Assembly: GCA_016182725.1 (NCBI GenBank)
Contig: JACPFZ010000046.1
Location: 1 to 34,090, forward strand
DNA: 34,090 bases
Source: Candidatus Gottesmanbacteria bacterium
GTDB taxonomy: Bacteria > Patescibacteriota > Microgenomatia > UBA10105 > UBA927
Reading direction: 5' to 3'
Below the pieces are notes generated by a model. It searched no databases. It had not been told where the DNA came from and worked only from the letters and a program-made list of their open reading frames with translations. Positions 1-34,090 of this stretch are shown piece after piece (position 1 is the first letter of the stretch; each line of letters begins with the position of its first letter). A program made the position numbers and the translations under genes.

Positions 1-2
1 AT

Positions 3-35
3 CGGAGAGTTCGCCAGCAACTGGTAAAGCTATGA
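3..35 (+). CDS. C-terminal end of an upstream gene (partial)
   Basis: An open frame enters from the left edge and encodes RRVRQQLVKL before a TGA at 33-35. It overlaps the grpE start by 4 nt (ATGA at 32-35), a typical sign of translational coupling. In many bacteria the gene before grpE is hrcA, but ten residues are too few to identify it, so that name is only a positional guess. No Shine-Dalgarno site is visible before grpE, which fits coupling. Confidence 0.35.
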   Translation, partial: RRVRQQLVKL

Positions 36-463
36 CGAAGAAAGATGAACGAATACCGGAACACGTTGAGGAATGGAAAACTAAGTATTTGCGAGCACTT
101 GCGGATTATCAAAATTTAGAACGACGGGTTCGTCAAGAACGCCAAGAGCTGAGAGAACGTTTATCAGAGGAGATTATTCATAGTTTATTGGTGTACTTTG
201 ATGAAATACAAAAGGCAGAAAAGCATGTAAAAGATCCAGGATTAACGTTGGTCGTCAAAAGACTTGATGCCTGGTTAGCGTATCACAAGGTGAAGCAGAT
301 GGATGTTTTACACAAGCAATTTAATCCGCATGAAATGGAATGTGTGGAAGTTGTTGAAGGAAACAAGGATAATGAGGTAGCGGAGGAAGTGCGACCGGGA
401 TATATGATCGGAGATAAAGTTTTGCGGGTCGCTCAGGTGAAAGTCGGGAAGTTGCCCGCCTAA
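32..463 (+). CDS. grpE: GrpE nucleotide exchange factor (short form)
   Basis: GrpE is the cytoplasmic dimer that exchanges ADP for ATP on DnaK. At 143 aa it is shorter than the usual ~190 aa because the acidic, disordered N-terminus is almost absent. The family signature KYLRALADYQNLERR lies at residues ~18-32, at the end of the long coiled coil. The beta-wing region near the C-terminus (FNPHEMECVEVV, then GYMIGDKVLRVAQVKV) is also clear. It is followed by dnaK 118 nt downstream, the classical order. I chose the ATG at 32 because it overlaps the preceding stop codon. No CIRCE operator (TTAGCACTC-N9-GAGTGCTAA) is visible in the window; it could lie upstream. Confidence 0.95.
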   Translation: MTKKDERIPEHVEEWKTKYLRALADYQNLERRVRQERQELRERLSEEIIHSLLVYFDEIQKAEKHVKDPGLTLVVKRLDAWLAYHKVKQMDVLHKQFNPHEMECVEVVEGNKDNEVAEEVRPGYMIGDKVLRVAQVKVGKLPA

Positions 464-468
464 CCTTA

Positions 469-507
469 CTTTGAGCCTTTTTAATTCTATTCGAATACGG
501 CTCAAAG
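469..507 (+). repeat. 9-bp inverted repeat between grpE and dnaK
   Basis: CTTTGAGCC (469-477) and GGCTCAAAG (499-507) are a perfect 9-bp inverted repeat with a 21-nt loop, starting six bases after the grpE stop. There is no T-tract after the second arm, so it is not a standard terminator. It could stabilise the grpE mRNA 3' end or weaken readthrough into dnaK. Confidence 0.55.
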
Positions 508-512
508 AGCGG

Positions 513-557
513 TTGAGCGGCGGGTTCAAGAATCTCTAATCCAATGCTTTGCATTGG
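513..557 (+). promoter_or_regulatory. candidate dnaK promoter and adjoining 7-bp hairpin
   Basis: TTGAGC (513-518) and TCTAAT (535-540) are separated by 16 nt and resemble a housekeeping promoter (4/6 and 5/6 matches). Directly after it CCAATGC-TTT-GCATTGG (541-557) forms a perfect 7-bp stem with a three-base loop. It ends 13 nt before the dnaK ribosome-binding site. The predicted start site would fall inside this palindrome, so the hairpin could form only in readthrough RNA from grpE, or it may be a DNA operator. Confidence 0.35.
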
Positions 558-581
558 AAAGAGCTTCTAGAAAGGTACTTT

Positions 582-2468
582 ATGGCAAAAATAATCGGTA
601 TTGATCTTGGAACCACAAATTCATGTGTGGCAGTCATGGAGGGTGGAGCTCCAAAAGTGATTTATTCGGCCGAAGGAAGAAACGTCATCCCCTCGGTTGT
701 GGACCCTGTGAAAAATATCGTGGGAGATGTCGCTAAGCGTCAGATGGTGATAAACCCTAAATCTACGATTTTTTCCGTCAAGCGTTTGATGGGACGAAAA
801 TTTAGTGACAAAAGCGTTGCTTACGACCTGAAATGGCTTCCGTACGCCATAAAATCCGGGAAAAACGCCATGGTGGTCGTGGAAGTGGAAGGCCGGCAAT
901 TTACCCCGCAGGAAGTTTCCGCAAAAATTTTATCTAAAATCAAAGCAGACGCCGAGCATTATCTGGGCGAACCGGTCAAGCAAGCCGTCATTACGGTCCC
1001 TGCATATTTTGATGACAGCCAAAGGCAAGCAACCAAGCAGGCAGGGGAAATTGCAGGACTTGAAGTCTTGCGTATTCTGAACGAACCCACAGCAGCGGCT
1101 CTTGCGTACGGACTTGACAAGAAAAATGTGCATACCATCGCGGTCTACGATTTAGGAGGCGGAACGTTTGATATTTCCGTTCTTGAGCTTGGAGATGGCG
1201 TGTATGAAGTCAAGGCAACCAACGGCGATACGCACTTGGGCGGCGATGACTTTGATAAAGTGATTTTGGACTTCTTTGCGGAAGAGTTTAAAAAAGAGCA
1301 CGGCGTGGATTTGCGGAAAGATCCGCAGGCTCTGCAACGGTTGCGCGATGCGGCGGAGAAAGCAAAAATTGAGCTTTCTTCATCCATGGAAGCAGAGATT
1401 AACCTCCCCTTTATTACTCAAGGCAAAGAAGGGCCACTGCACCTTGTGATGAAGCTGAATCGTGCCAAACTGGAAGCACTCGCCAGCGATTTGATTGCCA
1501 AAACCATCGAGCCAGTCAAAAAGTGTTTGGCTGATGCAAAAAAGAGCGCGAGCGAGATTAACGAAGTGGTCCTCGTCGGCGGCATGACGCGGATGCCGAA
1601 AGTCATCGAAGTTGTCAAAAACTTTTTTGGAAAAGATCCGAATCGGTCCGTGAACCCTGACGAAGTGGTGGCTGTGGGAGCCGCGGTGCAGGCAGGAGTT
1701 CTCTCCGGCGACGTCAAAGATGTTGTTTTACTGGATGTGACCCCTTTGACGCTTGGCGTTGAAACATTGGGCGGAGTGTCTACGCCGCTTATCTTGCGAA
1801 ATACTACGGTGCCGACGAGCAAATCGGAAATTTTCTCAACTGCAGCTGATAACCAAACGTCCGTTGAAATTAATGTCCTCCAGGGCGAGCGGCCGATGGC
1901 AACGGACAATAAATCTCTGGGCAGGTTTGTGCTTTCTGGCATTCCCGCTTCCCCCCGTGGTGTACCGCAGATTGAAGTGACGTTTGACATTGATGCAAGC
2001 GGGATCCTGAATGTGACGGCGAAAGACAAGGCAACAGGGAAAGTGAGTACGATTAAAATTACCGGCTCCACCGGTCTTTCCAAAGACGAGATTGAGAAGA
2101 TGAAGAAAGAGGCGGAAGAGCACGCGGCGGAAGATACGGCCAAAAAGGAGCGCATTGAAGTACGAAATCGCGCTGACAACATGCTTTACGTGGCGGAAAA
2201 AACGCTCAAAGATGCCGGCGACAAGGCAAAAGAAGAAGACAAAAAGATGGTAGACAGTAAGATGAAGGAATTAAAAGATATTTTAGAAACGGGAAGTAAG
2301 GAAGACTTGGAAACCAAAACCAGCGAACTTTCCGATGCCGTCCAAAAGGTGGGCGCCGCGGCGTATCAAAATCCGCCAGCTGGACAACCCGGCTCACAGG
2401 AAGCTCCATCAGAGGACGGACAAAAGAAAGAAGAGAAGAAGGTGGAAGAAGGAGAGGTGGTAAGTTAA
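582..2468 (+). CDS. dnaK: DnaK (Hsp70) chaperone
   Basis: This is the ATP-dependent Hsp70 chaperone of the cytosol, working with GrpE and DnaJ encoded on either side. The protein is 628 aa, a normal length. The nucleotide-binding domain begins [15 protein letters not shown] and carries the second phosphate motif DLGGGTFD near residue 190. The hydrophobic interdomain linker VVLLDVTPL lies near residue 385, followed by the beta-sandwich substrate domain and helical lid. The tail is rich in Gly, Pro, Glu and Lys. I chose ATG 582 over an in-frame ATG 33 nt upstream because only this start gives the conserved N-terminus and has AAAGG (571-575) six bases before it. Confidence 0.98.
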
Positions 2469-2509
2469 TTATCAAATTATCAAATTGCGAATTATCACAA
2501 CGAGAACAA

Positions 2510-2529
2510 GGGCGCGCGTAAGCGCGCCC
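2510..2529 (+). repeat. GC-rich 8-bp hairpin between dnaK and dnaJ
   Basis: GGGCGCGC (2510-2517) and GCGCGCCC (2522-2529) pair perfectly around GTAA, a GNRA-type tetraloop, giving a very stable hairpin. No U-tract follows, so it is more likely a 3'-end stabiliser or pause site than an intrinsic terminator. It sits just upstream of the dnaJ -10 box. Confidence 0.6.
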
Positions 2530-2535
2530 AATTGA

Positions 2536-2541
2536 TATAAT
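2536..2541 (+). promoter_or_regulatory. -10 box of dnaJ
   Basis: A perfect TATAAT ends 10 nt before the dnaJ ATG (2552), so transcription should start at about 2548 and leave a leader of only ~4 nt. No good -35 element is present at the right distance, because the GC-rich hairpin occupies that position. Confidence 0.55.
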
Positions 2542-2551
2542 AGAGGAATCT

Positions 2552-3457
2552 ATGGCAACGAAACGCGATTATTATGAAGTGTTGGGAGTTTCTAAAGGCG
2601 CCTCAAGCGATGAAATCAAGAAGGCATATCGGAAGCTGGCGTTGGAGTGGCATCCGGACAGAAATAAAGCCTCAAATGCCAATGAGAAGTTTAAAGAAAT
2701 CAACGAGGCATACGCGGTGTTATCCGATGCGCAGAAAAAATCCACGTATGACCAATTCGGCCATGCCGCCTTCGCCCCCGGTGGGGGCTTCGGCGGACAA
2801 GGCCGCGAAGGACCATTTGGTGGATTTCGCCAACAGGGACCTTTTACCTATTACTACTCAACCGGCGGTCCGCCAGCTGGCGGAGGCATGCCATTTGGCG
2901 ATGTGGAAGGCTTTGATCCGTTTGAGATCTTTGAGCAGTTTTTTGGCGGCGGTTTTTCTCGTTCGGCAGGCGCTCGACCGCGGCGCGAAGTGTATCAGAT
3001 AACGATTGATTTTGTGGAGGCAGTAAAAGGAACAACCAAGGAGATTCATTTGCCGAGGGGTCGCGCTGGTGAAGGATCAGTGCGCAAAACCATTAAAATC
3101 CCAGCAGGCGTCGATACCGGTTCGCGCATCCGGTTTGAGGATTTTGAGATGGTCATTGAAGTGCGACCGGACAAGCACTTCCGACGGGAAGGAAACGATG
3201 TCTTTATTGACTATGAAATTTCGTTTGCGCAGGCTGCTCTTGGTGTGGTTGCCGATGTGCCAACCATTGACGGAGACGTAAAAATCCGCATTCAGCCGGG
3301 CACCCAGCCGGGAACTTTGATCCGTCTACGGGGCAAAGGCATCCCTCATGTCCAAAGTGGCGGTCGGGGAGATGAGTACGTCAAAATCAGCCTTCAGGTT
3401 CCCACGCATCTTTCGCGCCGACAGCGCCAGCTTCTTGAAGAGCTTGACCATGGGTAG
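2552..3457 (+). CDS. dnaJ: DnaJ-type co-chaperone without zinc finger
   Basis: J-domain protein of 301 aa that stimulates DnaK ATPase activity and delivers substrates. Residues ~5-70 form the J domain with the catalytic HPD triad (WHPDRN). A Gly/Phe-rich linker (~75-150) follows, then two C-terminal beta domains with the conserved tail [15 protein letters not shown]. The four CxxCxGxG zinc motifs of class-A DnaJ are absent, so by architecture it is class B (CbpA-like). It follows dnaK by 83 nt and may be the main partner of this DnaK. Its G/F linker holds two palindromic DNA segments (2774-2788 and 2869-2884). Confidence 0.93.
2869..2884 (+). repeat. 16-bp perfect palindrome within dnaJ
   Basis: TCCGCCAGCTGGCGGA is perfectly self-complementary and encodes part of the Gly/Pro linker. 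The 12-mer TCCGCCAGCTGG recurs at 2379-2390 in the disordered dnaK tail. TCCGCCAGC recurs at 10076-10084 upstream of the Lon-like gene. This suggests a small palindromic repeat family tolerated in disordered protein segments; three partial copies is thin evidence. Confidence 0.4.
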
Positions 3458-3471
3458 AATCGTGGTATAAT
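3444..3471 (+). promoter_or_regulatory. strong promoter of the nusA operon
   Basis: TTGACC (3444-3449), a 16-nt spacer and TATAAT (3466-3471), with an extended -10 TG one base before the hexamer. It lies across the end of dnaJ. The predicted start is near 3478, giving a leader of ~150 nt before nusA that begins with a terminator-like hairpin. Confidence 0.7.
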
Positions 3472-3496
3472 GAAGGGTAGTTGAGAGGTTTGAAGA

Positions 3497-3518
3497 GGTG
3501 GGTTGACCCACCTTTTTT
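3497..3518 (+). terminator. intrinsic terminator or attenuator in the nusA leader
   Basis: GGTGGG (3497-3502) and CCCACC (3507-3512) form a 6-bp GC stem with a TTGA loop, followed directly by six Ts (3513-3518). It can terminate the dnaJ transcript. Because the nusA promoter lies upstream of it, it also acts only ~20 nt into the nusA leader and could attenuate that operon. Confidence 0.7.
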
Positions 3519-3549
3519 ATTAAGATTTGTTAAAAGGACAAAAATGGTC

Positions 3550-3622
3550 ACTCCGTAACATAAGAATGTACGGAGTACAGAAACACTAAAGCTCTTCGCT
3601 ATAAAGCGAATCGCTAAGTGTT
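3550..3622 (+). promoter_or_regulatory. structured nusA leader
   Basis: ACTCCGTA (3550-3557) pairs with TACGGAGT (3569-3576), a perfect 8-bp stem. Then AACACT (3582-3587) pairs with AGTGTT (3617-3622) and encloses TTCGCT (3595-3600) paired with AGCGAA (3605-3610), a nested hairpin with an ATAA loop. The last stem ends six bases before the nusA ATG, and no Shine-Dalgarno sequence is visible. The leader could control translation or transcription of nusA. I do not recognise a known riboswitch class. Confidence 0.5.
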
Positions 3623-3628
3623 ACTAGT

Positions 3629-4702
3629 ATGCCAGCGATAGTTCGAAGCGAATTTTCATTAGCGTTAAATCAAGTTGCCACCGAGCGGGGGATTGATCCT
3701 GCGGTTGTATTAGATACGATCAAGGCGGCTATTGTTGCCGCGTACCGCAAAGACTATGGCGCGGATGAGATTGAGACCCTTTCTGTGGAGCTTAATTCTG
3801 ACACAGGGGAAGCAAAAATTTTTAAAGAAGGGAAAGACATTACTCCTCCGGGATTTGGCCGGATCGCTGCCCAGACTGCCAAGCAAGTTATTCTGCAGCG
3901 GATCCGTGAGGCAGAAAAACAGGCAGTATTAGCCGACTATCAAACAAAAGTCGGCTCTATTGCCTCCGGAATGATTCTTCGGTTTGACGGTCCCAATGTG
4001 ATTGTAGATATTGGCCGCACGCAGGCAGTGATGCCGCCACAGGAGCAAAGTCAGGGCGAGCGCTACCACCTCAACCAGCGCTTGACCTTCTATATTGAAG
4101 GCATCCGTGAGACGTTGCGCGGCAACGAAATCATTGTTTCCCGAGCACATAAGGGGCTCGTGGAGGGACTCTTCCGTCGCGAAGTGCCGGAAGTGGCAAG
4201 TGGTGCGGTCATCCTTAAGATTACAGCACGGGAAGCCGGCGGACGCACAAAAGTCGCAGTCGCCTCCACGCAGTCCGGTGTGGATCCGGTCGGTTCGTGT
4301 GTTGGACAAAAGGGCGTGCGCGTTCAGGCAGTGATTGGCGAACTCGGGGGAAACGAAAAAGTGGATATCATTCAGTGGAGTGAGGATTCCAAACAGCTTA
4401 TCATGGCGGCTCTCGCCCCTGCCAAAGACCTCGAAGTCGTCCTCAACGAAGCCAAAAAATTCGCAGAAGTACTGGTGCCAGATGATCAGCTTTCGTTGGC
4501 CATTGGTCGGGATGGACAGAATGTACGACTGGCAGCGAAGCTCACGGGGTGGAAGATTGATATTCGCGGGAAGGGAGCGCCATTAGTCCCCAGAACAATA
4601 CCTCCCGCGCTCACCGATAGTCAAGTGGTGACCCCGACTCCCACCAAAGAAGCAAAACCAGAAGAACCAACTATTGAAAGTCAGTCTTTGCAGAACACCT
4701 AA
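3629..4702 (+). CDS. nusA: NusA transcription termination/antitermination factor
   Basis: NusA binds RNA polymerase and nascent RNA and promotes pausing, hairpin-dependent termination and antitermination. The protein is 357 aa: an N-terminal polymerase-binding domain (~1-105, starting ...SEFSLALNQVATERGI), an S1 domain (~108-175) and two KH domains (~180-320). The first KH motif GSCVGQKGVRVQAV and the second SLAIGRDGQNVRLA are intact. The acidic C-terminal repeats of E. coli NusA are absent, as in many bacteria. It is first in an operon with infB (36-nt gap) and a DHH-family gene. The terminator-bearing leader raises the possibility of autoregulation. Confidence 0.97.
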   Translation: MPAIVRSEFSLALNQVATERGIDPAVVLDTIKAAIVAAYRKDYGADEIETLSVELNSDTGEAKIFKEGKDITPPGFGRIAAQTAKQVILQRIREAEKQAVLADYQTKVGSIASGMILRFDGPNVIVDIGRTQAVMPPQEQSQGERYHLNQRLTFYIEGIRETLRGNEIIVSRAHKGLVEGLFRREVPEVASGAVILKITAREAGGRTKVAVASTQSGVDPVGSCVGQKGVRVQAVIGELGGNEKVDIIQWSEDSKQLIMAALAPAKDLEVVLNEAKKFAEVLVPDDQLSLAIGRDGQNVRLAAKLTGWKIDIRGKGAPLVPRTIPPALTDSQVVTPTPTKEAKPEEPTIESQSLQNT

Positions 4703-4737
4703 GTTTATGAGGAAAGGCTGGGTGTTGGTAAATAATT

Positions 4738-6228
4738 ATGGCAGAGAAACAACAAATATATTCAGTGCGGCCGCCCATTGTGGCGGTACTTGGGCATGTC
4801 AATCACGGGAAAACTTCTCTTCTTGATTTCATCCGCAAGACCCACGTTGCCGCCGGCGAGCATGGGGGCATCACCCAGTCAATCGGAGCATATCAAATTA
4901 GTCTAGCTTCCGATACCGGGAATCAAGATATCAAAACAGATCAGAAAATTACGTTTATTGATACGCCGGGCCACGAAGCGTTTGCAAAAATGCGCTCACG
5001 TGGCGCAAATGTAGCTGATATCGCTATTCTCGTCGTGGCAGCAGACGATAGCGTCAAACCACAGACCAAAGAATCCATAGACGAGATTCATGCTGCAGAT
5101 ATTCCTATGATTGTGGCGGTAACAAAAATTGACTTGCCGACGGCACATATCAACAAAGTCAAGCAGGATTTGGCAAAAGTTGGGGTACAGGTGGAAGGGT
5201 TTGGCGGGGATGTGCCCATGGTTCCCGTGTCCGCCAAAACAGGCAAAGGAGTGAGTGATTTATTGGATGTTATTCTTTTAGTTGCAGAGATGAAAGGACT
5301 GAGGGGAGATGCAGAGGCGCCGCTGGAGGCAGTAGTCATTGAAACAAAGCTTGATCGGGGGAAAGGGATGGTAGCCTCTGTTGTTGTGAAACAAGGAAGT
5401 GTAACCGTTGGTATGCCACTGTTTGAGGGAGCAACACAGGTTGCGAAAGTGCGGGCACTGTTTGATGAGTATGGGAAGCGGATTGCTGTGGCTCTCCCCG
5501 GAAAACCGGCTGAAGTGCTTGGGTTTACTCGACTGCCGCTGGTGGGTGCAATCGTGCGGTCAAAGGCGTTTCTCACCCCTGTTGCCGCTTCTGCGACTGT
5601 TCAAAAAAGCGCTGTCTTGCCTGACTTTCTCAAACCAATTGAGGAGGCGGAAAAGAAAAAACTTACCGTCATTATAAAAGCCGATACTGCAGGCTCACTG
5701 GAGGCGATTCTCCATGCCCTGGATGAGCGAGTTACCATTGTGGGCAGTGGTATAGGAGATATAACCGAAGCAGATGTGCTTTTGGCAAAGCCGAGCAACG
5801 CTTTTATCGTGGGTTTTAACGTCAAAGCACGGCCGGCAGTAGAAAAATTAGCCCAGACGGAAAAAGTCGTTTACAGAACGTACGCGATTATTTACGAACT
5901 CCTGAGTGAGCTTGAGGAAGTGATGTTGGGTACGGGCGAGGTGATAACCAAAGAACGGGAATTAGGAGTAGGTCAGATCATCGCTGAATTTCCGTATGAA
6001 AAAACCCGGATCGCCGGCACGAAAATTCTCTCCGGTCGTCTTGCCCGCGGTGATAGTGTCAAAGTTTTGCGGGGAGATACAGAGATTGCCCGAGCTAAAA
6101 TTAAATCCATCAGGCGCGGTCGCGAAGAGGTGACGCGGACAGACGGAAACATGGAATGCGGCGTTCTTTTTGACCGGATAGTTGATTTTACGCTTCAAGA
6201 TGCTATAATCGCCATGTCTGTGGGCTAA
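4738..6228 (+). CDS. infB: Translation initiation factor IF-2 (short form)
   Basis: GTPase that brings initiator tRNA to the ribosome and promotes subunit joining. At 496 aa it consists only of the G domain, domain II, the IF-2-specific domain 3 and the C-terminal fMet-tRNA-binding domain; the variable N-terminal region (hundreds of residues in E. coli) is missing. G1 reads GHVNHGKT (residues 19-26), where the family normally has GHVDHGKT. G3 is DTPGHEAF. G4 is TKID (129-132) rather than NKxD. G5 is SAK. The two substitutions sit in nucleotide-contacting loops. The gene ends one base before the next start codon. Confidence 0.96.
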
Positions 6229-6229
6229 T

Positions 6230-7114
6230 ATGGATATACAAGCAGATGTTGCCAAAATAAAAGATCTTGTGAGTGGCGCCAACGACGTACTCATCGTCAC
6301 CCATGAGCATCCCACGTTTGACAGTATCGGGAGTAGTCTCGCGCTGTATTTAGGTCTGGTGAGTTTAGGAAAAAAAGTCACCATAGTCTGTCCTGACCCC
6401 ATGACTGTTGAGCTCTCGAGTTTTGTGGGCGTGAACAGAATTGCTGGTGAAATTGGCAAAAAAAATTTTGTGATTTCTTTAGACTACGTCGAAGGCTCTA
6501 TAGAAAAGGTAAGCTACAATATTGACGGCAATACGTTTAATCTCGTCATTGAACCGCGAGTTGGCTTCCCGCCGTTTTCGAGTGACAAAGTACATTATTC
6601 CAACGCGGGCGGAGCCGCGGATGTGATTTTCACCATAGATACGATTCACCTTGGGGGACTCAAAAAACTATACGAGGGGGATAAGGAATTGTTTGCGACC
6701 AAGCCGGTCGTGAATGTGGATCGTCACCCAAATAATGTGCACTTTGGTCAGGTAAATATGGTAGATCCTCAAGCATCATCAACGACCGAGCTCGTGGGGC
6801 AACTTCTCCAGGCACTGGGAGTTGTCTTTACCGAAGATATTGCAACGAATCTCCTCAATGCACTTTATGGAGGTACGAATGGTTTTCAAAATCCTGCGGT
6901 CACCGCAGCGGCATTTGACGTGGCAGCTTCTGCGGTCAAAGCAGGAGGCAGGAGGTTTCGTCGGCTGGGAGAAACAGTTACCACGCCGCCCGCAGTAACA
7001 CCCGGGTCGGTTGTACGACCAGTTCAGCCCCCTGCATCAGTGCAAAACCAATCAGGACAAGCCCCTGCAGACTGGCTTAAACCTAAGATCTTCAAAAGTT
7101 CCAATCTCATCTAA
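6230..7114 (+). CDS. DHH-family protein with degenerate active site
   Basis: The overall pattern matches the DHH phosphoesterase family (NrnA/RecJ-like), which degrades short RNA oligonucleotides or pAp. NrnA-type genes often lie in the nusA-infB-rpsO-pnp neighbourhood, as here. However, metal ligands are missing. The usual PDGDAxGSS reads PTFDSIGSS (residues 28-36), and the DHH triad reads DRH (D164-R165-H166, followed by PNN). The N-terminal phosphate-acceptor fold and the VDPQASSTTELV stretch are retained. The Pro-rich tail (~240-294) looks disordered. It may be inactive or have changed its chemistry. Start at ATG 6230, one base after the infB stop, implies tight coupling. Confidence 0.75.
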   Translation: MDIQADVAKIKDLVSGANDVLIVTHEHPTFDSIGSSLALYLGLVSLGKKVTIVCPDPMTVELSSFVGVNRIAGEIGKKNFVISLDYVEGSIEKVSYNIDGNTFNLVIEPRVGFPPFSSDKVHYSNAGGAADVIFTIDTIHLGGLKKLYEGDKELFATKPVVNVDRHPNNVHFGQVNMVDPQASSTTELVGQLLQALGVVFTEDIATNLLNALYGGTNGFQNPAVTAAAFDVAASAVKAGGRRFRRLGETVTTPPAVTPGSVVRPVQPPASVQNQSGQAPADWLKPKIFKSSNLI

Positions 7115-7118
7115 CTTC

Positions 7119-7147
7119 TTGTAAATGACAACGGAATAGTGTAAAAT
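7119..7147 (+). promoter_or_regulatory. rpsO promoter
   Basis: TTGTAA (7119-7124), a 17-nt spacer and TAAAAT (7142-7147) form a plausible promoter that begins just after the DHH gene. Transcription should start near 7154, leaving a ~45-nt leader. That leader holds a hairpin, GGAGC (7158-7162) with GCTCC (7171-7175), followed by TTTT. The hairpin could be a weak terminator for the upstream operon or a site for S15 feedback control. Confidence 0.5.
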
Positions 7148-7198
7148 ACAGGATGTTGGAGCGAGCTTAGGCTCCTTTTCACTTATTGTTTACCTTTT

Positions 7199-7612
7199 AT
7201 GGCAGTAAAAAAGATTACAAAGAAAGCCCCGAAAGCAGAAAAATCTACTATTATTACGGTTGCGAAAGCAGGAAAAGCCCCTCGTCCCGCTTCTGCGGGA
7301 TCGGGACAAGCATCCAAGGCCAAGAAAGCGGAACAGTCAACGGTGCAATCTCCCAGTGAAGACAAGCAGGTGATTATCGCGCAGTTTCAAGTCAAAGAAG
7401 GCGACACCGGCAGTCCCGAAGTGCAGATTGCGCTTCTCACGAGTAGAATCGAGAAGCTTATCGGGCATCTCAAAAGTAATCCTGCGGATAATCATTCCCG
7501 CCGGGGACTCTTGGGGATTGTCAGTAAGCGCCGAAGACTATTGAATTATTTGGGAAAAAAGAATAGCAAACGGTATAAGGAAGTTTCGAAAAGATTAGGC
7601 CTTACGAAGTAG
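7199..7612 (+). CDS. rpsO: 30S ribosomal protein S15 with N-terminal extension
   Basis: S15 binds the central domain of 16S rRNA and starts platform assembly. The canonical ~89-residue four-helix protein occupies residues ~50-137 and includes [17 protein letters not shown], the conserved [22 protein letters not shown] region and a C-terminal KRLGLTK. It is preceded by a ~48-residue extension rich in Lys, Ala, Ser and Pro, which family members normally lack. Part of this extension is encoded by a palindromic DNA segment (7284-7307). ATG 7199 is the natural start from the rpsO promoter. An internal start giving a standard S15 is possible but none is obvious. pnp follows 143 nt downstream, as in many bacteria. 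Confidence 0.93.
7284..7307 (+). repeat. palindromic segment inside the S15 extension
   Basis: TCCCGC (7285-7290) pairs with GCGGGA (7295-7300) around TTCT. GTCCCG (7284-7289) can alternatively pair with CGGGAC (7302-7307). It encodes [10 protein letters not shown] within the disordered N-terminal extension. This looks like a small palindromic repeat inserted in frame, but only one copy of this type is present in the window. Confidence 0.45.
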
Positions 7613-7720
7613 TATACCCATCTTACTCCGGTTTGCACCCTAAAAAATTCCAATTTTTCAGGGGAAAAAACGGATTATGGTGAAAAGTTAACAACTTTTT
7701 ACCATAAGATGGGTGGATAC
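7612..7720 (+). ncRNA. structured RNA element between rpsO and pnp (three-helix junction)
   Basis: Three helices can form together. The closing helix pairs CCCATC (7617-7622) with GATGGG (7708-7713), extended by GTAT (7612-7615) with ATAC (7717-7720). The second hairpin pairs CCCTAAAAAATT (7638-7649) with AATTTTTCAGGG (7652-7663) with one mismatch, and may extend through CCG/CGG (7628-7630, 7671-7673). The third pairs TTATGGTGAAAAGTT (7675-7689) with AACTTTTTACCATAA (7693-7707), 15 bp with one G-T. There is no T-tract, so it is not a simple terminator. In E. coli the rpsO-pnp interval also holds a hairpin, cut by RNase III for pnp autoregulation. A similar role here is inference. Confidence 0.55.
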
Positions 7721-7744
7721 TGAAACAAACCTAAGTTTTTTTAG

Positions 7745-7750
7745 TATAAT
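7745..7750 (+). promoter_or_regulatory. -10 box of pnp (leaderless)
   Basis: TATAAT ends five bases before the pnp ATG at 7756. The predicted start is at or next to the A of the start codon, so this promoter would yield a leaderless mRNA. The 17-nt-spaced -35 position reads GAAACA (3/6). No Shine-Dalgarno sequence precedes the ATG. Confidence 0.6.
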
Positions 7751-7755
7751 TCCTC

Positions 7756-9939
7756 ATGAATAGTATCAAAAAGTCCACGGAAGTGAGCGGACGGACACTG
7801 ACCCTTGAAGTTGGTCGGTTTGCCCAGCAGGCTTCTGCTGCGGTACTCGCCCGGTACGGAGACACGATGGTTTTATCTACCGTGACGGTATCGAGCAAAG
7901 AAACGACATTGGATTATTTCCCATTAAGTGTTGAGTATGTAGAGCGGCTTTATGCAGGTGGCCGCATCAAAGGTTCTCGCTGGGTGAAACGGGAAGGCCG
8001 TCCTTCCGACGATGCGGTCCTTGCTGGTCGCGTCATTGATCGGTCCATTCGGCCACTTTTTCCCAAAACATTTAAACGCGATGTGCAGGTAGTGGTGACG
8101 GTGTTGTCTGTTGATGGAGAAAATGATCCGGATATTTTGGGACTCGTTGCAACCAGCGCAGCCATCGCAATTTCTCCTATTCCCTGGAACGGACCGGTAT
8201 CGGCCGTCCGCATGGGGTATGTGAAAACAGATGGAAAAGAGGCGAGTTTATTGGTCAATCCTACGGTGGCAGAACAGGACCTCAGTGACTTTGATTTTAT
8301 TGTGGCAAGTAGCCGCGAAAAAACCGTGATGTTAGAAGGTGGATTTTGTGAAACCCCAGAGGCTATCGTCCATGATGCCGTCATCCGCGCAAAAGAAGAG
8401 AACACAAAAATTATTGACCTTATCCATGAGCTTGCCCAAGAAGTCGGCAAGCCGAAAATGCCGGTTGCAGAAGCGGGTAGTCTTGAAGAGTTGAAAACAA
8501 AAATTCTCGCGGGTTATGCAAAAGAAATGGAAGATGTATTCAGTAAGCATGCAGCGAAAGAGACGGGAAGCGAGGAGGTAGCAGTTTTGGCACAGGCCAT
8601 AGTCGTTGCCTATCAAAACCAGTGGAGCATCAAAGAGGTGGAGACGGCTCTGGACACCTTATTTAAAAAGAAAGTCCGCCAACAGGTGCTGGAGAAAGGA
8701 AGACGCGTGGATGGTCGCGCCCTCGATGAAATCCGACCTATTGAAATTGAAGTAGGCATTTTGCCTCGGACCCACGGAAGCGCCATGTTCAAGCGGGGGA
8801 CGACGCAGGCTTTGACGGTTGCAACACTCGGCACCCCTTCATTGGAGCAACTTATCGAAAGTCCGGCAGGCGAAGAGTCCAAGCGCTATATCCATCACTA
8901 CAGCATGCCTCCATACTCTGTGGGAGAAACAGGGAGAATGGGCGTCCCTTCGCGCCGCGAGATTGGTCACGGGGCCTTGGCAGAACGCGCGCTCCTGTCT
9001 GTTATTCCTTCAGAGGAAGAGTTTCCCTATACCATCCGATTGGTCAGTGAAATTATGTCCAGTAACGGCAGTACGTCCATGGCATCAACGTGCGGTTCAA
9101 CCTTGGCCTTAATGGATGCTGGCGTACCCATTAAAGGACCAGTTGGTGGTATTTCTATTGGTCTTATGACTAGTGAGAAAAAATATGTGCTTCTCACCGA
9201 TATTGTGGGGGTTGAAGATTTTGCCGGTGATATGGATTTTAAAGTTGCCGGAACGAAAAATGGCATCACGGCAATCCAACTGGATATTAAAATTGACGGG
9301 TTGACTGATGAGATTATCGAAGAAACGCTTGAGCAGGCAAAACGTGCCCGGTTATTTATTTTAGACAAAATGCAGAAAGTTATTGGCCAGCCACGGAAGA
9401 GTCTTTCTCAGTATGCACCCAAGGTGCAAGTGGTGAAAATTCCGATAGAAAAAATTGGCGAAGTCATTGGTCCCGGCGGACGCATGATTCGACAAATTAT
9501 CGCCTCTACCGGTACTGCAGTAGATGTAGAAGACGATGGATCTGTGATGATTTCCGGCACCGACGCTGCGTCAGTAGCCAAAGCAGTAGAATGGGTGCAA
9601 GGACTTACGAAAGAAATACATGTAGATGAAGAATATGAAGGGGAAGTCAAACGCATTTTACCCTTTGGCGCGTTTGTGGAGATTTTACCCGGGAAAGAAG
9701 GCATGGTACACGTGTCTCAAATGTCTCCGGGCTACGTGAGTAATCCTAGTGATGTGGTGCAAATTGGGCAAAAAGTCAAAGTACGCGTCATGGAAATTGA
9801 TGACCAACACAGGGTAAATCTTTCCATGCTGTTTGGGCAAGACGCCAAGAAAGCGCCTGAGCGACGGGAGCGCACGGAACGTCCCTCCTTCGGAAGACCT
9901 CAGGACAAGCGCTTTGGCCGCCCGAGACGAAGATATTAA
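7756..9939 (+). CDS. pnp: Polynucleotide phosphorylase
   Basis: PNPase is a trimeric 3'-5' exoribonuclease that uses phosphate to release nucleoside diphosphates. The protein is 727 aa, normal for the family. It has two RNase PH domains (~1-215 and ~310-530) joined by a helical region, a KH domain (~558-615, IGEVIGPGGRMIRQI) and an S1 domain (~627-692, GEVKRILPFGAFVEILPGK). The second PH core has the conserved SNGSTSMASTCGS stretch. The Arg-rich tail (last ~30 residues) is probably disordered. It begins an RNA-turnover block with the Lon-like ATPase and RNase J. Confidence 0.98.
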   Translation: MNSIKKSTEVSGRTLTLEVGRFAQQASAAVLARYGDTMVLSTVTVSSKETTLDYFPLSVEYVERLYAGGRIKGSRWVKREGRPSDDAVLAGRVIDRSIRPLFPKTFKRDVQVVVTVLSVDGENDPDILGLVATSAAIAISPIPWNGPVSAVRMGYVKTDGKEASLLVNPTVAEQDLSDFDFIVASSREKTVMLEGGFCETPEAIVHDAVIRAKEENTKIIDLIHELAQEVGKPKMPVAEAGSLEELKTKILAGYAKEMEDVFSKHAAKETGSEEVAVLAQAIVVAYQNQWSIKEVETALDTLFKKKVRQQVLEKGRRVDGRALDEIRPIEIEVGILPRTHGSAMFKRGTTQALTVATLGTPSLEQLIESPAGEESKRYIHHYSMPPYSVGETGRMGVPSRREIGHGALAERALLSVIPSEEEFPYTIRLVSEIMSSNGSTSMASTCGSTLALMDAGVPIKGPVGGISIGLMTSEKKYVLLTDIVGVEDFAGDMDFKVAGTKNGITAIQLDIKIDGLTDEIIEETLEQAKRARLFILDKMQKVIGQPRKSLSQYAPKVQVVKIPIEKIGEVIGPGGRMIRQIIASTGTAVDVEDDGSVMISGTDAASVAKAVEWVQGLTKEIHVDEEYEGEVKRILPFGAFVEILPGKEGMVHVSQMSPGYVSNPSDVVQIGQKVKVRVMEIDDQHRVNLSMLFGQDAKKAPERRERTERPSFGRPQDKRFGRPRRRY

Positions 9940-9980
9940 TAATTGTCCTCGTTAGTCTTCTTGCAGTATCATAGAAGTAT

Positions 9981-10116
9981 CCGGGTAGTAGAATTTCGAC
10001 ATGCTTTACATTTTGCCGTAAAATATATTACCTGAAGCAATGTATGTACTATTTAAAAAGAAAGGATACTGAGATTCCGCCAGCATAACGGCAAAGGTCG
10101 AAATTTCACTACCCGG
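9981..10116 (+). repeat. 136-bp segment bounded by 20-bp inverted repeats, before the Lon-like gene
   Basis: The left arm CCGGGTAGTAGAATTTCGAC (9981-10000) and the right arm (10097-10116) are inverted copies, with 18 of 20 positions matching and the two mismatches adjacent in the centre. A second pair lies just inside: TTTGCCGT (10012-10019) and ACGGCAAA (10088-10095). The right arm ends one base before the ATG of the Lon-like gene. TAT flanks both ends (9978-9980 and 10117-10119). Two readings are open: a large leader hairpin that masks the start codon, or a MITE-like element with terminal inverted repeats and a 3-bp duplication. Confidence 0.6.
9996..10024 (+). promoter_or_regulatory. promoter of the Lon-like/RNase J operon
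   Basis: TCGACA (9996-10001; 5/6), a 17-nt spacer and TAAAAT (10019-10024; 5/6). The -35 hexamer overlaps the inner end of the left inverted-repeat arm, so a protein binding the repeat would block it. Transcription would begin near 10031. RNA from this promoter would then lack the left arm and could not form the 20-bp stem, although readthrough RNA from pnp could. Confidence 0.5.
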
Positions 10117-10117
10117 T

Positions 10118-11245
10118 ATGTCAAAGCTCACTGATGAAGTGGCAAATCTCACAAAACTCGTTGTTGAGGCAAAACTTCCCCGCGATTTAGAAACCCGTGT
10201 TGCCGGGAATCTTGAAGAAATTGTTCGTTTGGAAAGCGACATCACCGCGCGCGTCCATATAGAACAAATGCTTCGGTATATTGACTGGGTGGTCCACCTC
10301 CCTTGGAACGAGCGCACGAAAGATACATTAGACTTAGCAAATGCGCGAAAAATTCTTGATGCCCACCACTATGGTTTGGCGCCGGTCAAGGAGCGAATTT
10401 TGGAATATTTGGCAGTTCTTAAGCTCAATATTGAACGCTGGCAACAGGAATCTGAGATCCGATTCCCGGAATCGGGGAGCATTGATTCAGGGAATCGTCA
10501 AGGTGAAGCAAAACTTTCTCACGCAATACTGGCCCGCCGTGCGCCCATTCTTTGTCTCGTTGGTTTAGTCGGTACCGGAAAAACCACGCTTGCCAAATCT
10601 ATTGCTGATGCCATGGGTCGCAGGTTTGTGCGGATTCCCTTTGGTGGCATGAGCGACGCATTGGATCTTCGCGGACAGTCGCGGGTGCGGCCTGACGCAG
10701 AAATCGGCCTTATTTTGAAAGGTTTGCGATTTGCCGGAAGTAAAAATCCGGTCATGCTTTTAGATGAAATTGACCGCGTCGCAGATAGCACCCGTGGCGA
10801 TATCATGGGAGTTCTCGTGGAGCTTTTGGATCCGGAGCAAAATGTTTCGTTTAGAGATCATTACCTCGACTATCCGTTTGATCTTTCTGATGTGTTATTC
10901 ATTGCAACTGCCAACAATACGACCAATATCGCAACCGCAGTGCTCGATCGTTTAGAGCCTATTCAAATGCCCTCCTATTCCGACGAAGAAAAAATTACCA
11001 TTGCAAAAGATTACGTCTTGCCGCTTCTCATGAAAGAATCGGGATTAACCCAAGAAAATTTAACCATAGACGAGGCTATTTGGCCAAAATTGGTGCGGCC
11101 GTTAGGGTACGATGCAGGCATCAGGAGTCTTGAGCGCACGATGAATAGCTTGTGCCGCAAAGTTGCGCGCATGATGGTAGAAGGCCGCGGCAAAAGTTTC
11201 CATATCACACCGGACAACATTAAAGAATTTATCGAAACATACTAA
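10118..11245 (+). CDS. Lon-type AAA+ ATPase lacking the protease domain
   Basis: Residues 1-105 match the helical segment just before the ATPase of Lon (RYIDWVVHLPWNERTKDTLD, HYGLAPVKERILEYLAV). The AAA+ module follows: Walker A GLVGTGKT (149-156), Walker B VMLLDEID (212-219), sensor-1 ATANN and the Lon alpha-subdomain ending near residue 370. The protein stops at 375 aa, where the Ser-Lys protease domain should begin; the N-terminal LON substrate domain is also absent. The pore loop with the conserved Tyr (TYVGAMPG in Lon) reads RVRPDAEIG, without an aromatic. A ~25-residue insertion precedes Walker A. The stop is followed immediately by the RNase J start, so the genes are coupled. A non-proteolytic ATPase serving RNA decay is inference. 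Confidence 0.85.
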   Translation: MSKLTDEVANLTKLVVEAKLPRDLETRVAGNLEEIVRLESDITARVHIEQMLRYIDWVVHLPWNERTKDTLDLANARKILDAHHYGLAPVKERILEYLAVLKLNIERWQQESEIRFPESGSIDSGNRQGEAKLSHAILARRAPILCLVGLVGTGKTTLAKSIADAMGRRFVRIPFGGMSDALDLRGQSRVRPDAEIGLILKGLRFAGSKNPVMLLDEIDRVADSTRGDIMGVLVELLDPEQNVSFRDHYLDYPFDLSDVLFIATANNTTNIATAVLDRLEPIQMPSYSDEEKITIAKDYVLPLLMKESGLTQENLTIDEAIWPKLVRPLGYDAGIRSLERTMNSLCRKVARMMVEGRGKSFHITPDNIKEFIETY

Positions 11246-12973
11246 ATGAAATTTTTTCGAAGACACCAACACACCATTTACCAGGGATCTGCCCACGTGG
11301 GGAAAGACGCTCTTCGACTTGTTCCTCTCGGCGGCATCGGCAACGTGACTAAAAACATGTACGTGTATGAATATCGCGTGGACGGGAAACTGCGCGATAT
11401 TTTGCTTGTGGATTGCGGAGTGGGGTTTCCGGATGCCGAGATGTACGGCGTGGACTTGGTGATTCCTGATGTCCGGTATCTATCTGATAAACGGGATAAA
11501 ATCCGGGGTCTGGTGTTTACCCATGGACACGATGACCATATCGGCGGGATTCCCCATATTTACCCAAAACTCGGCCGCGTGCCGATGTGGGGCACAAAGT
11601 TGACTGCGGCATTTGCCAATATTAAACTCAAGGAACAAGCGATCCGGACCCAGGTTCAACCAGTTGACTTCGGGCAAGAGTTGCACATCGGGCCCTTTAC
11701 GGTGAGTTTCGTTCGTGTGACCCATTCTATTCCAGATGCTTCCAATCTCATTATCCAAACCCCCATCGGTATTTTTTACCACGGCAGCGACTTTAAGTTT
11801 GATTTTCAGCCGCTTGATGGAAAACGTTCCGAAATTGAAAAAATCAATGCCGTGGGACGTCGTGGCGTGTTGTGTTTGCTTACGGATTCATTGGGAAGCG
11901 AGCGGCGCGGGTTTACCCCGTCGGAACAAGTAATTGGTGAGACTTTGGAGAAAGAACTCTCTATGTGTTCAGGAAAATTTTTGTTTACGACGCAATCCTC
12001 AAACATTTCGCGGATTCAACTTGCGATTGAAATTGCCCTCAAGCACGGCCGGAAGATTGCGTTTTTAGGAAGAAGTATTGATCAAAATACAGAAGCCTCT
12101 CTCAAAATTGGTTACATGCGGTTTCCGAGGGAGGCGGTGGTTCGCGATCGAGATCTCAAACGTCTTCCTCCGATGAAACAATTCCTTGTGGTGGCGGGAG
12201 CACAAGGACAGCCGGGGTCAGCGCTTTCCCGGATAGCCAATGATGATCACCGGTTTGTCCACATTGAAGAAGGCGATAGCGTGGTTTTTTCTGCAGATCC
12301 TATTCCGGGCAATGAAAATAGTGTGAGTGCGCTTATTGATGAGCTTTATCGCAAGGGTGCGCGCGTTGCCTATTCCAATATCATGGAGGATTTGCATGTA
12401 TCCGGCCACGGCAGCCAGGGGGATCTTATGCTCATGCTCTCTAGCGTTGGCCCGCGATATATTTTCCCGATCGGTGGTACGTATCGGCACATGATGCAGT
12501 ACCGCAGGCTGGCGCAGGATTTGGGGTATGATAAACGCGACGTGCTGATTCCCGAAGAAGGAGAAATTTTGGAATTCCGTCCGGGAATGCCGCCGAAAGT
12601 TGTACAAACCTTGGAGCTTGAGAATGTCATGATTGACGGGTTAGGGATTGGCGATGTGGGAGAAATCGTCCTTCGTGATCGGCAAACCATTGCCACTGAA
12701 GGCATCGTGATTGTCATTGTTCCCATGGAAAAATCAACGGGAAGAGTGACGGCCGAGCCGGATATTGTGTCCCGCGGCTTTGTCTATATGCGTCAGTCCG
12801 AGGAGCTTATTGGTAAAGCAAAGCGACTCGTCATGGAGTCATTAAAACTCAGAAAAGGCCGCATCATTGATTGGCAATTTGTGCGCAAACAAATTAGCGG
12901 CAATCTTGACGAATTTTTAGCTCGTGAAACCGGCCGCCACCCCCTGATCGTGCCGGTGATCGTGGAAGTGTAA
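11246..12973 (+). CDS. rnj: Ribonuclease J
   Basis: RNase J is a metallo-beta-lactamase/beta-CASP ribonuclease with endonuclease and 5'-3' exonuclease activity, central to mRNA decay in bacteria without RNase E. The protein is 575 aa, normal length. The zinc-binding motif HGHDDHIGG begins at H93. YHGSDFKFD supplies further metal ligands. The beta-CASP region includes SGHGSQGDLMLML, where the family usually has SGHGGxEDL. A short C-terminal domain follows. Translation begins on the base after the stop codon of the Lon-like ATPase, so the two proteins are probably made together. With pnp upstream, this block encodes 5'-3' and 3'-5' RNA decay. Confidence 0.96.
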   Translation: MKFFRRHQHTIYQGSAHVGKDALRLVPLGGIGNVTKNMYVYEYRVDGKLRDILLVDCGVGFPDAEMYGVDLVIPDVRYLSDKRDKIRGLVFTHGHDDHIGGIPHIYPKLGRVPMWGTKLTAAFANIKLKEQAIRTQVQPVDFGQELHIGPFTVSFVRVTHSIPDASNLIIQTPIGIFYHGSDFKFDFQPLDGKRSEIEKINAVGRRGVLCLLTDSLGSERRGFTPSEQVIGETLEKELSMCSGKFLFTTQSSNISRIQLAIEIALKHGRKIAFLGRSIDQNTEASLKIGYMRFPREAVVRDRDLKRLPPMKQFLVVAGAQGQPGSALSRIANDDHRFVHIEEGDSVVFSADPIPGNENSVSALIDELYRKGARVAYSNIMEDLHVSGHGSQGDLMLMLSSVGPRYIFPIGGTYRHMMQYRRLAQDLGYDKRDVLIPEEGEILEFRPGMPPKVVQTLELENVMIDGLGIGDVGEIVLRDRQTIATEGIVIVIVPMEKSTGRVTAEPDIVSRGFVYMRQSEELIGKAKRLVMESLKLRKGRIIDWQFVRKQISGNLDEFLARETGRHPLIVPVIVEV

Positions 12974-12990
12974 AATGTCTGTCTCTAAGC

Positions 12991-12996
12991 TATAAT
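12991..12996 (+). promoter_or_regulatory. -10 box of the GNAT pseudogene (leaderless)
   Basis: TATAAT ends six bases before the ATG at 13003, so the predicted start coincides with the start codon. No convincing -35 hexamer is seen. Confidence 0.5.
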
Positions 12997-13002
12997 CCGC
13001 TC

Positions 13003-13427
13003 ATGATCGTAAAAATTTCTAAACGAGCAAATAAAAAACTCCAAGAGTTTAATAAACGTGAATGGCTTAAGGCAGATAAAGAGCATTATAGGCAAGTCCT
13101 CGATTGGAAGAAAATTCCATACACACTGGTAGCATATGAAAGAAAAGAAATTGTAGGAACTGTCGGGTTTTATATAGAAGTGGGAGTATCTTATGTGTTG
13201 GGACACTCATTGTTGCAAAAGAAAAACGGGGTCAGGGAATCGGAAAAAAACTCATGGAAGAGGTAGAAAGAATTGCAAAAAGGCACAACGCTCATAAGCT
13301 TTATCTCCAAACTGGTAAAGATTGGGAATCGGTTCCATTTTATGAATCATTGGGATATAAAATCACTGGAGAATTGCTTAATCATTATTTTCATCAAACG
13401 TTTGTAGAACTCACTAAGTTTTTTTAG
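13003..13427 (+). pseudogene. GNAT-family N-acetyltransferase, frameshifted
   Basis: The first frame runs from ATG 13003 through ...VAYERKEIVGTVGFYIEVGVSYVLG, a typical start of a GNAT domain. It then goes out of frame at the GGG run 13200-13202. Adding one base there restores TLIVAKEKRGQGIGKKLMEE, which contains the acetyl-CoA-binding motif RGQGIG, and continues through FYESLGYKITGE to a TAG at 13425-13427. The restored protein would be ~141 aa. A one-base loss in a G run could be a real mutation or a sequencing error. Left uncorrected, the reading frame from 13003 stops at 13266 without the cofactor site. The region is more AT-rich than its neighbours. Confidence 0.8.
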
Positions 13428-13510
13428 TTATTTTTCCGTTCTACCCGGACGCGGTCGATGTTCGATACATATTTTCTGCGCAGGCGCAGGTTTTATTCGG
13501 GTGATACCTT
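13424..13510 (-). pseudogene. displaced 3' end of a typA gene
   Basis: Read on the minus strand, this stretch encodes KVSPE, a TAA, then NLRLRRKYVSNIDRVR and VERKNN before a TAA at 13426-13424. It aligns with the C-terminus of the intact TypA nearby (VTPLNLRLRKKYLTKIDRTR). The extra TAA lies at a 3-nt length difference. The nucleotide sequences differ a lot, so it is not a recent duplication. Its stop overlaps the GNAT stop by 4 nt (TTAG), as in other convergent pairs here. This suggests it is the original typA end, cut off when the transposase cassette arrived. Confidence 0.7.
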
Positions 13511-13526
13511 ACAAGGATAGGAATTA

Positions 13527-13561
13527 GGGTGACCCCTTAAAGGCCACCCCTTTCGAATCTA
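13527..13561 (-). repeat. REP-like palindrome copy A
   Basis: 35-bp element at the 3' end of the transposase gene. It differs from copy B at one position only. GGGTG (13527-13531) can pair with CACCC across a CCTTAAAGG core. Read on the minus strand it begins with TAG, the stop codon of the transposase. Confidence 0.75.
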
Positions 13562-14278
13562 ATTATCATCGATAGTAATTTTTTGAAGCATTTCCATATC
13601 ATCTTCATGATCATCTTCATGTTCCACAAAAGATTGATAGGATAATTTGGGATTGGTTTTGGAGAAAAATTTCAAAATTTCCTCCGGATGCACCCACGCC
13701 GTTTTCCGCTGACCAACATATTCCGGATACGACGACGGTTGTATGGCAAATAGCTCGGGTGACCCCTTAAAGGCCACCCCTTTCGAAGCTAGATCTAGGG
13801 GATTCCTGTGAATATATCGTGTTAGGTGCAGTAATTGTTCATCAGTTTCTATTAATACCGCCTTGTAAACGCTTTGATATAACGGTCCAATACGTTTGTA
13901 TCTCCGATTAAAGTACATCGTGTACCGAGTTGCAAGCGAATTCATGAAAATATCTATGGCATTTGCAGTATTTTGGTGGATAAGCAAATGAAAATGATTT
14001 GGCATAAGACAATACGTTGTGAGAGTAATATTTCCATGGAAGTTATTCATCCGAAGCGCCTTTAAGGCATCTGCTTTTATTTCGGGTGCGGCTTCTGGAT
14101 TGCCAATGATTGTCAATAAGACCTCTTTGTCTTTAGGAAGTAAATATTCTTTAAGATAAGAAAGAAATACTCCATAATCCATTTCATTAAGAAATATATC
14201 GCGCTTTTCCACGCCGCGATTGTAGATGTGATAGAAGCTATCGGGAGCATAAGGTTTATATGAATTTTTTGCCGGCAT
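13559..14278 (-). CDS. REP-associated tyrosine transposase (RAYT, IS200-like Y1)
   Basis: 239-aa member of the Y1 HUH transposase superfamily, which cuts and rejoins single-stranded DNA through a tyrosine and mobilises short REP palindromes. The opening YHIYNRGVEKRDIF, the HUH motif NHFHLLI (His95, His97) and the helix RYTMYFNRRYKRIGPLYQ are typical. RYIHRNPLDLA carries the conserved Tyr I take as the likely nucleophile. The ~60-residue tail after copy B is acidic and poorly conserved in appearance. A TATAAA at 14294-14289 ends 10 nt before the ATG. The flanking palindromes are its probable substrates. It looks intact. Confidence 0.92.
   Translation of the reverse strand: MPAKNSYKPYAPDSFYHIYNRGVEKRDIFLNEMDYGVFLSYLKEYLLPKDKEVLLTIIGNPEAAPEIKADALKALRMNNFHGNITLTTYCLMPNHFHLLIHQNTANAIDIFMNSLATRYTMYFNRRYKRIGPLYQSVYKAVLIETDEQLLHLTRYIHRNPLDLASKGVAFKGSPELFAIQPSSYPEYVGQRKTAWVHPEEILKFFSKTNPKLSYQSFVEHEDDHEDDMEMLQKITIDDN
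13757..13791 (-). repeat. REP-like palindrome copy B, within the transposase ORF
   Basis: 35-bp element with 34/35 identity to copy A. It lies inside the transposase gene and is translated as LASKGVAFKGSP. Its TAG is out of frame here, so the reading frame stays open. An insertion of a repeat into its own transposase is unusual. Confidence 0.75.
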
Positions 14279-14307
14279 AGAGCATTCATTTATAGAATAT
14301 CACAAGA

Positions 14308-14342
14308 GGGTGATCCCTTAAAGGGGTGGCCTTTTGAAGCTA
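14308..14342 (-). repeat. REP-like palindrome copy C with inverted core
   Basis: Same 35-bp length and ends as copies A and B, with two single-base changes outside the core. The central 15 bp AAAGGCCACCCCTTT of A and B is present here as its reverse complement, AAAGGGGTGGCCTTT. Read on the minus strand it begins with TAG, the stop codon of typA. Confidence 0.75.
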
Positions 14343-16163
14343 ATCTGATGCTCGGTTGGCGCGGGTGCGATCAATTTTGGTTAAATATTTCTTGCGAAGG
14401 CGCAAATTGAGCGGGGTTACCTCGAGAAGTTCGTCATCTTCGATAAAGTCCAAACCTTGTTCCAGGCTCATGACCATCGGTGGATCCAGTTGAATGGCAA
14501 TGTCCGCGTTTGCCGAATGGACATTGGTGAGTTTTTTGGTTTTGCAAACATTAATGTCAATATCTTCTTGTCGGTTATTGAGCCCAATGATCATACCTTC
14601 GTACACCGGAACACCAGGGCCGATAAATGCGCGGCCGCGATCCTGAACCGTTGTAAGCGCATACCCTGTGGACTTGCCGGTTTCAAATGACACCAAGACG
14701 CCATTTCGCAACTTATCTATTTTATTGGCAATGAGGAAGTAGCCCAAAAATTGTGTTGCAAAAATACCATTGCCGCGGGTCTTCGTCAAAATATCGCTTC
14801 GGAATCCCAACAGATTTCTGCTGCTTATTTTATAGACCATTCTCGTAATTCCGCGTTCATCGGTGTGGGTGTCAATCAGTTCTCCCCGGCGTTTTCCTAA
14901 ATCTTCAGAGATGATGCCGACGTAGGCTTTGTCAATTTCAATCGTCATTTCTTCAAACGGCTCCATTTTTATTCCGTCAATTTCTTTGACGATAACTTCC
15001 GGTTTGCCGACTTGGAGCTCATATCCTTCGCGTCGTAAATTCTCAATTAAAACGGCAAGATGTAATTCTCCTCGGCCGGAAACGATAAATCCTGTTCCAT
15101 CCGGATTTTGTTCAATTTTTATGCCAATATTCGTCTTTTTTTCTTTTAGCAAGCGCTCATGAATTTGGCGCGCCGTACCAAACTTTCCTTCCCGTCCGGC
15201 AAACGGAGATGTGTTGGCGGAGACAAGCACCTTAAGGGTCGGATCTTCTACTTTAATAGCCGGAAATCCTTGGGTTATAGACGGGTCGGCAATGGTTTGG
15301 CCAATTGCCACTTCCGGAATGCCGCTTAGTGCGATAATATCGCCGGTTTGCGCCTGCGAAACTTCAACGCGTTTAAGACCCACGCTGGTAAATACCTGTT
15401 CAATTTTGAAGTTTCCCAATTTTTGATTTTCTAAAAGCTGAACAACGGACTGCCCTGGTTTGATCGTTCCCTGACTGATTTTGCCTATGGCGAATGTTCC
15501 TTTGTAGTTGTCAAAATCAAGCGTTGACACCAGCATCTTGAATGGTTGGTCCGCGTGGGCTTTCGGTTGGGGAATGTAGGAAAGAATCTCTTCAAACAGC
15601 GGCTGGAGTGTGGCTCGCGCATCCATATCTTCCTGATAGTCTTTCCACGCTTTTCCTTCCCGGCCAATGGCATACAGGATGGGGAAGGTTAAGTGATCTT
15701 CGTGGTGGGCCAAGTGTAAGAACAGTTCTTCGATTTCGTTCAGAACGTCGATGGGACGGGCATCTTTTCTGTCTATTTTATTAATAACGACGATGATTTT
15801 GAGGTTTAACTCCAGCGCTTTTTGCAGGACAAATTGCGTCTGGGGCAACGGTCCTTCGGCGCTATCGACGATCAAAAGCGCTCCGTCTGCCATATTGATG
15901 ACCCGTTCCACCTCGCCGCTAAAGTCGGCATGCCCTGGAGTATCAATGATGTTGATTTTGGTGTTTTTGTAGACGACGGCAGTATTTTTTGCCAAAATAG
16001 TAATACCCTTTTCGCGTTCCAGGACGTTACTGTCCAGGATCGTCGTTTGGGCCATTTCCGCCTCATTATCACGAAACGTATGGGTCTGCTTGAGCATTCC
16101 GTCAACGAGCGTGGTTTTGCCGTGGTCAACATGAGCAATAATTACGATATTTCGTATATCCAT
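14340..16163 (-). CDS. typA: TypA/BipA ribosome-associated GTPase
   Basis: TypA is an EF-G-like GTPase that binds ribosomes and helps subunit assembly and stress adaptation. The protein is 607 aa, standard for the family. The G domain carries AHVDHGKTT (10-18), DTPGHADF and NKID. Domains II, III and V and the TypA-specific C-terminal domain follow, ending NLRLRKKYLTKIDRTRANRASD-stop. I chose the ATG at 16163 over one 102 nt upstream because MDIRNIVIIAHVDHGKTT is the conserved N-terminus and the upstream stretch overlaps the promoter. The TAG stop is the first triplet of REP copy C. The last ~28 codons are duplicated, in diverged form, beyond the RAYT cassette. Confidence 0.97.
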   Translation of the reverse strand: MDIRNIVIIAHVDHGKTTLVDGMLKQTHTFRDNEAEMAQTTILDSNVLEREKGITILAKNTAVVYKNTKINIIDTPGHADFSGEVERVINMADGALLIVDSAEGPLPQTQFVLQKALELNLKIIVVINKIDRKDARPIDVLNEIEELFLHLAHHEDHLTFPILYAIGREGKAWKDYQEDMDARATLQPLFEEILSYIPQPKAHADQPFKMLVSTLDFDNYKGTFAIGKISQGTIKPGQSVVQLLENQKLGNFKIEQVFTSVGLKRVEVSQAQTGDIIALSGIPEVAIGQTIADPSITQGFPAIKVEDPTLKVLVSANTSPFAGREGKFGTARQIHERLLKEKKTNIGIKIEQNPDGTGFIVSGRGELHLAVLIENLRREGYELQVGKPEVIVKEIDGIKMEPFEEMTIEIDKAYVGIISEDLGKRRGELIDTHTDERGITRMVYKISSRNLLGFRSDILTKTRGNGIFATQFLGYFLIANKIDKLRNGVLVSFETGKSTGYALTTVQDRGRAFIGPGVPVYEGMIIGLNNRQEDIDINVCKTKKLTNVHSANADIAIQLDPPMVMSLEQGLDFIEDDELLEVTPLNLRLRKKYLTKIDRTRANRASD

Positions 16164-16175
16164 ATAAACAAAGAA

Positions 16176-16196
16176 ACCCGCTTCATCCCTGCGGGT
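16176..16196 (-). promoter_or_regulatory. hairpin in the typA leader
   Basis: On the minus strand ACCCGC (16196-16191) pairs with GCGGGT (16181-16176), followed by TTTCTTTG, 12 bases before the typA start. It is terminator-like but has an interrupted T-tract, so attenuation is only a possibility. Confidence 0.4.
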
Positions 16197-16211
16197 AAGC
16201 CTATAGAATGA

Positions 16212-16240
16212 ATTATAGCAGAAATGATTGATCTCGTCTA
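16212..16240 (-). promoter_or_regulatory. typA promoter
   Basis: On the minus strand TAGACG (16240-16235), a 17-nt spacer and TATAAT (16217-16212). Start near 16205, leader ~42 nt. It overlaps the divergent ftsK promoter, so the two could compete for polymerase. Confidence 0.6.
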
Positions 16241-16256
16241 ACAGAAGTCCTATACT
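16228..16256 (+). promoter_or_regulatory. ftsK promoter (leaderless)
   Basis: TTGATC (16228-16233), a 17-nt spacer and TATACT (16251-16256), ending seven bases before the ftsK ATG at 16264. The predicted start is one base before the ATG. Confidence 0.65.
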
Positions 16257-16263
16257 GGATTGC

Positions 16264-18411
16264 ATGAGAAAAAAGCGGCACTACCGGCGCCGGTATAAAA
16301 ATCCGTTCCACATCAAGCTTAAAAAACAAACTGCCTATGCGGTCGGTGCGATCTGGCTCTGGCTATTTGCCGCAACGATTACGGTTTCTTTTTTCGGGGA
16401 GGGAGATCTGTTCGTGCGACTTCGGGAAGAACTTCTGGGGAATGTGGGTTGGGCGATGTACGTGCTGCCCCCATTTCTCGTCTCACTGAGTCTTCTTTTT
16501 TTCAAAATAAAATCCGGCATTGGGAAACCAAATGTGCCATTTGGATTCGGACTCGTTCTTGTTGCGCTCATGGGGCTGACCCAAGCAGGGGTAATCGGAA
16601 CAACGGTATGGACGTTGGTAAGTACATACGCCTCTAGTGAGGGAGCTGTGCTTCTGTTTTTGGCGGTGCTGGTCATTGGTTTTATTATTTTCCTCAATGC
16701 GTCGCTGGATCGGGTGATCGATGCGCTGGTTTCTCTGGTCTCGCGACTTGTTGCATTTGTTGGGGAACTTGTCGGAAGTCTTTTTGCCAAAAAAGAACAG
16801 CCCATGTTTCCTCAACAAAAATTGCCACTCAAAATCAAAGGTCAGGAAGACGAAAAGTCACTCGTGAAAGCGCCGATGCCTGTGCCCCCGATGAGAACTG
16901 CCGCCCCGGTGCTATCAAAGTCAGGGCTCAAAATGAGCCCTACAACAACGACAGCAGACATGACGCTTTGGGAGTATCCTCCACTTTCGCTTCTGTCTGA
17001 CGGACCAGGCCAAAAGGCCGACCGCGGCGACATGCGCAAAAATGCCGATACCATAGAACGGACGCTTGATAGTTTCGGTATTCAGGCAAAGGTTTCTGAG
17101 GTGAATACCGGACCGGCAGTCACCCAATATGCACTTAAAATTGCTTTGGGCACCAAAGTATCTAAAATTACCTCGCTGGCCAGTGACTTGGCCTTGGCCC
17201 TTGCGGCTCCTACCGGCGCGGTACGTATAGAAGCGCCTATTCCCGGACGGGATTTGGTCGGTATTGAAATTCCTAACCGGGGACTCGAGTTTGTCACACT
17301 GAAACGTATGCTTGCCTCGGATGCCATGCGCAAAGCCAAGAGTAAATTGGCCGTTGCGTTAGGTTTGGATGTTTCCGGTAGTGCGGTTATTGCAGATATC
17401 GGGAGAATGCCACATGTCCTCGTTGCCGGGACCACGGGATCCGGAAAATCGGTCCTTATCAATGCCTGGATTACCTCGCTTCTTTTCCGTACGACGCCTG
17501 TGGAAGTAAAACTTATTATGGTTGACCCCAAACGTGTGGAACTTATCGGGTACAATGGCATTCCGCATCTCTTGACGCCGGTTATTGTTGAGCCGGATAA
17601 GATTCTCTCGGCTCTCCGGTGGTCCATGACAGAAATGGAAAATCGCTACAAGCAATTTGCAGAAGTGGGAGTCCGGAATATTGACGGATTCAATGAGCTT
17701 TCCGGTTTTCAGGCGATGCCTTATATTGTCATTTTGATTGACGAACTTGCGGATCTTATGGCCTATGCGCCAGTAGAGGTTGAGGACGCCGTGTGCCGTT
17801 TAGCGCAAATGGCGCGAGCAACCGGCATCCACCTGGTCTTAGCCACCCAACGGCCAAGCGTAGACGTCATTACCGGTCTTATTAAAGCCAATGTGCCGGC
17901 GCGGATTGCGTTTAACGTGTCCTCCATGGTGGATTCAAGGGTCATTATTGACATGCCCGGTGCGGAAAAACTTTTAGGCCGCGGAGATATGCTCTATGTG
18001 CCGCCGGATCAATCCAAACCGAGTCGTATTCAGGGTACGTACGTGTCTGAACATGAGGTGAATAAAGTGGTAGACTTTCTCAAAGAGAAAAATAAAGCAG
18101 TGCAATATACGGAAGAAGTGGTCAATCAACCGCTTTCCGGATGGAAGAGAGGGGCAGGAGGAGAGCGAGGTACATCAGATGGTAAGGACGCGCTCTTTGA
18201 AGATGCCTTGAGACTTATTTGTCAGCACGATAAAGCCAGCGCCTCGCTTCTCCAGCGTCGATTGTCAGTAGGATACGCCCGAGCGGCCCGCATATTAGAT
18301 CAATTGGAAGAAGCAGGAATCATTGGTCCTGGTGAGGGAAGTAAACCACGCGATGTTCTGGTAAAAAATCCAGATGAATACTTAGCGCAACAAGCAAACA
18401 AAGACTCGTAG
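16264..18411 (+). CDS. ftsK: FtsK/SpoIIIE DNA translocase
   Basis: Septum-anchored hexameric motor that pumps chromosomal DNA during division. The protein is 715 aa. A basic N-terminus (MRKKRHYRRRYKNPF) precedes four transmembrane segments within ~20-170. A short linker then leads to the RecA-like motor, with Walker A GTTGSGKS near residue 390 and Walker B VILIDELADL near 490. The C-terminal ~70 residues form the winged-helix gamma domain that reads polar DNA sequences. I chose ATG 16264 rather than the in-frame ATG 36 nt upstream because the upstream one overlaps the -35 box. A RodZ-like gene starts one base after the stop. Confidence 0.96.
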   Translation: MRKKRHYRRRYKNPFHIKLKKQTAYAVGAIWLWLFAATITVSFFGEGDLFVRLREELLGNVGWAMYVLPPFLVSLSLLFFKIKSGIGKPNVPFGFGLVLVALMGLTQAGVIGTTVWTLVSTYASSEGAVLLFLAVLVIGFIIFLNASLDRVIDALVSLVSRLVAFVGELVGSLFAKKEQPMFPQQKLPLKIKGQEDEKSLVKAPMPVPPMRTAAPVLSKSGLKMSPTTTTADMTLWEYPPLSLLSDGPGQKADRGDMRKNADTIERTLDSFGIQAKVSEVNTGPAVTQYALKIALGTKVSKITSLASDLALALAAPTGAVRIEAPIPGRDLVGIEIPNRGLEFVTLKRMLASDAMRKAKSKLAVALGLDVSGSAVIADIGRMPHVLVAGTTGSGKSVLINAWITSLLFRTTPVEVKLIMVDPKRVELIGYNGIPHLLTPVIVEPDKILSALRWSMTEMENRYKQFAEVGVRNIDGFNELSGFQAMPYIVILIDELADLMAYAPVEVEDAVCRLAQMARATGIHLVLATQRPSVDVITGLIKANVPARIAFNVSSMVDSRVIIDMPGAEKLLGRGDMLYVPPDQSKPSRIQGTYVSEHEVNKVVDFLKEKNKAVQYTEEVVNQPLSGWKRGAGGERGTSDGKDALFEDALRLICQHDKASASLLQRRLSVGYARAARILDQLEEAGIIGPGEGSKPRDVLVKNPDEYLAQQANKDS

Positions 18412-18412
18412 T

Positions 18413-19048
18413 ATGAAGACCGTCGGCGAAATCCTCAAAGAGACCCGCCTCTCCCGTGGGTTCACGCTTCAACACATAGAACAAGGGACCAAAATCCGCC
18501 TGAAATTTTTAGAGGCAATCGAACAAGACGACTACCCCAAGCTTCCATCGCTTTCCTATGCGAAGGGATTCGTCAAAAACTACGCAGAGTTTTTAGGACT
18601 CAACAGTCGGCATATTCTCGCATTTTTCCGCAGACAAACAGAAGAAGTGCCGCGGTCTACTCTTTTGCCCAAAGGTTTGGCCGCGCCTCTCAATCAGCCA
18701 TTCCTTCGGCTCACGCCAGGGAGATTTTTGACCATCATCCTTGTGGGATTTGTTACTGTCTTTCTCCTTTACTTTGGGGTACAGTACCTCAGGTTGCAAA
18801 ATCCTCCACCCTTAGTCGTTGATTCCCCTAAAGATCAGTTGGTGACGACCCAGCGGCGGATAGACGTATTGGGGAAAACCGATCCGGATGCCACGGTCAT
18901 CGTAAACGGGGTAAGCGCGCTGGTAAGAAGCGATGGGAGATTTTTTGACCAAGTGCAATTGAGTTCCGGGATTAATAAAGTTACGATTGTCGCTACCAGT
19001 CGGTGGAACAAAACGACAACGATAGTTCGTGAGGTCGGGGTTCAATGA
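18413..19048 (+). CDS. RodZ-like HTH transmembrane protein
   Basis: 211-aa single-pass membrane protein. Residues ~1-75 form a Cro/RodZ-type helix-turn-helix (VGEILKETRLSRGFTLQHIE, IRLKFLEAIEQDDY). A membrane segment lies at ~104-125. The outside part (~130-211) looks like a small beta-sandwich domain (PKDQLVTTQRRIDVLGKT, VNGVSALVRSDGRF), similar to the glucodextranase-B-like modules found in such proteins. RodZ links MreB to the wall machinery; whether MreB is present cannot be seen here. Coupling to ftsK suggests a division or shape role. Confidence 0.8.
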   Translation: MKTVGEILKETRLSRGFTLQHIEQGTKIRLKFLEAIEQDDYPKLPSLSYAKGFVKNYAEFLGLNSRHILAFFRRQTEEVPRSTLLPKGLAAPLNQPFLRLTPGRFLTIILVGFVTVFLLYFGVQYLRLQNPPPLVVDSPKDQLVTTQRRIDVLGKTDPDATVIVNGVSALVRSDGRFFDQVQLSSGINKVTIVATSRWNKTTTIVREVGVQ

Positions 19049-19079
19049 TTGACAGGATATCAGTAGCCCTATGTATAAT
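19049..19079 (+). promoter_or_regulatory. promoter of the DUF948-like/YtxH-like pair
   Basis: TTGACA (19049-19054) and TATAAT (19074-19079) are both perfect consensus hexamers with a long 19-nt spacer. The -10 ends eight bases before the ATG at 19088, so the leader would be about two bases. Confidence 0.65.
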
Positions 19080-19087
19080 GAATCTTG

Positions 19088-19348
19088 ATGGATACAGTAC
19101 AGATAGTGATTGTCACCATTAGTATTGTGTTAACCACCCTCATTGTGCTGTTGGGAATTCAGGTGTGGTTTATTTTCAAAGAAGTTCGAAGGTCAATCCA
19201 AAAAATGAACAAAATGCTTGATGACTTTGGAAAAGTGACCGGGACCGTAGGGGAAGGAGCCCAGCATCTTTCCGGGATTGCAAGTGGCATTAAGGCTGGA
19301 ATGGCGGTATTTTCTTCATTTCGCAAAAAGGGAGAAAGAAATGAGTGA
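19088..19348 (+). CDS. small DUF948-like membrane protein
   Basis: 86 aa: one N-terminal membrane helix (VIVTISIVLTTLIVLLGIQVWF), then an amphipathic helix (VRRSIQKMNKMLDDFGKV) and a Gly-rich tail with a basic end. This resembles the DUF948 group of general-stress membrane proteins, whose function is unknown. A TTG one codon earlier could also serve as start, but ATG 19088 fits the promoter better. Its stop overlaps the next gene by 8 nt. Confidence 0.65.
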   Translation: MDTVQIVIVTISIVLTTLIVLLGIQVWFIFKEVRRSIQKMNKMLDDFGKVTGTVGEGAQHLSGIASGIKAGMAVFSSFRKKGERNE

Positions 19349-19730
19349 GGGTAGCAACCGCGATACCAAATTTTGGATCGGATTTTTTATTGGCGGTTTA
19401 CTGGGTGCCATCATTTTATTCTTTTTAGGCACCAAAGAAGGAAAAAAAACCGGCAAGATGCTGGAAGAAAAAGGACAAGATTTTTTAGATGAACTGGAAG
19501 ATCGTTTAGCTGATTTAGAAAAAAAGGGGAGAGATTTGGCGAAACAGGGAGAGGCTCTGAAAGAAGAGGTTATTGAGCAAGTAGAAGATAAAAAAGACGA
19601 GGTATCTCACGGGGTAGTCAAGAAACTTGACTCTGCCCTTGCCCACATCGAAGCCTTGCAGGAACACGGCCGCGAAACCACAGCAGACTTAAGGAAAAAA
19701 CTCTTCAAAAACACCCCCAAGAAATCCTAG
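19341..19730 (+). CDS. YtxH-like membrane-anchored coiled-coil protein
   Basis: 129 aa. An N-terminal Gly-rich membrane helix (FWIGFFIGGLLGAIILFFLG) is followed by TKEGKKTGKMLEEKG, the hallmark of the YtxH family. A long, highly charged coiled coil (~45-110) follows. The function of the family is unknown; it is linked to stress and the envelope. I chose ATG 19341 because GGAGAAAG lies just upstream and the hydrophobic helix then sits at the N-terminus. It ends in a CTAG shared with the convergent deformylase gene. Confidence 0.75.
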   Translation: MSEGSNRDTKFWIGFFIGGLLGAIILFFLGTKEGKKTGKMLEEKGQDFLDELEDRLADLEKKGRDLAKQGEALKEEVIEQVEDKKDEVSHGVVKKLDSALAHIEALQEHGRETTADLRKKLFKNTPKKS

Positions 19731-20158
19731 TAATCAGAGGTTATTTTTTTCTTCGTTTGCGCGATGAGTTTTTGGTATTCTTTGTCCGTAATAATTTCCT
19801 TGTTATTTTCTACACGGTCTAAAAAGACAATGCCGTCAAGGTGATCGTTTTCATGTTGAAAAATCCGTGCGATGAAATCAGAAAACTCCCGTTTTTCTTT
19901 TTTCCCGTTTCGATTAGTAAATTCTACTTTTATGGATTGATAGCGAGGGATGAGCCCCCGAATTCCCGGAATACTTAAACACCCCTCCCAATCTTTTATT
20001 TTGTTTTTAGAATGAGATACGATCGTCGGATTGATAACAGGTATAGGTTTCATTTCCGGCGCATTAGGGTATCTGGGATTAGGATGTGAGGCAACGATGA
20101 ACATGCGGTATGGTTGATAGACTTGCGGTGCGGCAATGCCTACGCCGTTTACATCCAT
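19727..20158 (-). CDS. def: peptide deformylase, 5'-truncated
   Basis: Peptide deformylase removes the formyl group from new proteins using a metal held by one Cys and two His. All three motifs are present: GVGIAAPQ (5-12), EGCLS with Cys60, and HENDH with His102, Glu103 and His106. The 143-aa protein lacks the first ~40 residues of the family, including the N-terminal strand and helix. In the same frame the homology continues a few codons upstream of the ATG (ALETLMDVNGVG) but no start codon exists before a stop at 20218-20216. Either a shortened protein is made from ATG 20158, or the gene is decayed. A TATAAA at 20182-20177 could drive it. Confidence 0.8.
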   Translation of the reverse strand: MDVNGVGIAAPQVYQPYRMFIVASHPNPRYPNAPEMKPIPVINPTIVSHSKNKIKDWEGCLSIPGIRGLIPRYQSIKVEFTNRNGKKEKREFSDFIARIFQHENDHLDGIVFLDRVENNKEIITDKEYQKLIAQTKKKITSDY

Positions 20159-20345
20159 AAGTGTTTCCAGAGCGCCTTTATAGTAGCAAAATGTTAGTCT
20201 TTTGTCGATGGCGTTCTATCCAAGTCATAAAAAATAAGGTAAGTATTGATGTTTTGATTACAGAGGGGTACACAAGACAATTTGTTATTTTATTTGCGAC
20301 CGCAGTTTTATTGACAATATTTTATCTCGGTATTAACTTAGATAT
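20159..20345. other. AT-rich interval between def and the PaaX-like gene
   Basis: This 187-bp stretch should hold the missing 5' end of def but shows only ~5 recognisable codons. I found no deformylase N-terminus in the other minus frames. The plus strand has TTGACA (20311-20316) with a 17-nt spacer to TAACTT (20334-20339), ending six bases before the next ATG, a plausible leaderless promoter. A 79-codon plus-strand ORF with a hydrophobic stretch runs through it but overlaps the next gene. Confidence 0.5.
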
Positions 20346-21116
20346 ATGGAGCAAGATGCGTTTACATCAATTCCCGAGAAAGTATTTTCTTATACCCTAG
20401 ATTTAGCCTTATGGTTTTCAGTGTATTTTGCGGAAATGAGTTTGCCTCAATCGAGCGTTGGTCAACTCTATCGGGCACAACGCGCAGCTGATCGCTTTTT
20501 GGAACACGTGAATTATGAAACTATTCAACGAGGTATAGTAGAAGCTCGACGTCGCGGATTGCTGCGGAAAGGGAAAAAAGGCCGGCGAGCTTGGCCACAG
20601 ATTACAGAAGAAGGAAAACGGCGGCTGACTTCTGCAATGCCACAATACGATGAAAAACGTATTTGGGATGGAAAGATGCATGTAATAACCTATGATATTC
20701 CCGAAACCCGCCGCGATGAACGGGAGTTACTCCGATCGTATTTATACCGTATTGGATGCGGGCGGCTTCAGGATTCCGTGTGGATAACGCCGTATAATCC
20801 CATTGGTATAATTCATCCTTTTATTAAGGAACAAGGACTTGGGGGAACTATCATTGTTTCTGATTTGGGAAAAGATGGTTCTATAGGAGATGAGGATCTT
20901 TTAACACTTCTCATTGGCGTATACGGGTTGGATAAAATCAATGAGCGATATGAAAAATGGATAAAAGAAACAGGTAAAACAACGGTTGATCGATGGGCCT
21001 TGATACACTATTTTTCCATTCTTCGCGATGATCCACAATTGCCATTTGCGTTATTGCCAAAGTGGTGGAAAGGTAATGCAGCATATAAATTGGTTAAAAG
21101 GAATATTGTTATTTAA
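20346..21116 (+). CDS. PaaX-like protein with Cas2-like ferredoxin fold
   Basis: 256 aa. Residues ~10-100 look like a winged-helix domain with a basic wing (ARRRGLLRKGKKGRRAWPQITEEGKRRL). From W107, WDGKMHVITYDIPETRRDER followed by LRSYLYRIGCGRLQDSVWITPYNP is the signature of the central domain of PaaX regulators, which is structurally related to Cas2. PaaX itself represses phenylacetate genes; no such genes are here, so only the fold is assigned. There are no cas genes or repeats nearby. The base composition is AT-rich compared with the core genes. Confidence 0.75.
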   Translation: MEQDAFTSIPEKVFSYTLDLALWFSVYFAEMSLPQSSVGQLYRAQRAADRFLEHVNYETIQRGIVEARRRGLLRKGKKGRRAWPQITEEGKRRLTSAMPQYDEKRIWDGKMHVITYDIPETRRDERELLRSYLYRIGCGRLQDSVWITPYNPIGIIHPFIKEQGLGGTIIVSDLGKDGSIGDEDLLTLLIGVYGLDKINERYEKWIKETGKTTVDRWALIHYFSILRDDPQLPFALLPKWWKGNAAYKLVKRNIVI

Positions 21117-21154
21117 TCTACGACCGCGAGTATAAAAACAATATTTTATTTTGG

Positions 21155-21466
21155 CTATGATATTTCTCCTGTTTTATGGGCGGCCTCAAGGAAATTTTGT
21201 TTATAAAAAGATTGTTGTTCGGGTGTGAATAAAGATAATACCTCAAACGTTAGAGACGTTTGCTTATTTTTCAGTATTGCTTCGTGGACAACACAATATC
21301 CCAAAAAGTTCCAATCGTCATCCGCGAGGAGCATGGCGATACGAAGCGGGAAGATCCGTTCTTTATCTTTTAAAACAGTAAATGTTTTTCCTACCGCAAG
21401 ATGAGAAATATCAACGCTCCCCTTAGGAAGCTTAAGTAAGGTATTGAGTTCGGCAAAATAGCCCAT
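21155..21466 (-). CDS. small conserved protein of unknown function
   Basis: 103 aa, mixed alpha/beta, beginning MGYFAELNTLLKLPKG. It has no membrane segment or signal peptide and no motif that allows a function. The length, the clean codon structure and a TATAAT (21486-21481) 14 bases before the ATG argue that it is real. Its N-terminus recalls short bacterial domains of unknown function of the DUF2584 type; this is a weak impression. It diverges from alaS, and the two promoters are interleaved. Confidence 0.65.
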   Translation of the reverse strand: MGYFAELNTLLKLPKGSVDISHLAVGKTFTVLKDKERIFPLRIAMLLADDDWNFLGYCVVHEAILKNKQTSLTFEVLSLFTPEQQSFYKQNFLEAAHKTGEIS

Positions 21467-21516
21467 ATGGTATTGTTCGGATTATAGCGCATTTCATTGA
21501 AAAGGGAACTATCGTG

Positions 21517-21522
21517 TATAAT
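21517..21522 (+). promoter_or_regulatory. -10 box of alaS (leaderless)
   Basis: TATAAT ends seven bases before the alaS ATG at 21530, giving a predicted start one base upstream of the ATG. TTGAAA at 21497-21502 is too close (14 nt) to be a standard -35. Confidence 0.6.
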
Positions 21523-21529
21523 CTGAACT

Positions 21530-23344
21530 ATGAAATCAGCAGAGGTGCGGCGGAAATACATTGAATTTTTTAAAAAACGGGGACACGTGGAAATTCCGTC
21601 AGCTCCATTAGTACCGGAAAATGATCCAACCACATTATTCACTTCTTCGGGCATGCAGCCGTTGATTCCTTACCTCCTTGGTCAACCACATCCACTTGGA
21701 AAACGATTAGTCAATAGTCAAAAATCGTTCCGCAGTCAGGACATTGAGGAGGTGGGGAACAATCGTCACACCACATTTTTTGAAATGCTCGGCAACTGGT
21801 CGCTCGGAGATTATTTTAAAAAAGAACAATTACCATGGATTTTTGAATTTTTGACAAAAGAACTTGAACTTCCCAAAGGCAAACTTTATGTTTCCGTTTT
21901 TGAGGGGACAGGCGATATTCCAAGAGATGAAGAATCAGTGAGGATTTGGAAAAACCTCGATGTACCAGATGAGCGCATATTTTTTTATGGTGTGAATAAA
22001 AATTGGTGGTCCCGTTCCGGTGAACCTGAACACATGCCTCCGGGTGAACCCGGAGGGCCAGATAGCGAAGTATTTTATGATTTTGGCGAGGAGTTGAAAC
22101 TTCACGAAAAGTCTCCTTGGAAAAATGAAAAATGCCATCCCAACTGTGACTGCGGCAGATTTATGGAAATTGCTAATTCCGTTTTTATGCAGTACCAAAA
22201 ACAGGCAGATGGAACGCTTAAAGAACTTACACAAAAAAACGTGGATTTCGGCGGGGGACTGGAGCGCATGGTCGCAGCAACAGAAGATACTTCAGATGTG
22301 TTTACTACTGATTTATTTACTTCGATGTATCGATACATCGAAGTATTATCGGGAAAGCGGTATGGGGAAAATCAAGAGGAGACCAGGGCGATGAGGATTA
22401 TCATGGACCACATTCGCGCAGCGGTGATGATGATGGCGGATGGCGTACTTCCGTCAAACAAAATGCAGGGATATGTTTTGAGGAGACTCATTCGCCGCGC
22501 ACTTTTTTACGGCAGAACACTGGGTCTTTTGAAAGATTGGAACTATATTGGTCAATTAGTAGAACCCATTGCGCAAATTTATGGTAATGCGTATCCCGAG
22601 GTGGTGACAAAAGCAGGAGAGATTACATTGCTTTTGGATGAAGAAGCCATGCGGTTCGGGAGAAGTCTGGATAAAGGTTTGGCAGAAATCGAAAAATTAC
22701 CAAAGCTTGACGGAAAAATTGCCTTCCAACTTTACGAAACATATGGATTCCCATGGGAAATGACAGAAGAAATTGTGCGTCGTAATGGACAACAGATTAA
22801 CAGAGCCCAGTTTGAGGCAGAATTTGAAAAGCATAAAGCAGTGTCGCGTACCGCAGCAGCGGGCATGTTTAAAGGCGGGTTGGCGGATTATAGTGAGGAA
22901 ACAACGAAGCTTCACACGGCGCATCACCTTTTACTTGCTTCACTTCAGAAAGTCGTTGATCCGAACATCAAACAACGCGGGAGCAACATTACTGCAGAAC
23001 GGCTCCGGATGGATTTTAATTTTGCCAGAAAGTTATCAGACGAAGAGATTAAAAAAGTTGAAGTGTTGGTGAATCAAACAATAAAAGAAAACTTGTCGGT
23101 GACCCGTGTTGAAATGGATTGCACGGATGCAGAAAAAATCGGTGCACAGATGGAGTTTGGACATAAATATCCAGATCGTGTGAGCATATATTTTGTCGGG
23201 CCACAAGACAAATTTTTCTCCGCCGAATTTTGCGGCGGACCTCATGTTGAACACACGGGGATACTTGGACACTTTAAAATCATCAAAGAAGAATCTGCGG
23301 GTATGGGCATTCGGCGTATCTATGCAATATTAGAGGTTGCATAA
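21530..23344 (+). CDS. alaS: Alanyl-tRNA synthetase (no C-Ala domain)
   Basis: Charges tRNA-Ala and edits misacylated Ser or Gly. The class II catalytic core is at ~1-240 (PLVPENDPTTLFTSSGMQPL; the FFEMLGNWSLGDYFK motif; GGGLERM motif 3). The tRNA-recognition helices follow. The editing site has HTAHH (His462, His466) and CGGPH (Cys568, His572), so the four zinc ligands are intact. The protein ends at 604 aa after the editing domain, whereas most bacterial enzymes have ~270 more residues (DHHA1/C-Ala). This shortening is common in reduced genomes. The CDS contains two strong palindromes (22037-22056 and 22318-22345). Confidence 0.97.
   Translation: MKSAEVRRKYIEFFKKRGHVEIPSAPLVPENDPTTLFTSSGMQPLIPYLLGQPHPLGKRLVNSQKSFRSQDIEEVGNNRHTTFFEMLGNWSLGDYFKKEQLPWIFEFLTKELELPKGKLYVSVFEGTGDIPRDEESVRIWKNLDVPDERIFFYGVNKNWWSRSGEPEHMPPGEPGGPDSEVFYDFGEELKLHEKSPWKNEKCHPNCDCGRFMEIANSVFMQYQKQADGTLKELTQKNVDFGGGLERMVAATEDTSDVFTTDLFTSMYRYIEVLSGKRYGENQEETRAMRIIMDHIRAAVMMMADGVLPSNKMQGYVLRRLIRRALFYGRTLGLLKDWNYIGQLVEPIAQIYGNAYPEVVTKAGEITLLLDEEAMRFGRSLDKGLAEIEKLPKLDGKIAFQLYETYGFPWEMTEEIVRRNGQQINRAQFEAEFEKHKAVSRTAAAGMFKGGLADYSEETTKLHTAHHLLLASLQKVVDPNIKQRGSNITAERLRMDFNFARKLSDEEIKKVEVLVNQTIKENLSVTRVEMDCTDAEKIGAQMEFGHKYPDRVSIYFVGPQDKFFSAEFCGGPHVEHTGILGHFKIIKEESAGMGIRRIYAILEVA
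22037..22056 (+). repeat. 8-bp hairpin within alaS
   Basis: CCTCCGGG (22037-22044) and CCCGGAGG (22049-22056) pair perfectly around TGAA. It encodes PPGEPGG in the catalytic core. It may reflect codon choice in a Gly/Pro-rich loop rather than function. Confidence 0.4.
22318..22345 (+). repeat. 28-bp perfect palindrome within alaS
   Basis: The half-site TACTTCGATGTATC (22318-22331) is followed immediately by its exact reverse complement (22332-22345), with no loop. It encodes TSMYRYIEV. Perfect palindromes this long are rare in coding DNA. Confidence 0.6.
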
Positions 23345-23350
23345 ACATTC

Positions 23351-24175
23351 TTATTTACGATATGGTCTCCAGGCTCGGATTACTTTTGGATTCCTTGGGT
23401 TGTTTTCTGTATCAAGCGCAAGAGGTGGTATCAAATAGGCATGGCGGTCTACCCAGGGGTAGTGGCCTGGCGTTGTCGATCCTATCGCCAGCGCAAGAAT
23501 CTGTGCGTTGCATCCTTTGGGCAGCTCATTATTTATTTTTTGGACTTCGTCCAGGAGCGGAACCGTGTCGCCAACTTTTTCCGGTGGATGGGGAAAACGA
23601 CCAAGCGTACACAACATGAGGGACAACGTGCCAAGCCGAGCATTGAGCGGCAGGTCAGCGCGATGGGTAGCGCTAGTTATTCTTTCTCTTACTGTAGTAA
23701 GAGCAAGATTATTGGTTGGCACAAATGCAGCGACAACCGAAAGTGAATTCTGTTCTTTGTCTTGCGTTATCATGATGCGCTCTAGCTCTAAGGCTATTGG
23801 TGGTATGTCAGGGTTGGCAAACTCTCCCCGGAGAACTTCGTGGTATCGAGCAGCTGTTTGAGCGTTTACACCGGCAGTTTTTCTCCCATTTGGATCAAAG
23901 CGGAATTCTCCAAATGTGATATGCCGAAACCCATCAGGTATTGGCCACGTGGCCGGTTCAAGTACTTGGATGCGCTGTGTGATTTCACCTAAGTATCTAT
24001 CAGCAGGGCCGGAAATGAATCCACAGGTATAGAGCGAATAGCGGGGATCTTCTTTTCCCAGAAGAAAAGGATTATCCTGAGTAGCATCTGCGCGTATGAT
24101 GTCTCTTGCTGCTTTGGCAATCTCATTGTGAGCAGAGACTAATTGACCTCTCATTTGTTCAAATTCGGTTGGCAT
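23351..24175 (-). CDS. uncharacterised protein, weakly 2H-phosphoesterase-like
   Basis: 274 aa, soluble, no signal peptide. FRHITFGEF resembles the first HxT motif of 2H phosphoesterases (LigT/CPDase group). LCTLGRFPHPPE resembles the second motif HxTLGRF, but the His is replaced by Leu. If the match is right, the enzyme is degenerate. The C-terminal region (GHYPWVDRHAYLIPPLAL) is unusual. The candidate promoter is TTGACT (24228-24223), a 16-nt spacer and an extended -10 TGgTATGCT. It ends six bases from the convergent alaS stop. I do not assign a function. Confidence 0.6.
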   Translation of the reverse strand: MPTEFEQMRGQLVSAHNEIAKAARDIIRADATQDNPFLLGKEDPRYSLYTCGFISGPADRYLGEITQRIQVLEPATWPIPDGFRHITFGEFRFDPNGRKTAGVNAQTAARYHEVLRGEFANPDIPPIALELERIMITQDKEQNSLSVVAAFVPTNNLALTTVRERITSATHRADLPLNARLGTLSLMLCTLGRFPHPPEKVGDTVPLLDEVQKINNELPKGCNAQILALAIGSTTPGHYPWVDRHAYLIPPLALDTENNPRNPKVIRAWRPYRK

Positions 24176-24283
24176 AGGAAGGCGAGTGTTAAGGCTTATA
24201 GCATACCACTGACTTTTACGACAGTCAAGATCATATAGAAGCTTACACTCAGAAAACGAAAATTACAGTTCTTCGAGTGGGTT

Positions 24284-25855
24284 TTATGGTGACTTAAAGC
24301 CCATCTGATGATGAAACGTCGTATGAAGAAGATTTTTTACTTCCGCATCACATTGTTTTAGTCCGGTAACGTCTGTGCGCTGTTTTGCCTTGGCGACGGC
24401 AAGATCAACTTGTGTTTCATATGAAGCCTGCCCATCAACTGAAAGTAAATTTTCAAGGTACCGCGGAATCATTGCAATGCCGCTATAGTTGAGATCACTC
24501 GTTTGGCGGGCAAGTTTAGTAATGAGCGCTTCGTAATCAGTTTCCTCCAGATCGTACTGCGGGATAATTGCCCGGAGAAAATACTCCCGTTTTTGTTCAT
24601 CCGGCAAAGGGAAATATATTGGATTAAAACGACGCAGAAATGCTGCTTCTACATCTGGGTGATTGAGTGTTGCCAGAAGATATATTCTGTATGTATCTTC
24701 CAGTCGCTCCAGAAGCGTTAACGCCTGCGCCCGTTTTTCCGGATTAACAAAACCTGTTCCGGGTTGTGGTAATCTTCCCACACCCATAGAGCTCTGAAAC
24801 AGCGATTCCACATCATCAAGGCAAACGACCATGGGAAGATCAAAAATCCGTCGTAGTCTGGCAAGACGCGGGAGGATTTTGTCTTTGAATACATATTCCC
24901 CGTTCGGCAACGTCTTTGAGAGAATATCTACGGGAAGATACACAGTAACTACATCTTTATACGTTGCAAATACCTGCGTAAGCGCGCTTTTCCCTACTCC
25001 CGGCGCTCCCAGAAGGAGCGTATTCATTGGTGTTCCGGTTCTCCGTTTCAGCGGCCCGTACAAATTATTCTCCAAATCCATACGCTGCGTATTAAGACCA
25101 AATAATTCATCCGGCGCTATCTGCGGGATCATCTCCGAGAGCATGCGATGGTACACGTCGACCATGATCTTTCGCCGTGCGGGCAAGGTTTCTCTCAATC
25201 GCTCGGGGGTTGAGACATCCAGTTTATCTTCCATAATAAGTGCATGCATGATCGCAAGGTAGGCGAGCTCAACTTCCGAATAACTCCCAAAGTTACGAAT
25301 TTCCAAAATTCCGTTCTGAGGGATTATTTTGCTGCGTTTTTCAGCAAAAACCTGCATCATGCCGACAACCGGCTGATGACGTTCACCAATAAAAAATATT
25401 CCTCCCCGCTGGTAGGGATTATTACGAAGTTTTGGAGAAAGGTTTGTAGCAGCAAGATAATAGTATGATTGTGGAGCTGTGATGCGATGCTGCAGGAGCG
25501 ATAATGCCCCATATTTTTCCGGCGGAAATGCAAAAAACATTCCCTCCACAAGCGTTTGTGTCGCATTCAGATCCATCAGAATTTGCTTCATGCTCAGGAT
25601 TTGAGAATCGTCGACGTGCTCATAGGGAATTTCAATACTAATAAAGTGCTCTTCTCGAGATTCAGTCGTGGTTATTTCTATATGCGGTGGGGGTAACTCG
25701 GATACCCCATATTCTTTCAGGACAGCGTTTACGGTATCGATAAAACTCGTCAAACGATCTGCCTCACCCTCCAAAGGAGAGACCAGAGGATTTTCTGATC
25801 GCGGGCGGGACTGAAGCGGAGATTCCTTCTGTGCTGTGCCTTGTTCGACTGCCAT
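24284..25855 (-). CDS. orphan AAA+ ATPase with novel N-terminal region
   Basis: 523 aa. Residues ~285-470 form an AAA+ module: Walker A GAPGVGKS (283-290), Walker B VVCLDDVE (343-350), sensor-1 YLLATLN and a paired Arg in AAFLRRFNP. The Walker B acidic pair is DD rather than DE. The first ~250 residues match no domain I recognise; they include an alpha/beta stretch with IEITTTESREEHFISIEIPYE. No membrane segment is visible. I chose the ATG at 25855 over two in-frame upstream ATGs because the likely -10, TATAAT (25891-25886), lies between them. It is divergent from the envelope operon. Function unknown. Confidence 0.8.
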   Translation of the reverse strand: MAVEQGTAQKESPLQSRPRSENPLVSPLEGEADRLTSFIDTVNAVLKEYGVSELPPPHIEITTTESREEHFISIEIPYEHVDDSQILSMKQILMDLNATQTLVEGMFFAFPPEKYGALSLLQHRITAPQSYYYLAATNLSPKLRNNPYQRGGIFFIGERHQPVVGMMQVFAEKRSKIIPQNGILEIRNFGSYSEVELAYLAIMHALIMEDKLDVSTPERLRETLPARRKIMVDVYHRMLSEMIPQIAPDELFGLNTQRMDLENNLYGPLKRRTGTPMNTLLLGAPGVGKSALTQVFATYKDVVTVYLPVDILSKTLPNGEYVFKDKILPRLARLRRIFDLPMVVCLDDVESLFQSSMGVGRLPQPGTGFVNPEKRAQALTLLERLEDTYRIYLLATLNHPDVEAAFLRRFNPIYFPLPDEQKREYFLRAIIPQYDLEETDYEALITKLARQTSDLNYSGIAMIPRYLENLLSVDGQASYETQVDLAVAKAKQRTDVTGLKQCDAEVKNLLHTTFHHQMGFKSP

Positions 25856-25941
25856 AACGTACCGGGCAGGGGCGTATGAATATACATTATACCGCATAAT
25901 AAGACAAGGGTACATAAGTTGCCTTGCTTCTCCACGACTGC

Positions 25942-25947
25942 TAGTAT
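25942..25947 (+). promoter_or_regulatory. -10 box of the envelope operon
   Basis: TTGCCT (25919-25924), a 17-nt spacer and TAGTAT (25942-25947), ending six bases before the ATG at 25954. A leaderless start is predicted. TATAGA (25945-25950) is an overlapping alternative. Confidence 0.4.
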
Positions 25948-25953
25948 AGAGCT

Positions 25954-28116
25954 ATGGAACTCCCACAGGTGCTTGGGCATTTTGTGCATGCAAAAGAAGA
26001 AAAAAAAGAACTCTTCCTTTCCCTTCTTTTGGGTATTGACGGAGTCATTGCCAGTAGTTGGCAGGTGTCGGAGAAGCGCTTGCCCGTTGTTGTTGGGGTC
26101 TCCCAGAAAGATGCTGCTTCGGATTCGTGGGATGAGCGGTTTGCCGCAGCAGATCAAGCGATTTCTTCTCTTGAGTCAGCCAATCTTTCTCTCAACAAAG
26201 TGATTTTCGGACTTCCAGCATCGTATCTTACGGAAACGGGTGATATCCAAAAAACAGTCCGTCCGTACCTCAAAAAATTGACGCACTCCCTTGCTCTTTC
26301 TCCCATGGGGTTTGTCAGTATTCATCAAGCAATTGTGCATCATTTAAAGTATCACGAAGGGGTGCCGCCGACGGTTATTCTCTTGGGCATTGCAGGATCA
26401 ACCATTACTGTTTCCGTGTATAAAATTGGGTCGTCTGTAGGGCAGAAGTACATTGAAAAGGCTGGTGATGTTGTGACGCAACTTGAGGAAGTGTTGCAGA
26501 GTTTTACCGAGCTTGAGGTATTGCCGTCCCGGATTCTTCTTTATGGAATTCATCATGACCATCTAGAAGAGGTGAAACGGGAACTTTTGCGTCATCCCTG
26601 GCAGACGGCCGCAAACTTCATGCATTTTCCAAAGATCGATGTGTTGCCACAAGATAGCCTTATTGGCGCTGTTTCTTTAGTTGGTGCAAGTGAACTGGCC
26701 ACCAGTCTTGGTCCGGAGCAGGAGGAAGTTGTTGCGGAGGCGGTAGTACAGGAAAAACAAAAGGAAGAATTGAAGGAAGAGTCTAACGTTGTGTTCGTAG
26801 ATCCCACTCGTCTGGGATTTAAGAGAAGTGTTGACGTACGGGAGGAACGATCCACTGCGCGGGAGGAACAGCGAAAGAAAGAGCCTCTCCAGGGAGAGGA
26901 AATTCCCCAGAAACAGGTGCGTGGGATCTCACTACCCACGTTCCCTTCCCTTCCTTTTGACCGACTTGGGTCATTTATTCCCAGGCTTCTGGTATCTTCC
27001 CGATACCTAGCGGCTATTGGGGTAACTATCGCGATTGTTGTGTTGCTTTGGGGATTCTACTGGTTTGTTCCCAGAGTTTCTGTAACGGTTTATGAAGTTC
27101 CCAAGAAACTCACAAAAACCATGGACATTGCGGTAGATTCTACGGCCACCGTTCCCGATAGCACGTCAAAAATCCTGCCCGGCAAGAAACAGGAAAAAAG
27201 TATTCCCGGAGAAAAAACGATAGCCGTGACCGGGAAAAAGCAGGTCGGTGATCCGGCAAAGGGAGCGGTGGCTATCACGAATAGAACATTTAATTCAATT
27301 ACTCTCCCCAAAGGCACAGTACTTACGAGCGGGGATTTGCAGTTTACGTTAGATAACGCTGTTTCCATTGCTTCAGCAAGTGCATTTGATCTAACGAAAA
27401 ATACGGGAAGCATTACGGCAGGTGTCATCGGAGCTAAGAGTAATCTTTCATCGGGAACAACGTTTATAGTAAAAGGATATGAATTAAGTGAAGTAGCGGC
27501 GAAAAATGACAAGGAGCTTTCCGGCGGGACCAGTCGCGACGTGACGGTAGTCACACGGCTAGATCAGGACAGTCTCATCAAATCACTCACCAAGGAGCTT
27601 GTAGAGGGCGCAAAGCAAGAGCTGTCCGGGAGTGTCGGGATGGGGGATCAACTCATCGATGAAACGATTAAAACCACCGTGACGGATAAATCCTTTGTCG
27701 AAGAATTGGATCAAGAAGCAAGTAATCTTCACGGGAAAGCCACTATTGCCGTTTCCGGCATTTCATACAGCAAGAGTGATTTGTCTGCGTTTCTTGAGAG
27801 TGCTGTTGCGAGTGATATTCCATCCGGCTATGTCTTTGATCCCAAATATACCACTGCAACTCTACGGGATATTGAGGTAAAAAAGGACGGCAAAGTTACG
27901 GCCTCGGTACAGTTTGAAGGGACTGCAACCCCGCAACTCGACCTGGTCGCCATACGCCGTAGCCTTTCCGGGAAAACGATTGTAGGGGCCCAGGAATACC
28001 TTAAGACTATTCCGGGCGTGGGAGCTGTTTCCTTTCGGTTTCAAATCCAACTCTTAAAAGGGAGACTCCCCGTCAATGCAAACAACATCACCATTAGTGT
28101 GGCAGTACAGGAATAA
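25954..28116 (+). CDS. actin-fold/transmembrane/baseplate-J-like envelope protein
   Basis: 720 aa. Residues ~20-250 resemble the ASKHA fold of PilM/FtsA (LLLGIDGVIASSWQV as phosphate-1; VILLGIAGSTITVSVY as phosphate-2, whose usual Asp is missing; ILLYGIHHDHLEEV), so ATP binding is doubtful. A charged, disordered linker follows (~255-335), then one membrane helix at ~351-372 (YLAAIGVTIAIVVLLWGFYWFV). The outer ~345 residues include KGAVAITNRTFNSITLPKGT, which resembles baseplate-J-like adhesin or assembly modules. The layout places an actin-like domain inside and a large beta-rich domain outside. A sortase gene starts 1 nt after its stop, yet no LPxTG signal is present in this protein. Confidence 0.7.
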   Translation: MELPQVLGHFVHAKEEKKELFLSLLLGIDGVIASSWQVSEKRLPVVVGVSQKDAASDSWDERFAAADQAISSLESANLSLNKVIFGLPASYLTETGDIQKTVRPYLKKLTHSLALSPMGFVSIHQAIVHHLKYHEGVPPTVILLGIAGSTITVSVYKIGSSVGQKYIEKAGDVVTQLEEVLQSFTELEVLPSRILLYGIHHDHLEEVKRELLRHPWQTAANFMHFPKIDVLPQDSLIGAVSLVGASELATSLGPEQEEVVAEAVVQEKQKEELKEESNVVFVDPTRLGFKRSVDVREERSTAREEQRKKEPLQGEEIPQKQVRGISLPTFPSLPFDRLGSFIPRLLVSSRYLAAIGVTIAIVVLLWGFYWFVPRVSVTVYEVPKKLTKTMDIAVDSTATVPDSTSKILPGKKQEKSIPGEKTIAVTGKKQVGDPAKGAVAITNRTFNSITLPKGTVLTSGDLQFTLDNAVSIASASAFDLTKNTGSITAGVIGAKSNLSSGTTFIVKGYELSEVAAKNDKELSGGTSRDVTVVTRLDQDSLIKSLTKELVEGAKQELSGSVGMGDQLIDETIKTTVTDKSFVEELDQEASNLHGKATIAVSGISYSKSDLSAFLESAVASDIPSGYVFDPKYTTATLRDIEVKKDGKVTASVQFEGTATPQLDLVAIRRSLSGKTIVGAQEYLKTIPGVGAVSFRFQIQLLKGRLPVNANNITISVAVQE

Positions 28117-28117
28117 C

Positions 28118-28843
28118 ATGCTCTATCAATACATTAAAGCCAAACCAAAACGACCCATTCGGCGGCCACTCATTGTTTCATTTGTTCTCATGAGTGTGGG
28201 TACGGGCATTCTTTTGTGGGTTCTCTGGCCCATTGTGTCATTTACCATCTTTAGCGCGCCGCTTTTTGGCGTCACCGTAAGTCCTATGATATCTACCGGT
28301 GAAGTGACGCAAGCAAAGTCCGTTCTTCCACAGGCAATGGCAGCAACAGGCCCCGATACAATCGGGGTTGATTACACGAACGCAAACGTCTGGTATCCCA
28401 CGAAACCTCAGAAAAAGGTGGTGACCCAAGTAAATAGTTACACACTTTCCATTCCCAAACTCAACATAGAACATGCACTTGTTCTCATTGCTGGAGAAGA
28501 TTTGATTAAGAGCTTAATTCACTATGGGGGTACAGGGCTACCCGGCGAGTATGGAAATGCGGTCATATTCGGCCATTCGGTGTTACCGCAATTTTTTGAT
28601 CCCACCAACTACAAAACAATTTTTTCTACCTTGCCGACGTTATCCATTGGCGATGATATTTTTATTACCTACGATGGTATTACGTATAAATATAAAGTGT
28701 TCGATATGATTGTTCGCGATCCCAATGATTTGGCAGCGTTGGAACAGCAGTATGATGATTCTTACATTACGCTTGTTACCTGCGTGCCGCCCGGAACGTA
28801 CTGGAAACGGTTAAATGTAAAAGCAAAATTGGTGAGGATTTAA
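28118..28843 (+). CDS. Sortase
   Basis: Membrane-anchored cysteine transpeptidase of 241 aa. It has a basic start, a membrane helix at ~18-45 and an outer beta-barrel beginning YTLSIPKLNIEHALV. The catalytic triad is His153 (FGHSV), Cys222 (TLVTCVPPG) and Arg231 (WKRLNVKAKLV). The subclass is uncertain, perhaps D/E-like. I chose ATG 28118, which follows the upstream stop by one base; an earlier ATG would overlap the previous gene by 41 nt. No sortase substrate with a clear sorting signal is seen in the window. Confidence 0.9.
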   Translation: MLYQYIKAKPKRPIRRPLIVSFVLMSVGTGILLWVLWPIVSFTIFSAPLFGVTVSPMISTGEVTQAKSVLPQAMAATGPDTIGVDYTNANVWYPTKPQKKVVTQVNSYTLSIPKLNIEHALVLIAGEDLIKSLIHYGGTGLPGEYGNAVIFGHSVLPQFFDPTNYKTIFSTLPTLSIGDDIFITYDGITYKYKVFDMIVRDPNDLAALEQQYDDSYITLVTCVPPGTYWKRLNVKAKLVRI

Positions 28844-30105
28844 TGACCCCAACGTCGTCACAACAATTGGCAATTGAAGCAATTAAAAAGAAGCTGGTGG
28901 GCAAGCCTCTTTCCTATAATGAAATTTTTGCCATCATGGATGAGATCGCCAGTCAGCGGTTGGGACCGGTGTTGACGACGTATTTTGCTGCCGCAGGGTT
29001 TAAGGAAGGATTTTCTGATGAAGAACTCTATTTTCTCACCAAATCCATGGTGGCAACAGGCCCGAAACTGCATTTTAAGGGTATTGTGGCAGATAAACAC
29101 TCCACCGGCGGGGTAGCCGGCACCAGAACCACGATGATTTTGGTGCCCATCATTGCTGCGGCAGGATTTCAAATCCCGAAAAATTCTTCCCGCGCGATTA
29201 CCTCGCCAGCCGGGACCGCAGATACCATGGAAGTAGTGGCACCCGTTACGTTTACCCCACGTGCTATTGAACGACTCGTTGCTCGCGCGGGTGGTTGCAT
29301 CGTGTGGGGCGGACATTTGGGTTTGGCTCCTGCCGACGATATCATTATTCAAGTTGAACAGCCATTAGCATTTGAGTCCTTTGATAAAATTATTGTTTCC
29401 ATTATGGCAAAGAAAGTAGCTTCGGCAGACACCCATTTAGTCTTAGATATTCCCGTGGGACCAACGATGAAAATTGCGCATTTTAAAGATGCGGAAATTA
29501 TTGCCAAAAAATTTACATTTTTGGCTAAAAAATTCGATATTAAGGTCATTGTAGACATAAATCAAATTCGGCAAAATGCCGGACGGGGAGTGGGACCAGT
29601 ACTTGAAGCACGAGACGTATTTCAGGTGTTAGAACAGGATAAAAACCGACCGCTTGCCCTTGAGGCGCGGGCCCTGCGGCTTGCCGGAAAACTGTTGAGC
29701 TTGTGTTTTGCCGATACGCCGGGGAAAAAAGATGTGATCGGCGAAGATGTCGCTCGGGAGATGCTGACTTCTGGGAAAGCGTTATCCAAGATGCATGAGA
29801 TTATTAAAACACAGGGAGGAAATCCACACGTAGAGAGCCGCCAACTCAAACCCGGAAAATTTACTCATGATGTACCATCACACCAGAAAGGCAGAGTAAG
29901 TAGCATCAACAATAAACAAGTTACGGTGATTTGTCGCATTTTGGGATGCCCGACGGATAAGCTGGCTGGAATGTATGTCCATCGGAAATTAGAGGAGCAT
30001 GTGGACAAAGGTGATATACTATGCTCGTTGTATAGCTCGGATAAGTGGCGGCTCAAAGAAAGCATAGAAACAATGAAAAATATTGCTGTTTTCTCTCTGG
30101 AGTAA
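28843..30105 (+). CDS. deoA: AMP phosphorylase / thymidine phosphorylase family
   Basis: 420 aa. The motif DKHSTGGVAGTRTTMILVP and the following stretch with ITSPAGTADTMEVVAPV and GGCIVWGGHLGLAPADD resemble archaeal AMP phosphorylases, which split AMP to adenine and ribose 1,5-bisphosphate, more than bacterial thymidine phosphorylase (KHSTGGVGD). The ~85-residue N-terminal domain of archaeal enzymes is missing. In some CPR genomes this enzyme feeds a RuBisCO-dependent AMP pathway; no RuBisCO is in this window. Substrate (AMP, CMP/UMP or a nucleoside) is not decided. It shares TAATG with the sortase stop. Confidence 0.8.
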   Translation: MTPTSSQQLAIEAIKKKLVGKPLSYNEIFAIMDEIASQRLGPVLTTYFAAAGFKEGFSDEELYFLTKSMVATGPKLHFKGIVADKHSTGGVAGTRTTMILVPIIAAAGFQIPKNSSRAITSPAGTADTMEVVAPVTFTPRAIERLVARAGGCIVWGGHLGLAPADDIIIQVEQPLAFESFDKIIVSIMAKKVASADTHLVLDIPVGPTMKIAHFKDAEIIAKKFTFLAKKFDIKVIVDINQIRQNAGRGVGPVLEARDVFQVLEQDKNRPLALEARALRLAGKLLSLCFADTPGKKDVIGEDVAREMLTSGKALSKMHEIIKTQGGNPHVESRQLKPGKFTHDVPSHQKGRVSSINNKQVTVICRILGCPTDKLAGMYVHRKLEEHVDKGDILCSLYSSDKWRLKESIETMKNIAVFSLE

Positions 30106-30108
30106 ACG

Positions 30109-31077
30109 ATGAAATCGAATACAACCCGTTTGGGAATTTTACTTTTTGTTCTTGTTATTGGTATGGGGAGTGCCGTTGTCTGGTGGGCAGAAGGGACATC
30201 ATCTGTAGATCCTTCAGATTCGGCGCCGATCATGTTTGTCGTGACTCGTGGGGAAGGGGTGCGTACTATAGCAAGTAATCTCGCGCAAAGGAAACTCATC
30301 CGAAATCCCATTACCTTTTTTCTGTTGGTAAAGTTTTTAGGACTCGATAGTAATTTACAAGCGGGTGATTTTCGCTTGAACCGTACCATGAATGCGGGAA
30401 ATATAGCTCGAGAGCTAACCCATGGGATGGTCGATGTATGGGTGACGACACTTGAAGGATGGAGGTCTGAAGAAATTGCAGGGAAATTAACAAAAGAACT
30501 TGATATCCCGGAAAGTGAATTTCTGCGCTTTGCAAAAGAAGGATATCTGTTTCCCGATACCTACCTTATCCCGAAAACGGCAACACCAGCAGCCATTGCT
30601 CAGTTGTTTTTGGATACATTTAATAAAAAAGTAACGAGCCAAATGCGTGTCGATGCACAAAAAATTGGTCTCACGTTTGATCAAGTCATCGTTTTAGCAT
30701 CTATTGTGGAACGCGAAGGAAGAACCAATGAAGACCGTCCTGTTATTGCAGGTATTCTCCTCAAACGTTTGAAAGCCGGATGGCCACTGCAGACTGATGC
30801 GACGTTGCAGTATGCTCTCGGATACCAGCCGGAGCAAAAAACGTGGTGGAAAAAAGAGTTAACTGATGCAGATAAACTTATTGCCTCACCGTACAATACG
30901 TATGCCCACCCCGGACTGCCTCCCGCGCCTATTGCCAATCCCGGCCTGGCTGCGATCAAAGCCGTCATTTATCCCGCAGACACGCCCTACTGGTATTATC
31001 TTCATGATGATAAAGGAGTTGTGCACTTTGCCAAAACTATCGAGGAGCACAACGAAAATATTGCCAAGTATCTCTAG
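30109..31077 (+). CDS. mltG: MltG endolytic murein transglycosylase
   Basis: Cuts nascent glycan strands in the periplasm or outside face of the membrane and sets their length. 322 aa: membrane anchor at ~7-27, a LysM-like/YceG N-domain (~40-110) and a catalytic domain with ASIVEREG, where Glu201 is the expected catalytic residue. The conserved end motif SPYNTYAHPGLPPAPIANPG is complete. GGAG lies six bases before the ATG. It is the last gene of the sortase operon, which fits a cell-envelope theme. Its stop codon overlaps that of the convergent flavodoxin gene. Confidence 0.96.
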   Translation: MKSNTTRLGILLFVLVIGMGSAVVWWAEGTSSVDPSDSAPIMFVVTRGEGVRTIASNLAQRKLIRNPITFFLLVKFLGLDSNLQAGDFRLNRTMNAGNIARELTHGMVDVWVTTLEGWRSEEIAGKLTKELDIPESEFLRFAKEGYLFPDTYLIPKTATPAAIAQLFLDTFNKKVTSQMRVDAQKIGLTFDQVIVLASIVEREGRTNEDRPVIAGILLKRLKAGWPLQTDATLQYALGYQPEQKTWWKKELTDADKLIASPYNTYAHPGLPPAPIANPGLAAIKAVIYPADTPYWYYLHDDKGVVHFAKTIEEHNENIAKYL

Positions 31078-31517
31078 CGGATAATTTGCTGCGCCCATTT
31101 TTGGACAGTTTCCCGATTTCCGGGCTTGGTATAGAAGCCATCAATGCGAAGGGAGGGGCCCACAAGCGTTCCTCCAATGGTTTTGACAAAGGCTTCCAGG
31201 TGTTCTACCGCACCGCAGAAATGCGGGTAACTGCGGTCGCCCAATCCAAAAATCGCAAACGGTTTACTCATGGTTTTTCCCTTCATCTTTTCCATAAAGG
31301 CAATGAAATCTTCATGAGGCACTCCTTCCTGATCTTTATAGTCCCAGCTGGGAGAGCCAAAAAGAATGACATCAAATGTGGAAAGTGCATCGGGATTCAC
31401 ATCGGTAATCCTTTTCAGCGTTACCGTATGGCTTTGTGTTGTAAGTGTATCAGTGACAATTTGCGCTGCTTCAGCTGTTCCCCCGGAATTGGTGGCGTAG
31501 GCAACGAGGATGTTCAT
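31074..31517 (-). CDS. Flavodoxin
   Basis: 147-aa FMN-binding electron carrier. The phosphate loop TNSGGTAEAA lies at residues ~9-18, and the two flavin loops are seen around FGSPSWDYKDQEG and FGLGDRSYPHFCGAVEHLE. I chose the ATG at 31517; a longer ORF extends 126 nt upstream into znuB but lacks family homology. A TATAAT (31529-31524) ends six bases before this ATG and overlaps the znuB stop codon, so the gene probably has its own leaderless promoter. Redox partners are not in the window. Confidence 0.93.
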   Translation of the reverse strand: MNILVAYATNSGGTAEAAQIVTDTLTTQSHTVTLKRITDVNPDALSTFDVILFGSPSWDYKDQEGVPHEDFIAFMEKMKGKTMSKPFAIFGLGDRSYPHFCGAVEHLEAFVKTIGGTLVGPSLRIDGFYTKPGNRETVQKWAQQIIR

Positions 31518-31523
31518 GAAGAG

Positions 31524-31529
31524 ATTATA
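31524..31529 (-). promoter_or_regulatory. -10 box of flavodoxin (leaderless)
   Basis: TATAAT on the minus strand, ending six bases before the ATG, so that +1 falls on the A of the start codon. TTGCAC 18 nt upstream is a weak -35 candidate. Confidence 0.55.
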
Positions 31530-32328
31530 CGATGGTTTTCTTAAAAAGTGCAATGACTCCAAACATTGCCAACGAAAGCAGCACAATCGCGCCACCGGCA
31601 GGGAGATTGAGATAGTAGGAAAGGAGTAATCCTCCTGCGACACTCACTGCGGCGAAGATCACGGAGAGTATCATGCTCGTAAGAAAACTTTTTCCAATTT
31701 GCATCGCAGTAATAACAGGAATCACCATGAGTGCACCAATGAGTAAAATCCCCACGACGCGCATAGACAGGGAAACCGTGATCGCTGTCAATATAATGAG
31801 CAAATTATTGACGAGTTTCACCGGCACGCCGCTTACCCGTGCGCTATCTTCATCAAAGGCGCTCGTGAGAAGTTTTTTATACAAAATGACCACCGTAGCA
31901 CTGGTTACTATTCCTAGTCCAACAATAAACCATACCTCGTTCTCTGTAACCGTCGTAATACTTCCAAATAAGTAGCTAAAGAGGTTGGCGTTAAACCCAT
32001 TTGCAAGACTGAGAAGTACAATCGAGATGGCAAGGCCTCCAGGAAGAAACATCGCCAGCACTGCTTCGCCGGGGATATTCTTGCTGGTTCGTAATCGTTC
32101 GATAGCAATGGATGCGATGACCGTTACCACTATCGTAGCAAGGAGCGGTTGCATACCAGTCAAAAGTCCAATGGCAACACCGGCAAGCGCGACGTGAGAA
32201 AGGGTATCGGCGATAAGGGAAAATCTTCGGATAACGAGGAAGTTTCCGATGAGAGGCGCAGTAACAGCAATGGTGATTCCCGCAATAAACGCCCGAATCA
32301 TGAAGCTGTATTGAAATAGTTCAAACAT
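31525..32328 (-). CDS. znuB: ZnuB-type metal ABC transporter permease
   Basis: ABC-3 family integral membrane protein of 267 aa with about eight hydrophobic segments. It includes the conserved FLVIRRFSLIADTLSHVALAGVA near the N-terminus and RVVGILLIGALMVIPVITA in the second half. It forms the channel for Zn or Mn with ZnuC (25 nt upstream) and ZnuA. GGAG is present upstream of the ATG but rather far (15 nt). Zn versus Mn cannot be decided from the permease. Confidence 0.95.
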   Translation of the reverse strand: MFELFQYSFMIRAFIAGITIAVTAPLIGNFLVIRRFSLIADTLSHVALAGVAIGLLTGMQPLLATIVVTVIASIAIERLRTSKNIPGEAVLAMFLPGGLAISIVLLSLANGFNANLFSYLFGSITTVTENEVWFIVGLGIVTSATVVILYKKLLTSAFDEDSARVSGVPVKLVNNLLIILTAITVSLSMRVVGILLIGALMVIPVITAMQIGKSFLTSMILSVIFAAVSVAGGLLLSYYLNLPAGGAIVLLSLAMFGVIALFKKTIV

Positions 32329-32353
32329 AGTTCGGCAAGCTCACTCCAAGTAA

Positions 32354-33085
32354 TTAATGACCGTGAACCACAAACTTCAATTCTTTTCCGTACAACTTTT
32401 CCATAAAATCACTTTTTAACACTTCTTTGGGTGTGCCATGACAGACGAGTCTCGTGTTCAGGCACGCAATAGTGTTGACTTCGTGGGCCACCACGTCCAT
32501 TTCATGAGATACAATGACAAGCGTGAGTTTGCGGTTTTGATTGAGATTTCTTAGAAGTTGATAAAATTTTTCCTGGGCTTCCACATCCACGCCGACGGTC
32601 GGTTCATCGAGAATGAGAAGTTCGGGACCAGCGGCAAGCGCACGGGCAATAAAGACCCGTTGCTGTTTTCCTCCGGAAAGCTCTTTTAATAGTCGTTTTC
32701 GTTCCGATTGCATACCGACGGCCTCAAGCGCGTCTGTTATGTTCCGTTTATCTTTTGCTGTTTTTATGTCAAGCCACCTTCCTCCTGTCATTGTTCCCAG
32801 TGCGACAACCTCTTCAACGGTAATAGGGAAAGGGGTGATACTGGATCCTGGCTTTTGCGGCACATAGCCGATTTTTGATTCGGATACGTCTACCGATCCG
32901 CTTTTGGGTTTCAGGAGTCCTAACATAATTTTAAGAAGCGTCGTTTTGCCGCTCCCGTTGGGTCCGATGATTCCCAAAAAATCACCCCGTTTTATCTTCA
33001 GGTTGATGGAATCAAGGACGAGCTCGCCGTTATAGGCAAATGAAACGTCTTTTATGGAAACGAGGACATTGTCGGTTATTGGCAT
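32354..33085 (-). CDS. znuC: ZnuC-type metal ABC transporter ATPase
   Basis: 243-aa ATPase subunit. Walker A GPNGSGKTT (41-49), Q-loop near YVPQKPG, signature LSGGKQQR (136-143), Walker B LLILDEPT (~156-163) and the H-loop in VIVSHEMD are all intact. The start overlaps the end of znuA by 10 nt, showing a tight operon order znuA-znuC-znuB. Confidence 0.96.
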   Translation of the reverse strand: MPITDNVLVSIKDVSFAYNGELVLDSINLKIKRGDFLGIIGPNGSGKTTLLKIMLGLLKPKSGSVDVSESKIGYVPQKPGSSITPFPITVEEVVALGTMTGGRWLDIKTAKDKRNITDALEAVGMQSERKRLLKELSGGKQQRVFIARALAAGPELLILDEPTVGVDVEAQEKFYQLLRNLNQNRKLTLVIVSHEMDVVAHEVNTIACLNTRLVCHGTPKEVLKSDFMEKLYGKELKFVVHGH

Positions 33086-33996
33086 GCGAGTGCTATCTTT
33101 AGATTATCAAGATTTTCCCTTTGAAGTAAGAAGTAATCTTTGCCGGCTTTTTCCCGTTGGGGAGTCAATCCTTCAATGGGATGTAACACCATGGTTTGTG
33201 CGCCAATTTCGGAAGCGATGGTTTGGGCAAGTTTCGGACTCACGAGTTCTTCAAAAAAGATATGTGTTACGTTATTATTTTTTGCGAATTTGGTAAGCTC
33301 TATAAGTTCCTTGGGTGACGGTTCGCTGTCCGGTGACAACCCGGTGATTGGTACTTGTGTAAGGTTATACCGGGAAGCAAGATAGCCGAATGCGGTATGG
33401 GACGTCACGAAATTTTTTTGTTGACAGGATGAAAATCCCTGTCGGAAATCACGGTCCAATGCATCAAATCGTTTTGCAAGGTTTGCCATGTTGGATCGGT
33501 AGTATTCCCGGCTCACGGGGTCGATGGTTTCGAGTGTTTGAGTAAGAATCTGCGCTATTTGTTTTGCCAACATCGGATCAAGCCACACGTGAGGATCTCT
33601 TGCCACCCTTCCTTCCTCTTCGATTTCTTGGGTTGCAAGTGTGTCCGCCGCGGCAATGATCATCGTCTTTTTATCTTTCAGATTGTTTCGTATTTTTCCT
33701 CCCCATAGTTCAAATCCGGCGCCCATAAGGATGAGGACATCACTTTTTTCCATGGTTACAATATCGCCGGTTGTCGGTTCATAGTCATGGGGTTCTGCGC
33801 CAGCCGGCGTAATATTGGTTACAATCACACGATCTCCGCCGATTTCTTTGGCAAAGAAATAGAGAGGATAAAACGAGGTCACCACCTGAAATTTTTGGCT
33901 CTCTGGTTTGAATGTTAATTGATTTTGTGCGACAAACCACACGCCGACGAATCCTGTAACAAGAGCGGTGATGAGGAAAAAAATCGCCTTTTTCAT
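33076..33996 (-). CDS. znuA: ZnuA-type metal-binding lipoprotein or secreted protein
   Basis: Solute-binding protein of the cluster A-I (TroA/ZnuA) group, 306 aa. The N-terminus has a basic start and a hydrophobic segment (IFFLITALVTGFVGVWFVA), without a lipobox Cys, so it is probably an uncleaved membrane anchor. Metal ligands are His70 (EPHDYEP), His136 (DPHVWLDP), His200 (TSHTAF) and an acidic residue near 249. The His-rich loop typical of many zinc-specific members is absent, so Mn is possible. It leads the operon. Confidence 0.94.
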   Translation of the reverse strand: MKKAIFFLITALVTGFVGVWFVAQNQLTFKPESQKFQVVTSFYPLYFFAKEIGGDRVIVTNITPAGAEPHDYEPTTGDIVTMEKSDVLILMGAGFELWGGKIRNNLKDKKTMIIAAADTLATQEIEEEGRVARDPHVWLDPMLAKQIAQILTQTLETIDPVSREYYRSNMANLAKRFDALDRDFRQGFSSCQQKNFVTSHTAFGYLASRYNLTQVPITGLSPDSEPSPKELIELTKFAKNNNVTHIFFEELVSPKLAQTIASEIGAQTMVLHPIEGLTPQREKAGKDYFLLQRENLDNLKIALACQ

Positions 33997-34003
33997 CTTT
34001 TGC

Positions 34004-34065
34004 AGTATACACTATTTCTTGGCTACAGGATGCCTACATTCTCATGCTAAGTGCAACAGTATGAG
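34004..34065 (-). promoter_or_regulatory. znuA promoter and candidate operator
   Basis: On the minus strand TATACT (34009-34004) ends seven bases before the znuA ATG, so the mRNA should be nearly leaderless. Further upstream CTCATGCT (34041-34048) and AGTATGAG (34058-34065) form an imperfect dyad (one mismatch) with a 9-nt centre, a possible site for a metal-responsive regulator. It does not match a Zur or Fur consensus that I know. The remaining ~25 bp to the window edge show nothing. Confidence 0.4.
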
Positions 34066-34090
34066 CTTGGTCCGAAACTCTTTGAAGGCG

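Follow-up and report, generated by a model that had tools for sequence, protein, structure and literature searches.

The window, i.e. the whole stretch of 34,090 nucleotides analysed here, forms contig 12 of a 796-kb Candidatus Gottesmanbacteria genome and contains a Lon-like AAA+ gene whose orthologs were present in all of the relatives searched (23/23). Two inverted arms, matching at 18 of 20 positions and separated by a 96-nt spacer, directly precede this gene and delimit a span of 136 bp (9981-10116) devoid of any ORF. The features of the locus, all on the plus strand, are the following:

9943-9972, plus strand: predicted host promoter outside the element, TTGTCC (9943-9948), 18 nt, TATCAT (9967-9972), from a consensus scan
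9978-9980, plus strand: left target copy, TAT here and TATG in most other copies, recognized from empty sites with a single TATG
9981-10000, plus strand: left arm, 5' strand of helix A, with the conserved mismatch dinucleotide AG at 9990-9991
10001-10005, plus strand: strand B, ATGCT, predicted to pair with 10082-10086 (compensatory double changes in 5/5 pairs, 64 copies)
10011-10017, plus strand: strand C, TTTTGCC, predicted to pair with 10090-10096 and to cross B as a pseudoknot (compensatory double changes in 6/7 pairs)
10027-10035, plus strand: motif E, ATTACCTGA (consensus ACTACCTGG), a putative alternative partner of the outer half of the left arm
10059-10066, plus strand: Shine-Dalgarno (SD)-like sequence AGAAAGGA, 51 nt 5' of the ATG, from complementarity to the 16S tail and conservation of GAAAGGA
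10082-10086, plus strand: strand B', AGCAT, from covariation
10090-10096, plus strand: strand C', GGCAAAG, from covariation
10097-10116, plus strand: right arm, 3' strand of helix A, with the conserved mismatch dinucleotide TC at 10106-10107
10117-10120, plus strand: right target copy TATG, enclosing the start codon at 10118-10120, from flank counts in 64 copies
10118-11245, plus strand: Lon-like AAA+ gene, 375 aa, with AAA and Lon lid domains (Pfam)

A sequence-only reading of this locus had described the two arms, their match and their span, the TAT flanking them on both sides (9978-9980 and 10117-10119) and the end of the right arm one base 5' of the ATG at 10118, all of which proved correct. 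When the left-arm pattern was searched in the window with up to three mismatches, the two arms were the sole matches (chance expectation 0.00), and the predicted RNA fold of the 9981-10116 region was 4 standard deviations more stable than that of shuffled sequences. The same reading had noticed that TCCGCCAGC within the repeat is shared with palindromes in dnaK and dnaJ. This is probably a coincidence: 15 matches were found where 6.8 are expected with one mismatch, and most other copies of the element carry TTTCGCCAGC, TTTCGACAGC or a similar sequence at this position. A separate palindrome, TCCGCCAGCTGGCGGA, lies near the start of another gene (window positions 2869-2884) and was, as tested, unrelated to the element.

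Among the readings considered at the outset was a miniature inverted-repeat transposable element (MITE), to be checked by looking for further copies of the arms, and many were indeed found. A DNA search of the same genome returned many more copies of about 135-150 bp, the full-length ones sharing 67-79% identity, and an arm-pattern scan detected 30 arms against none with the reversed control. Like a MITE, the element is dispersed, ends in inverted repeats and lacks an ORF. Exact-pattern matches in named genomes fall nearly all within Candidatus Gottesmanbacteria, and a covariance model run on 374 genomes of the class located the element in 13, of which 12 belong to the same family and one (G026) to another family of the same order. 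The collection analysed comprises 64 copies, hereafter type I. No Rfam family, introns and ribozymes included, was hit at gathering threshold, and no published description of the element was found in the open-access papers searched. A viral origin was rejected, a scan of viral contigs having yielded a solitary arm match on one contig.

Other arrangements were encountered along the way. A second element type combines the same outer helix with another interior (hairpin, loop, AAGGAG-like SD, hairpin) and lies mostly flush with start codons (loci L028, L029, L105:1652-1792, L107:2213-2343 and L244-L262, in genomes G000, G009, G005 and G026); G026 carries about a dozen of them, some before L5- or L6-like genes. 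A back-to-back pair of elements precedes the TIM gene in G009 (L257:457-739), where the interior arms of the outer element are unrelated. In G005, the region directly 3' of a tRNA-Ala gene holds an element of 82 bp bounded by the same ends (L135:1986-2067).

The start codon directly follows the element in 64/64 type-I copies, which all share a single orientation relative to the gene. The right flank is TATG in 58/64, the others being ATG, aATG, cATG or TATATG; on the left side, 35 copies have TATG, 8 TAT, 7 ATGA and 3 ATG, the remainder showing mostly native SD or spacer sequence. Exact TATG thus occurs on both flanks in 35/64 copies, and further copies are bordered by TAT/TATG or ATGA/ATGA. 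The genes concerned, named from their N-terminal sequences (the Pfam check bears on the window gene alone), are unrelated housekeeping genes: S19, L20, S14, L10, L11, YbaB, MurG, FtsZ, HrcA, GroEL, AtpD, SerRS, DnaG, MurA, TIM, Trx and others. This spread over unrelated genes excludes an operator serving a single operon, another of the initial suggestions. Same-genus orthologs with and without the element (Lon-like, TIM, MurA, DnaG and others) differ by the element plus one target copy; for the Lon-like gene, G006 reads gttatgatagtacTATG, element, TATGTCC and the empty site of G017 reads gctatgatagtacTATGTCT. The comparison with empty sites, also put forward as a check of the MITE reading, came out in its favor, and the element is mobile since these sites in close relatives carry a single TATG. 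Two identical copies in the genome under study, lying before two different genes that we named adk and recR-like, suggest that movement was recent. The target is the (T)ATG start codon, and the target duplication at most sites and the empty counterparts in relatives are those of a MITE; the AtpD and Trx operon sites have lost the native leader beside the left end, and insertion is therefore not always a clean duplication. An ORF starting at the left ATG was considered and rejected, as stops are scattered and the frame is variable. In genus g7, a CIRCE-like inverted repeat, TTAGCACTC...GAGTGCTAA, lies 5' of hrcA, abutting or near its ATG (L183, L187, L204, L209, L213), and G021 carries the element between the CIRCE-like repeat and hrcA.

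It had further been suggested that, if the element is a MITE, it supplied the operon with its promoter. The consensus scan predicts a second -35/-10 pair within the element (9996-10024) in addition to the upstream TTGTCC-18-TATCAT. In most element-free Lon-like genes, some 6 nt separate a -10 box from the ATG, which gives them a leaderless look, and the upstream pair occupies the position of this box in the leaderless orthologs. The window reads TATCAT agaag TAT, element, TATG, which once closed becomes TATCAT agaagt ATG. Because both the closed site and the element-free orthologs keep a -10 box before the ATG, the promoter appears to be external to the element and older than the insertion. 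The internal pair was rejected given that the -10 boxes of relatives lie upstream; the pair at 9943-9972 is likely the promoter in use and the one at 9996-10024 likely not. The notion of the element as a promoter donor was consequently not borne out, the element having rather become a 5' leader. The promoter-like sequence between inverted repeats could also evoke an invertible promoter or a protein operator, but all copies share one orientation and the predicted promoter lies outside; the one-orientation rule and the empty sites together refute this explanation, to which we attach a negligible probability.

Comparison of the 64 copies argues for a conserved RNA structure. RNAalifold proposed helices A and B, with double changes in 16/22 pairs. 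Once the crossing helix C is added, 96.7% of the cells are paired and 22 of the 30 pairs display compensatory double changes; double-change cells number 150 versus 38 in shuffles, none of 500 shuffles scoring as high, and in slid versions the paired cells fall to 28-40%. For helices A, B and C, permutation within genome groups yielded z values between 7 and 10 (10.3 for C). The alternative pairing of the conserved motif E with the left arm is weaker, with 85.4% of cells paired, double changes in 6/9 pairs and a permutation z of 3.7, and a D-A' hairpin that would join the SD and the AUG had no significant covariation. A tandem mismatch within A, AG/TC or GA/CT and never a complementary pair, is found in all 64 copies; since it is fixed, the two mismatched arm positions do not reflect decay. 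The hairpin initially envisaged among other readings is thereby confirmed through the covariation of its stem, and the compensatory changes in the arms point to pairing within one strand rather than to a fixed protein site. In 56/64 copies GAAAGGA is retained with at most one mismatch, usually lying 51-53 nt upstream of the ATG, and the 16S tail of this genome, TCCTTTCT, is complementary to AGAAAGGA. On the strength of this covariation and conservation, we regard the predicted pseudoknot fold and the SD-like motif as established.

In the predicted fold, the central loop houses the SD and stem A has the AUG at its foot, an arrangement in which initiation should require a rearrangement. A gap of about 52 nt between SD and AUG is too long for direct use without refolding, which counts against a leader function. 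The mechanism that we propose would begin with insertion at a (T)ATG start codon accompanied by duplication of about 3-4 bp of target. The gene retains an intact ATG immediately 3' of the inserted copy, which the host promoter lying upstream would transcribe as a 5' leader consisting of the long stem A with its tandem mismatch, the pseudoknot (B, C) and its own SD-like sequence. Such a leader would replace leaderless or native-SD initiation and gate it: stem A closed against the AUG would keep translation low, and pairing of the left arm with E would bring the SD and the AUG into play. We infer from this model that the leader may act as a translation switch.

A conserved position before the start, together with a conserved structure and SD, would also be expected from a non-mobile regulatory RNA controlling a defined regulon as a thermosensor or a riboswitch-like leader, and the presence of the element before Lon-like, GroEL and HrcA genes fits this idea. 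However, the genes concerned are otherwise unrelated (ribosomal proteins, MurG, FtsZ, tRNA synthetases, DnaG, TIM), same-genus orthologs lack the element and the sites carry a target duplication; related genes at conserved orthologous positions, as cis-regulatory RNAs have them, were not what was found. We therefore disfavor this explanation and give it very little credence. Removal from the RNA in the manner of an intron, restoring a leaderless message and making the insertion neutral, is scarcely more probable. TATG on both sides would permit a seamless join, the fold is pseudoknotted and, in rRNA genes of CPR bacteria, short ORF-less insertions and GIY-YIG-encoding ones belonging to neither of the intron groups I and II have been reported (PMC11270868). 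A spliced element would nevertheless be expected within genes too, whereas the 64 type-I copies all lie at start codons and never within coding sequence; a conserved SD would serve no purpose, and at about 140 nt, lacking any Rfam intron or ribozyme match, the element does not resemble a group I or II intron.

A possible source of mobility for the start-codon-targeting element comes from a longer form. In the arm scan of relatives, paired arms were never far apart except for a 309-bp form in G026. Forms of 309-310 bp with the same ends and a GIY-YIG gene in sense orientation (89 aa) were recognized in G000, G001, G006, G009, G019 and G026, most of them missed by the stricter arm scan because their first arms are slightly more diverged. 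They too precede start codons (apparently GTG in G026, apparently that of mreB in G019). The G026 nuclease matches Pfam GIY-YIG with an E-value of 1.2e-18, NCBIfam has no name for the 89-aa protein and its sole PDB match is the UPF0213 protein 1zg2. Its own start codon is ATA in G009 and ATG in the others, which counts against it. Within the same family, homologs with at least 72% identity occur in 6/12 element-bearing genomes (five intact, that of G005 partial) versus 0/12 element-free genomes, a Fisher probability of about 0.007 (by hand) in which the relatedness of the genomes overstates independence; G010, complete in one contig, and G021 possess elements and no close nuclease homolog. We propose that the 310-bp form, which has a GIY-YIG gene inside as homing-endonuclease elements do, may be the autonomous partner moving the short copies, its nuclease being the probable source of the cutting activity. 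The family has further small GIY-YIG genes, at 44-54% identity, which adjoin tRNA genes (L304, L306, L307, L309, L310, L314, L316, L319, L320, L321, L322) and are perhaps tRNA-targeting relatives; several are flanked on the side away from the tRNA gene by a duplicated fragment of the tRNA 5' half.

The target duplication and inverted ends would also suit a MITE of the classical kind, mobilized by an unlinked transposase of the DDE or Y1 (IS200/RAYT-like) type, its fold playing no translational role; we deem this unlikely, albeit the most serious of the alternatives. The enrichment at starts would then arise because copies there are unlosable without harm to the gene, other intergenic copies being soon deleted from streamlined genomes, which lose neutral DNA. 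Y1 genes are present in most of these genomes, one of them in the window (13559-14278, minus strand) 3.4 kb from the element. Yet G006 has one Y1 gene and about a dozen elements, and G014 six Y1 genes and no elements; a Y1 transposase was rejected as the partner since gene counts do not track copy number. In the window, 41 TATG sites are either non-coding or located at a start, and starts account for 15 of them; random survival at intergenic TATG sites therefore does not yield 64/64. The pseudoknot, SD and fixed tandem mismatch are kept beyond the needs of the ends, and the same ends flank a GIY-YIG gene and no transposase, this being the sole ORF-bearing form. The element was not filed as an ordinary MITE because the transposase link is missing and a GIY-YIG link was found.

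We thus consider it likely that the locus carries a non-autonomous, start-codon-targeting mobile element, now a structured leader, with the GIY-YIG form as its partner. More tentatively, at somewhat less than even chances, the 310-bp form with its lone 89-aa GIY-YIG nuclease and start-codon target and its ORF-less derivatives, turned into self-contained pseudoknotted leaders controlling initiation at many essential genes, could represent a new class of minimal mobile elements. If this picture is right, a selfish element has repeatedly captured the translation starts of genes that are essential (ribosomal proteins, FtsZ, GroEL, tRNA synthetases), giving structure to mRNAs that were leaderless before and providing a natural experiment on bacterial initiation with and without leaders. 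With a single GIY-YIG nuclease driving it, it would possibly be the smallest autonomous mobile element, and a role would emerge for some of the numerous small GIY-YIG genes still unexplained in Patescibacteria.

Bacterial MITEs and small palindromic repeats include the Correia, ERIC, RUP and BOX elements. Like these, the present element measures about 100-150 bp, has inverted ends, no ORF, many copies and a short target duplication, and is transcribed near genes; unlike them, it occupies start codons only, in one orientation, conserves a pseudoknot, an SD and a tandem mismatch, and shares its ends with an ORF-bearing relative in which a GIY-YIG nuclease, instead of a transposase, is encoded. 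REP/RAYT and IS200/IS605 systems rely on imperfect hairpins with conserved mismatches and on a short hairpin with a tetranucleotide at its foot. An imperfect hairpin with conserved mismatches and the presence of Y1 genes are common to both, but here Y1 counts do not track copies and the repeated unit forms a long pseudoknot that abuts TATG at either end. Byps, the translational bypassing elements of yeast mitochondria, are short structured mobile insertions located within coding sequence and hopped over by the ribosome; they are likewise tolerated through ribosome handling, whereas the present element sits at the start codon and leaves the coding sequence intact. Insertions that encode a GIY-YIG protein yet fall outside the group I and group II introns have been reported in rRNA genes of CPR bacteria, along with short ORF-less ones (PMC11270868). 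Unlike our element, these interrupt rRNA genes and are described without a start-codon target, end hairpins or a leader role; compared by description alone, they share with it a GIY-YIG protein, short ORF-less forms and the same broad bacterial group (PMC11270868).
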